Shown here: positions 1 to 39,212 of the stretch, piece by piece
Numbering within the stretch: position 1 is the stretch's first letter
Layout of the letters: each line of letters starts with the position of its first letter
DNA from: an uncultured Anaerolineales bacterium
GTDB taxonomy: Bacteria > Chloroflexota > Anaerolineae > Anaerolineales > UBA4823
Reading direction: 5' to 3'
NCBI GenBank assembly: GCA_903872065.1
Contig: CAIQJJ010000670.1
Span: 1 to 39,212, forward strand
DNA: 39,212 bases
Position numbers and translations under genes: made by a program
The notes under the pieces: generated by a model
Databases searched by the model: none
The model's input: the letters and a program-made list of their open reading frames with translations, nothing else
What the model was told of the DNA's origin: nothing

Positions 1-1
1 G

Positions 2-1324
2 GATCAATTTGCCAGTATTATCGAGAAATATCCCACCGTCATCCCCTATTTTGTGGCGGTGGTGGATGGGCGTCGTTTGTTGCGCGCCAACCGTTTTAAT
101 TGGCTTAGCCCGGATGAAACGGTTTATCTGGTGATCCGCCGGCATTTTTCCGAGTTGATTATGCCCTTACTGCCGCCGCTTGGGATTGCCGCCTTCGCTT
201 TGCTCGCGTTTCTTTTGGCGATCGTTTTGCCCCTTAATTTGCTGCACTGGCTGTTTGGCCTGGTTGGACTTGGCCTTTCCCTCTTTAGTGGGGTCTGGAT
301 TTGGTGGCGCTATATAGATTGGGGCAATGATTTTTACATCGTCACCAATCAGCGCATCATTTGGTTGGAAAAAGTCGTTGGTTTGTATGAGAACCGCCAG
401 GACGCGCCTTTTGGCACCGTGGTCTCACTTGGTACTACAACCGATCAGTATGGTCGCTGGTTTCATTATGGCGATGTCAATGTCCGCACCTTTATCGGCC
501 AACTGACCTTAATCCATGTGCATCAGCCCGAAGTGCTGATCCCTCTGATCGAGGAATATCTTAATCGCGGAAAACAGATCGCTCGCCAGGTGGAGGGAGA
601 AGCGATTGACCGCGCCATTCGCCAGCGCCTGGGACTCCCTTCCGGTGAAGCGCCAAAGCCACCTCCGCCGCCTCCCCCTCAACCTAAACTGAATGCTTTT
701 CAACAGTTTTGGGCTGAAGCGTTCAAAATGCGTTATCAAGAGGGCAACGCCATCACTTTCCGCAAGCACTGGATCTTGTTGCTTGCTGATACCTGGCGCG
801 CCAGTGCAGGGATTTTCCTTCTCTTGATCCTTTTCATTTTGCGCCTGTTTGGGCTGCTTTCATTCATTCCCGCCTGGCTCATCTTTGTGTTTTGGCTGCT
901 TGGCACTGGTGGGTTGGTTGCCTGGTGGATATACGGATACACAGATTGGAAGAATGATATTTATCGCATCACGGATGATCAGATTATTGACATTTATAAA
1001 GAGCCCTTTGGTCTTGAAGAGAAAAAAACGGCGTCTATTGATGGGGTGGCGTCCATTCGCAGTTCCCGCAGCGGTTTCATTGGCTTATTGTTTAACTATG
1101 GTGATGTGGTTGCTACAGTGGGCGCTGACAAATTCACTTTTGACGGCGTCTACAATCCCTCCATGGTTGAGCAAGAAATCTTTTATCGTATTACGCTGCG
1201 TAAGCGTAAGGCGCGTGAGGTTGAGCTTCTTAATCAGCGTGAATACATCGCGGATTGGATCGCGGCTTACCACCGGCAGGTATCAAAGCTGCCTGCCCCT
1301 GGAAATCCGCCAAAAACCGGGTAA
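2..1324 (+). CDS. Membrane protein with tandem TM-pair/PH-like modules (5' partial)
   Basis: The reading frame is open to the left edge of the window, so the N-terminus is missing; the in-frame GTG at 53 is unlikely to be the true start. The visible protein has two similar modules. Each has a hydrophobic double-TM segment followed by a PH-like domain beginning with NDFYIVTNQRI (first) or NDIYRITDDQI (second) and containing a YGDV motif. A poly-proline linker (about nt 660-680) separates them. Similar Chloroflexota proteins, as I recall them, carry an N-terminal cyclic-nucleotide-binding domain ahead of the sequence LLRANRF; that domain would lie outside the window. The function is unknown; a membrane sensor or scaffold is plausible. 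A 44-nt gap separates it from def on the same strand. Confidence 0.8.
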   Translation, partial: DQFASIIEKYPTVIPYFVAVVDGRRLLRANRFNWLSPDETVYLVIRRHFSELIMPLLPPLGIAAFALLAFLLAIVLPLNLLHWLFGLVGLGLSLFSGVWIWWRYIDWGNDFYIVTNQRIIWLEKVVGLYENRQDAPFGTVVSLGTTTDQYGRWFHYGDVNVRTFIGQLTLIHVHQPEVLIPLIEEYLNRGKQIARQVEGEAIDRAIRQRLGLPSGEAPKPPPPPPPQPKLNAFQQFWAEAFKMRYQEGNAITFRKHWILLLADTWRASAGIFLLLILFILRLFGLLSFIPAWLIFVFWLLGTGGLVAWWIYGYTDWKNDIYRITDDQIIDIYKEPFGLEEKKTASIDGVASIRSSRSGFIGLLFNYGDVVATVGADKFTFDGVYNPSMVEQEIFYRITLRKRKAREVELLNQREYIADWIAAYHRQVSKLPAPGNPPKTG

Positions 1325-1368
1325 AATAGGACAATTAATGGTATAAATCTGATGTAGAGGTAAAAGTT

Positions 1369-1878
1369 ATGGCGGTAAGACAAATTGTCACTTTGCCGAA
1401 TGAAGTGCTGCGACGTAAGGCGCGCAAATGTACTGAGTTTGGTGAAGAATTGCAAACTTTAATTGAAGATATGATCGAAACCATGCGTCAGGCGCCTGGG
1501 GTAGGGCTTGCGGCGCCGCAAGTGGGGGTTTCGGAGCGCGTCATCGTCGTGGAATATCGCGATGAAGAAAAAGAAGATATTCCACCCAAGCTGTACGCGC
1601 TGGTTAATCCAGAGATCACCCGCGTTTCAAAGGAAACTGTCTCTGGCACGGAAGGTTGTCTCTCGCTGCCTGGCCTGCTCGGCGATGTGGAAAGACCTGG
1701 GGCGGTAATGGTGAAAGGCTACAGCCGGCGCGGACAGCCAGTCACGATTAAGGCCCAAGGCTGGCTGGCGCGCATCTTTCAACATGAAATTGACCATCTC
1801 AATGGCGTTCTGTTTGTGGATCGCGCCCAGCGGGTTTGGAAACCCGAAAGCGCTGAAGAAGCGGCTGCGTTTGATTAA
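1369..1878 (+). CDS. def: Peptide deformylase
   Basis: Removes the formyl group from the N-terminal methionine of nascent proteins. All three family motifs are present: GVGLAAPQVG (residues 44-53), EGCLS (95-99) and QHEIDH (138-143). The metal ligands should be Cys97, His139 and His143, with Glu140 catalytic. The 169-residue length is normal. The ATG start is preceded by a purine-rich AGAGG about 8 nt upstream. The stop is followed after only 5 nt by the recF start, so the two genes are probably co-transcribed. Confidence 0.97.
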   Translation: MAVRQIVTLPNEVLRRKARKCTEFGEELQTLIEDMIETMRQAPGVGLAAPQVGVSERVIVVEYRDEEKEDIPPKLYALVNPEITRVSKETVSGTEGCLSLPGLLGDVERPGAVMVKGYSRRGQPVTIKAQGWLARIFQHEIDHLNGVLFVDRAQRVWKPESAEEAAAFD

Positions 1879-1883
1879 CTCCC

Positions 1884-3104
1884 TTGCGTCTGACTCACCT
1901 TTCGCTGACCGATTTTCGCAATTTCTCCCGTCTTGACCTGGCCGTTCCAGCAGAAGTGGTCTTGGTGAGCGGGAGTAATGCCCAGGGTAAGACCAGCTTA
2001 CTCGAAGCGATCTATTATCTGGCAACCTTTACTTCGTTTCATGCGGATAGCGATCGCCAACTGATTAATTTCCTGGCTGCTCGTTCTTCTCTGGCGGTCG
2101 CGCGCATCGTAGGTGAGTTAGAGCGTGCAGGGACTTCTCATCGCATTGAGGTTCGCTTGATTCAAGAAGCGAATCAGCTCAACACAACCTCCCTGCGCAA
2201 AGAAGTCCTTGTGGATGGGGTGAAGTGCAAAATCAATGAAGCCATTGGGCAGTTTAACGCCGTGTTGTTTTTGCCGCAGTCTTGTCGGATTATCGAAGGA
2301 GCGCCGGAGGACCGCCGGCGTTATCTGAACCTGGCCCTGGCGCAAGTGATTAGTTTCTATCCCGCTGCGCTTTCCGATTACAATAAGGCTTTGACGCAGC
2401 GCAATGCCTTGTTAAAGCAGCTCAATGAGCGCGGCGGCGATCCACTGCAGTTAGAATTTTGGGATGGGCAGCTTGCGATCAGCGGCGCGCAACTGATTCA
2501 TGCCCGCATTGCCGCAGTGCAAGAAATGGAGCGCCTGGCGGCGCGTGTCCATAGTCAGTTGACCAATCACAATGAGGTCTTGCGTTTTTCGTACCAGCCC
2601 TCTTACGATCCCATGCTGCGTCCGACGAAGCAGATTGTTTTACCGCTCGATGCCCCACTGGATCGTTCTGGCCTTACACTAGAGCATATCCGCCAGGGGT
2701 TTCTTGAGGCGCTTGGACGGCTGCGCAAGGAAGAAATCGCCCGTGGTGTGACGACGATAGGCCCTCATCGTGACGAACTGCGCTTTTTAAGCAATGGGAT
2801 TGATCTGGAGACTTATGGCTCGCGCGGCCAGGTGCGCACAGCGGTCTTAGCGTTGAAATTGGCTGAAGTGGCCTGGATGCAGCAAAAAACCGGTCACTGG
2901 CCGGTTTTGCTGCTGGATGAGGTATTGGCGGAACTTGATCAGCAGCGCCGCAAAGATTTGCTTTCACGTCTATCCGGATTACAGCAAAGCTTGCTGACAA
3001 CCACCGATCTAAAATTGTTTGAGCCGCAGTTTGTTGAGCAAGCGGCTCTCTGGCAAGTGCAAGGAGGCCGGGTCGAAAAAATAGAGAATCGCCAATCCGA
3101 TTAG
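1884..3104 (+). CDS. recF: DNA replication/repair protein RecF
   Basis: SMC-like ATPase that loads RecA at gaps in duplex DNA. Walker A is GSNAQGKTS (residues 30-38). The signature region is YGSRGQVRTAVLALK (311-325). Walker B is LLLDEVLAELD (342-352). The length of 406 is slightly above the usual 360-380. The start is a TTG, chosen because MRLTHLSLTDFRNF is the canonical RecF N-terminus and no ATG lies nearby. Placement directly after def, instead of in a dnaA-dnaN-recF-gyrB group, is unusual. Its last bases overlap the end of the convergent rsmG. Confidence 0.95.
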   Translation: MRLTHLSLTDFRNFSRLDLAVPAEVVLVSGSNAQGKTSLLEAIYYLATFTSFHADSDRQLINFLAARSSLAVARIVGELERAGTSHRIEVRLIQEANQLNTTSLRKEVLVDGVKCKINEAIGQFNAVLFLPQSCRIIEGAPEDRRRYLNLALAQVISFYPAALSDYNKALTQRNALLKQLNERGGDPLQLEFWDGQLAISGAQLIHARIAAVQEMERLAARVHSQLTNHNEVLRFSYQPSYDPMLRPTKQIVLPLDAPLDRSGLTLEHIRQGFLEALGRLRKEEIARGVTTIGPHRDELRFLSNGIDLETYGSRGQVRTAVLALKLAEVAWMQQKTGHWPVLLLDEVLAELDQQRRKDLLSRLSGLQQSLLTTTDLKLFEPQFVEQAALWQVQGGRVEKIENRQSD

Positions 3105-3811
3105 AGCGGTTTCTTGGTCGCCAAACCCACTCTGCGAGGGTAGGCGGGTGGAGTCGCAGCCACTTTTTCCATCACTACCAGGTAGCGATCTTCAGCCACC
3201 CCTGGCAGCATGACAGGGATTAATTGGCGCAGATGTCCCCCCAGGATGCGCAGCGCATTCTCAGAAGCGTGCGCCTCGGCTGGGGCGCTTTCCCCTTTCA
3301 TCGCTAACCCACGCCCGCCCACGCGCACCAGTGGCATCAGATATTCTGTCAAAATGGGCATAACCGCCACCGCCCGCGCCATTGCCCAATCGTAGCGTTC
3401 ACGGTGCGCGGGCAGTTGTCCCAACACTTCGGCGCGTTCTTGCACTACTTCAACCCCTTCCAATCCCAGGGTCTTTACAATATGGCGACAAAACTCAGCC
3501 TTTTTTCCCACCGACTCAACCAAAGTCAGTCGTATGGTCGGAAAAACAATCTTGAGTGGAATGCCCGGAAACCCTGCCCCGGTGCCGATATCCACGATAC
3601 GTTCCATCGGCGTGTCGCGCAGTGCAAGAAGACATGTCAGCGAATCGAGAAAATGTTTCACCCTCACACCTTCCTGATCGCGAATGGCAGTCAGATTAAA
3701 GCGCGTGTTCCAATCGAGCAGATCACGTTCATACCGCTCGAGAGCAGCCAGTTGCGCAAAATTGAGGCGCAGGCCAAGCAGTTGGTAGGTTTGTTGAGCC
3801 AGTTTTTGCAT
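3101..3811 (-). CDS. rsmG: 16S rRNA (guanine-N7) methyltransferase RsmG (GidB)
   Basis: Methylates the N7 of G527 (E. coli numbering) in 16S rRNA using SAM. Family motifs are NLTAIRD (residues 39-45), HFLDSL (53-58) and the SAM-binding loop DIGTGAGFPG (74-83), followed by the acidic ES at 99-100. The length of 236 is typical. The gene converges with recF (4-bp overlap of stops) and is divergent from rho. A perfect TATAAT on the minus strand ends 7 nt before the ATG, so the mRNA is predicted to be leaderless. Confidence 0.95.
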   Translation of the reverse strand: MQKLAQQTYQLLGLRLNFAQLAALERYERDLLDWNTRFNLTAIRDQEGVRVKHFLDSLTCLLALRDTPMERIVDIGTGAGFPGIPLKIVFPTIRLTLVESVGKKAEFCRHIVKTLGLEGVEVVQERAEVLGQLPAHRERYDWAMARAVAVMPILTEYLMPLVRVGGRGLAMKGESAPAEAHASENALRILGGHLRQLIPVMLPGVAEDRYLVVMEKVAATPPAYPRRVGLATKKPL

Positions 3812-3818
3812 TCCCCTG

Positions 3819-3824
3819 ATTATA
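3819..3824 (-). promoter_or_regulatory. -10 box of rsmG, leaderless spacing
   Basis: The minus strand reads TATAAT here and only 7 nt separate it from the rsmG ATG. A transcript starting at the usual distance would begin at or next to the start codon. No good -35 hexamer was found 16-18 nt upstream. Confidence 0.55.
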
Positions 3825-3850
3825 ATGGCAAATTTTGTTTTATCGGTTAC

Positions 3851-3879
3851 TTGCTCTCTCCTTTAACCCATGCTATAAT
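3851..3879 (+). promoter_or_regulatory. Sigma-70-type promoter of rho
   Basis: TTGCTC (3851-3856), a 17-nt spacer, then TATAAT (3874-3879). Transcription would start near 3886, giving a leader of about 125 nt before the rho ATG at 4011. It lies back to back with the rsmG promoter. Confidence 0.65.
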
Positions 3880-3925
3880 CAGAGTCAAGTTTTCTGGTTT
3901 GACCCCAAACTGTTTTGTAGTAGTT

Positions 3926-3963
3926 GACCGCAGCGACAGGGTGATGACGTTCGCGGTCGCTGC
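3926..3963 (+). promoter_or_regulatory. Mutually exclusive hairpins in the rho leader
   Basis: Two alternative stems share sequence. GACCGC (3926-3931) can pair with GCGGTC (3953-3958). The overlapping GCAGCGAC (3930-3937) can pair with GTCGCTGC (3956-3963), an 8-bp perfect stem. The two cannot form together. rho is known to be autoregulated through its leader in enteric bacteria; a similar role here is inference only. Confidence 0.4.
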
Positions 3964-4010
3964 ATCCCCCATCCTTTGATACCCTATAAGATTAGCAGAG
4001 ATTTTTGCCC

Positions 4011-5288
4011 ATGAAAGTTATTGAACTTGAAAACGCCCCTCTGGCGACGCTTCGGCAAATCGCTAGAGACCTCAACGTGCCTGATTTTGGGCACCTGAAA
4101 AAAGAAGACCTGATCTTGCGCATTCAACAAGCTGAAGCTGAAAAAGAAGGCGTGGAGATGCGGGGTGGCATCTTGGAGATTATGAGCGATGGCATTGGCT
4201 TTTTGCGTTCCGGGCATTATCAAGCCGGGCCGTATGATGTATATGTCTCACAGTCTCAAATTCGCCGCTACAGCCTGCGGAATGGCGACCTGGTGATCGG
4301 CCATGTGCGCCCGCCGCGCGAATCCGAGAAGCATTACGGCTTGCTCAAGGTCGAAACGATCAACGGTTTTGATCCAGATGAGGCGCGCCTGAGGCCCAAT
4401 TTTGAGCAGCTTACCCCGATCTTCCCGGATAAACGCTTCGATCTGGAGACTGACCGGCATACCCTGGCGACCCGCCTGATCAATCTGGTGGCGCCCATTG
4501 GACGTGGACAGCGTGGTCTGATTGTTTCTCCGCCAAAGGCTGGCAAGACGACTATCCTGAAGCAGATTGCTAACGCAATTTCGTTAAAGTATCCTGATGT
4601 ACACTTGATGGTGGCGCTGATTGGCGAGCGTCCTGAAGAAGTAACCGACATGGATCGTTCTGTAGATGCTGAGGTGATTTCTTCGACATTTGACGAACCG
4701 GTCACCTCTCATGTGCGTGTTGCTGAAATGGTGCTGGAACGCGCCAAGCGCCTGGTAGAATCAGAACGCCACGTCGTGATCTTGATGGATTCAATTACAC
4801 GCCTGGCGCGTGCTTACAACCTGGTTGTCACCCCTTCCGGGCGCACGCTTTCTGGGGGTATTGATCCTGCCGCTTTGTACCCGCCGAAGCGTTTCTTTGG
4901 CGCAGCCCGCAACATTGAAGATGGCGGTTCATTGACGATTATTGCTACCTGCCTGGTAGACACTGGCTCGCGTATGGATGACGTCGTTTACGAAGAGTTC
5001 AAAGGCACTGGCAATATGGAACTGCATTTGGCGCGCCGCTTGCAAGAACGGCGTATTTTCCCGGCCATTGACATTGAGCGTTCGTCCACACGACGTGAAG
5101 AAATTTTGCTTGGCCCAGACCTCACGCCGCGCGTTTGGCTGATGCGCCGTATGTACGATCACATGATCGCTGAACCCCCGCATGGCGCTGGTTTGGAAGC
5201 TGGCTCAGCCACCGAAGCTATTTTGCAGCGTTTGGCGCGCACCAGTAACAGTGAGGAATTTCTCAAGACCCTGCAAGATGAAGACTGA
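4011..5288 (+). CDS. rho: Transcription termination factor Rho
   Basis: Hexameric RNA-dependent ATPase that ends transcription. The N-terminal Rho-N helix bundle (residues 1-45) is followed by the RNA-binding CSD (about 50-125, with GFLR). Then come Walker A SPPKAGKT (173-180), Walker B VVILMD (255-260), the Q-loop SGRTLSGG (276-283) and the R-loop region NIEDGGSLT (301-309). The protein has 425 residues, normal for the family, and lacks the large N-terminal insertion seen in some high-GC phyla. The ATG at 4011 is preferred over an in-frame TTG six bases upstream. The end overlaps the next gene by 11 bp. Confidence 0.97.
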   Translation: MKVIELENAPLATLRQIARDLNVPDFGHLKKEDLILRIQQAEAEKEGVEMRGGILEIMSDGIGFLRSGHYQAGPYDVYVSQSQIRRYSLRNGDLVIGHVRPPRESEKHYGLLKVETINGFDPDEARLRPNFEQLTPIFPDKRFDLETDRHTLATRLINLVAPIGRGQRGLIVSPPKAGKTTILKQIANAISLKYPDVHLMVALIGERPEEVTDMDRSVDAEVISSTFDEPVTSHVRVAEMVLERAKRLVESERHVVILMDSITRLARAYNLVVTPSGRTLSGGIDPAALYPPKRFFGAARNIEDGGSLTIIATCLVDTGSRMDDVVYEEFKGTGNMELHLARRLQERRIFPAIDIERSSTRREEILLGPDLTPRVWLMRRMYDHMIAEPPHGAGLEAGSATEAILQRLARTSNSEEFLKTLQDED

Positions 5289-6396
5289 TTTACCCTTAGA
5301 GACTCTTTCCCCAATCAAGCCATCTGGAATGGTGGGGGAACGGTTAATCTTATTGGGTGTCTGGCTGATTGCTCTTAGCACAGTCTTGTTAGCTTTATTT
5401 GTTGGTTGGCAGACGCGCGGGCGCGCCGCTCCGGTGGAGGCGACGCCCGAACCGACGCATACACCGCTTCCTCTACCCACTCAAACCGTCTCGCCCGCGC
5501 AGGTGGAACTGCCTGATTTTTCGGTCAATGTCGAAACCCTTTCGCTTGCACCCCGTATCTCACTGCATACCATCATTCCTACTCGCCCTCGCCAGGTTGC
5601 CATCAGTTATACTGTGGGAACGGGCGACTCAATCTTTGCAATTTCTAAGAAATTTAACATCACCCCTGAGACATTGTGGTGGGCAAATGAAGATGGCCTT
5701 GCGAACCCAGATGCGATTGCTCCTGGTCTGGTGCTGCGCATACCGCCCGGGGACGGCGTTTACTATCGCTGGAAAAAAGGCGATACGCTGCCGGGGGTGG
5801 CCGCCCGCTATAAGGTAACAGTGGATGATATTATAGGCTTTTTGGGAAACCAACTGGACTTGATCGATCCCCAGGTCAAAACAGGGCAGTGGCTGATGCT
5901 TCCAAACGCCAAAGGTGAGTTTAAGCAGTGGGTGGTGCCTACCATCCCGCGTGGCAAAGCTGGCGTCACCAAAAGCTCCCTGGGGCCTGGGGCTTGTGAG
6001 GGCGGCTATGATGGCGCGAATGGAACAGGAGCTTTCATTTGGCCGGCAGGCAGTCACATCGTTTCAGGCAACGATTATTGGTCCGGTCATTTAGGGATTG
6101 ATATTGGCCTGAGTTTTGGCGACGCCATTGTTGCTTCGGATAGCGGCGTGGTTGTGTTCGCGGGTTGGTCTTATGGCGGCTATGGATATATGGTCATGCT
6201 TGATCATGGCAATGGCTACCAAACCTTATACGCTCACCTGGATAGCGTAGGGGTAGGTTGTGGACAGAGTGTGGGACAGGGGCAGTATTTGGGCGGCGGC
6301 GGCAGTTCAGGAAATTCTACTGGCCCGCATTTACACTTTGAAGTGCGTTTGAACAGCGGTTGGGTTAGCCCCTGGTATGTGCTGCCCGCGCCGTAG
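5278..6396 (+). CDS. Membrane-anchored LysM/M23 peptidoglycan endopeptidase
   Basis: Probable cell-wall hydrolase. It has a cytoplasmic N-terminus, one TM helix (residues 23-43) and a Pro/Thr-rich stalk. Two LysM domains follow (about 110-157 and 162-211), then a C-terminal M23 LytM-type domain (253-372). Zinc ligands are visible in HLGID (His271, Asp275) and HLH (His353), with His320 in LYAHL as a catalytic residue. The ATG at 5278 overlaps the end of rho by 11 bp and needs no upstream extension. This makes a 372-residue protein and suggests translational coupling to rho. No other gene in the window is an obvious partner. Confidence 0.9.
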   Translation: MKTDLPLETLSPIKPSGMVGERLILLGVWLIALSTVLLALFVGWQTRGRAAPVEATPEPTHTPLPLPTQTVSPAQVELPDFSVNVETLSLAPRISLHTIIPTRPRQVAISYTVGTGDSIFAISKKFNITPETLWWANEDGLANPDAIAPGLVLRIPPGDGVYYRWKKGDTLPGVAARYKVTVDDIIGFLGNQLDLIDPQVKTGQWLMLPNAKGEFKQWVVPTIPRGKAGVTKSSLGPGACEGGYDGANGTGAFIWPAGSHIVSGNDYWSGHLGIDIGLSFGDAIVASDSGVVVFAGWSYGGYGYMVMLDHGNGYQTLYAHLDSVGVGCGQSVGQGQYLGGGGSSGNSTGPHLHFEVRLNSGWVSPWYVLPAP

Positions 6397-6458
6397 GATG
6401 TGAAAGGCGTAAAAAAATTTTGCGCTTTGCATAAAGTTATTGAAAAAAGGAGATTTTT

Positions 6459-6641
6459 ATGGCTAAGAACAACAATAGTGAGCCTTCGACCGAGACGATT
6501 GCAGAAACCGACAACTATATCGTCTGGCGTGCAGAAGAGCCGGATGGCGAGGTATCTTACCATCTGGAACTGAATAATGTGACTTTGCATTTCTTTCAAG
6601 AAGAATGGGACGAATTTCTCGACCTGGTGAAGGGATTATAG
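6459..6641 (+). CDS. Small acidic conserved-type protein, 60 residues
   Basis: A strong ribosome-binding site (AAAGGAG, 6446-6452) precedes the ATG. The protein is acidic and soluble, begins with a low-complexity segment (KNNNSEPSTET) and ends in an aromatic, amphipathic stretch (LHFFQEEWDEFLDLV). I do not recognise a family with a known function. It is followed directly by a good terminator, which supports a real transcribed gene. The compact second half could be a protein-interaction module; this is inference. Confidence 0.75.
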   Translation: MAKNNNSEPSTETIAETDNYIVWRAEEPDGEVSYHLELNNVTLHFFQEEWDEFLDLVKGL

Positions 6642-6652
6642 CTGCAAACACC

Positions 6653-6703
6653 CTGGCCGCTTCGCTGCTTTCATCAAAGGCTGCGCGGCGGCCAGCGTTT
6701 TTT
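6653..6703 (+). terminator. Intrinsic terminator after the 60-residue gene
   Basis: CTGGCCGC (6653-6660) pairs perfectly with GCGGCCAG (6688-6695). A CGC/GCG pairing inside the loop is possible. Six T residues follow (6698-6703). It sits between two convergent genes. Confidence 0.75.
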
Positions 6704-6707
6704 ATCT

Positions 6708-8306
6708 TCAGCGGGTGATCTTTTCGACGTAAGAAATTACTCCCTGGCAGGGAGGGGTGAAATACGGGGAAATATTACTCCAGACAAGGGGCTGGTTATT
6801 ATTATAAGCAGAATGCACCGCGTAGGAAACACAGCCGGCCCCTGCATGGTAATTCGCCACAGTTAACCGCCACAAATCTTCATAACTGCTCACTTCGCCG
6901 CCCAACTTGCCGCTGGCATTATAGACAATTTGAGCTACTTGTTCACAATTTGCCCGGATGGTTTCAGCAAAGAGCTTGATGCTGAAATCTGCGTGGGTCA
7001 AATCAATTCCCATCGGGCAATCCGCGCAATCGGCTTTGGCTTTTAAAGCCAGCGCCCCGCGCAAGGTGGCTTTCTCATCCGTGCTAAGCTGCGAATATCC
7101 CACCTCACAGCGTGTTTCATTCAACACCAAAGGGCAAAATTGATTGTAAAAAGTTTGATTCCACAACAACACTGGTTCAGCCCCATTTTCAGTGATTTGT
7201 CCCAGGCCGAACTCTTTGGTGTCTTTGAAGATCCCCGGCCAGAATTGGCTCTCTTGAGCAAAAAGATTCTTCATCAATTGACCGGGAATGTTTGTTTCTT
7301 GGGCTGCCTGGATGATCGTTGCATCAAAGCGATTTTGCCATTCATCCACCAATGGGCGGGCTAATTCAAGTCCGCAAGCATTGGCATAGTCATTGGTCAA
7401 CAACCCGCCGCCATTGCAACCACTGGCATCTACCAGGCCTTGTGAAATGAGCCTGCCCGCCAGGAAATAGTAAGGTTCCTCTGAGGCCAGCAGCGTAGGC
7501 GACTCGGGGGTGGTCAACCAGGCCGGCGGCCCGCCCACTGGTGGAAAGACGCGCCAGACATCGGCGCAGCTAGCAACTTGATTGCCACGCCATTGATTGC
7601 TGATGATATCCACATACCACCCGCCGCCAATCGGCGACTCGCTGGCCCCGCTGTCTACCACCCGGATTCGAGCAGTGAAGTGTTGACTGGTATCGCCAAA
7701 AGTGGAGTCAGCCCAAAACTCGATCACATTTCCTTCAATCGGGGTTGGGTTAAGAGGGATAATGCAAGTGTTCGCCGCGCAATCAATCACCTGCTGATTG
7801 TAAATGGCATGAATGGTTGTGATCGACTCATTCGGCAGCGGTTCATCTCCACGCAGGAGCAAAGATGGAAGTTCTGGACACAAATTTTCTAAGGAAGTGG
7901 GAGTGCATCCTGTAAGCGAAATCCATACTTGTGAGGGAGGCAAATCCACCACCACAGTTTTTTCAGCCGGCGACTGATTGAGCAAATAAAGATAGACCCC
8001 CTCACAGGCAGAAGTATTCTCCTGCGCACAAGGGGGGGTGGACTGCCACTCCTGGTAGACCGCGGTTTCGCAACCATTCGCGACATCCTCGGCGCCAGGC
8101 CAGCCTTCATGATCGATGATTAACTGGCAAAGCAATTGATTGTCTGCCCACCGCATCAGCCACCAAGTGTATTCAGTATAGGCGATGAGAATCTCCGCTT
8201 TTCGGGTGGGAGGCGCATCCGCAGCAAAACTTTCTTCCCTGGCGCTCATGCTACAGAGAAGAAATAACACAAGACAAACCTTAACCCAGTGCCTGGAATG
8301 AAACAT
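6708..8306 (-). CDS. Secreted lytic-transglycosylase-like protein
   Basis: The start at 8306 gives a classic signal peptide (basic FHSRHWVK, then a hydrophobic VCLVLFLLCSM and a likely cleavage after AFAAD-like residues); a longer frame upstream would bury it. The mature N-terminal half (to about residue 325) is cysteine-rich with several Cys pairs and no family I recognise. The C-terminal part resembles SLT-type transglycosylases: AQES with the probable catalytic Glu352, GLGQITE (367-373) and ANYHAGAG (484-491). It may cleave peptidoglycan or only bind it. A TTGACA lies upstream on the minus strand (about 8333-8338) with a weak -10. It is divergent from the regulator at 8488. Confidence 0.8.
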   Translation of the reverse strand: MFHSRHWVKVCLVLFLLCSMSAREESFAADAPPTRKAEILIAYTEYTWWLMRWADNQLLCQLIIDHEGWPGAEDVANGCETAVYQEWQSTPPCAQENTSACEGVYLYLLNQSPAEKTVVVDLPPSQVWISLTGCTPTSLENLCPELPSLLLRGDEPLPNESITTIHAIYNQQVIDCAANTCIIPLNPTPIEGNVIEFWADSTFGDTSQHFTARIRVVDSGASESPIGGGWYVDIISNQWRGNQVASCADVWRVFPPVGGPPAWLTTPESPTLLASEEPYYFLAGRLISQGLVDASGCNGGGLLTNDYANACGLELARPLVDEWQNRFDATIIQAAQETNIPGQLMKNLFAQESQFWPGIFKDTKEFGLGQITENGAEPVLLWNQTFYNQFCPLVLNETRCEVGYSQLSTDEKATLRGALALKAKADCADCPMGIDLTHADFSIKLFAETIRANCEQVAQIVYNASGKLGGEVSSYEDLWRLTVANYHAGAGCVSYAVHSAYNNNQPLVWSNISPYFTPPCQGVISYVEKITR

Positions 8307-8390
8307 CTTATCATAACAATAACATGAAAGAGCGTGGCTTGTCAACCGTTTATAAGAGTTTTCTTGCTTGGGAACGAATTTACAGGCGTT

Positions 8391-8440
8391 TGCAATCCAT
8401 CGTTGAGCAAATGTTTGCATCAGGCAGTTATAAAAATTCT
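8391..8440. repeat. Conserved intergenic element, copy 1
   Basis: About 40 of 50 positions match 19288-19335, with two 1-nt gaps and almost all differences being transitions. Shared blocks include AATCCAT, GCAAA and CAGTTATAAAA. Both copies lie between a divergent gene pair and upstream of a receiver-domain gene. This copy contains the palindrome GCAAA-TG-TTTGC (8408-8419). Confidence 0.6.
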
Positions 8441-8452
8441 AGCCCTTAGGGA

Positions 8453-8481
8453 TTGCTTCTCCTCTTCCCACGTGATAGACT
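8453..8481 (+). promoter_or_regulatory. Promoter of the receiver/Y1 fusion gene, leaderless spacing
   Basis: TTGCTT (8453-8458), a 17-nt spacer and TAGACT (8476-8481), then only 6 nt to the ATG at 8488. No Shine-Dalgarno sequence is present. Confidence 0.55.
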
Positions 8482-8487
8482 TTAAGC

Positions 8488-10089
8488 ATGGCTTTCTCTG
8501 TGTTGATCGTTAGCGCCGACTCACTGGTTGGCGAGTCACTTCAGATTGCCTTTGAGCGCGATGGACGCTGCCAGCCGCTTTTTGTGACCCATGGAGCGGA
8601 AGCTCTATCTGTCGCACAGGCGCTTTCTTTTGCTTTGGCGATTTTGGATTACAATTTGTCTGATATCGCGCTGGCCGATTTGGCGCGTGCGTTGTCAAGC
8701 AGCCCTCTCAACTTACCATTGATAGCGATTTTGCCCGATAATGCTCCTGTTGATCCAGGCCCAGAAGATTTCTCTTTTCAAGGTTATCTTTCCAGAAACT
8801 TTGAGGTATCCGATCTGATGCGTATGGTAGAGGTTGTGTTGAATTTAAAAGAGAAAAGATCAGAGAGAACAGCCGCAGACTTTGCTGCGAACGATCCGCT
8901 TTGGCTGCGGGATGTTAACCGCGCCGCGCAGTATCTTACGCGTCTCTCGCTTGAATCAGCAGCCCACGCAGCTTTAATCGTGCGCGGCGATCGGCTGTGG
9001 GCATACGCGGGACAGTTACCCCAGCTTGCCGCGACGCAGTTGGCTGATCAGGTGATCAAATATCACGGAGTAGGCGACCTGGCGCGTTTTATCCATTTGC
9101 CAGCCACCGACAGAGATTACATGCTCTATGCCACTGGCTTGCTCGGTGATTTTACCCTCGCCCTGGCTTTCGATACGACAACCCCTTTTACCGAAATCCG
9201 CTCGCAGGCCGCCAGCCTGGCAAAAGCATTATCTACCCCTCCGCAAGATACTCTGTTTTCTTCTGTAAATGATGCCCCTCCCCAAGCGCCAGTTCCAGTT
9301 CCTTCGGTTGAGAAGCCGCCTGAAGATGGGGCTGATCTGCCGCAATTGGATCTCGGCGATGTCCCGCCGCCTAATCCGGGGCGAGCAAAATATACTCGCA
9401 AGGCGAAACCTTCTGTTCAATCCCTGGATATTGTGGAAGAAGCGCCGCTTAGTGATGCGCCGCCATTAGAACTCGTCCCATCGTTTGGCATAGAATCACA
9501 TCCGACGGCATCGCTCCCGGATGTGAAAGCGCCTCTCAGTGCTGTGGATTTGGCGGCGCAGCCGCTTGAGGAAATGGATACGCGTCCCACAGCAGTCAGC
9601 GCAGTTTCTTCCACCGACGCCTTTTCTGGCGTTCCACTGGAAGCCGCTCAAGGTCTTTCATCGCCCACGATGCCGCGTTTTGATCCTCTAACCCCAACCC
9701 TGGTTAGTTTAAGCTTTGCCTGTGTGTTGACGCCGCGCTTGCCGCAGCATCGCCTGGTGGGTGAAGTGGCCGATTATTTGCCCGACATTGTCCGGCAAAT
9801 TTGCCTGATCTTTGGCTGGCGGCTGGAGCATATTGCTGTCCGCCCAGATTATTTGCAGTGGGTAGTCAGCGCGCCTCCTGTCACATCGCCCAGCTATTTG
9901 ATGCGCATCAGCCGCCAACAAACCTCGCAGCGGCTTTTTACGGTGCTCCCGGCTCTGGCGCGCGAGAACCCCGGCGGCGATTTTTGGGCCCCCGGCTATT
10001 TGATCATCAGCAGCCATCAGCCGCCCCCACCTCAAGCGGTCAAAGAGTTTATCCGGAATGCCCGGCGCTACCAGGGTCTTTCTGAATGA
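8488..10089 (+). CDS. Regulator: pseudo-receiver, roadblock-like domain and inactive IS200/Y1-transposase domain
   Basis: A 533-residue fusion. Residues 1-120 follow the response-regulator fold, with Asp54 (LAILDYNL) at the phospho-acceptor place. The conserved Lys of the KPF motif is missing (GYLSRNFE), so signalling may be atypical. Residues about 130-255 resemble a roadblock/LC7 domain. Residues 256-400 are a Pro/Ala-rich linker. Residues 402-533 match the IS200/TnpA (Y1 HUH) fold in order: GEVADYLPDIV, GWRLEHIAVRPD, VVSAPPVTSPS, then FWAPGYLI and VKEFIRNARR. The HUH metal-binding motif is replaced by Tyr-Leu-Gln (455-457), and the catalytic Tyr is Phe521. It should therefore not cut DNA. 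A DNA-hairpin-binding effector is the likely role (inference). Confidence 0.8.
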   Translation: MAFSVLIVSADSLVGESLQIAFERDGRCQPLFVTHGAEALSVAQALSFALAILDYNLSDIALADLARALSSSPLNLPLIAILPDNAPVDPGPEDFSFQGYLSRNFEVSDLMRMVEVVLNLKEKRSERTAADFAANDPLWLRDVNRAAQYLTRLSLESAAHAALIVRGDRLWAYAGQLPQLAATQLADQVIKYHGVGDLARFIHLPATDRDYMLYATGLLGDFTLALAFDTTTPFTEIRSQAASLAKALSTPPQDTLFSSVNDAPPQAPVPVPSVEKPPEDGADLPQLDLGDVPPPNPGRAKYTRKAKPSVQSLDIVEEAPLSDAPPLELVPSFGIESHPTASLPDVKAPLSAVDLAAQPLEEMDTRPTAVSAVSSTDAFSGVPLEAAQGLSSPTMPRFDPLTPTLVSLSFACVLTPRLPQHRLVGEVADYLPDIVRQICLIFGWRLEHIAVRPDYLQWVVSAPPVTSPSYLMRISRQQTSQRLFTVLPALARENPGGDFWAPGYLIISSHQPPPPQAVKEFIRNARRYQGLSE

Positions 10090-10109
10090 CCCTATGACCC
10101 GTTCTGCAT

Positions 10110-10130
10110 CTTGCTTTCGCTTAAAGCAAG
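10110..10130 (+). promoter_or_regulatory. Hairpin just upstream of the polA ribosome-binding site
   Basis: CTTGCTTT (10110-10117) and AAAGCAAG (10123-10130) form an 8-bp stem with a 5-nt loop. The purine-rich AAAGGA of polA follows immediately. No T-run follows, so it is not a terminator; it could affect polA translation. Confidence 0.3.
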
Positions 10131-10149
10131 AAAGGATTCTAGATCGTCT

Positions 10150-12954
10150 ATGCCTCCAATACTGTACCTGCTTGATGGACATGCACTGGCCTATCGCGCC
10201 TATTATGCCTTGAGCCGCGGCGGCGGCAGCTTTTCCACGCGCGGCGGTGAGCCGACCGCCGGCGTTTTTGGTTTTGCCAGCATTTTATTGCGTTTATTAG
10301 AACAGGATCGGCCCGAATACCTGGCCATTGCTTTTGATACCGGTAAAACTTTTCGTGACACCCTTTTTGCAGATTACAAGGCTACCCGCGCCAAAATGCC
10401 CACTGATTTGCGCTCCCAAATGGAGCGCATCCGCCAATTGGTTGATATTTTCTCGATCCCGCGCTTGGAAATTGAAGGCTATGAGGCCGATGATGTGTTA
10501 GGGTCGGTGGCGCGGGCTGCGGCCGCCCAGGGTTTTGGTGTGAAAATTGTCACCGGAGATCGCGATCTGCTTCAATTGGTGGATCAGCGCATTTTGGTCA
10601 ATTTGCCCGGTAAGACCGTCGCCGAGGCAAAAGACTACCGCGCCGAGGACGTATTGGAATACATTGGCGTTCGTCCAGAGCAAATTGTGGATTATAAAGC
10701 CCTGGTAGGAGATACATCCGATAATATCCCCGGTGTGCCGGGGATTGGTGAAAAGACCGCCATTGGTCTGTTGCAAAAATATAGCACACTGGATGAAATT
10801 TATAATCATCTTTCCGATCTGGCAGGGGGGGTGCGGGCAAAGCTTGAAGCCGGGCGTCAGTCGGCGGATCTGAGCCGCCGACTGGCCACGATTGTCACAA
10901 GCCTCGATATCATGTTAGACCTTGAAACGGCCCGTTTTGGAAAATTTGATGTTGCAGCCATTGAAAATTTGTTCCGTGAGTTAGAGTTCCGTTCCCTGCT
11001 TAATCGCTTGGAGAGCGTCAAACAAATTTATGGCAAAGTCGCTGCTCCTAAGAGTCAGCAGCTTTCATTATTTGGCGAGCCGCTTCAGGAGGTTGGTCAG
11101 CGCTCTGCGCCTGCCGCCCCTTCCGACCTGGAAGTGGTTGTTGTCGATTCCCTCCTTAAACTCGAAGAATTGGCGCATCGTTTGTGGGATGCGCACTGGA
11201 TCGCTTTGGATACTGAAACCACCTCGACGAATGAGATGACGGCCTCGTTGGTGGGTATTTCATTAGCGATAGAGACTCAACGCGGCTATTATATTCCTGT
11301 TGGACACCAATCCTCTTTAGGAACGCAGCTTCCTCTGGAAGTAGTCTTAGATGCTCTCCGCGGCCCACTTACTGCGGCTCATATTCCAAAAGCCGGCCAT
11401 AATCTTAAATACGATTTCATTGTTTTGGCGCGGCGCGGCTTAGTCGTCGCTCCCCTGGCTTTTGATACCATGATCGCCGAATGGTTGGTCAATCCGCTAT
11501 CGCGCAACCTGGGGCTTAAGGGCCTGGTTTGGGCGCGCCTGGATTGCAAAATGACCGAGATTGATGAATTGATCGGCAAAGGCAAGGATCAGAAGACGAT
11601 GGCCGAAGCGCCGATTGACCAGGCTGCCGCCTATGCGGCTGCGGATGCTGTAATGGTTTTGCGTTTGCTGCCTCAATTGGAAGCCGAGTTGGAGGTCGCC
11701 GCAGCGCGCAAGCTCTTTACAGAAATTGAAATGCCGTTGATCGGTGTTTTGGCAGATATGGAGATGGCCGGGATTGCCCTTGACACAGCTTTTCTGGGGC
11801 AGATGTCAGCGGAATTAGACGCTCGCTTGCGCCAGATCGAGGCAGATGTCCAACAAGCGGTTGGCGAGCCATTCAACCTTAATTCAACCCAGCAGCTTTC
11901 TGTCGCCCTCTTTGACCGTCTTAAGCTGCCGCCCCCGGCTGGCGCCAGGCGCACCACATCTGGTCATTATTCTACCGCGGCCGAGGTGTTGGATGCACTC
12001 AGCGGTAAACATCCGGTGGTAGATTGGGTTTTGGAGTATCGTGAATTATCGAAGCTGAAATCCACCTATGTAGATGCTTTACCTGTCCAAACCAATCCGA
12101 TCACTGGACGGGTGCATACCTCGTATAGTCAGACCAGCACTGTGACAGGGCGGATCTCCTCCTCCGACCCGAACTTGCAGAATATTCCAGTCAGATCAGA
12201 GATTGGACAAAAAGTTCGCCGGGCGTTCATCGCCGCCCCAGGAAATTTGCTGCTTTCGGTGGATTATTCCCAGGTCGAATTGCGGATTGTCGCCCACATG
12301 GCGCAAGATCAAGCGATGCTGGCGGCTTTCCGCGCCGGCCTGGATATTCATACCGCCACCGCGGCCGCAATTTATGCCATTCCTCTTGATCAAGTGACCA
12401 AAGAGAAACGGCGCGCGGCCAAGGCAATCAATTTTGGTTTGATCTATGGGATGAGCGCTTTTGGTTTGATGCGTGGCACCGAATTAACCCTGGCGGAGGC
12501 AGAAGATTTTGTGGAAGCGTACTTTAAGCAGTTTCCTGGGGTTAAAAATTATTTGGATGGCATACGCCGCCAGGCAGCCGAGCAAGGCTATGTTGAGACC
12601 CTTTTAAACCGCCGGCGTTATTTTCCCACGCTAAAGAATGAGCGCAATTCTCAGGTGCGCAACCGGGAAGAGCGCGAGGCGATCAACGCTCCAATTCAAG
12701 GGACTGCGGCGGATATTTTAAAGATCGCCATGTTAAAAATTCCGGCTGCTTTGAAAAAACTGGGCCTGTCTGCTCAAATGTTGTTACAAGTACATGATGA
12801 ACTTGTGCTAGAATGTAAAGAGAGTGAACTTCCCCAAACGGCTGCAGTCATCCAACAAGTCATGGAAAACGCTTATACGATATCCATTCCGCTTAAAACC
12901 GAAGCGCGCAGCGGTAAAAACTGGGGCGAGATGCTTCCCCTGGTTGTCAATTAG
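10150..12954 (+). CDS. polA: DNA polymerase I
   Basis: Three domains in a 934-residue protein. The 5'-nuclease domain (residues 1-290) contains YEADDVLGS and GDTSDNIPGVPGIGEKTA. The 3'-5' exonuclease (about 325-515) looks intact, with DTETT (Asp354, Glu356) and NLKYD. The polymerase has motif A SVDYSQVELR (Asp705), motif B KAINFGLIYG (Lys758, Phe762) and motif C QVHDELVLE (Asp883). Phe at the position equivalent to E. coli Phe762 predicts normal discrimination against dideoxynucleotides. The ATG at 10150 starts the canonical PPILYLLDGHALAYRAYYA sequence; an upstream in-frame TTG is rejected. Role: gap filling and Okazaki-fragment processing. Confidence 0.97.
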   Translation: MPPILYLLDGHALAYRAYYALSRGGGSFSTRGGEPTAGVFGFASILLRLLEQDRPEYLAIAFDTGKTFRDTLFADYKATRAKMPTDLRSQMERIRQLVDIFSIPRLEIEGYEADDVLGSVARAAAAQGFGVKIVTGDRDLLQLVDQRILVNLPGKTVAEAKDYRAEDVLEYIGVRPEQIVDYKALVGDTSDNIPGVPGIGEKTAIGLLQKYSTLDEIYNHLSDLAGGVRAKLEAGRQSADLSRRLATIVTSLDIMLDLETARFGKFDVAAIENLFRELEFRSLLNRLESVKQIYGKVAAPKSQQLSLFGEPLQEVGQRSAPAAPSDLEVVVVDSLLKLEELAHRLWDAHWIALDTETTSTNEMTASLVGISLAIETQRGYYIPVGHQSSLGTQLPLEVVLDALRGPLTAAHIPKAGHNLKYDFIVLARRGLVVAPLAFDTMIAEWLVNPLSRNLGLKGLVWARLDCKMTEIDELIGKGKDQKTMAEAPIDQAAAYAAADAVMVLRLLPQLEAELEVAAARKLFTEIEMPLIGVLADMEMAGIALDTAFLGQMSAELDARLRQIEADVQQAVGEPFNLNSTQQLSVALFDRLKLPPPAGARRTTSGHYSTAAEVLDALSGKHPVVDWVLEYRELSKLKSTYVDALPVQTNPITGRVHTSYSQTSTVTGRISSSDPNLQNIPVRSEIGQKVRRAFIAAPGNLLLSVDYSQVELRIVAHMAQDQAMLAAFRAGLDIHTATAAAIYAIPLDQVTKEKRRAAKAINFGLIYGMSAFGLMRGTELTLAEAEDFVEAYFKQFPGVKNYLDGIRRQAAEQGYVETLLNRRRYFPTLKNERNSQVRNREEREAINAPIQGTAADILKIAMLKIPAALKKLGLSAQMLLQVHDELVLECKESELPQTAAVIQQVMENAYTISIPLKTEARSGKNWGEMLPLVVN

Positions 12955-13011
12955 GGTTTACCGATCAATATCAAGGATAGAGAAACATCCCTTTTTGGGT
13001 ACGGAGATGTT

Positions 13012-15351
13012 ATGGCAGGTAATGAACAACGATTTCAACAAGCGATGAATCAGGGGCATTCCGCCGCCTGGGATCAAGCCTGGAAAGATGCCGCCGCTTT
13101 TTACCGGCAAGCGCTGGAAGAATTTCCCGATCACCCTAAGGCGCTTACCAGTTTGGGGCTGGCCTTGTATCAATTGCAAGATTACAAAGGCTCTATCCTT
13201 TATTATCAAAAGGCGGCTAAGGTTTCACCCAATGATCCGCTGCCGTTTGAGAAAATGGCTGAATTGTTGGAATTAACCGGCGGCATTGATCAGGCTTGTG
13301 AAGCGCGTTTGCGCGCGGCTGAAATGTACATGCAAATTCGCGAAGTCAACAAGGCGATTGATCTGTGGATTAAAATCGTGAACCAAAAACCTGATCATCT
13401 GGCGGCGCATTCGCGCCTGGCTTTGGTTTACGAAAGGACCGGGCAGAAAGAGCAGGCTGTTACAGAGTATCTGGCTGTAGCCAGTATTATGCAGGCCAGT
13501 GGGGATATGGCCAGGGCCGCCCAGGTCTTGACCCGCGCTCAGCAGCTCATGCCCGAAAGTCCGGATCCAGGACGGGCCTTATCTATGCTCCAGGCCGGCC
13601 AGCGTTTGCCTCGTCCTACGCGCCCGGCTGCTGCCACCGCGCCGTTGACGCCGCAGGCTGCTGCGCCTCGCCGTCCAGAAGTCGCGCAGCTTGGCGGCGG
13701 GTCGGCGCCGGCTCCCGAGGCCTCGCCTGGTCTTGATCCGATTGCAGAAGCGCGCCAGAAGGCGTTGGCTGCTCTGGCTGCGGCTTTATTCGATCAGGGC
13801 GATGATGATGCGCAAACCTCGCGGCGTGGGATGCAAGCCATTGTGCGAGGCGAGGTGGGAAGCAGCGCGCCTCAGGTGGATCAGGCGAAAGTGCTGCTCC
13901 ATCTCAGCCAGGCTATTGAGTTGCAGTCGCGCGGTGAAACTGGGCGCGCCTTAGATGATTTGATGCGCGCGGTTGAGGCCGGCCTCGAACATCCGTCCGC
14001 CTTCTTCGATTTAGGCTTGTTACTCTGGGAAGCCGATCGCCTGGACGATGCGATCAAATATCTCCAGCGTGTGATTACTCATGCAGATTACAACCTGGGC
14101 GCGCATTTGCTGTTGGGGCAGGTTTATGCCAATATGGGCAAGGCGCTCGAAGCGACGGTGGAAGTGCTGGAAGCGCTCAGGTTAGCCGACGCTCAAATGG
14201 TAGCGCCCAATCAGGCGGAGGCGCTCAAGCAAATGTACGATCCATTGGTCGAAGCCCAAATGCAGCAGCCCAATTCAGAGACCCAGGTGCGTTTGTATAA
14301 CAATGTCCGTGAAATGTTGGTGCGGCCTGATTGGCGCGAATACCTGGCGCGTGCTCGTGAGCAGTTGCCGGCGCAAACCGATGGCGCTCCCCCCTCCGCT
14401 TTGGCAGAAATGCTCTCTGAAGCTCGCTCCAGCCAGATGGTTGAAGCAATCGCGAAGATCAATCTGCTGGCGCAGGCTGGACATTATCGCACCGCGATGG
14501 AAGAGGCTTTTTATGCTTTGCAGTCAGCGCCCACCTATCTTCCGCTGCACGTCAGCATGGCAGACCTCTTATTGCGGCAAGATCGGCGGACTGACGCTGT
14601 GGTGAAATATAAGACGATCGCCCAGAGCTATTCGATTCGCGGCGAGGCGGTGCGGGCGATTTCCACCATTCGCCGGATTATCGAATTATCTCCCATGGAT
14701 ATGGATGCTCGCTCCCAGTTGATTGAGTTAATGATTGTCAACAGCCAGACGGAAGAGGCGGCGAACGAATACCTGCGTCTGGTGGATGTTTACTATAGCC
14801 TGGCCGATTTGCCCAATGCGCGTAAGACCTGCAACCAGGCGCTGCGCCTCACCCAGCAATCCAATGTAAGCAAGACGCTGCGGCTCAAAGTATTGCATCG
14901 CCTGGCTGATATTGATCTGCAAAGCATTGATTGGCGCTCGGCCTTGCGCAGCTATGAGCAGATTCGCTCTTTGCAGCCCGATGATGAGAAGGCGTGTACT
15001 TCATTGATCGAGCTAAACTTGCGCCTGGGTAATGAACCGCAAGCGATGAAAGAACTGGATAATTATATGGGAGCGTTAATGCAGAGTGGACAGCGCCCCA
15101 AAGTGATTAACTTCTTGGAGAATTTAATTTCTGAGAATCAGAAATTGCCAGGCGCACGCCGCCGCTTGGGAGAGTTATATCGCCAGATGGGGCGGAACGA
15201 TGAAGCGATCGAGCAGCTTGATGCAGCCGGGGAATTTTATCTGGAAGTGAACAATAAAGCTGCCGCAGCCGAGACCATTATGGTCATTCTGTCCCTGAAT
15301 CCACCCAATGTCGCTGATTACCAAAAGCTTTTGATGCAGATCAACCGCTAG
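13012..15351 (+). CDS. Large TPR-repeat protein
   Basis: A soluble 779-residue protein without a signal peptide. Tetratricopeptide repeats fill residues 1-175, for example ALTSLGLALYQLQDYKGSILYYQKAAKVSPND. A low-complexity Ala/Pro/Arg linker spans about 195-250. Further TPR arrays (about 270-400 and 480-779) include AIEQLDAAGEFYLEVNNKAAAAE near the end. It begins 57 nt after polA with a GGAG site, and may be expressed with it. It probably acts as a cytoplasmic scaffold; the partner is unknown. It ends in a strong terminator. Confidence 0.88.
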   Translation: MAGNEQRFQQAMNQGHSAAWDQAWKDAAAFYRQALEEFPDHPKALTSLGLALYQLQDYKGSILYYQKAAKVSPNDPLPFEKMAELLELTGGIDQACEARLRAAEMYMQIREVNKAIDLWIKIVNQKPDHLAAHSRLALVYERTGQKEQAVTEYLAVASIMQASGDMARAAQVLTRAQQLMPESPDPGRALSMLQAGQRLPRPTRPAAATAPLTPQAAAPRRPEVAQLGGGSAPAPEASPGLDPIAEARQKALAALAAALFDQGDDDAQTSRRGMQAIVRGEVGSSAPQVDQAKVLLHLSQAIELQSRGETGRALDDLMRAVEAGLEHPSAFFDLGLLLWEADRLDDAIKYLQRVITHADYNLGAHLLLGQVYANMGKALEATVEVLEALRLADAQMVAPNQAEALKQMYDPLVEAQMQQPNSETQVRLYNNVREMLVRPDWREYLARAREQLPAQTDGAPPSALAEMLSEARSSQMVEAIAKINLLAQAGHYRTAMEEAFYALQSAPTYLPLHVSMADLLLRQDRRTDAVVKYKTIAQSYSIRGEAVRAISTIRRIIELSPMDMDARSQLIELMIVNSQTEEAANEYLRLVDVYYSLADLPNARKTCNQALRLTQQSNVSKTLRLKVLHRLADIDLQSIDWRSALRSYEQIRSLQPDDEKACTSLIELNLRLGNEPQAMKELDNYMGALMQSGQRPKVINFLENLISENQKLPGARRRLGELYRQMGRNDEAIEQLDAAGEFYLEVNNKAAAAETIMVILSLNPPNVADYQKLLMQINR

Positions 15352-15358
15352 ACTCAAA

Positions 15359-15389
15359 AGAGACCTGTCCAGAAGACAGGTCTCTTTTT
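15359..15389. terminator. Bidirectional intrinsic terminator
   Basis: AGAGACCTGTC (15359-15369) pairs perfectly with GACAGGTCTCT (15375-15385) around a 5-nt loop. TTTTT follows on the plus strand, and an almost equivalent T-rich run follows on the minus strand. It serves the convergent TPR gene and the secreted-repeat gene. Confidence 0.85.
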
Positions 15390-15420
15390 GGTTTTGGCGC
15401 ATGATTTCAAACCGGTTCCC

Positions 15421-16392
15421 TTACCACCATACGCGATAAGAAATGGTCGTTTTCTGGCTAAATTTATCGTAGCTGGCCTGGATCGGGATGAAGTTGATCC
15501 CGATTGACTGGTTTTGCGTTGGGAAACTGATCTGTGTGATGCCATTGCTATCGGTTAGAGGCATTTTTACCGTATTGGTTTCTCCATTGGCTAGTAATAA
15601 ATCGAAGCTTACCGCCGCCTCGGGCGCTGGCTGCCCATTTTGGTTAGAGACAATCACATATAAGGTCTGGGTGTCTTCATTCCCGATCACCGCGCGCTCA
15701 ACGAAAGCATCGATCTTCAAACTGGTGACGACCAACAAAATGTCGCCGCCGCTGGCCGGCATCTTGTAATGCGGGTCTTCCTTTGCAATCTGGAAGTACA
15801 TCTCCCCCAGATTGCTCAAGACCACACGCTCGCCGGCGGGCTTTTCGGGTCGCCATTCAAAACGCGCCCGTTGGAAGTACTGCACCATCAAGCCGTCTTC
15901 ATCTTCGACTTCTGAAATCGGGTAGCCAAACTGACTGATTCCGCCGTTGGTGTCGAAGAAGTCCAGAAAGGCATAGCATACCTGGTGTGTGTTGATCTCA
16001 CGACAGGCTGCCAGACCAGGCGTCACTGCCAGGGGTGCGCCGGGGTTATGGCTTTGAGCGTAGTCGTATACATAAACACCCAGGGGCGATAAACTTACTT
16101 GCACTTCAGCCGGCTTTTGAGGGTCATACTCGAAGCGCACATGCTCAAAATATTGCACCTGGAGCTGCGAAACGCCATCCGCGGCGGGAATTGAGAAAGC
16201 TTGCGTGATCGGGTAGCCGTAGATTTTTTCCGGGGCAGGGATGCTGTAGTACGCTGTCAAGAATTCTTGGCTGACTCGGTGGCCGGTTTGTTGATAATAA
16301 CCTACCTCTTCGTTTTGCGCGAAAGAGTTCTTGATCAGAAAGCTGCTCGCCAAAAGCGCCAAACATACAATAATAACTCGATAAAGTCTCAT
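15421..16392 (-). CDS. Secreted protein with tandem GYPI...VQYF repeats and an Ig-like tail
   Basis: It has a signal peptide (VIIVCLALLASSFLI, likely cleaved after NSFA). Two homologous repeats follow: YGYPITQAF...VQYFEHVRFEYDPQKP...LSPLG (about residues 58-108) and FGYPISEVE...VQYFQRARFEWRPEKP...LSNLG (about 154-200). This resembles the LGFP-like repeat proteins frequent in Chloroflexota. The C-terminal part (about 220-323) looks like a bacterial Ig-like fold (PAPEAAVSFDLLLANG...GITQISFPT). The role is unknown; a cell-surface or substrate-binding protein is plausible. A TATAAT sits 6 nt before the ATG. Confidence 0.8.
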   Translation of the reverse strand: MRLYRVIIVCLALLASSFLIKNSFAQNEEVGYYQQTGHRVSQEFLTAYYSIPAPEKIYGYPITQAFSIPAADGVSQLQVQYFEHVRFEYDPQKPAEVQVSLSPLGVYVYDYAQSHNPGAPLAVTPGLAACREINTHQVCYAFLDFFDTNGGISQFGYPISEVEDEDGLMVQYFQRARFEWRPEKPAGERVVLSNLGEMYFQIAKEDPHYKMPASGGDILLVVTSLKIDAFVERAVIGNEDTQTLYVIVSNQNGQPAPEAAVSFDLLLANGETNTVKMPLTDSNGITQISFPTQNQSIGINFIPIQASYDKFSQKTTISYRVWW

Positions 16393-16398
16393 AATTTC

Positions 16399-16426
16399 AT
16401 TATATGCGATTCATGAGATTACACAA
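16399..16426 (-). promoter_or_regulatory. Promoter of the secreted repeat protein, leaderless spacing
   Basis: On the minus strand: TTGTGT (16421-16426), a 16-nt spacer and TATAAT (16399-16404), then 6 nt to the ATG at 16392. Confidence 0.5.
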
Positions 16427-16448
16427 CAGGGTCAGTCGCTTTTTACAC

Positions 16449-17132
16449 CTAACAAATTTGTAAGGTCTGGGGTAGATCAGCTGCCGATGACAGAATGATA
16501 TCTGCTCCGCAATGGCGCAGTTCGGCTTCCTCGCCAAAACCTGATAAAACGCCAACCGTTTGCGCGCCAGCGGCTTTTCCCGCCCGAATGTCAACCGAGG
16601 TATCGCCAATCATCAAACATTCATCTGGAGCAACTCCCATCTGCCGCGCCGCCCATTGAATAGGGTCAGGGTAAGGTTTGGTATGGGCGCAGGTCTGGGC
16701 GGCGGCAATACAGGTGAAATATGAGGATAACTGAAACTGATTGAGAAACGCCTGTGTGCTGGAAGCGCCTCTGGCGCTTACGATGCTCAAGGGATACTGT
16801 TCGTGGAGTCTGGCGAGTGTTTCACGAACGCCGGCAATCAGCAAAAACGGGCGCGTCGAACGCCTCAGCCCGGCGCGATATACCCAATCCCCCACCCTTG
16901 CCAATGGTTCGTCAATTCCCAACCGATCCGGGATACCCATCAAAAAATTTCCAGGCGTTTCGGTGAACATGACCACGCGCCGCGCAAAGGGCATTGGATC
17001 GCGCTGTGGGAAGAAAACGCGCAGCGGTTGAAGCCAGCCCGCCAAAGTACAGACGAACTGATCGTCGGTATTGCTTAACGTGCCGTCAACATCGAAGCAC
17101 AAGGCGCGGATGCGGCTGAGATCAAGGGACAT
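16449..17132 (-). CDS. HAD-superfamily phosphatase (phosphoglycolate phosphatase-like)
   Basis: A 227-residue HAD hydrolase. Motif I is CFDVDGTLS (nucleophile Asp14, Asp16), motif II is SIVSARG, the motif III lysine lies in HTKPYPDP, and motif IV is MIGDTSVDIRAGKAAG. The cap is helical, as in the Gph/PGP group. The substrate cannot be read from sequence. The ATG at 17132 overlaps the end of the upstream peptidase gene by 11 bp (the same overlap length as rho and the M23 gene), so translation is probably coupled. Confidence 0.88.
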   Translation of the reverse strand: MSLDLSRIRALCFDVDGTLSNTDDQFVCTLAGWLQPLRVFFPQRDPMPFARRVVMFTETPGNFLMGIPDRLGIDEPLARVGDWVYRAGLRRSTRPFLLIAGVRETLARLHEQYPLSIVSARGASSTQAFLNQFQLSSYFTCIAAAQTCAHTKPYPDPIQWAARQMGVAPDECLMIGDTSVDIRAGKAAGAQTVGVLSGFGEEAELRHCGADIILSSAADLPQTLQIC

Positions 17133-18522
17133 GCAGTTCCTGCCAGACAGCATCCGCGAGTTTGGCATCGGGCGCAAAAATCCATGTCGTGCGCCGGTCG
17201 GTGTGGTAAATGGCGGTGTAACCTTGCGGCGTTTGCCAGAAAGCGTGATCGCTGCTTTGTTGGGAATCGCCAAAACGCGCCGAGGCATATTCCATAAAAG
17301 TGTTGTTGAATTGGCTCGCGTCGGCTGCAGTATCCCATTCGTATGATAATACCATCACGGTAGATTGCGTCTGATCCTGGTAATAGACCACATAGGCGTC
17401 GCCTCCCCAGCCGGCGGCTGCCTCACTGGCCTTACTCTCTGCCAGGCGTGCTTTTTCATCCCAGCCGGCTGCCAGGATCAACTGGGTGTACCATTCTCCC
17501 ATGGCCCCGCGTTCCACCTCGCGCCAGCCTTCACCCAACACGGTGTTCAAGTCCGACAGTGTCACATTCACCGGCTGGTCTTCTGGATAATTTTCAGGAT
17601 GTAAAATTTGTTCTGTCGAATCAGGCAAGTTTTGGTAAGCCTGATCAACCGCTCTCCACCCGCCATCATCATACAAAGCCTGGACAAATTCCAGACCCTG
17701 TTGGTAGGGAAAGAGGAAGTCCTTCTTAAGAAATTCAGGTGCGCTGTCGTAGACCGGACTTTGATAGGTAGCGTAGAATTGCATGATCTCAGTCTTATCC
17801 TCTTGCGTGCTGTAATTGGTGAGCCAGGTAGTCTCGGCCAAAGAAGCATCTCCCTCCAACAGCGCCTGCACCGCCGCGCAATGCTCGCTTTCCTTCTCGC
17901 AGATTTCATCAGAATAATTCAGCCCTTTTTCGATATCGTAGACTTGATCTTGAAGGGCGTGAACATATTCATGGGCGTATGTCATCCGCTGCGGGCCAAG
18001 AAAATCTTCGCCCTGCACCACGTACATGGCTTTTTTCTCATTATCATAAAACCCGGCGATTTGTTCGCTGAGCAGTTCGATATACAGGTTATAGAGATCA
18101 TATTGAGCCGGCAGCAAGCCAAATGCGTTCAGGACGATCACATCATCGCGGGCTTCTTCTTGGGTGTAATCTTTCAGCATGTCATCGGTCACGTGTTGGC
18201 GAAGTTCTTCAGGGGTGAGCAGAGAGCGCGGGGTGCTTTCTGTTGGCTCTAGCCCGCGGATGCTGATGATGTTTTGTTCGATCTGATTCATCTGCGTTGA
18301 AATATCCACCGGGCTATTGGTGGTATTGGGGGCTGCTATTGTAACGGTTGGACGTATCGTCCGTGGCGTAGTGGGAGAAGTATCTGAGATTAAGTTTTTA
18401 TTGGCGGTAAGGAACCAAATTGCCAGGCCGCCCAGTCCGACCAGGCAGGTACACAAGCAAGCCACAACCAGCAGCGCCACGCAAGAAATGATCACCCGGT
18501 TCGTAGTAGATGAAGATGACAT
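17122..18522 (-). CDS. Membrane-anchored HExxH zinc peptidase-like protein
   Basis: A 466-residue protein starting at MSSSST; two codons more upstream are possible. It has one TM segment rich in Cys (residues 9-38), a Thr/Pro linker to about 95, then an extracellular domain. The motif HEYVHALQDQ (His184, Glu185, His188) is a zinc-peptidase signature; EGDASLAE about 40 residues later could supply the third ligand. I do not recognise an experimentally characterised member. An AGAGG site lies about 8 nt before the start. The HAD gene follows with an overlap. Confidence 0.78.
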   Translation of the reverse strand: MSSSSTTNRVIISCVALLVVACLCTCLVGLGGLAIWFLTANKNLISDTSPTTPRTIRPTVTIAAPNTTNSPVDISTQMNQIEQNIISIRGLEPTESTPRSLLTPEELRQHVTDDMLKDYTQEEARDDVIVLNAFGLLPAQYDLYNLYIELLSEQIAGFYDNEKKAMYVVQGEDFLGPQRMTYAHEYVHALQDQVYDIEKGLNYSDEICEKESEHCAAVQALLEGDASLAETTWLTNYSTQEDKTEIMQFYATYQSPVYDSAPEFLKKDFLFPYQQGLEFVQALYDDGGWRAVDQAYQNLPDSTEQILHPENYPEDQPVNVTLSDLNTVLGEGWREVERGAMGEWYTQLILAAGWDEKARLAESKASEAAAGWGGDAYVVYYQDQTQSTVMVLSYEWDTAADASQFNNTFMEYASARFGDSQQSSDHAFWQTPQGYTAIYHTDRRTTWIFAPDAKLADAVWQELHVP

Positions 18523-18613
18523 ACAAAAGACCTCTAGCAAACAAAAATGGAATAGGACGCGATTCTAATCGCCTTTGAGTGGGAAATCAATCAATTTTGG
18601 GATATTGGCGCGG

Positions 18614-19237
18614 CTATGTTTTTGGCGTTTGAGATTCACCGCGGCGATCCAGGATTTCCACAGAGATGAACTCCAGGCAGCCGAGTGCAGGATTGGCTTG
18701 CAATTGTTGAGAGAGAAACCCACTGATCTGACTGCCGCTCATGGCCGTTTGGCTGCCTTTTGTTGGCAGCAGCTCATTGTGCGTTTTTGATTGGATAAAG
18801 TCAATCGCAATAGAATGCGTCGCCGCGGAGAGCAAACCAAATGGGTTGGCTAGCGTGATGACCTTATCGGGGGCGCGAACTTTCCATGTGATTGAGATGC
18901 GTAATTCCATCTCCCACCCATCAGAAGTGAGCGCATGGATCGCGGGCAGTTCATGAAATTGCATTTTCTGATTGACGTAATACACCAAATACGCCCCGGC
19001 CGGCCAACGCAGCAGATGATCGCCGGCTTCAAGCACCTTGGGTTGTCCATCTGGCGCAATAATGACCGCGCATTGTTCTGGCGCGATGCGTAAGAAATAT
19101 CCTATGATCGGAATGTTTAAAGAGACCGGTGGAGTGGCCACTTGATTTTTGATAAAACGGACGAACTGCACAGGTTTTCGCAGACCCATGGCCCGGACAA
19201 CCTGTTCTACGAACGGATGGTAACTGATGTCGTTCAT
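18614..19237 (-). CDS. SPFH/band-7-type protein
   Basis: A 207-residue protein resembling the SPFH core: PEQCAVIIAPDGQPKVLEAGDHLLRWP, then the beta-strand-rich MELRISITWKVRAPDKVITLANP and an AATHSIAIDFIQSKTHNELL helix. No convincing TM helix is present, unlike stomatins and prohibitins, and the C-terminal coiled coil is short. Membrane association or oligomerisation is therefore uncertain. It is divergent from the cheB-like gene, with the shared intergenic element between them. A TATAAT lies 6 nt before the ATG. Confidence 0.72.
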   Translation of the reverse strand: MNDISYHPFVEQVVRAMGLRKPVQFVRFIKNQVATPPVSLNIPIIGYFLRIAPEQCAVIIAPDGQPKVLEAGDHLLRWPAGAYLVYYVNQKMQFHELPAIHALTSDGWEMELRISITWKVRAPDKVITLANPFGLLSAATHSIAIDFIQSKTHNELLPTKGSQTAMSGSQISGFLSQQLQANPALGCLEFISVEILDRRGESQTPKT

Positions 19238-19243
19238 TAGTAT

Positions 19244-19249
19244 ATTATA
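19244..19249 (-). promoter_or_regulatory. -10 box of the SPFH gene, leaderless spacing
   Basis: The minus strand reads TATAAT, followed by 6 nt and the ATG at 19237. No clear -35 at 16-18 nt. Confidence 0.5.
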
Positions 19250-19287
19250 TACGAATCTCTAAGGAACAAGATTTGAACCTGACTTTC

Positions 19288-19335
19288 TGTAATCCATTGT
19301 TGCGCAAACGCTGCACCGGACAGTTATAAAATTCT
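19288..19335. repeat. Conserved intergenic element, copy 2
   Basis: Second copy of the element at 8391-8440. Shared blocks are AATCCAT, GTTG-GCAAA and CAGTTATAAAA. It contains the 8-bp palindrome TTGCGCAA. It lies in the divergent region between the SPFH gene and the cheB-like gene. Confidence 0.6.
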
Positions 19336-19350
19336 GCTTCCTAAATCGTG

Positions 19351-19391
19351 TGGCAAGTTTTATGGCAAGTTCTTGCAATTACTGTTAGAAT
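19351..19391 (+). promoter_or_regulatory. Promoter and direct repeats upstream of the cheB-like gene
   Basis: TGGCAA (19363-19368), a 17-nt spacer and TAGAAT (19386-19391) make a plausible promoter. TGGCAAGTT occurs twice with a 13-nt period (from 19351 and 19364), and GCAAG-TT-CTTGC forms an inverted repeat, so a regulator site over the -35 is possible. Confidence 0.4.
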
Positions 19392-19437
19392 AGAATAAGT
19401 AGGCTATCAAGCTTCCTTGAAGGATGAACTATTCTAC

Positions 19438-20559
19438 ATGGTGATAAATTCTGGTACCACATCCCCGCTTTTTTTGCGTGATGCGAACCGTCGTATTCGT
19501 CTTTTGATTGTAGACGATTCGCCGTTAATTCGAACCATTTTAACAGCCATGTTGGCGGATGTCCCCGATATTCAGATTGTGGGACAAGCCACCGATGGGC
19601 AAGAAGCTGTGCAAATGACTTTACGTTTGCAGCCGGATATCATTACGATGGATATCCGTATGCCGCAAATGGATGGCCTGGAAGCGACGCGTCGCATTTT
19701 GAGCGTGCGACCCACGCCAATTATCGTCGTTGCCAGCAGCGTTTATTCGACTGATTACAATATTGCTTTCAACGCCCTCGAGGCCGGCGCACTGACCGTC
19801 ATCGAAAAGCCGAAGGGCCTGCTTTCGCAAGATTACGAAAACGTCCGCGAACAGTTGGTCACCGCCGTGCGCACTTTGGCCGGCGTCACAGTGATTCCCA
19901 GGCGGGAGAGCAAGCTGGCCACCAGCAGGGTTGGGCCGATGACGGCCATGCTGCAGGCGATGTTTGACCGGCCGATCCAATTGATTGCTATTGGGGCTTC
20001 TACTGGCGGGCCGGCCGTTCTCAAAGAAATCTTGCAGGAACTGCCGAAAGATTTTGCTATCCCGATTGTCATTGTTCAACACGTTTTGGCGGCTTTTGTC
20101 CCTGGCCTGGCAGATTGGTTGGGGCATAATATTCGTTTGCCGGTTAGTGTTGGCTATGATGGGGAACAGCTTAGACCGGGCAAAGTGGTGATTGCGCCAG
20201 GAAACTGCCATCTGATTGTGACGCCGGGCGGAGTTTTGCGCATGGAATATTCACCTCCTATTGAGGGACAGCGTCCATCCGCCACGCGGCTGTTTCAATC
20301 GGTGGCGCGGGTGTTTGGCTCCGATGTGGTCGGGATTATCTTGACCGGCATGGGAGAAGATGGCGCGGATGGTTTGGTGGAACTCAGCAAGGCCGGGGCC
20401 CACATCATTGCTCAAAACCAGGCCAGTTGTACGGTTTATGGGATGCCCAAGGCGGCGGTGGATCGCGGCGTTGTCCATGAGGTGCTTGCGCCGGACGGAA
20501 TTGTGACGCGTCTCTTGAAACTCAACCAGCACGTTCAATCCATTTCTTTTCGCCGGTAG
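19438..20559 (+). CDS. cheB: CheB-type protein-glutamate methylesterase
   Basis: A receiver domain (residues 20-140) with Asp26/Asp27, phospho-acceptor Asp72 (MDIRMPQMDG) and the KPKG lysine is joined to a CheB catalytic domain. The catalytic triad is visible as Ser188 (GASTGG), His215 (IVQH) and Asp308 (GMGEDGADG). CheB demethylates or deamidates chemoreceptors. The 373-residue length is normal. The ATG at 19438 is chosen because it has AAGGA upstream, though about 13 nt away; an in-frame TTG at 19417 is possible. No cheR, cheA or receptor gene lies in the window, so its partner is unknown. Confidence 0.93.
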   Translation: MVINSGTTSPLFLRDANRRIRLLIVDDSPLIRTILTAMLADVPDIQIVGQATDGQEAVQMTLRLQPDIITMDIRMPQMDGLEATRRILSVRPTPIIVVASSVYSTDYNIAFNALEAGALTVIEKPKGLLSQDYENVREQLVTAVRTLAGVTVIPRRESKLATSRVGPMTAMLQAMFDRPIQLIAIGASTGGPAVLKEILQELPKDFAIPIVIVQHVLAAFVPGLADWLGHNIRLPVSVGYDGEQLRPGKVVIAPGNCHLIVTPGGVLRMEYSPPIEGQRPSATRLFQSVARVFGSDVVGIILTGMGEDGADGLVELSKAGAHIIAQNQASCTVYGMPKAAVDRGVVHEVLAPDGIVTRLLKLNQHVQSISFRR

Positions 20560-20584
20560 CCAGCATTCCTTGTTGGTTGTTCTA

Positions 20585-21217
20585 ATGAGAATCCTCGCTG
20601 TTAGCGACACTGTGATCTCCTCGTTGTACCACCCGAAACTATTGGAGGTGTTTGGACGGATTGATCTGGTGATTTCTTGCGGCGATTTGCCTTATGCCTA
20701 TGTAGAATACCTGGTCAGCAAATTGGATGTGCCGACATTTTATGTGCGGGGCAATCATTGCGCGCAACCAGGGCCCAACGATACCGGTCAGCTCTCCGAA
20801 CCGCAGGGCGCTACAGACCTGCATCGCCGCCTGGCGCGTCAGAACGGGGTTTTATTCGCTGGCGTCGAAGGTTCGCTGCGCTATCGTCCAGGGCCCTTTC
20901 AGTACAGCCAAAACGAAATGTGGCTGCATGTTTGGTCGTTGGTGCCGGGGATGCTTTGGAATCGCCGCCGCTATGGCCGGTATGTGGATATTTTTGTAAC
21001 CCATGCGCCCAGCGCCGGCATTCATGATCAGCCCGATCTACCGCACCAGGGCATCCGCGCCTTTCGTTGGTTGGTGTCTACTTTTAAGCCGCGCTACCAT
21101 ATTCACGGACATATTCATACTTATCGGCCAGATACCATTATGGAGACGCAGGTTGGCCCGACGACTGTGCTGAATGCCTATGGCTACCGTTTTATTCAGT
21201 GGGAACTAACGACATAG
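20585..21217 (+). CDS. Calcineurin-like metallophosphoesterase
   Basis: A 210-residue protein with the family motifs GD (CGDLPY, Asp34), GNH (RGNHC, 56-58), THAPS and GHIH (HGHIHTY). The first motif, normally DxH, reads Asp8-Thr9-Val10, so one metal ligand is missing or replaced. The substrate is unknown; phosphodiesters, nucleotides or phosphoproteins are all possible. The ATG lies 25 nt after cheB, suggesting an operon. Its stop overlaps the end of the convergent universal-stress gene by 12 bp. Confidence 0.85.
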   Translation: MRILAVSDTVISSLYHPKLLEVFGRIDLVISCGDLPYAYVEYLVSKLDVPTFYVRGNHCAQPGPNDTGQLSEPQGATDLHRRLARQNGVLFAGVEGSLRYRPGPFQYSQNEMWLHVWSLVPGMLWNRRRYGRYVDIFVTHAPSAGIHDQPDLPHQGIRAFRWLVSTFKPRYHIHGHIHTYRPDTIMETQVGPTTVLNAYGYRFIQWELTT

Positions 21218-22948
21218 CAAAACCGGGTTAGACGTGCTGCGCAGAACACGATCGACCACATCATCAAAAATAACGTTGAGCAGTGGGCCGCGACGATAGC
21301 CTCCCATGATGATCAGATCGCTGCTGTGGAGCGTGGCATTAATCAGAATGGCGGCTGCCACCGGGCCGCGTTTTTCAACGACATACGAAGCTTGCACCCC
21401 GTGCGCTTCAAGGTAGGCGCGGGCTTTGGCTTGGGTTTCAGGCAGCACGCGATCTTTTTGTAAAACGGTAATCACAACCAGGGGGATTTGCCATTGTCCT
21501 GCCAGGTAGGTGGCTACGTAGAGCGCCTCTTCAGCTTTGGGGCTGCCATCGTATGCCAGCAGGGCGCTGCGCAGGGAACTGACCTGCCGTGGGGCGGCTA
21601 AAACCGGGGCTTCGCAGCCTTGAATGATGGCCCGAAAGCCCGAACGAAAGCGTCGCAATGGCTGCGGCAGTGGTGGATAAGACAAATTAACGACGACCAG
21701 ATCGCTCCAGTGTGAGCGATGGCGAATCTGGCTGCTTACCACCCCATTCACTAACGCCAGGTTGCCAGAGATGTTTTCTTCCTGGCAGCGTTGTTCAAAA
21801 TGCTTCTGGATTGGTTCAAGATCAGCCTCCCTTGCCTCAGGTAAGTGAACATGCAGCCCATAGATCTGGGAATTTTCTTTGTGGGCAATCACCAACGCCT
21901 GTTCTAATGCAACCCAACCTTTCGGACTGCCGCTGATGGGGGTCAAGATTCGGGTGAAAAGTCGGTCATTGCGCTGCGCGCCGATCCTTTCCTGTCGCCA
22001 AAAACCGGGCGGCGGCCCGGGCTCAAGCGGCTCAATCGTCAAACGGTCGCGCAGCGAATTTGTCAGGCGATGGATCAAACGATCGAGCCGTGGGCTAAAG
22101 CGATGCGCCAGATCGTCCGCCGCGGCCTCTGTACCGACTTGCCAACCCAGGGTTTTTTCCAGTTCGGCGCGGTGGTCGGCAAGCCACAGGTAGAGATCGG
22201 TTTCGGTGCGGCCCGGAAAATCGCGCAGCAAGGCTCGCCGCCGGATCGCTTGCACTGCGGGGAGATATACCGTATCGTACCAATCTGCCGCGGCTTCACT
22301 TTCACTGATAGGGCGCTTTTGCTCCAAACCCATAAAATAACGATGCACCGAGATATGTTCGCTCAAGATGGCATATTGTCCCGCGGCGGTTAAGGTAAGC
22401 TCTGCCTGCGGACGGGTTTGGTGCATTTGGGTGCGTTCAAGAAATTCGACCTGTTCGGCTTTGATGATTAAATCTTCCGGGCGGACATCAGGGGTCAGCG
22501 GTACAGGAGAACGAACTTCGGTCACATAGCCCTGGATACTCGTCGCGCCGACTTGGCGAGCGACAGACACGCGGTGATTGCCATCTTTGACAAAATAAAC
22601 CTCGCCAAGTTGGTAAACCTCAATCGGTGGCAGGCCGGCCATATCGTCCATCGCGGTCTTCACATGCGCCCAGCGGTGTCGATCGATCCCTTCTCGCGGA
22701 AGGAAGTCACGAGTGAAATCTTCATAACGGTTGACGCTGCCTATGATGGCGTCCAGCGGAATATCTTGCAGGCCGCGGTCGGCCCCAGTTTGGGCTTTAA
22801 GCTGGCGGCGCACCTCTTCGAAAGACAACAACCCTACCGGTTGGCCGCTCAGGCGCGCCATAATTTCACGCAAGATGGCTTTGTTGCGCAGGTTGCGAAA
22901 ATCATCTAATGCAGCCAATGAGGTTGAGGTGATTGAATCCGATGGCAT
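21206..22948 (-). CDS. ParB/sulfiredoxin-like domain fused to tandem universal-stress domains
   Basis: A 580-residue fusion. The N-terminal part (about residues 60-150) holds VYFVKDGNHRVSVARQVGATSIQGYVTEV, a ParB/Srx-type core with the DGNHR motif at 122-126. A helical middle (about 180-320) has no family I recognise. Two UspA-like domains follow: one from about 330 (RILTPISGSPKGWVALEQALVIA) and one from about 455 (SALLAYDGSPKAEEAL) ending SDLIIMGGYRRGPLLN...NPVLLCR. The usual ATP-binding Gly-Ser near the end is not clear. A stress sensor is plausible. A TTGCGG-17-TATAAA pair precedes the ATG, but the -10 is only 4 nt away. Confidence 0.82.
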   Translation of the reverse strand: MPSDSITSTSLAALDDFRNLRNKAILREIMARLSGQPVGLLSFEEVRRQLKAQTGADRGLQDIPLDAIIGSVNRYEDFTRDFLPREGIDRHRWAHVKTAMDDMAGLPPIEVYQLGEVYFVKDGNHRVSVARQVGATSIQGYVTEVRSPVPLTPDVRPEDLIIKAEQVEFLERTQMHQTRPQAELTLTAAGQYAILSEHISVHRYFMGLEQKRPISESEAAADWYDTVYLPAVQAIRRRALLRDFPGRTETDLYLWLADHRAELEKTLGWQVGTEAAADDLAHRFSPRLDRLIHRLTNSLRDRLTIEPLEPGPPPGFWRQERIGAQRNDRLFTRILTPISGSPKGWVALEQALVIAHKENSQIYGLHVHLPEAREADLEPIQKHFEQRCQEENISGNLALVNGVVSSQIRHRSHWSDLVVVNLSYPPLPQPLRRFRSGFRAIIQGCEAPVLAAPRQVSSLRSALLAYDGSPKAEEALYVATYLAGQWQIPLVVITVLQKDRVLPETQAKARAYLEAHGVQASYVVEKRGPVAAAILINATLHSSDLIIMGGYRRGPLLNVIFDDVVDRVLRSTSNPVLLCR

Positions 22949-22993
22949 CGTTTTTATACCGATACTCGTATTTTACCGCAAGGAGGGTTACTT

Positions 22994-23056
22994 ATGGAAC
23001 AAGACCTTGAGGGTTTTCTTAAACCCTCAAGGTCTTGTTTACAGCTTTTAGGCTAG
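22994..23056 (+). CDS. Possible 20-residue leader peptide overlapping the long hairpin
   Basis: GGAGGG stands 6 nt before an ATG, an ideal spacing. The frame codes MEQDLEGFLKPSRSCLQLLG and most of it is the two arms of the 19-bp hairpin. It could be a leader peptide for the downstream histidine kinase, or a gene start into which the palindrome was inserted. Coding is not proven. Confidence 0.2.
   Translation: MEQDLEGFLKPSRSCLQLLG
22998..23039. repeat. Long perfect palindrome (19-bp stem), copy A
   Basis: Left arm 22998-23016 and right arm 23021-23039 pair perfectly around a 4-nt loop. The core AGACCTTGAGGGTTT matches the palindrome at 37653-37687 at 14 of 15 positions. It lies in a divergent intergenic region upstream of both neighbours, so it cannot be the terminator of either. 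Confidence 0.75.
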
Positions 23057-23081
23057 CGCCAAAATATGACCCTTGATAGAT

Positions 23082-23110
23082 TTGCACATCCGCCAAAGTC
23101 GGGTTATACT
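23082..23110 (+). promoter_or_regulatory. Promoter of the histidine kinase, leaderless spacing
   Basis: TTGCAC (23082-23087), a 17-nt spacer and TATACT (23105-23110), then 7 nt to the ATG at 23118. No ribosome-binding site precedes that ATG. Confidence 0.6.
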
Positions 23111-23117
23111 TTCTGTG

Positions 23118-25334
23118 ATGAACGCGAATGTCCTTTCTGGCAGTTTGAACGCTTTTTGGGGTTTGGCTTATCTGGCCATTGCCTATTTTATGATTCGCCG
23201 GCGAGAAGAGCGTGACCCTGCCTCAAATTATCTGATTGTCTATTCTTTTACTGGATTCTTTGTGCAATCGCTGCTCTTCCTGGTGCAAATGGGGTGGTTG
23301 AGTCTGCTGCCAGCAGATGTATTGGTCTGGTTTCCCTATTTGGGGGCGGCTTTATTGATTTTGCTGTTTTTAGCGTTTACCGAAGAATTTCTCGAACAGA
23401 AGTCCTCCGGTTTGTGGTTGAATTTGGGAGGTGTGTGGCTTGGCATGATGCTGGTTTGGGTCGGTTTTTCATCCATGATGCCGGTCTTTATCACGGGCGC
23501 CTTGCGCTGGCATACAGTAGGCTTATTGCTGCTGTTGGCCGGGTGGGTGGCTCTCCTGGCGCGCGCCGCTTACCTGATTTACCATGGATACCATCAGAGC
23601 CAACAACTTCTGCGCAAAAATCGCTGCCTCTATTGGGCTTTGGTTTTGATCTTGATCACCCTGGGCGATATCCTGTTGTTTGCCGGAGCGCAGGTGATCG
23701 GCAGCGCTATCCATTTGATGGGGATTTTGATTGCCACCTACGTCATTCTGGTATCTCGCGTGGCTGATCCACAGCAAGTTGGGCAGCGCGCCTTGGGATT
23801 TTTGGTCATTACCCTGATCCAGATCGTCGTTTATGCACTTGGCTTTGTGCTGCTTCAGATACTTTTGGGCGACGAAGCGGAATTTAATATTCTCTCGCTG
23901 GGGGTTGCATTGGCAATTGTGATTGTTTTATTGGTCAATCCCTTTTTAGAGCGTGCGAACCGTTGGGTCAGCCATAAGGTACTTGGGATAGGGTATGATC
24001 TCAATAATATTGTGCGCGAGTATAGCCAGGGGATCAGCAATATTGTTGACTTACAACGCCTGGCAGAGACTTCTCTGGAACAGATTCAGCGCGCTTTGAG
24101 TGTGCGCGAGGGTTGTATTTTCTTTTTGGTTGATCAGGAAAAGGATCTGGAGCGGACGCTTTATCGCCTCCAACCAATTAAAACTCTGAATGCGAACCCG
24201 GTTGCGGTAGGGCGGTTGCAAGCGAATAATCCGGTCTCTATCCGTTTTTGCACTCGCCAGGACCCGTTGTTGCATTATGATTTTGAAGTCGGTTCTGAGT
24301 TTAAGGAAATGGCGGACGAAGAGCGCCAATGGTTGGCCGGACTCAATGCAGATGTCTTTGTACCTATCTGTGGGCAGGGCAAGTGGATTGGTCTGTTGGC
24401 GCTTGGCAAGCGTAAAGGAGGTATCCGTTACCTGCAGCAAGACTTGAGTCTGTTAAGCACATTGGCTGATCAAACGGTGGCGGGGCTGCAAAACGCTCGC
24501 CTCGTCTCAGATTTGAACAGAGTGAATGCCGATCTGGAAAAAACTTCCCAAGACCTTGCCAAAGCCAATGAGAATCTGCATGAGATTGATCGCATGAAGT
24601 CCTCATTCATCGGGGTGATCACTCACGAATTGCGCACGCCTCTGGCCAGTGTGGGTTTTGCATTGCAAATTTTCGAGATGTATGGCCTGAATCATCTAGG
24701 CGCCGATCAGCGCGAACAATACCAGCAGATCAAGACCAGTTATCAGATGGCCAGCCGTTTGATCGAAAACCTGATCACATTTGCCTCTTTTCTGAATAAC
24801 CAGGTTAAGTTAAACCAGGAACGGATGAATGTGCGCGATCTTTTGCGCGAGGTCTTGCTGCCCCTCAAAACCCAGGCCGATGAAAAAGGGTTGGAGTTTA
24901 AGGTGGAAATTATTGGCGAAATTCCACCGCTGTACGCCGATCGCAAGTTAATTGCCAATGCAATGTATCAATTGGTGCAAAATGCGATTAAGTTTACCAA
25001 TAGCGGCGGCAAGGTCGGGGTTAGTTGTGGAGTGGTGGCAGATGCGTTGTGTTTTGAAGTCAGGGATACAGGGATTGGGATTCCGCCAGAACGTTTGCAA
25101 GAAATGTGGAATGAGTTTAGCCAGATGGTGGATCCACTCAAGCGAGGTGTAGAAGGTTTGGGTTTGGGTTTGGCTTTGGTGAAGCATATTGTTGCCGCGC
25201 ATGGCGGCGATGTGTGGACTGAAAGTCAGGTAGGTTCAGGCAGCCTGTTTGGCTTCCAGGTGCCATTGATCAGCGCCAGGCAGTCCAAACGCGTCAACGA
25301 AATCTTTCGTCGCCGCACGCCTTTCCAGCGCTGA
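23118..25334 (+). CDS. Membrane sensor histidine kinase with GAF domain
   Basis: A 738-residue protein. About eight TM helices (residues 1-275) form an N-terminal sensor. A GAF-like domain (about 315-465) follows, then a coiled coil (RVNADLEKTSQDLAKANENL). The HisKA domain has the phosphorylated His503 in ITHELRTPLA. The HATPase has NAIKFT, DTGIGIP and GLGLGLALVKHI. No response regulator is adjacent, so it is an orphan kinase; the CheB-like protein and the regulator at 8488 are possible but unproven partners. The ATG at 23118 follows a promoter directly; an in-frame TTG at 23073 lies within that promoter and is rejected. Confidence 0.92.
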   Translation: MNANVLSGSLNAFWGLAYLAIAYFMIRRREERDPASNYLIVYSFTGFFVQSLLFLVQMGWLSLLPADVLVWFPYLGAALLILLFLAFTEEFLEQKSSGLWLNLGGVWLGMMLVWVGFSSMMPVFITGALRWHTVGLLLLLAGWVALLARAAYLIYHGYHQSQQLLRKNRCLYWALVLILITLGDILLFAGAQVIGSAIHLMGILIATYVILVSRVADPQQVGQRALGFLVITLIQIVVYALGFVLLQILLGDEAEFNILSLGVALAIVIVLLVNPFLERANRWVSHKVLGIGYDLNNIVREYSQGISNIVDLQRLAETSLEQIQRALSVREGCIFFLVDQEKDLERTLYRLQPIKTLNANPVAVGRLQANNPVSIRFCTRQDPLLHYDFEVGSEFKEMADEERQWLAGLNADVFVPICGQGKWIGLLALGKRKGGIRYLQQDLSLLSTLADQTVAGLQNARLVSDLNRVNADLEKTSQDLAKANENLHEIDRMKSSFIGVITHELRTPLASVGFALQIFEMYGLNHLGADQREQYQQIKTSYQMASRLIENLITFASFLNNQVKLNQERMNVRDLLREVLLPLKTQADEKGLEFKVEIIGEIPPLYADRKLIANAMYQLVQNAIKFTNSGGKVGVSCGVVADALCFEVRDTGIGIPPERLQEMWNEFSQMVDPLKRGVEGLGLGLALVKHIVAAHGGDVWTESQVGSGSLFGFQVPLISARQSKRVNEIFRRRTPFQR

Positions 25335-25364
25335 GGCTTATTTTGAAACTGGATGATGTGATGC

Positions 25365-25394
25365 TTGCACTTTCTGAATGAGATCGGCTAAAAT
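25365..25394 (+). promoter_or_regulatory. Promoter of the lipoprotein gene
   Basis: TTGCAC (25365-25370), 18-nt spacer, TAAAAT (25389-25394). A normal leader with AAAGGAGAG follows before the ATG at 25417, in contrast to the leaderless genes nearby. Confidence 0.5.
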
Positions 25395-25416
25395 TTGAGT
25401 CAAAGGAGAGATTGGA

Positions 25417-26445
25417 ATGACCCGCAAAGTTCTTTCAAATATGCTTGTTTTGTTCATCGTTGTGGGAGTACTGTCGGCCTGTACCATGTCATTAAATGGC
25501 GGCGTCCCCACTCCGGTGCGATCTGATTCTACTCAGGCGGTATTGACGGTGATGGCGCAGCTTACGCCCTCCCCAGAAGTTGTTGTCGTAGTGACCCAGA
25601 CAGCCAACGTGGATCAGGCTGCCAAGTCTCCGGGCGGCGAAGCTGCCCCGGCGAAGCCGACCGCGGTCCCAAGCGCCACCCCTCAACCGGCAGCGGCAGT
25701 GGCGACGGCGACGGCTACCGTTCAGGCCCCGGCCCCCGCGCAGCCAACCAATACCTCTCAACCTGAAAGTCAGCCTGAAAGTTCCCCCACCCTCGCGCCA
25801 ACTACAGCCGCGCCGACTATTACCAAGACACTGCCGCCCAGCCCAACCTTTGCGTTGGATGATGTGCGCAGCAAGTTGGGCGTTCCAACCTGGCGCGATA
25901 CTTTCGATGGATCGCAGTTCTGGTATGTCTATCAAGATGAGCGGATTAAATTTGAGTCAAAAGATGGCAAATTGGTCATGACGGCTTTTAGTTCGAAGCT
26001 GCCTGGCGGTTGGGCTTTGGTGCCTCTTGAGGTTTCGACCAAGTTTTATGTGGAACTGGATGGGACCTTTGGCAGCGCCTGTAAAGGGAGGGATCGTTTT
26101 GGGCTGATCATTTCTCCCAACAATCGCGCCAATAAAGGCTATTTGTTTGACATTTCATGCGAAGGGAAATACTCTCTCTGGACATGGGATGGCATCGAAG
26201 AGCAGGCGCTCTCTCTGGTGGGGTGGACGCCCGACAGAACCATTTTGGCTGGGCCCAAGCAGAAGAATCGGGTTGGGGTTCTGGTGGATGGCAACCATCT
26301 GTACCTGTATGTCAACGGCAAAAAGTTGACAGATGTTGTGGACAAGACAATGGACAAAATGTATTTTGGTGTGTTCGTTGACGCCAATGAGACGGATAAT
26401 TTCACCGTGACTTCGGATGAGTTGAACTATTGGGTTGTTCCGTAA
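25417..26445 (+). CDS. Secreted lipoprotein with concanavalin-like C-terminal domain
   Basis: A lipoprotein signal (LFIVVGVLSAC, lipid-attached Cys22) is followed by a long Thr/Pro/Ala/Gln-rich stalk (to about residue 150) that would span the cell wall. The C-terminal domain (about 160-342) has alternating beta strands: WRDTFDGSQFWYVY, FYVELDGTFG, RFGLIISPNN, VGVLVDGNHLYLYVNGKKL and YFGVFVDAN. This resembles a LamG/DUF1080-like jelly-roll carbohydrate-binding fold. No catalytic residues are evident. The start has an AAAGGAGAG site. A strong terminator follows. Confidence 0.85.
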   Translation: MTRKVLSNMLVLFIVVGVLSACTMSLNGGVPTPVRSDSTQAVLTVMAQLTPSPEVVVVVTQTANVDQAAKSPGGEAAPAKPTAVPSATPQPAAAVATATATVQAPAPAQPTNTSQPESQPESSPTLAPTTAAPTITKTLPPSPTFALDDVRSKLGVPTWRDTFDGSQFWYVYQDERIKFESKDGKLVMTAFSSKLPGGWALVPLEVSTKFYVELDGTFGSACKGRDRFGLIISPNNRANKGYLFDISCEGKYSLWTWDGIEEQALSLVGWTPDRTILAGPKQKNRVGVLVDGNHLYLYVNGKKLTDVVDKTMDKMYFGVFVDANETDNFTVTSDELNYWVVP

Positions 26446-26468
26446 TCGCACAGTGGTTCAATACAAAA

Positions 26469-26506
26469 AAACCGCCGGCCATTCTAGTGGCCGGCGGTTT
26501 CTTTTT
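26469..26506 (+). terminator. Strong intrinsic terminator of the lipoprotein gene
   Basis: The 13-bp stem AAACCGCCGGCCA (26469-26481) pairs with TGGCCGGCGGTTT (26488-26500) around a 6-nt loop. A T-rich tail (TTTCTTTTT) follows. Confidence 0.9.
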
Positions 26507-26520
26507 CGCGGCGAATTGCC

Positions 26521-26550
26521 CCTTACCGGTAAGGTCATTGCCATTATAAT
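26521..26550 (+). promoter_or_regulatory. Promoter with a perfect 14-bp palindrome at the -35 position
   Basis: CCTTACCGGTAAGG (26521-26534) is a perfect inverted repeat that covers the -35 region. TATAAT is at 26545-26550. The arrangement is typical of a repressor operator for the dehydrogenase gene at 26616. Confidence 0.45.
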
Positions 26551-26615
26551 TTGTTATATCACGAACCAAGACCCAAATTCTCCATATTGTTGATCCGATT
26601 CTTTTTGAGGTGCTT

Positions 26616-27695
26616 ATGCCCAGCCATACAATTATCATTCTCGAAGGCGACCAGACCGGCCAAGAACTGCTTGAAGAAAGTTTGCGTGTTCTTTGCTCCG
26701 AAGTGGTTTGTGTTCCAATTGAACTTGTGCGTTTCGATCTCTCGTTGAAAAACCGGCGCGCCACCAACAACCGGGTAGTCTATGACGCCGCCAAAGCCAT
26801 GGTCTCCACCGGTTTGGGGTTGAAAGCGGCCACCATCACCCCCGAAGGCAAAGGGGATGTCGGATCGCCGAATGCCATCTTGCGCGAGGAAATGAACGGT
26901 AAAGTGATTCTGCGCACTGGGCGGCGCATTCCCGGCATTCGCCCAGTGGCGGGCGTCCATGCACCGATCGCGGTGGTGCGCATGGCGGTGGATGATGCTT
27001 ACAATGCGAAGGAATGGCGCGAGGTGGTTGATGGCGATGAACTTGCCTTTCGCACGGAAAAAATCTCCCGCTCCACCTGCCGCGCGGTGTCCAATTTCGC
27101 CTTTCAGTATGCCCGTCGGACTGGCGGTAAGGTATTTGGCGGCCCCAAATATACGGTCAGCCCGGTTTACGAAGGAATGTTCAAAGAAGAGATGGATGCG
27201 GCGCATTTGCGTTACCCCACTGTGCGCTATGAACCGCAGTTGATTGACGCCACGGTCGCCCTGTTGTTGACCTCCGCTGGCGATGGCATGGTCATTCCCT
27301 CTCTCAACCGGGATGGCGATGTGCTTTCTGACCTGGTCTTGCAAATGTTTGGCACCATTGCCGGCTCTGAGTCGCTGGTGCTGGCGTTTGATGCCACTGA
27401 CACGAATGTGAAAACCGTCATGGCGGAAGCGCCGCATGGCACTGCCCCCTCGCTGCAAGGGAAAAATATCGCCAATCCCATGGCGATGATTTTGGCGGGC
27501 GCGGCGCTGCTCACTTACTGCAATTCCACCAATGCCGATCGCGCCTCGCGCGCCATATACGAATCCGTCTTTGAGGCAATTTATGAGGGCTGTAAGACCG
27601 CCGATTTGGGCGGGCACGCCACCACCACTGAGTTTACCGATGAAGTGATTCGCCGGGTGACGACGAAGATGGAAGTGTGGAGCGCCTTGGGCTAA
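26616..27695 (+). CDS. Divergent isocitrate/isopropylmalate-dehydrogenase-family enzyme
   Basis: A beta-decarboxylating dehydrogenase of 359 residues. The substrate motif SPNAILREE matches SxNxxLR of isocitrate dehydrogenases. The metal-binding region is NRDGDVLSDLVLQM, and the nucleotide loop is APHGTAPSLQGKNIANPMAMIL. The first loop reads EGDQTGQE in place of the usual GDGIGPE, and the catalytic-lysine region is PKYTVSPVYEG rather than KxNxxK, so substrate or cofactor choice may differ. I would call it isocitrate dehydrogenase-like. No TCA neighbours are present. The ATG at 26616 is preferred over a TTG two codons upstream. Confidence 0.85.
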   Translation: MPSHTIIILEGDQTGQELLEESLRVLCSEVVCVPIELVRFDLSLKNRRATNNRVVYDAAKAMVSTGLGLKAATITPEGKGDVGSPNAILREEMNGKVILRTGRRIPGIRPVAGVHAPIAVVRMAVDDAYNAKEWREVVDGDELAFRTEKISRSTCRAVSNFAFQYARRTGGKVFGGPKYTVSPVYEGMFKEEMDAAHLRYPTVRYEPQLIDATVALLLTSAGDGMVIPSLNRDGDVLSDLVLQMFGTIAGSESLVLAFDATDTNVKTVMAEAPHGTAPSLQGKNIANPMAMILAGAALLTYCNSTNADRASRAIYESVFEAIYEGCKTADLGGHATTTEFTDEVIRRVTTKMEVWSALG

Positions 27696-27757
27696 ATTGG
27701 CAGACTGGTTTTAAAACTTCGCAACCTTTTCCAGCCTTCAAACGTAAGTTGATCGAA

Positions 27758-27782
27758 TGACTGTCGCTAACAGCGGCAGTCA
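27758..27782 (+). promoter_or_regulatory. Imperfect hairpin between dehydrogenase and membrane-stress cluster
   Basis: TGACTGTCGC (27758-27767) and GCGGCAGTCA (27773-27782) form a 10-bp stem with one G-U pair and a 5-nt loop. A T-run occurs only 13 nt later, so termination is doubtful. It may be a leader structure of the following gene. Confidence 0.3.
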
Positions 27783-27815
27783 TACCGATCTCTTATTTTT
27801 CCGAGGAGTTGTTCT

Positions 27816-28607
27816 ATGCGACGCGGCAATTTGTTTTGGGGCGTTTTGTTGATCCTGTTTGGGGGGCTGCTCTTTTTGCAGACGATGGGCTTTTTGCAAA
27901 ACATCAACGTTTGGGGTTTGTTGTGGCCGGTCTTTTTGATCTTGCTGGGCATTTGGATCCTGGCCTCACGCCATTTGCGTCGTTCTGCGCCGGGCGAACA
28001 CATCACTGTTCCATTGCAGGATGCCGCGCGCGCCAAAGTGCGCTTGAATCATGGGGCGGGACGCTTGAAGATTGGCGCAGCCGCTGAAAGCGGGTATTTG
28101 TTGGAGGGTGATTGCAACGGTGGAGTGAATGTGCAGACGCAGCGCCGCGGCGACTTGCTGGATGTTGAACTATCTGTGCCGACACAGTCTGTGCCGTTTT
28201 TGGGCGACGCGGCCTATTCTCTCGATTGGAATTTGAACTTTAACTCGCAGATCCCTTTAAACATGGAATTAAACACTGGCGCGCAAGAAAGCCAGGTGGA
28301 TTTGAGCAGCCTCAAAGTGACAGAAATACATTTGCAGACCGGGGCCAGCGCTACAGAACTGATCTTGCCGGCAAACGCTGGCTTTACACGCCTTTCGGTT
28401 GAAACCGGGGCAGCCTCAGTCAATGTGCGCATCCCTGAAAATGTTGCCGCCAGCATTCGCTCGCAAAGCGGCCTGGCATCCGTGATTGTCAACGAGGCGC
28501 GCTTCCCGCGATCTGGCAGCATCAACCAATCGCCCGATTACGAGACGTCCGCCAACAAGGTTGAGATATCGATCCAGGTGGGTGTGGGATCGGTGGAGGT
28601 GCGATAG
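27816..28607 (+). CDS. LiaF-like toast-rack membrane protein (first copy)
   Basis: A 263-residue protein. Two TM helices at the N-terminus (residues 6-25, with [19 protein letters not shown], and 31-50) resemble the LiaI/LiaF membrane module. A repetitive beta domain follows, with strands such as [19 protein letters not shown] and [18 protein letters not shown], the toast-rack fold of the LiaF C-terminal domain. LiaF proteins sense or restrain envelope-stress signalling in Firmicutes; a similar role is inferred. A GAGGAG site precedes the ATG. The stop is 7 nt before pncB. Confidence 0.82.
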
Positions 28608-28614
28608 CTCGTTC

Positions 28615-30159
28615 ATGAATGCCGCCAACCGTTCTACCGCCGAAGGGATTTTATTTACTGACCAGTACCAGTTGACGATGGCGCAATTGTATTACCGTTT
28701 GGGGCTGCAAGAGAAAGAAGTGCAGTTTGAACACTATTTTCGTGAGTATCCCGATTATGGTTTGCACAAGGCTGGTTATTGCGTCAACGCCGGCTTGGAA
28801 TGGTTGTTGGATTGGATGCAAGAAACGAGTTTTCGCCCGGAGGATATAGATTATCTGCGTACTCAGCGCACCCGTTCTGGAGGACGAGTATTTGCAGATG
28901 ATTTTTTGGCGTGGCTGGCGGGCAATGGCAATTTCAATTGTTTGAGTATGCAGGCGGTTCTTGAGGGCCGCGTGGTTCACCCAAATGTGCCGATCACGGT
29001 TGTGCGCGGCCCGTTGGCGATGGCCCAAATCCTGGAGACAGCCCTGCTCAACCAGTTGAATTATCAGATTTTGATCGCCACCAAAGCCGCGCGCATTCGT
29101 GAGATTGGCCGCGCCCAATTGATGCTCGAATTTGGCTTGCGCCGGGGACATGACCGCGGCGCCAACGCCGGCGCCCGCGCCGCCTTGATCGGCGGGGCGG
29201 ATTACACCTCCAATGTTGGCGTCTCGCATCTCTTGGGCTTGCCCCCCAAAGGCACCCATGCACACAGCATGGTGCAGCTTTTCATCGCCATGGGACAGAC
29301 CGAACTGGATGCCTTTCGCGCTTATGCGGAGCTGTACCCGGATGAGTGTTTGCTGCTGGTGGATACGGTGAATACACTGGAGAGCGGCGTGCCCAACGCC
29401 ATCAAGGTCTTTGAAGAGCTGCGCCGCAAAGGGTATAAGCCGGTGGGCGTCCGGCTGGATTCGGGCGACCTGGCCTTTCTGAGTATTCAGGTCGCGCGTT
29501 TGCTGAACGAGGCAGGTTTTCCCGATACGGCTATTGTCTTGTCCAACAACCTGGATGAGTTGGTGATTTGGCAAATTGTGACCCAAATTTCGCAAGAAGC
29601 GCCGCGCTACGGCGTGGATGCGGATGCTTTGGTCAATCGTCTGGTATATGGTGTAGGAACGCGTCTGATAACCTCCTGGGGCGATTCAGCTCTGGGTGGG
29701 GTCTATAAGTTGGTTGCGGTTCATCACGAGAACCAGTGGCGGCCGGCGATCAAGATTTCCGAATCGATTGTTAAGACGCCCAATCCCGGCGATAAGCGTT
29801 CATGGCGCGTCTACGATCGACGCGGCAAAGCCACCGCCGATCTGATTGCCCTGGCCGACGAAAACCCTGCCCTGGCCGATCCTTTGCTGCTGCGCCACCC
29901 AACCGAGCAAGCCAAGCAGCGCGCCTTGCCACGGGCTGAAATTTCGCGCATCGAACCCTTGTTGGCCGAAGTTTTGCGCCAGGGTGAGCGTCTTGAGCCA
30001 TCGCCGACCCTGGATAGCATGCGCCGCCGCCGCCAGGCAGATGTGGAATGCCTCGATCCGGGCGTGCGTCGCATCATGAATCCGCATATTTACCATGTTT
30101 CGCTCTCGCAGGAGCTTTGGAACTTAAAGCAGCGCCTGATTGACGAGGCGGCGCTTTAG
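28615..30159 (+). CDS. pncB: Nicotinate phosphoribosyltransferase
   Basis: Converts nicotinate and PRPP to nicotinate mononucleotide for NAD salvage. Family features are [16 protein letters not shown] near the N-terminus, [11 protein letters not shown] (with the phosphorylated-type His), [16 protein letters not shown] and [11 protein letters not shown]. At 514 residues it belongs to the longer NAPRT group. The ATG at 28615, 7 nt after the toast-rack gene, is chosen; upstream in-frame codons lie inside that gene and look like shadow sequence. It sits oddly inside the membrane-stress cluster. Confidence 0.95.
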
Positions 30160-30209
30160 CGCTGATCCTCTATCAGGGAGATTCAAAAATTAGAAAGGAG
30201 ATTGTTTTC

Positions 30210-30845
30210 ATGAAATGGTTTACTTCGGCAACGTTCTGGGGTGTGGTGCTAATCCTGGCAGGGATTTTATTTTTGCTGCAAACCTTTAATATCATCCCTG
30301 GTGGGAGTGTGTTATTTTCCACCGCATTGGTGGTCTTCAGTGTATTGTTTTTGTCCGTCTACTTTGGCGATCGCAGGCACTGGTGGGCGCTTATCCCCGG
30401 CATTATTCTGTTGGGTTTGGCCGCGACGATCAGCGTCAGCGTGTTTTTCCCTGAATGGGATGGCAATGTCAGTGGAGCGATTTTCCTGGGGAGTATTGGC
30501 GTCAGCTTTTGGGCGGTGTATTTTGACAACCGTCGCAATTGGTGGGCGATCATCCCCGGCGGCGTCCTCTTAACCCTGGCGGCGGTTGCCGGGGTCGAAC
30601 CGCTGCTGGAACGTGAGATGGATACGGGCGGCATCTTCTTTCTTGGCCTGGGTTTGACCTTTTTGTTGGTGGCCGTCTTGCCGACAGAGTATGGTCGTAT
30701 GAAGTGGGCTTATATCCCGGCGGGGGTGCTGCTGCTGATGGGCCTCCTGCTGTTGGCTACATCGGTGCAGTTAATCAATTTTGTCTGGCCGGTGTTATTG
30801 ATCGTTGGTGGTGTCTATTTCTTGTGGCGGGCTGTTCGACATTAA
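30210..30845 (+). CDS. Multi-pass membrane protein of the LiaI/LiaF membrane-module type
   Basis: A 211-residue protein that is almost entirely TM helices, in about three repeated pairs. The repeated unit is visible as GDRRHWWALIPGIILLGLAA, DNRRNWWAIIPGGVLLTLAA and YGRMKWAYIPAGVLLLMG. The N-terminal WGVVLILAGILFLLQTFNIIP matches the start of the neighbouring toast-rack proteins. It has no soluble domain. A strong AGAAAGGAG site precedes the ATG. It is likely to be co-transcribed with the PspC gene 30 nt downstream. Confidence 0.78.
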   Translation: MKWFTSATFWGVVLILAGILFLLQTFNIIPGGSVLFSTALVVFSVLFLSVYFGDRRHWWALIPGIILLGLAATISVSVFFPEWDGNVSGAIFLGSIGVSFWAVYFDNRRNWWAIIPGGVLLTLAAVAGVEPLLEREMDTGGIFFLGLGLTFLLVAVLPTEYGRMKWAYIPAGVLLLMGLLLLATSVQLINFVWPVLLIVGGVYFLWRAVRH

Positions 30846-30875
30846 GCCCGGTGCATGTTTGTGAAGGAGGTAATT

Positions 30876-31343
30876 GTGGAAGATCGTAAACTTTACCGCA
30901 GCCGCAGTGACTCGATCATTTCGGGGGTATGCGGCGGCCTGGCCCAATATTTGCAAATTGACGCCAGCCTGGTGCGCATTTTCTTTGTCTTGCTGGCGTT
31001 GAGCAATGGCTTGGGAGTGTTGATTTACATGCTTTTGTGGATTGTGGTTCCGCGCGAAGATTTTGCGCGCGATGCTACCCTGGCAGATACTACGCGTGCT
31101 GCAGCGCAAGAGATCGCGGACCAGGCGCGTTCCATGGGCGAAGACATTCGCCAGGCGGTGCGTAAACCCGATACGAAAGTCGGAATTTACATCGGCATTG
31201 GTTTAATTGTGGTGGGCGTTCTCACTCTGTTGCAGAATTTTGATCTCCCCTGGCTGCATTGGCTGACGGCCGATATGCTTTGGCCGGTGCTGTTGATTGT
31301 GGCCGGGCTGGCCTTATTGACGCGCTGGCGCCGCCGCGATTAG
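30876..31343 (+). CDS. PspC-domain membrane protein
   Basis: A PspC domain fills residues 3-62 (KLYRSRSDSIISGVCGGLAQYLQID...WIVVPRED). A short soluble helix follows, then a LiaI-like TM pair (GIGLIVVGVLTLLQNFDLPWL, VLLIVAGLALL). PspC proteins sense membrane damage in phage-shock and Lia systems. The start is taken as GTG 30876 because a near-perfect AAGGAGG lies just upstream, inside a longer frame that would begin at ATG 30855; this gives 155 residues. Confidence 0.87.
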   Translation: MEDRKLYRSRSDSIISGVCGGLAQYLQIDASLVRIFFVLLALSNGLGVLIYMLLWIVVPREDFARDATLADTTRAAAQEIADQARSMGEDIRQAVRKPDTKVGIYIGIGLIVVGVLTLLQNFDLPWLHWLTADMLWPVLLIVAGLALLTRWRRRD

Positions 31344-31358
31344 CTTCAGGAGGTTTCT

Positions 31359-32429
31359 ATGAATGACAGTAATGAATCAAAGCAAAAATCTTATCGCCCG
31401 CGTGGCAGTTTGTTTTTTCCCATCGTTCTGGTTGCCTTGGGAATCGTCTTTCTCTTGCAAAATACGCATGTCATCTCTGGGGATGCCTGGGATACGCTTT
31501 GGAAGCTGTGGCCGGTCATCCTGATCATTATTGGCTTGGACAACCTGTTACAGCGGGAAGGCGTCGCCGGGCCAGTGTTCTTTTGTGGCCTGGGCGTCGT
31601 CTTGTTGTTGAGCAATTTTGGCTTGTTGGCCTGGGATGTATGGGGTCTGCTGCTGCGTTTGTGGCCGGTCTTGCTGATTGCCTGGGGGTTGGACCTGGTA
31701 GTTGGCCGGCGTTCGGCCTTCGGCGCGTTGGTGGCTTTGATCCTGGTGATCGCCATTTTGCTTGGGGCGCTCTTTTTTGTCGGCGGCGGCGCTTCAACTG
31801 TGGTGCAGCAGGTAAGCTGGACGCCGGAAGATGCAATTAGCCGCCTGACGGTTAACTTAGAGCCAGCCGTGGTCAATTTGCGTCTGCAGGCCACCACCGA
31901 TCAGGCCGCGCTGATCCAGGGGAAGCTATCGGAGCAGACCTCTGATGGCGCGGCGATCCAAAAAGAAACCACGATCAGCGGCGAGACCGGTATTTTTCAC
32001 CTTTCTTCCACCGGGGCTTATGTCTATTATCCCTCGCGGCAAAACAGTCCCGAATGGGATCTGACCATCCTGAATGAGTATCCGGTAGATTTGCGGGTGG
32101 AGATGGCGGTGGGTCAGATGGATCTGGATTTGCGCCAGCTTGAGCTGCAAAATCTGAAAATCAACCTGGCCGTTGGTCAGACGGTGATCTACCTGCCGGC
32201 GCAAACTTTTTCTGGGCAGATCAGCGGCGCGGTTGGACAGACCATCCTCTATGTTCCCCAAGGCGCGACGGTGCGCCTGGCGGCGGATACGGGTTTGACC
32301 AGTGTTGTTGTGGCGGCCGGATTTCGCAGCAACAATGACGTCTATACATTGACCGGCAATAGCGACGCCCCGGTGATTGATCTGAACATCAGTCAGAGCC
32401 TGGGCAGCTTGATTGTGCGTTTATACTGA
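31359..32429 (+). CDS. LiaF-like toast-rack membrane protein (second copy)
   Basis: A 356-residue protein. Its N-terminal half has about five TM helices made of repeated LiaI-like units (FPIVLVALGIVFLLQNTHVIS, LWPVILIIIGLDNLL, LWPVLLIAWGLDLV). From about residue 145 comes a beta-rich toast-rack domain, with the repeats LRVEMAVGQMDLDLRQLE, LKINLAVGQTVIYLP and ISGAVGQTILYVP. It is related to the 27816 gene but has more membrane helices. An AGGAGG site precedes the ATG, 15 nt after the PspC gene. Confidence 0.83.
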   Translation: MNDSNESKQKSYRPRGSLFFPIVLVALGIVFLLQNTHVISGDAWDTLWKLWPVILIIIGLDNLLQREGVAGPVFFCGLGVVLLLSNFGLLAWDVWGLLLRLWPVLLIAWGLDLVVGRRSAFGALVALILVIAILLGALFFVGGGASTVVQQVSWTPEDAISRLTVNLEPAVVNLRLQATTDQAALIQGKLSEQTSDGAAIQKETTISGETGIFHLSSTGAYVYYPSRQNSPEWDLTILNEYPVDLRVEMAVGQMDLDLRQLELQNLKINLAVGQTVIYLPAQTFSGQISGAVGQTILYVPQGATVRLAADTGLTSVVVAAGFRSNNDVYTLTGNSDAPVIDLNISQSLGSLIVRLY

Positions 32430-32444
32430 TACAGGAAAACAGAA

Positions 32445-33122
32445 ATGCAAACACAAATTCTTTATCGTCCAGCTTTTGCCCTGGCAGTAGTTGCTTTGGG
32501 GCCGAATGAAGGCATTCGTGTGGATGCCGGCGCTATGGTGAGCATGTCCTCCGACTTGCAGATTGAAACCAAAGCGCAGGGTGGGTTGTTGGCCTCCCTG
32601 GGCAGGTCTTTGTTAGGCGGCGAGTCCTTCTTTCAAAATACTTACCGCGCCGGGGCGCAGGGCGGCGAGATCACTCTCGCGCCTACCCTGCCGGGCGACA
32701 TTTCGGTGGTCGAAATGCAGGGCGAGACTCTACTGCTGCAGTCCGGCGCTTACCTGGCTTCGGCGGAGAAGATCACCCTGGATACAAAATGGACCGGCGC
32801 AAAGACTTTCTTTGCCAGCGAGGGGTTGATCATGCTGCGCGCCAGCGGCGTGGGAACGTTGATTTTTTCCAGCTATGGCGCTATCCACGAAAAGAACCTG
32901 GCCGCCGGCGAAAAATATCGCGTGGACACCGGCCATATCGTCGCTTTTAGCGATGGGATGAGCTTCCAGGTGACGAAAGTGGGCGGCGTCAAGTCCACCC
33001 TGTTTAGCGGCGAGGGCCTGGTAGTAGAGTTGACCGGGCCTGGACGTTTGCTCATGCAAACCCGCAGCGAGCAGTCCTTCATTGATTGGCTGATCCCGCA
33101 GCTGCCGGTCAAACACGATTGA
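32445..33122 (+). CDS. AIM24/TIGR00266-family protein
   Basis: A 225-residue all-beta protein with the family pattern of a double-psi-like repeat: EGIRVDAGAMVSMSSDLQIETKAQGG, SFFQNTYRAGAQGGEITLAPTLPGDI, LASAEKITLDTKW, FFASEGLIMLRASGVGTLIFSSYG and SGEGLVVELTGPGRLLMQTR. The function of the bacterial family is unknown. It is often found near stress or tellurite-type genes. It follows the second toast-rack gene by 15 nt, so it is the last gene of the membrane-stress cluster. Confidence 0.85.
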   Translation: MQTQILYRPAFALAVVALGPNEGIRVDAGAMVSMSSDLQIETKAQGGLLASLGRSLLGGESFFQNTYRAGAQGGEITLAPTLPGDISVVEMQGETLLLQSGAYLASAEKITLDTKWTGAKTFFASEGLIMLRASGVGTLIFSSYGAIHEKNLAAGEKYRVDTGHIVAFSDGMSFQVTKVGGVKSTLFSGEGLVVELTGPGRLLMQTRSEQSFIDWLIPQLPVKHD

Positions 33123-33149
33123 AGCCAATTGCGATTGAAACCAATCGCG
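33118..33149 (+). repeat. 16-bp tandem duplication at the AIM24-type gene end
   Basis: ATTGAAGCCAATTGCG (33118-33133) is followed directly by ATTGAAACCAATCGCG (33134-33149), 14 of 16 identical. The stop codon lies in the first copy. GCGATTG/CAATCGC also forms a 7-bp hairpin. Confidence 0.6.
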
Positions 33150-33247
33150 GCGAAAGATTACGCTTTTTCACTGAATCGGTGGGTTGTCCCGCGGCAGAAA
33201 ATGCAATTTGTGTTCACGCCAGGGATAGCCGGCATGGTGAAATTTGG

Positions 33248-33253
33248 TAGAAT
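33248..33253 (+). promoter_or_regulatory. -10 box of the sugar transferase gene, leaderless spacing
   Basis: TAGAAT followed by 7 nt and the ATG at 33261. AGGAG is also present but only 1-2 nt before the ATG, too close for normal use. Confidence 0.4.
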
Positions 33254-33260
33254 CAGGAGC

Positions 33261-33899
33261 ATGTCTCGCTCTATTCCACCTCTTTCGCCGGTCAAGCGTA
33301 TTTTTGATCTGCTCCTGGCGCTGCTGCTGCTGGCAATCTTTTGGCCTGTCCTGGCAGTGATTGCTATCTGTGTCACAGTAGTTCATGGCCGCCCCGTCTT
33401 ATTCACCCAGCTTCGTCCGGGGTATCGTGGGCGGCCTTTTCGCATTTATAAGTTTCGCACCATGACCAATCAGCGCGATGCGCAAGGACAGTTGCTTCCC
33501 GATGCGCAGCGTATGACGCGCCTGGGGCGTTTCTTACGTTCATCGAGCCTGGACGAACTGCCTGAACTGTTCAACATCTTGCGTGGGGAAATGAGCTTTG
33601 TAGGGCCGCGCCCGCTCTTAATGCAATACCTGGAGCGTTATTCCCCAGAGCAAGCGCGTCGTCATGATGTCCTCCCCGGCCTGACCGGTTGGGCGCAAAT
33701 CAACGGGCGCAACGCCATCACCTGGCAAGAAAAATTTCGCCTGGATGTGTGGTATGTGGATCATTGGTCTTTGAAATTGGATGTAGCGATTATCTTGCGC
33801 ACCGCGGGGAAGGTGTTGAAACGGGAGGGGATCAGCCAGGAGGGGCATGCGACGGCGGAAGAGTTTATGGGGAATGAGCCGGGTCAGGGCGCCGCCTGA
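33261..33899 (+). CDS. Monotopic phosphoglycosyl transferase (bacterial sugar transferase)
   Basis: A minimal, 212-residue member of the WbaP/PglC-type family that transfers a sugar phosphate from an NDP-sugar to undecaprenyl phosphate, the first membrane step of surface-glycan synthesis. Visible features are a reentrant N-terminal hydrophobic helix (IFDLLLALLLLAIFWPVLAVIAI), FRIYKFRTM, the catalytic DE in SLDELPELFNILRGEMSFVGPRP, and PGLTGWAQINGRN. The ATG at 33261 is preferred to upstream in-frame codons that lack homology. It is followed by a DMT transporter and an NDP-sugar dehydrogenase. Confidence 0.92.
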   Translation: MSRSIPPLSPVKRIFDLLLALLLLAIFWPVLAVIAICVTVVHGRPVLFTQLRPGYRGRPFRIYKFRTMTNQRDAQGQLLPDAQRMTRLGRFLRSSSLDELPELFNILRGEMSFVGPRPLLMQYLERYSPEQARRHDVLPGLTGWAQINGRNAITWQEKFRLDVWYVDHWSLKLDVAIILRTAGKVLKREGISQEGHATAEEFMGNEPGQGAA

Positions 33900-33913
33900 C
33901 GGGAGAAATCTTT

Positions 33914-34816
33914 TTGAATACCTATTTGGGTGAAGTTGCTGCTTTGCTTACTTCGTTTTTTTGGTCAGGCTCCTCGATATTTTTTACCCTGGCCGGACGG
34001 AAGTACGGTTCTCTGGTGGTTAACCGCATCAGGTTGATTTTTGCCGCTGTCTTTCTGATACTGTTGAATTGGGCGATCCTGGGCCAACCGATTCCCTGGA
34101 ACGCGGGGGCGGAGCGCTGGTTTTGGATGAGCCTGTCGGGTTTTGTAGGCCTGGTGTTGGGTGATATTTTCCTCTTCCAGTCCTATTTGTGGGTGGGGCC
34201 GCGCCTGACGATGCTCATGATGAGCCTGTCGCCGGTCATTGGCGCGCTCAGCGCCTGGCTCTTTTTGGGCGAGACGTTGCCCCTGGCGAAACTCTTTGCC
34301 ATATTGGTGACGTTGAGCGGGATCGCCTGGGTGATCTGGGATGGGAACAGCAAGGGGGGCCGCGCCCGTAATCCCAATTACCTGCGCGGGATTGTCTTCG
34401 GTGTTGGCGCCGCCGCTGGTCAGGCCCTGGGGCTGGTGCTTTCTAAAAAAGGCATGGGGACGGAACTTTCCCCGATCGCCGGCAATGTCATTCGGATGAT
34501 CGCGGCGACCTTTTTGCTCTGGGCGATCACTTTGTTCCAGGGACAGGGAGGCGCAACGTTGAAGCAAATTCGTCAAACGCCGCGCGCTTTGTGGTTGGTG
34601 ATGGGGGGCGCGATCTGCGGCCCGTTTGTGGGCGTCTCATTTTCGCTGTACGCTGTGCAGCATGCGGATGTGGGCGTCGCCAGCACCTTGATGGCGTTGT
34701 CGCCGGTCGTTTTGCTTCCGGTCAGCTATTTTTTCTTCAAAGAACGTTTTGGTTGGAGCGCCGTTGTGGCGACGATGATCGCCATTAGCGGTGTGGCGCT
34801 CTTATTTTTGTTGTGA
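33914..34816 (+). CDS. DMT/EamA-family transporter
   Basis: A 300-residue membrane protein with ten predicted TM helices arranged as two homologous EamA halves. The first half ends GETLPLAKLFAILVTLSGIAWVIW and the second ends KERFGWSAVVATMIAISGVALLFLL, the usual duplicated signature. The substrate is unknown; amino acids, sugars or nucleotide sugars are common in this superfamily. The start is TTG 33914, supported by GGGAGAA upstream. It is likely to share an operon with the sugar transferase. Confidence 0.88.
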   Translation: MNTYLGEVAALLTSFFWSGSSIFFTLAGRKYGSLVVNRIRLIFAAVFLILLNWAILGQPIPWNAGAERWFWMSLSGFVGLVLGDIFLFQSYLWVGPRLTMLMMSLSPVIGALSAWLFLGETLPLAKLFAILVTLSGIAWVIWDGNSKGGRARNPNYLRGIVFGVGAAAGQALGLVLSKKGMGTELSPIAGNVIRMIAATFLLWAITLFQGQGGATLKQIRQTPRALWLVMGGAICGPFVGVSFSLYAVQHADVGVASTLMALSPVVLLPVSYFFFKERFGWSAVVATMIAISGVALLFLL

Positions 34817-34846
34817 TGGATGGTTTTATTTTTAGGAGAAATTCTT

Positions 34847-36256
34847 ATGACGAACATTCTTTGTATTGGCGCTGGTTATGTGGGCGGCCCGACCATGGCC
34901 GTCATCGCAAAAAATTGTCCCGAACACCGTGTGGTGGTGGTGGACATCAACGAGGCCCGCATCGCAGCCTGGCAGTCTGATGAACTGCCGATCTATGAAC
35001 CGGGCCTCGATGAAGTGGTTAAATCGGCGCTTGGCCGCAACCTGTTTTTCTCAACGGAGGTTGATCGCCACATCGCTGAAGCAGACATCATCTTTGTGAG
35101 CGTGAATACGCCTACCAAAAGTTTTGGGCAGGGGGCCGGGCGCGCCGCCGATTTGCAATATTGGGAGAAGACCGCCCGCCAGATTTTGCAAAATTCCTGC
35201 ACCCCCAAAGTGGTGGTCGAGAAAAGCACCCTGCCGGTGCGCACGGCTGAGGCGATGGAGAATATCCTCAACTCGAACGATAAGGGTCTTTTTTTTGACA
35301 TTCTCTCCAATCCCGAATTTTTGGCGGAGGGCAGCGCCATCCAGGATATGACCAACCCCGATCGCATCTTGATCGGCGGGCGCGAAACCCCCTCCGGCCA
35401 AAAGGCAGTGCAGGCCTTGGTGGATATCTATGCCCATTGGGTGTCGTGCGAGCGCATCATTACCACCAATCTCTGGTCGAGTGAACTTTCCAAGTTGGCG
35501 GCCAATGCTTTCCTGGCGCAGCGTGTCTCTTCGATCAATGCCATCTCGGCCTTGTGTGAGCGCACCGGGGCCAATGTCAACGAGGTGGCGCATGCCATTG
35601 GCCGCGACAGCCGGATTGGCTCGCGCTTTTTACGCGCCAGTGTTGGTTTTGGCGGCTCCTGTTTTAAGAAGGATATTCTCAACCTGGTCTACCTGTGTGA
35701 ATACTATGGTTTGAAAGAAGTCGCCGCCTATTGGGAACAAGTGGTCAGTATGAACGAGTACCAGGAAGCGCGCTTTGTTTCCAATATCGTCTCCTCGATG
35801 TTCAATACTGTGGCCGGCAAACGCATTGCTTTGCTGGGCACCGCCTTTAAAGCGCATACCAGCGATGTGCGCGAATCGCCGGCCCTGGCGGTGGCGCAGG
35901 GCTTGCTGGAAGAGCGCGCCAGTCTTGTCCTCTCCGATCCGAAGGCGCTGGAAAACACCCGCCTGGCCCTGGGCGCGGCTGCCAACCAGGTTGTGTTTGA
36001 GCCCGACCCGTATCGCGCCGCGCAAGGCGCGCATGCGATTGCCTTTTTGACGGATTGGCCTGAGTACACCCATCTGGATTTTGCCCGCATTTACAATGGG
36101 ATGAGCCGGCCGGCTTTTCTCTTCGACGGCCGCAATATGTTCGATCATAAGAGCTTGTTTGCACTTGGCTTCAATGTCTACCCGATTGGCAAGCCCCCGA
36201 TGACCCATTTTGCTACCAACGGCCTGACGTTGGAGGTTGCCTCCAGCGTGGCCTAG
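34847..36256 (+). CDS. ugd: UDP-glucose 6-dehydrogenase, eukaryote-like type
   Basis: An NAD-dependent enzyme that would oxidise UDP-glucose to UDP-glucuronate. It has GAGYVGGP (residues 8-15), [72 protein letters not shown], and the catalytic Cys272 in [10 protein letters not shown]. These segments are those of animal and plant UGDH rather than the short bacterial type (inference from recalled sequences). At 469 residues it is close to the eukaryotic length. The ATG at 34847 has a good AGGAGAA site. Together with the sugar transferase it suggests uronic-acid surface glycans. Confidence 0.93.
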
Positions 36257-36281
36257 TCGCGCCTGGTTTGAAAGGCGCGTG

Positions 36282-37169
36282 ATGCTCGATCCAACTTCGC
36301 TCTATCGCTCGATGTTTCGCATCCGCCGTTTTGAAGAGACGGTGCTGGAGAATTTTCCGCGCGGCGTCTTCTTTGGCACGACGCATACCTGCCTGGGGCA
36401 GGAAGCGAACGCGGTGGGTGTACTGTCTTGGCTGCAAGCCGGCGATATTGTCTTCAGCAACCATCGCGGCCACGGGCATTTCCTGGCGTATGGCGGCGAC
36501 CCACGCGCCCTCTTTGCTGAACTGATGGGGCGTTCGACTGGCGTTTGCGGCGGGCGCGGCGGCTCGCAGCATCTCCAATGGCGCAATTTCTACTCGAATG
36601 GCATTCAAGGCGGCATTGTCCCCGTGGCAACCGGCATGGCGTTGGCTGAGAAGCGCAAGGGCGCTTCTGCCGTGGCGGTTGCCTTCCTGGGGGATGGCAC
36701 CCTGGGCGAGGGGGTCGTTTATGAGGCGCTGAACCTGGCGGCTTTGTGGCAGGCGCCCATTTTGTTTGTGGTGGAAAACAACCACATTGCCCAAACCACC
36801 CCCACCGCGCAAGGCGTGGCTGGCAGCATTCCCGCCCGTTTTAACGCCTTTGGCATCCCGGTGAGTGAGTTGGATAGCAGCGATGTGCTGGAAATCCTGT
36901 CCGCGGCCGGCGAGGCGCTGCACGCTGTCCGGTCGCAGTGCGCCCCGCGCGCCCTGGTCATCCATACGGCGCGTTTTGGCCCTCACTCCAAAAGCGATGA
37001 CACACGCCCGCCGCAAGAGATCGCCCGCCTGCGCCAGGCGCGCGATCCTCTGCGCATTCACGCCCCGCGCCTGGCGGCGGATGCGCGCGCCGCGCTGGAG
37101 GCTGAGATCGAAGCGCAAATCGCCGCCGCCTTTCGACAAGCTTTAGACGATCCATATCCTGCTGCATAG
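36282..37169 (+). CDS. Thiamine-diphosphate-dependent dehydrogenase E1 component, alpha subunit
   Basis: A 295-residue E1-alpha-type protein. It has HRGHGHFLAYGGD (residues 61-73), GRGGSQHL (91-98) and the TPP-binding motif GDGTLGEG ... ENN (137-144, 165-167). E1 alpha works with a beta subunit in pyruvate, acetoin or branched-chain 2-oxo acid dehydrogenases. No beta, E2 or E3 gene is adjacent: the next gene is ybaK. The specific substrate therefore cannot be given. The ATG at 36282 is 25 nt after ugd; the in-frame codons upstream lie within it. Confidence 0.88.
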   Translation: MLDPTSLYRSMFRIRRFEETVLENFPRGVFFGTTHTCLGQEANAVGVLSWLQAGDIVFSNHRGHGHFLAYGGDPRALFAELMGRSTGVCGGRGGSQHLQWRNFYSNGIQGGIVPVATGMALAEKRKGASAVAVAFLGDGTLGEGVVYEALNLAALWQAPILFVVENNHIAQTTPTAQGVAGSIPARFNAFGIPVSELDSSDVLEILSAAGEALHAVRSQCAPRALVIHTARFGPHSKSDDTRPPQEIARLRQARDPLRIHAPRLAADARAALEAEIEAQIAAAFRQALDDPYPAA

Positions 37170-37173
37170 TCGT

Positions 37174-37647
37174 ATGAAAAACAATATCACCCGCCTGTTG
37201 GAGGCGCGCAAAATCACCTACACCGCGTTTGAACTGAGCGCTGAGAAACACGGCGCCCTGGAGACGGCCCAACTGCTGGGCGCGCCGCCGGAAACTGTCT
37301 TTAAGACAATCGTTGTTACGCGCGAGGTCAAAGGCAAGCCGATCCTGGCTATCATCCCTGGGCCGTCTGAGGTGGATTTAAAGGCCCTGGCCAGAGTTTT
37401 GGGCGAGAAGAAACTCACCCTGCCCACCGAAAAAGAAGCCGAACGCCTGACCGGCTTGCAAGCCGGCGGCATTTCTCCCCTGGCGCTCTTGAACAAGGGT
37501 TTTCAAATGGTGCTGGATGTTTCCGCCCGCCAGCACCGCGAGATTCACATCTCCGGCGGACAGCGCGGACTGAATATCCGCCTGCCGGTCGAGGCCTTGA
37601 TTGAGTTGATCAACCCCCAGGTGGCGGAGATCGCCCACAGGATATGA
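37174..37647 (+). CDS. ybaK: Cys-tRNA(Pro)/aminoacyl-tRNA deacylase, YbaK/EbsC family
   Basis: A 157-residue member of the YbaK/ProX editing family, which hydrolyses mischarged Cys-tRNA(Pro). It shows the family order: GALETAQLLGAPPETVFKTIVV, a central KALARVLGEKKL with TEKEAERLTG, then AGGISPLALLNKG and HREIHISGGQRGLNI. The catalytic lysine is likely within VFKTIV. The start is ATG 37174, 4 nt after the E1 alpha stop, so it is co-transcribed. A long palindrome begins 5 nt after its stop. Confidence 0.93.
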   Translation: MKNNITRLLEARKITYTAFELSAEKHGALETAQLLGAPPETVFKTIVVTREVKGKPILAIIPGPSEVDLKALARVLGEKKLTLPTEKEAERLTGLQAGGISPLALLNKGFQMVLDVSARQHREIHISGGQRGLNIRLPVEALIELINPQVAEIAHRI

Positions 37648-37652
37648 AAAAC

Positions 37653-37687
37653 GAGACCTTCAGGGTTTCCGAAACCCTGAAGGTCTC
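37653..37687. repeat. Long perfect palindrome (16-bp stem), copy B
   Basis: The arms 37653-37668 and 37672-37687 pair perfectly around CCG. The core AGACCTTCAGGGTTT differs from the palindrome at 22998-23039 at one position. No T-run follows on the plus strand. Its right arm includes the stop of the GH3 remnant on the minus strand. Confidence 0.75.
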
Positions 37688-37844
37688 AAGTATCTTCTGG
37701 TCTGTTTTGAGGGGGAGCCAGGTCTGCTTTTAGCGCCGTCAATTCCACTTCGGCGCGCTCCCCGGCCTCCAGGTAGACCTTGCCGAAATCTATCAACTGC
37801 TTGACCGGCCGGTCTACCGCGCTGCCCTGCCAGTCCCCAGCCGT
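37686..37844 (-). pseudogene. C-terminal remnant of a GH3 beta-glucosidase
   Basis: The minus-strand frame ending at TGA 37686 reads SAVDRPVKQLIDFGKVYLEAGERAEVELT in part, which is the fibronectin-like C-terminal tail typical of GH3 beta-glucosidases (compare RPVKxLxGFxxVxLxPGE). Ahead of it a stop at about 37845 breaks the frame. The neighbouring frame still resembles a broken GVNGWGLAGQ (the family VxNTGxxAGxE), suggesting a frameshift or deletion. Nothing of the catalytic domain remains. The rest of the interval 37648-37971 holds only the palindrome and the plsC terminator. Confidence 0.6.
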
Positions 37845-37922
37845 TTACACCCGCCCGCCGGGTAGGGGATGTGGTTGTAGCCATTTCCCAAGATCATTTG
37901 ATCTTGCGCTGATCGCTCAACC

Positions 37923-37958
37923 AAAAAACATCCGCAGCCTGTGTCAGGCTGCGGATGT
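37923..37958 (-). terminator. Intrinsic terminator of the plsC gene
   Basis: On the minus strand, ACATCCGCAGCCTG pairs with CAGGCTGCGGATGT (37945-37958 and 37928-37941; 14 bp, 3-nt loop), followed by six T (complement of 37923-37928). Confidence 0.9.
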
Positions 37959-37971
37959 TGATGCAAATCAT

Positions 37972-38643
37972 TTACTTCTGCTCTGCCAGAAGTTCTTTCA
38001 GGCGCGGATGATCCGCATAAACCCCGCGATATTCGGGCGGGAGCAGGGCGGCAATCTGGCACATAATCTCGTCCGTGGCTTCTTTTAATGCCTCATCGCG
38101 ATTTTTCCCTTTCATTGGCGGCAGGGTGAAAGGTTTGCCGACCGTTGCATAGATCCGCGGGCGGCGCAGGCGCTTCCAGGCAGCTTTGACCGCCTCGTCT
38201 TCGGTGCCGCGAATCCCCACCGGGATGAGCGGGGCATTGGCTTTCATCGCCAGGTAGGTCGCCCCAGGTTTGCCCTCTTGCAGGGTTGCGGTGGGACTGC
38301 GGGTGCCTTCGGGCGCGATCACCACCATTTCACCTGCTTTTAAGCGGTTTAACGTTGTGCGCATCGCCACCAGGTCAGCGTTGAAGCGGTCTACCCAAAT
38401 CCCGTTCAATTCTTTGACCACAAAGCGATAGATGGCCTGTTTCTTATATTTTTCCGCGACCATGATCGCAAGATCATCGCGCGGGGCGTAACTATAGGCC
38501 ATCATTGCATCCAGGCGGCCCAGATGGTTCGCAACGATGACGCACGCCCCGGTTTTGGGCAGGCTTTCAGCATTGATGGTTTCGATTTTGGCGATGGTAT
38601 GGGTAATCAAATTGATAATTTGGCGGATGGTGTGTGGATTCAT
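37972..38643 (-). CDS. plsC: 1-acyl-sn-glycerol-3-phosphate acyltransferase-like protein (PlsC)
   Basis: A 223-residue acyltransferase of the PlsC family, which transfers an acyl group to lysophosphatidate during phospholipid synthesis. The catalytic motif is NHLGRLD (His40, Asp45) and the phosphate-binding motif is EGTRS (112-116). GIWVDRFNADLVAMRTTLNRLKAG matches motif II. The N-terminus appears complete (about 30 residues before the motif). A strong terminator follows. Directly upstream of its ATG lies the truncated aldo/keto reductase, with no visible promoter or ribosome-binding site. Confidence 0.92.
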   Translation of the reverse strand: MNPHTIRQIINLITHTIAKIETINAESLPKTGACVIVANHLGRLDAMMAYSYAPRDDLAIMVAEKYKKQAIYRFVVKELNGIWVDRFNADLVAMRTTLNRLKAGEMVVIAPEGTRSPTATLQEGKPGATYLAMKANAPLIPVGIRGTEDEAVKAAWKRLRRPRIYATVGKPFTLPPMKGKNRDEALKEATDEIMCQIAALLPPEYRGVYADHPRLKELLAEQK

Positions 38644-39212
38644 ACGACTGGGCTGAGTCCTGCTTGCGGCAGTCGCTGGCGGAACTCAAAACAAGCAAAG
38701 TCGAAGCTTTGCTGCTGCACAGGCCGGCCTTGCTCCTTTCGGCGGACGGACGCGAGCTTTATTCCGCGCTGCAGTCGATGAAAGAAACGGGGCTGGTAAA
38801 CAAGATCGGCGTTTCGGTATACGGCCCCGAAGAACTTGACATGCTGGTCCCGGGCTTCGGCCTAGACCTAGTGCAATTGCCGCTCAATGTGCTGGATCGC
38901 CGCTTTCTCAAGTCCGGCTGGCTGGCAAGATTGGCGGACCGGGGAATTGAAGTTCACGCGCGCTCCTGCTTCCTCCAGGGCTTGCTGCTGGCGGAAGCAG
39001 GCAAGCTGCCGGACAAATTCTCGCGCTGGGCACTCCTCTGGGAAAAGTGGACTGCATGGCTACGCGAATCCGGGCAGAGTGCATTGCAGGCGTGCATCGG
39101 ATTTTCGCAATCCCTTCCGGAAATCCATCGCGTGCTTGTTGGTGTCGATAGCGAACAACAATTGAAGGAAATCCTTGCGGCAGCACAGGCACCCTCTATC
39201 CACCCTCCATCC
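38643..39212 (+). CDS. Aldo/keto reductase, N-terminus missing and C-terminus off the window
   Basis: The plus frame from 38643 encodes aldo/keto-reductase sequence to the window edge: YDWAESCLRQSLAEL, LLLHRP (catalytic His near nt 38718), GLVNKIGVSVYGPEEL, LVQLPLNVLDRRF, EVHARSCFLQGLLL and LVGVDSEQQLKEIL. The first 80-100 residues, which carry the catalytic Asp, Tyr and Lys, are absent. Homology begins within a few bases of the plsC start. A TAA at 38616 closes the frame upstream, and no ATG with a ribosome-binding site exists. Either a pseudogene or a join between unrelated sequences. Confidence 0.75.

Follow-up and report, generated by a model that had tools for sequence, protein, structure and literature searches.

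Two intergenic stretches of the window, the 39,212-nucleotide piece of DNA analysed here, resemble one another at 8391-8440 and 19288-19335, and the question that they raise is what such a shared sequence outside genes represents. The first-pass annotation suggested a common regulator, a structured RNA or a spreading element. We consider it highly probable that both stretches derive from a non-autonomous, MITE-type transposable element, as decayed copies presumably mobilised in trans and lodged between genes. The resemblance itself is well founded: of the 50 aligned columns, 40 are identical, two are one-base gaps and eight are mismatches, seven of which are transitions, and copy 1 used as a blastn query against the window recovers the other copy with E = 5e-6, the runner-up match having E = 0.39. 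The divergent setting described for them is also correct, each copy having a minus-strand gene on one side and a plus-strand gene on the other. That both plus-strand genes start with a receiver domain is clear for CheB (E 9e-22) but weak for the Y1_Tnp fusion (17.5 bits, against a Pfam cut-off of 30.2). The small palindrome noted within each copy is real, and takes the form GCAAACGTTTGC in the family consensus. The boundaries, however, were drawn too narrowly, and both stretches lie inside a longer repeat that, with the flanking duplications included, spans 8367-8449 in copy 1 and 19259-19345 in copy 2; its features are as follows.

8367..8449, plus strand: copy 1 with its flanking duplicated bases (profile match 8368-8447, 56.3 bits, E 1.6e-14 in its own genome; alignments)
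8368..8370, no strand: copy 1, apparent left target-site duplication, TTG, decayed from TNA (middle base the same as that of 8446-8448)
8371-8445: copy 1, element proper (GG...CC)
8371..8389, plus strand: copy 1, left terminal inverted repeat, decayed and with a short deletion (left-arm identity to the majority 0.42)
8407..8418, no strand: copy 1, inner palindrome GCAAATGTTTGC (sequence; compared with the family consensus)
8421..8445, minus strand: copy 1, right terminal inverted repeat (alignment)
8446..8448, no strand: copy 1, apparent right target-site duplication, TTA
19259..19345, plus strand: copy 2 with its flanking duplicated bases (profile match 19260-19344, 72.4 bits, E 1.5e-19)
19260..19262, no strand: copy 2, apparent left target-site duplication, TAA (identical to 19342-19344)
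19263-19341: copy 2, element proper
19263..19289, plus strand: copy 2, left terminal inverted repeat (alignment)
19304..19314, no strand: copy 2, inner palindrome GCAAACG-CTGC, one base lost (alignment)
19317..19341, minus strand: copy 2, right terminal inverted repeat, complement strand AGGAAGCAGAATTTTATAACTGTCC (terminal-repeat pattern match C670:19318-19342, one mismatch)
19342..19344, no strand: copy 2, apparent right target-site duplication, TAA

The repeat extends well beyond the window, into a genome whose gene content suggests Chloroflexota. With copy 2 as the query, a search of its own genome (7.49 Mb in 927 contigs) gives a ladder of matches at 73-82% identity over about 80 bp, and a sequence-only profile built from 15 aligned copies recovers 20 full-length ones there (E 4.5e-25 to 1e-11), about seven truncated independent copies, most of which retain the right end, and two more palindromic relatives, C493 (E 3e-5) and C642 (E 0.12). 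Matches on C295 and C665, with a contig-internal start or end, look like overlaps of C735 and C506 and were left out. The total is about 30 dispersed loci, almost all of them intergenic, and pairwise blastn shows the flanks of the copies to be unrelated, with the sole exception of C689 and C392, which have a similar stretch about 1 kb from both copies.

The ends are the most characteristic part of the repeat. Families A and B measure 80-86 bp (the element itself about 78-80 bp), are without coding capacity and are too short for a transposase; family A has the consensus CTNAGGAACAAGATTTAAATAACTTTCCGCAATCCATCGCTAAGCAAACGTTTGCATCGGACAATTATAAAATTCTGGTTCCTNAG. Its termini form imperfect inverted repeats about 25 bp long (GGAACAAGATTTAAATAACTTTCC and GGACAATTATAAAATTCTGGTTCC), with 87% of mirrored cells pairing versus 32-50% when the arms are slid, and the arm pattern matches the own genome 33 times versus once for a backward control. 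In eleven copies the distance from AGGAAC to GTTCCT across both arms is exactly 80 bp. The two more palindromic relatives, which form subfamily B, share arms and length with the others and have a different middle. Transposase genes of IS256-like and IS630-like types are found near these subfamily-B copies (G000:C493:6046-7338 on the plus strand, and C642:3410-3712, L210); as candidate partners these were set aside, with no matching ends seen, and they are probably unrelated. In a few very short forms, about 27-48 bp long, the ends are kept and the middle is nearly absent (G000:C319:12534-12581, C533:15338-15376 and C234:10669-10698), which suggests internal deletions or minimal units.

Immediately outside the GG...CC boundaries lie the bases TNA, usually within CTNAG, and because N varies from copy to copy yet agrees within a copy, these flanks look like duplicated target sites. 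With the end 5-mers taken from the alignments by eye, and several of the copies decayed, N is the same on both sides in 12 of 21 own-genome copies (7.0 expected, p 0.015), and in eight of the ten copies with recognisable ends (p 0.008). Adding seven copies from a second genome, G271 (its subfamily D), brings the agreement to 17 of 28 (permutation p 0.002), and in none of the 28 is N complementary, as a hairpin would require. The terminal inverted repeats, the duplicated target site and the dispersal of copies among unrelated flanks thus support the earlier suggestion of a spreading element. Its ends, duplication and dispersal are transposon-like, and with its short non-coding body it qualifies as a MITE in the sense of PMC3733652 and PMC10969869.

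The copies in this genome appear to be old. Changes among them comprise 172 transitions versus 95 transversions, with G>A and C>T foremost, and conservation is similar throughout, at 0.81 in the left arm, 0.81 in the middle, 0.875 in the inner palindrome and 0.86 in the right arm. The difference between the two arms is not significant (Wilcoxon p 0.19), and the least variable stretch is ATAAAATTCT. Near-even conservation combined with transition-rich change is the pattern of old copies that decay under no strong selection.

Relatives are present in other members of the class. A search of 60 genomes from the same family and order found no copy, and in 396 genomes of the class there are weak but full-length matches in G271 and G438, which belong to another family. 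The scanned 1.44 Mb of G271 has six copies of a 95-bp element, at 97-100% identity to the query copy, and a longer subfamily of about 105-126 bp in about seven copies, to make at least 13 in all. These are intergenic and have arms like those of the own-genome family (TNAGG...ATTAAATAAC) with different middles; TNA matches at both ends in most, and one copy has an off-consensus TTT on each side. The longer subfamily (L225, L227, L253, L262, L266, L274 and L295) has a middle of GAGACTGGAGATTAGAGACT-like repeats that form a fold-back. The 97-100% identity of the six 95-bp copies points to a more recent spread in G271, and the element family is not private to one species and appears to have moved more recently elsewhere. 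Wider searches returned little: an exact-pattern scan of the GTDB genomes found none, a looser two-arm pattern gave five matches there in unrelated bacteria, about the number expected by chance on our own estimate, and the plasmid and phage collections held no match. Viral contigs gave 57 low-scoring matches to a 17-base pattern, which look like chance and were discarded.

We propose that the MITE would have been cut and pasted in trans, long ago, by the DDE transposase of an autonomous element that shared its ends. The transposase may have been IS5/PIF-Harbinger-like, a guess that we make because the target is C|TNA|G; a three-base TNA duplication is also characteristic of the bacterial IS1031 group. 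The copies would then have decayed near-neutrally, persisting where insertion was least harmful, namely between transcription units, and effects on cheB or on the Y1 fusion gene, if any, would be incidental. Searches with patterns of the terminal inverted repeats revealed no autonomous partner for these ends among the contigs of the own genome, whose assembly is fragmented, and no long element so bounded was found in 80 stretches (1.44 Mb) of G271. The own genome has four DDE_Tnp_1 genes, and within the loci read none of these has matching ends.

The proximity of a Y1 transposase-like gene to copy 1 raises a different prospect. The gene at 8488-10089 (plus strand) encodes a protein that begins with a weak receiver domain and, after a long linker, ends in a Y1_Tnp (IS200-like) domain (E 1.3e-12). 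This protein has DYLQWVV in place of the DHIHLIV of the C827 protein, and because the HUH motif thus seems to have been replaced, the Y1_Tnp domain is probably domesticated and inactive. A second long open frame (742 aa) has a partial Y1_Tnp match (28 bits; G000:C152:21712-21921, L157) and is perhaps another fusion. A REP or REPIN-type palindrome moved by an IS200-like Y1 transposase (RAYT), possibly one related to the 8488 fusion, would fit with the two inverted arms, which are REPIN-like, with the location of copy 1 just 40 bp upstream of the fusion gene, and with the presence of three Y1_Tnp genes in the genome. However, no element was found on the contigs that carry the two remaining Y1_Tnp genes, the consensus is without a GTAG or CGTC tag, and the target site is apparently duplicated; Y1 transposition is not known to produce a target-site duplication. 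We therefore regard this explanation as extremely unlikely, and the earlier speculation that the fusion protein is itself the binder meets the same difficulties, with its HUH motif apparently lost, no element beside the other two genes, and a duplicated target that is at odds with IS200-type transposition. A structured RNA or cis-regulatory mRNA element has hardly any likelihood either. The consensus does fold as RNA into one imperfect hairpin (z -1.9) and the relative C493 is very stable (z -6.3), but a hairpin is to be expected because the ends are inverted, and RNAalifold, pair counts and the folding of individual copies provide no support beyond it. Folding of the two window copies does not exceed that of shuffles (RNA z -0.9 and -0.1), compensatory change is almost lacking in the alignment, with double changes in three of 27 pairs against 1.5 in shuffled controls, which perform almost as well, and the window has no Rfam match at the gathering score. 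Neither does a dispersed binding site of one regulator governing signalling genes fare well, and we consider it highly improbable. In its favour, receiver-domain genes follow four of 16 oriented copies (C670 twice, C689 and C492) and another copy (C590) has a hybrid kinase as its neighbour; but when the two founding window copies are set aside, two of 14 facing genes have a receiver domain, p being about 0.07 for an assumed background of about 3% of genes (the genome count is at least 150 scored domains). Among the other neighbours are genes for PEP carboxykinase, formate-THF ligase and an RNA cyclase, as well as uvrC and a NUDIX gene, so that the copies adjoin unrelated genes, which largely undermines the idea of a common regulator of receiver genes, and such a site would leave the 80-bp length, the inverted ends and the duplicated flanks unexplained.

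A MITE origin is compatible with later co-option, in which the right arm TATAAAATTC and the palindrome act in some copies as promoter or operator for the downstream gene, and this we see as a minor possibility. The right arm points towards a gene start in 16 of the 20 full-length copies (p 0.009, the expected fraction being about 0.52), one of these starts (C506) having been read by eye at a contig end, and divergent regions hold eight of the 18 copies with both neighbours known, versus 15% of intergenic bases; both tests are post hoc and have a background of only 57 kb. Such orientation bias and divergent placement are not predicted by simple neutral insertion; they could reflect selection against insertion within operons, or the AT-rich right arm could now and then serve as a promoter. 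Consistent with co-option are the low variability of ATAAAATTCT, the more frequent retention of the right arm in truncated copies, the likeness of the palindrome to a LacI/PurR-type operator, and the promoters that known MITEs such as Correia carry (PMC10969869). Nevertheless, conservation is nearly uniform with no significant difference between the arms, a search within both window copies found no sigma-70-like promoter, several copies have a broken palindrome, selection is expected against insertions inside operons in any event, and the bias is absent in G271, where the right arm faces a gene start in six of 13 copies. More doubtful still is a class-wide superfamily of tiny transposons that keep their ends and TNA target while exchanging their middles, with some older copies recruited as promoter or operator modules.

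We thus favor the two window stretches being old, decayed MITE copies. The lineage thereby gains a described MITE family with defined ends, a target site and subfamilies of different age, which offers a handle for finding the transposase. We also note the warning that intergenic sequence conserved upstream of a pair of receiver genes may be a transposition fossil and not a regulon.

The element is like REP and REPIN sequences in that these too are palindromes with inverted arms, 20-110 bp long and scattered between genes, but it differs in having no GTAG or CGTC tag, a duplicated target and no linked RAYT gene. NuwaII elements, eukaryotic members of the PIF/Harbinger-IS5 superfamily (PHIS), use the target C|TNA|G with what is most likely a 3-bp duplication, as here, whereas the bacterial IS5 set in the same study uses ANT (PMC4482050), and in the present case no transposase is linked to the ends. 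In comparison with the bacterial MITEs Correia/NEMIS, RUP, ERIC, Nezha and QMITE (PMC10969869, PMC3733652), the present element is very short (about 80 bp) and its sequence matches nothing found in the plasmid and phage collections or in Rfam, but it shares with them a short non-coding body, terminal inverted repeats of 15-30 bp, target-site duplication, intergenic location, tens of copies and the absence of a transposase of its own. As a MITE family it is ordinary in kind and new in sequence, with relatives across the class.

Follow-up and report, generated by a model that had tools for sequence, protein, structure and literature searches.

What kind of protein is encoded by the reading frame at positions 21206-22948 of the minus strand, and with which neighboring gene may it work? 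In the window, that is, the whole 39,212-nt stretch analyzed from an uncultured Anaerolineales bacterium, this single open frame has an ATG start and zero internal stops and encodes 580 amino acids. The open reading frame list, the AlphaFold2 model, and the lengths of the orthologues resolve the product into a ParB/sulfiredoxin (Srx)-like domain, a DUF4032-like helical module, and two universal stress protein (Usp) domains, Usp1 and Usp2. The AlphaFold2 models had a pLDDT of 90.8 and a pTM of 0.85 for the full protein and a pLDDT of 93.5 for residues 1-303, and DSSP assigned residues 1-50 (22799-22948, minus strand) to N-terminal helices. Counting on the translation placed KDGNHRVSVARQVGATSIQGYVTEV at residues 121-145, as the preliminary description had stated, and its view that one chain combines a fold of the ParB/Srx type with a helical stretch and a pair of Usp domains was borne out by profiles, models, and Pfam. 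The frameshift between two genes considered there was ruled out, since 76 of the 79 loci found in other genomes encode one protein of 538-597 aa; two loci run off the contig, and L105 holds a 369-aa frame. An assembly artefact was likewise rejected on the basis of the intact frame here, the intact fused frames elsewhere, and a single-branch fusion in the tree. The 79 loci are those that matched the first 300 residues best, and near relatives are therefore favored; four of them (L033, L052, L077, and L105) were left out of alignments A2 and A3, and L026 holds undetermined residues in alignment A4.

The tree comprised 164 members, after identical domain sequences had been collapsed and matches spanning fewer than 220 profile positions excluded. 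All 100 fused proteins lay on one branch (support 97), the other 64 proteins were standalone, and one change is needed to account for the distribution. The two-domain protein of this widespread family, which consists of the ParB/Srx-like domain and the DUF4032-like module, was thus probably fused once, in a Chloroflexota lineage, to a tandem Usp protein like TTHA0350, and the gene studied here probably descends from that fusion. The family occurs in at least 136 of the 301 sampled Chloroflexota genomes. In Deinococcota, DUF4032 matches were found in 60 of 111 genomes (59 over the curated cut-off), and 29 of the 30 loci fetched hold a full-length relative of the family, while L137 holds part of one. 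The DUF4032 search also matched cultivated Thermus, Deinobacterium, and Corynebacterium control genomes. A mobile-element origin received little support from viral, phage, and plasmid matches: viral contigs gave one partial match (residues 108-142), phage records one match with 27% identity over 45% of the query, and plasmid records four matches, all called non-mobilizable. A PADLOC search for defence systems gave no match for the 580-aa protein at E 0.01 and a match for one of 19 relatives at E 0.052.

The core of the N-terminal domain (residues about 52-150; 22499-22795, minus strand) was delimited by Foldseek and VIA matches, mostly to model residues 56-148, and by profile matches to the PDB. 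Neither Pfam nor NCBIfam models gave a ParB match for the 580-aa protein, and this includes PF02195, one of the criteria for chromosomal ParB. At E up to 1, ParB_N (PF02195) matched four of 37 members (best 0.024), and ParBc_2 also matched four of 37 (best 0.0025). When a 19-member N-terminal profile was compared with the PDB at E up to 10, six of eight matches fell in the ParB/Srx superfamily, the best being Noc (E 0.02); a 37-member core profile gave 14 of 18 matches in the superfamily, its top two (E 0.10 and 0.15) being unrelated proteins. Homology to ParB is thus weakly supported at the level of sequence. Foldseek with the model of residues 1-303 returned five matches with E <= 0.001, every one a Noc or ParB chain, and these alignments are long (239-251 columns) with an rmsd of 13-20, so that only their core part counts. 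The compact match was sulfiredoxin 6ky4 (87 columns, rmsd 2.5, E 1.4e-3). The first 32 entries of VIA-align had Z scores of 7.7-4.8, a range that is middling by the tool's own warning and is also reached by common arrangements, and the next entry had a Z score of 3.5; 30 of the 32 were ParB, Noc, KorB, PadC, sulfiredoxin, SerK (free serine kinase), or SbnI, and two were unannotated. Structure prediction and the Foldseek and VIA comparisons together place the core in the superfamily, in agreement with the ParB/Srx fold proposed in the preliminary description.

The family shares with ParB, Noc, KorB, PadC, and sulfiredoxin the fold of residues about 56-148 and a GxxR-type phosphate motif; however, it carries a distinct signature, GSxxRYxDFxxxFLP, and DUF4032-like helices come after it, and the Pfam ParB models hardly reach the family. 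Conservation in the fused rows defines the signature as I-x-G-S-x-x-R-Y-x-D-F-x-R-x-F-L-P at residues 68-84 (22697-22747, minus strand), of which I68, G70, R74, F78, R80, and P84 are invariant in all 76 rows. The helix-loop stretch that precedes PPI (residues 87-108; 22625-22690, minus strand) may be the equivalent of the C-motif (Box I), judging from the analogy with ParB, the secondary structure, and the position ahead of GxxR. The equivalent of the P-motif (Box II, GxxR) is D-G-N-H-R at residues 122-126 (22571-22585, minus strand), where the GxxR pattern reads G123-x-H125-R126; D122, G123, and R126 are kept in 164 of 164 family members and H125 in 163. The fold and these nearly invariant residues make nucleoside triphosphate (NTP) binding by the ParB-like domain plausible.

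Two tentative explanations of how such a pocket might be used differ in the weight given to individual residues. The domain may be a small-molecule kinase of the SerK/SbnI type, which would phosphorylate a metabolite from ATP or ADP, the phosphate being removed by a phosphoesterase. SerK and SbnI have the same fold, SerK rows are among the VIA matches, and of the structures listed, two entries of SbnI from Staphylococcus pseudintermedius were closest in identity (29% over 75 and 77 residues), whereas the entry from S. aureus reached 22% over 82. In the family, the acidic residue D77, joined by D79 in the standalone forms, is conserved ahead of a helix, and any counterpart of the catalytic Glu of SerK (E30) is putative; the partner gene encodes a phosphoesterase, as described below. 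However, Asp occupies position 79 in 60 of 64 standalone proteins but in only 3 of 100 fused proteins, where Thr, Asn, or Ser stands there in 97 of 100 rows, and the sugar-related and apparent proline-catabolism neighbors of the family indicate no single substrate. We consider the kinase possible, although a minority reading. The same standing applies to a switch resembling the ParB clamp, in which CTP or ATP would drive a change of shape that controls the phosphoesterase or another protein, with no metabolic enzyme involved. The top Foldseek matches to Noc and ParB, and the loss of D79 in a fused clade that retains the pocket motif, are consistent with this alternative, as is the resemblance of the Usp fusion to the archaeal proteins that fuse the ParB-CTPase fold with CBS, as described in a 2025 survey of the ParB fold (PMC12704722). 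Against it, no Box III (ENxxR) was recognizable by eye in the family alignments, and the helical module gave no clear HTH match.

That module is all-helical and spans residues 157-303 (22040-22480, minus strand) according to DSSP and the PF13224 profile, with Pfam DUF4032 matched at residues 208-280. The score of the 580-aa protein (17.7 bits) was below the curated cut-off of 23.8; nevertheless, PF13224 matched 17 of 19 members at E up to 1 (best 3.3e-9). The module aligns with about positions 86-160 of the profile, so that the resemblance is confined to its C-terminal half. In Actinobacteria, the N-terminal domain of DUF4032 proteins is kinase-like. Structural matches for residues 157-303 were weak (Z up to 3.5 among the entries listed), and neither profile nor structure comparison gave a clear HTH match. 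Two of the weak rows were dUTPase-Stl repressor complexes (Z 3.0-3.1), from which the predicted module may contain a DNA-binding arrangement of helices. These rows, and a Tsukamurella relative in NZ_LR134459.1 annotated as "chromosome partitioning protein ParB," are the points in favor of a partitioning ParB or a DNA-binding regulator. We regard this reading as very improbable, because the helical segment that follows the core is matched by DUF4032, not by a ParB HTH model, in 17 of 19 members, and the two adjacent genes, encoding the phosphoesterase and a histidine kinase, are not parA.

The C-terminal tandem Usp folds (residues 332-580) were confirmed by Pfam, in which PF00582 matched two stretches (E 1.1e-19), and by structure comparison. 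Usp1 (residues about 332-455; 21584-21955, minus strand) was delimited by VIA matches to tandem Usp proteins (model residues 328-580), and Usp2 (residues about 460-580; 21209-21571, minus strand) by Pfam and a motif search. The ATP motif G-2x-G-9x-G-(S/T), searched as G-2x-G-(8 to 10)x-G-(S/T/N), was present in Usp1 of two and in Usp2 of 55 of the 76 fused proteins, and it was absent from both domains of the 580-aa protein with this spacing of 8-10 and S/T/N allowed. In Usp2, the 580-aa protein has R552, D562, and D563 where the family has G (49/76), G (73/76), and S (66/76). The preliminary proposal that both Usp domains bind ATP is therefore weak. Its broader claim that both types of domain bind nucleotide is supported only in part: the ParB part stands on a nearly invariant motif, whereas the ATP motif is missing from most Usp1 domains and has been lost from Usp2 here. 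The second (Usp2) sensor of the 580-aa protein, judged by these substitutions, is probably no longer working. The best PDB matches to the Usp pair were the Archaeoglobus Usp 3loq (Z 26.8) and TTHA0350 (3ab7 and 3ab8; Z 26.5 and 26.1). The likeness to TTHA0350 covers the C-terminal half over 229 and 233 residues with 30% identity (phmmer E 5e-13), and structure 3ab8 holds ATP; in contrast, the Usp pair here lies within a larger chain, the Usp1 motif is absent in 74 of 76 proteins, and the Usp2 motif is lost in the 580-aa protein.

On the other side of the gene, which the preliminary description did not mention, lies a convergent metallophosphoesterase gene (20570-21217, plus strand; alternative ATG start at 20585), and the ends of the two genes overlap by 12 bp. 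The product matches PF00149 (E 3.2e-10), and its GD, GNH, H, and GH residues are invariant in 41 aligned rows; one of these, L111, is a duplicate copy of the region in the window itself. It resembles YfcE/MPPED-type enzymes in the Metallophos match and the GD, GNH, H, and GHxH residues, but the match to MPPED2 3rl4 is weak (E 0.31) and the YfcE model gave 19.8 bits against a cut-off of 56.25. The usual first motif of metallophosphoesterases is DxH; here, it is SDxx. The protein also matched the PADLOC candidate PDC-S10 (E 1e-13), a name that was not found in the literature searched.

Co-occurrence and adjacency identified this enzyme as a recurrent partner. At least 114 of the 117 phosphoesterase-bearing genomes among the 301 sampled Chloroflexota also carry the family (Fisher p about 9e-56, in a test that ignores phylogeny). 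The two genes lie within 3 kb of each other in at least 63 of the 117 genomes, and in 52 of these the phosphoesterase gene is upstream and runs in the same direction; in 51 of the 117 both genes are present with no family match within 3 kb among the matches listed. These counts may miss weaker matches to the family next to a phosphoesterase, and eight rows that repeated the DUF4032-like portion of a gene listed earlier were dropped for them. Fifteen of 20 standalone Chloroflexota loci have the phosphoesterase directly upstream on the same strand. The flanks of the fused loci are variable, and 21 of 79 have the phosphoesterase (17 convergent downstream and four upstream co-directional). Outside Chloroflexota, the pair was mostly absent from Deinococcota (present in only 2 of 20 loci) and was present in Tsukamurella, where the genes overlap by 11 bp, and in Cetobacterium, with an 8-bp gap; both phosphoesterases are full-length relatives of the window's enzyme (33% identity, E 9e-35 and 5e-40). 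Beside a ParB-only relative in Rubrobacter, the pair was absent, and the annotated phosphoesterase 2.7 kb away belongs to another subfamily.

The pairing might be inherited synteny with no functional tie. The fused loci with the partner are mostly convergent (17/21), an arrangement that gives no shared transcript, and a nicotinate phosphoribosyltransferase gene is likewise near the gene in 7 of 79 loci. Nevertheless, we consider synteny alone unlikely, since the pair within 3 kb recurs in at least 22 sampled Chloroflexota families (by a hand count from the 63 genomes), in the two Deinococcota loci, and in two other phyla, with orientations that differ and gaps that are mostly short. The recurrent adjacency suggests an unstudied phosphate-handling or signaling pair.

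As the preliminary description had noted, the gene faces a histidine kinase gene (divergent start at 23073) across a region containing a perfect 19+19-nt palindrome (22998-23039). A similar kinase (27-28% identity) was found in only three of 79 loci, about 3.4-4.1 kb off and never adjacent, and the histidine kinase was therefore rejected as a conserved partner. The palindrome is a dispersed repeat: 28 sites in the genome, including the window's, match it within three mismatches, and a reversed control gave none. A role as a specific operator of the divergent promoter is not supported because of these similar palindromes. Among other relatives, the neighbors in Tsukamurella include genes for a sugar ABC transporter and GH13, those in Cetobacterium a glycogen phosphorylase gene, and those at L192 GH15 and MalK-type ATPase genes (by Pfam), and L191 shares the gene clusters of L192; some loci have apparent proline-catabolism neighbors, named by eye from the reading frames. 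The sugar-related neighbors are a lead toward a role in carbohydrate metabolism, and it stays a lead because the remaining annotated neighbors (methylmalonyl-CoA mutase, lipoate ligase, DHDPS family, and prolyl-tRNA synthetase) are unrelated.

Taken together, we favor, with a probability of about 0.5, an NTP-binding regulator or kinase that works with the phosphoesterase, a reading drawn from sequence conservation and predicted structures. The ParB-like pocket would bind NTP through the D-G-N-H-R phosphate motif, and the helical module would relay either the nucleotide state or phosphoryl transfer from the nucleotide. The metallophosphoesterase, given the recurrent gene pairing, may act on the same phosphorylated compound or be regulated by the ParB-fold protein. 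The Usp pair would be an add-on contributing dimerization; in those relatives whose Usp2 motif is intact, it would also sense adenine nucleotides.

The ParB fold binds CTP, ATP, or GTP in several settings according to the 2025 survey, which searched with PF02195 at the curated cut-off (PMC12704722). Since, at E up to 1, that model finds only four of the 37 members, the survey probably omitted the present family. The literature searched contained no mention of DUF4032, and among the papers listed, titles and abstract openings contained nothing on the ParB/Srx-DUF4032-Usp architecture. More speculatively, and we think improbably, the two-domain protein and the phosphoesterase may form an undescribed writer/eraser pair, either a SerK-like kinase with its phosphatase or a nucleotide-messenger pair, present in four phyla so far; the Usp fusion of Chloroflexota would then be a derived stress-sensing version in which the pocket was kept and acidic residue 79 was replaced, turning an enzyme into a sensor. 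The family thus appears to be a common branch of the ParB fold in Chloroflexota and Deinococcota that was probably left out of the survey (PMC12704722), and the recurrent phosphoesterase, newly described here, provides it with a concrete, testable partner.

The window gene (21206-22948, minus strand) is a single intact frame of 580 residues. Pfam matched two Usp stretches in its product, together with a sub-threshold DUF4032 match at residues 208-280, and detected no ParB domain; no NCBIfam model matched the protein at E values up to 1. A full-length AlphaFold2 model, for which the window protein was combined with 75 proteins of named loci, had a pLDDT of 90.8 and a pTM of 0.85, and the model of residues 1-303 had a pLDDT of 93.5. 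The C-terminal half was modelled as a tandem Usp, with an Archaeoglobus protein and TTHA0350 as its nearest structures (Z 26-27). When the model of residues 1-303 was searched with Foldseek, all five PDB matches with E <= 0.001 were Noc and ParB chains, with long alignments and poor superposition (rmsd 13-20); sulfiredoxin 6ky4 gave a compact alignment (87 columns, rmsd 2.5). The first 32 VIA-align entries, which mostly covered model residues 56-148, had Z scores of 7.7 to 4.8, in the range under 8 where, as the tool warns, a match may reflect a common arrangement; 30 of them were named ParB, Noc, KorB, PadC, sulfiredoxin, SerK or SbnI, two were unannotated, and the next row dropped to 3.5. 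Of the structures listed, SbnI was the closest in sequence, with 29% identity over 75 and over 77 residues in two entries but 22% over 82 in another.

By sequence, the link to ParB was faint. A profile of 19 members gave eight PDB matches, six of them in the superfamily (Noc, E 0.02), and a 37-member core profile gave 18, of which 14 belonged to the superfamily and the best two (E 0.10 and 0.15) lay outside it. The consistent structural match list and the conserved DGxHR motif (residues 122-126) favour homology of the predicted N-terminal domain to ParB/Srx-type proteins. The preliminary description had placed a ParB/Srx core at residues 121-145; the quoted residues lie there, and the observation was true, being more widespread and better anchored than could be known from this sequence alone.

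Among 164 family members (100 fused to tandem Usp domains and 64 standalone), the pocket residues D122, G123 and R126 were invariant, as were G70, F78 and R92, and H125 differed once. Position 79 told the two architectures apart, being Asp in 60 of 64 standalone versus 3 of 100 fused proteins, the remainder of which had Thr, Asn or Ser. The Usp ATP motif was searched with a spacing of 8-10 and S/T/N at its end. Of 76 fused proteins, 2 carry it in Usp1 and 55 in Usp2; the same search found it in neither Usp of the window protein, the only one of the 76 rows in which G and S/T at 562-563 were both replaced. The earlier proposal that one chain carries two kinds of nucleotide sensor suits most fused proteins better than the window protein.

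A search with the first 300 residues gave matches at E <= 1e-3 in 136 of the 301 Chloroflexota genomes sampled. Many of the stronger matches fell in frames of two sizes, about 280-370 aa for the standalone form and 550-600 aa for the fused form. Some matches repeated the DUF4032-like part, and others, such as those at locus L124 and in a 159-aa Rubrobacter protein, spanned the ParB-like part alone. A scan of named genomes yielded at least 576 relatives; the best 79 loci, which were kept, were mostly from Chloroflexota, with one labelled Pseudomaricurvus, one Bacteroidetes and three Trueperaceae. DUF4032 was matched in 60 of 111 Deinococcota genomes, and in 29 of 30 loci fetched from this phylum a relative spanned the N-terminal 290 positions in full (that at L137 was partial). 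Further relatives were found on plasmids of Tsukamurella, Rubrobacter and Cetobacterium. In a midpoint-rooted tree of 164 rows, made with a quick method and with most of its fused members retrieved for their resemblance to the window protein, all 100 fused proteins fell on one side of a single branch (support 97). A single fusion would explain this most simply. A fused member on a 1.47-Mb contig of the gammaproteobacterium Pseudomaricurvus alcaniphilus (L061, 5983-7671) suggests horizontal transfer. Five loci (L036, L039, L079, L081 and L094) contained a second family-related stretch, which in L036 was a form with a duplicated DUF4032-like part. In one Deinococcota genome (L162), the standalone gene occupied two frames of 177 and 176 aa, possibly owing to a frameshift.

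The end of the window gene overlaps by 12 bp that of a metallophosphoesterase gene (PF00149; 20570-21217, plus strand). Across 41 aligned rows of this partner, GD, GNH, H145 and H179-G-H181 were invariant and H183 was kept in 39. The phosphoesterase was matched at E <= 1e-15 in 117 of the 301 Chloroflexota genomes, as a single match in 116, and 114 of the 117 were among the 136 family genomes; three had no family match. Among the family matches listed, the two regions lay within 3 kb in at least 63 of the 117 genomes, the phosphoesterase being upstream on the same strand in 52, downstream on the same strand in 5, convergent in 5 and divergent in 1; 51 genomes had both genes but no listed family match within that distance on one contig. 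That a mostly single-copy gene sits so close so often is beyond chance in a count uncorrected for kinship among the genomes. At 15 of 20 Chloroflexota standalone loci the phosphoesterase immediately preceded the family gene in the same orientation, at 1-179 bp from the matched region, compared with 2 of 20 Deinococcota loci. It was present in 21 of the 79 fused loci, many of which had short flanks. In 17 of the 21 it was convergent, at a distance of 9-146 bp in 16 and of 1.4 kb in the other, and in 4 it was upstream and co-directional (31-86 bp). The family gene and phosphoesterase overlap by 11 bp in Tsukamurella and are 8 bp apart in Cetobacterium, and in both the phosphoesterase is related to that of the window over its full length, which the one encoded 2.7 kb from the Rubrobacter ParB-like protein is not. 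In PADLOC, the window phosphoesterase also matched PDC-S10, a candidate for phage defence (E 1e-13).

The divergent region beside the window gene contains a perfect 19+19-nt palindrome (22998-23039), which looks like a dispersed REP-like repeat because its core was matched within 3 mismatches at 28 places in its own genome, itself included; another half site is present at 37650-37668. The window also contains a nicotinate phosphoribosyltransferase gene (28486-30159). In 7 of 79 loci this gene lies upstream of the fused gene in divergent orientation, an instance of conserved synteny. About half of the Deinococcota standalone relatives (L155-L174) were near genes resembling, by eye, those for proline dehydrogenase (cluster c3, 10 loci), pyrroline-5-carboxylate dehydrogenase (8 of the 9 loci in cluster c5) and a GntR-type regulator (c4, 9 loci).

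A 2025 survey of the ParB-CTPase fold searched with PF02195 at the gathering cut-off (PMC12704722), and its main text contains no occurrence of "universal stress", "usp" or "chloroflex". PF02195 matched 4 of 37 family members at E values up to 1 (best 0.024). The literature searched, which includes few subscription papers, yielded no mention of DUF4032; the papers listed, a part of those matched, gave no description of the fused architecture or the phosphoesterase pair.

We propose that the protein may bind a nucleotide, that the signal would travel via the helical module, and that the Usp pair may serve in dimerising and sensing. A kinase like SerK or SbnI and a switch like ParB are about equally likely versions. 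The case for ATP sensing by the window copy is weaker than first described, and the neighbouring phosphoesterase is the stronger lead; it may act on a shared compound or be under the control of the protein.
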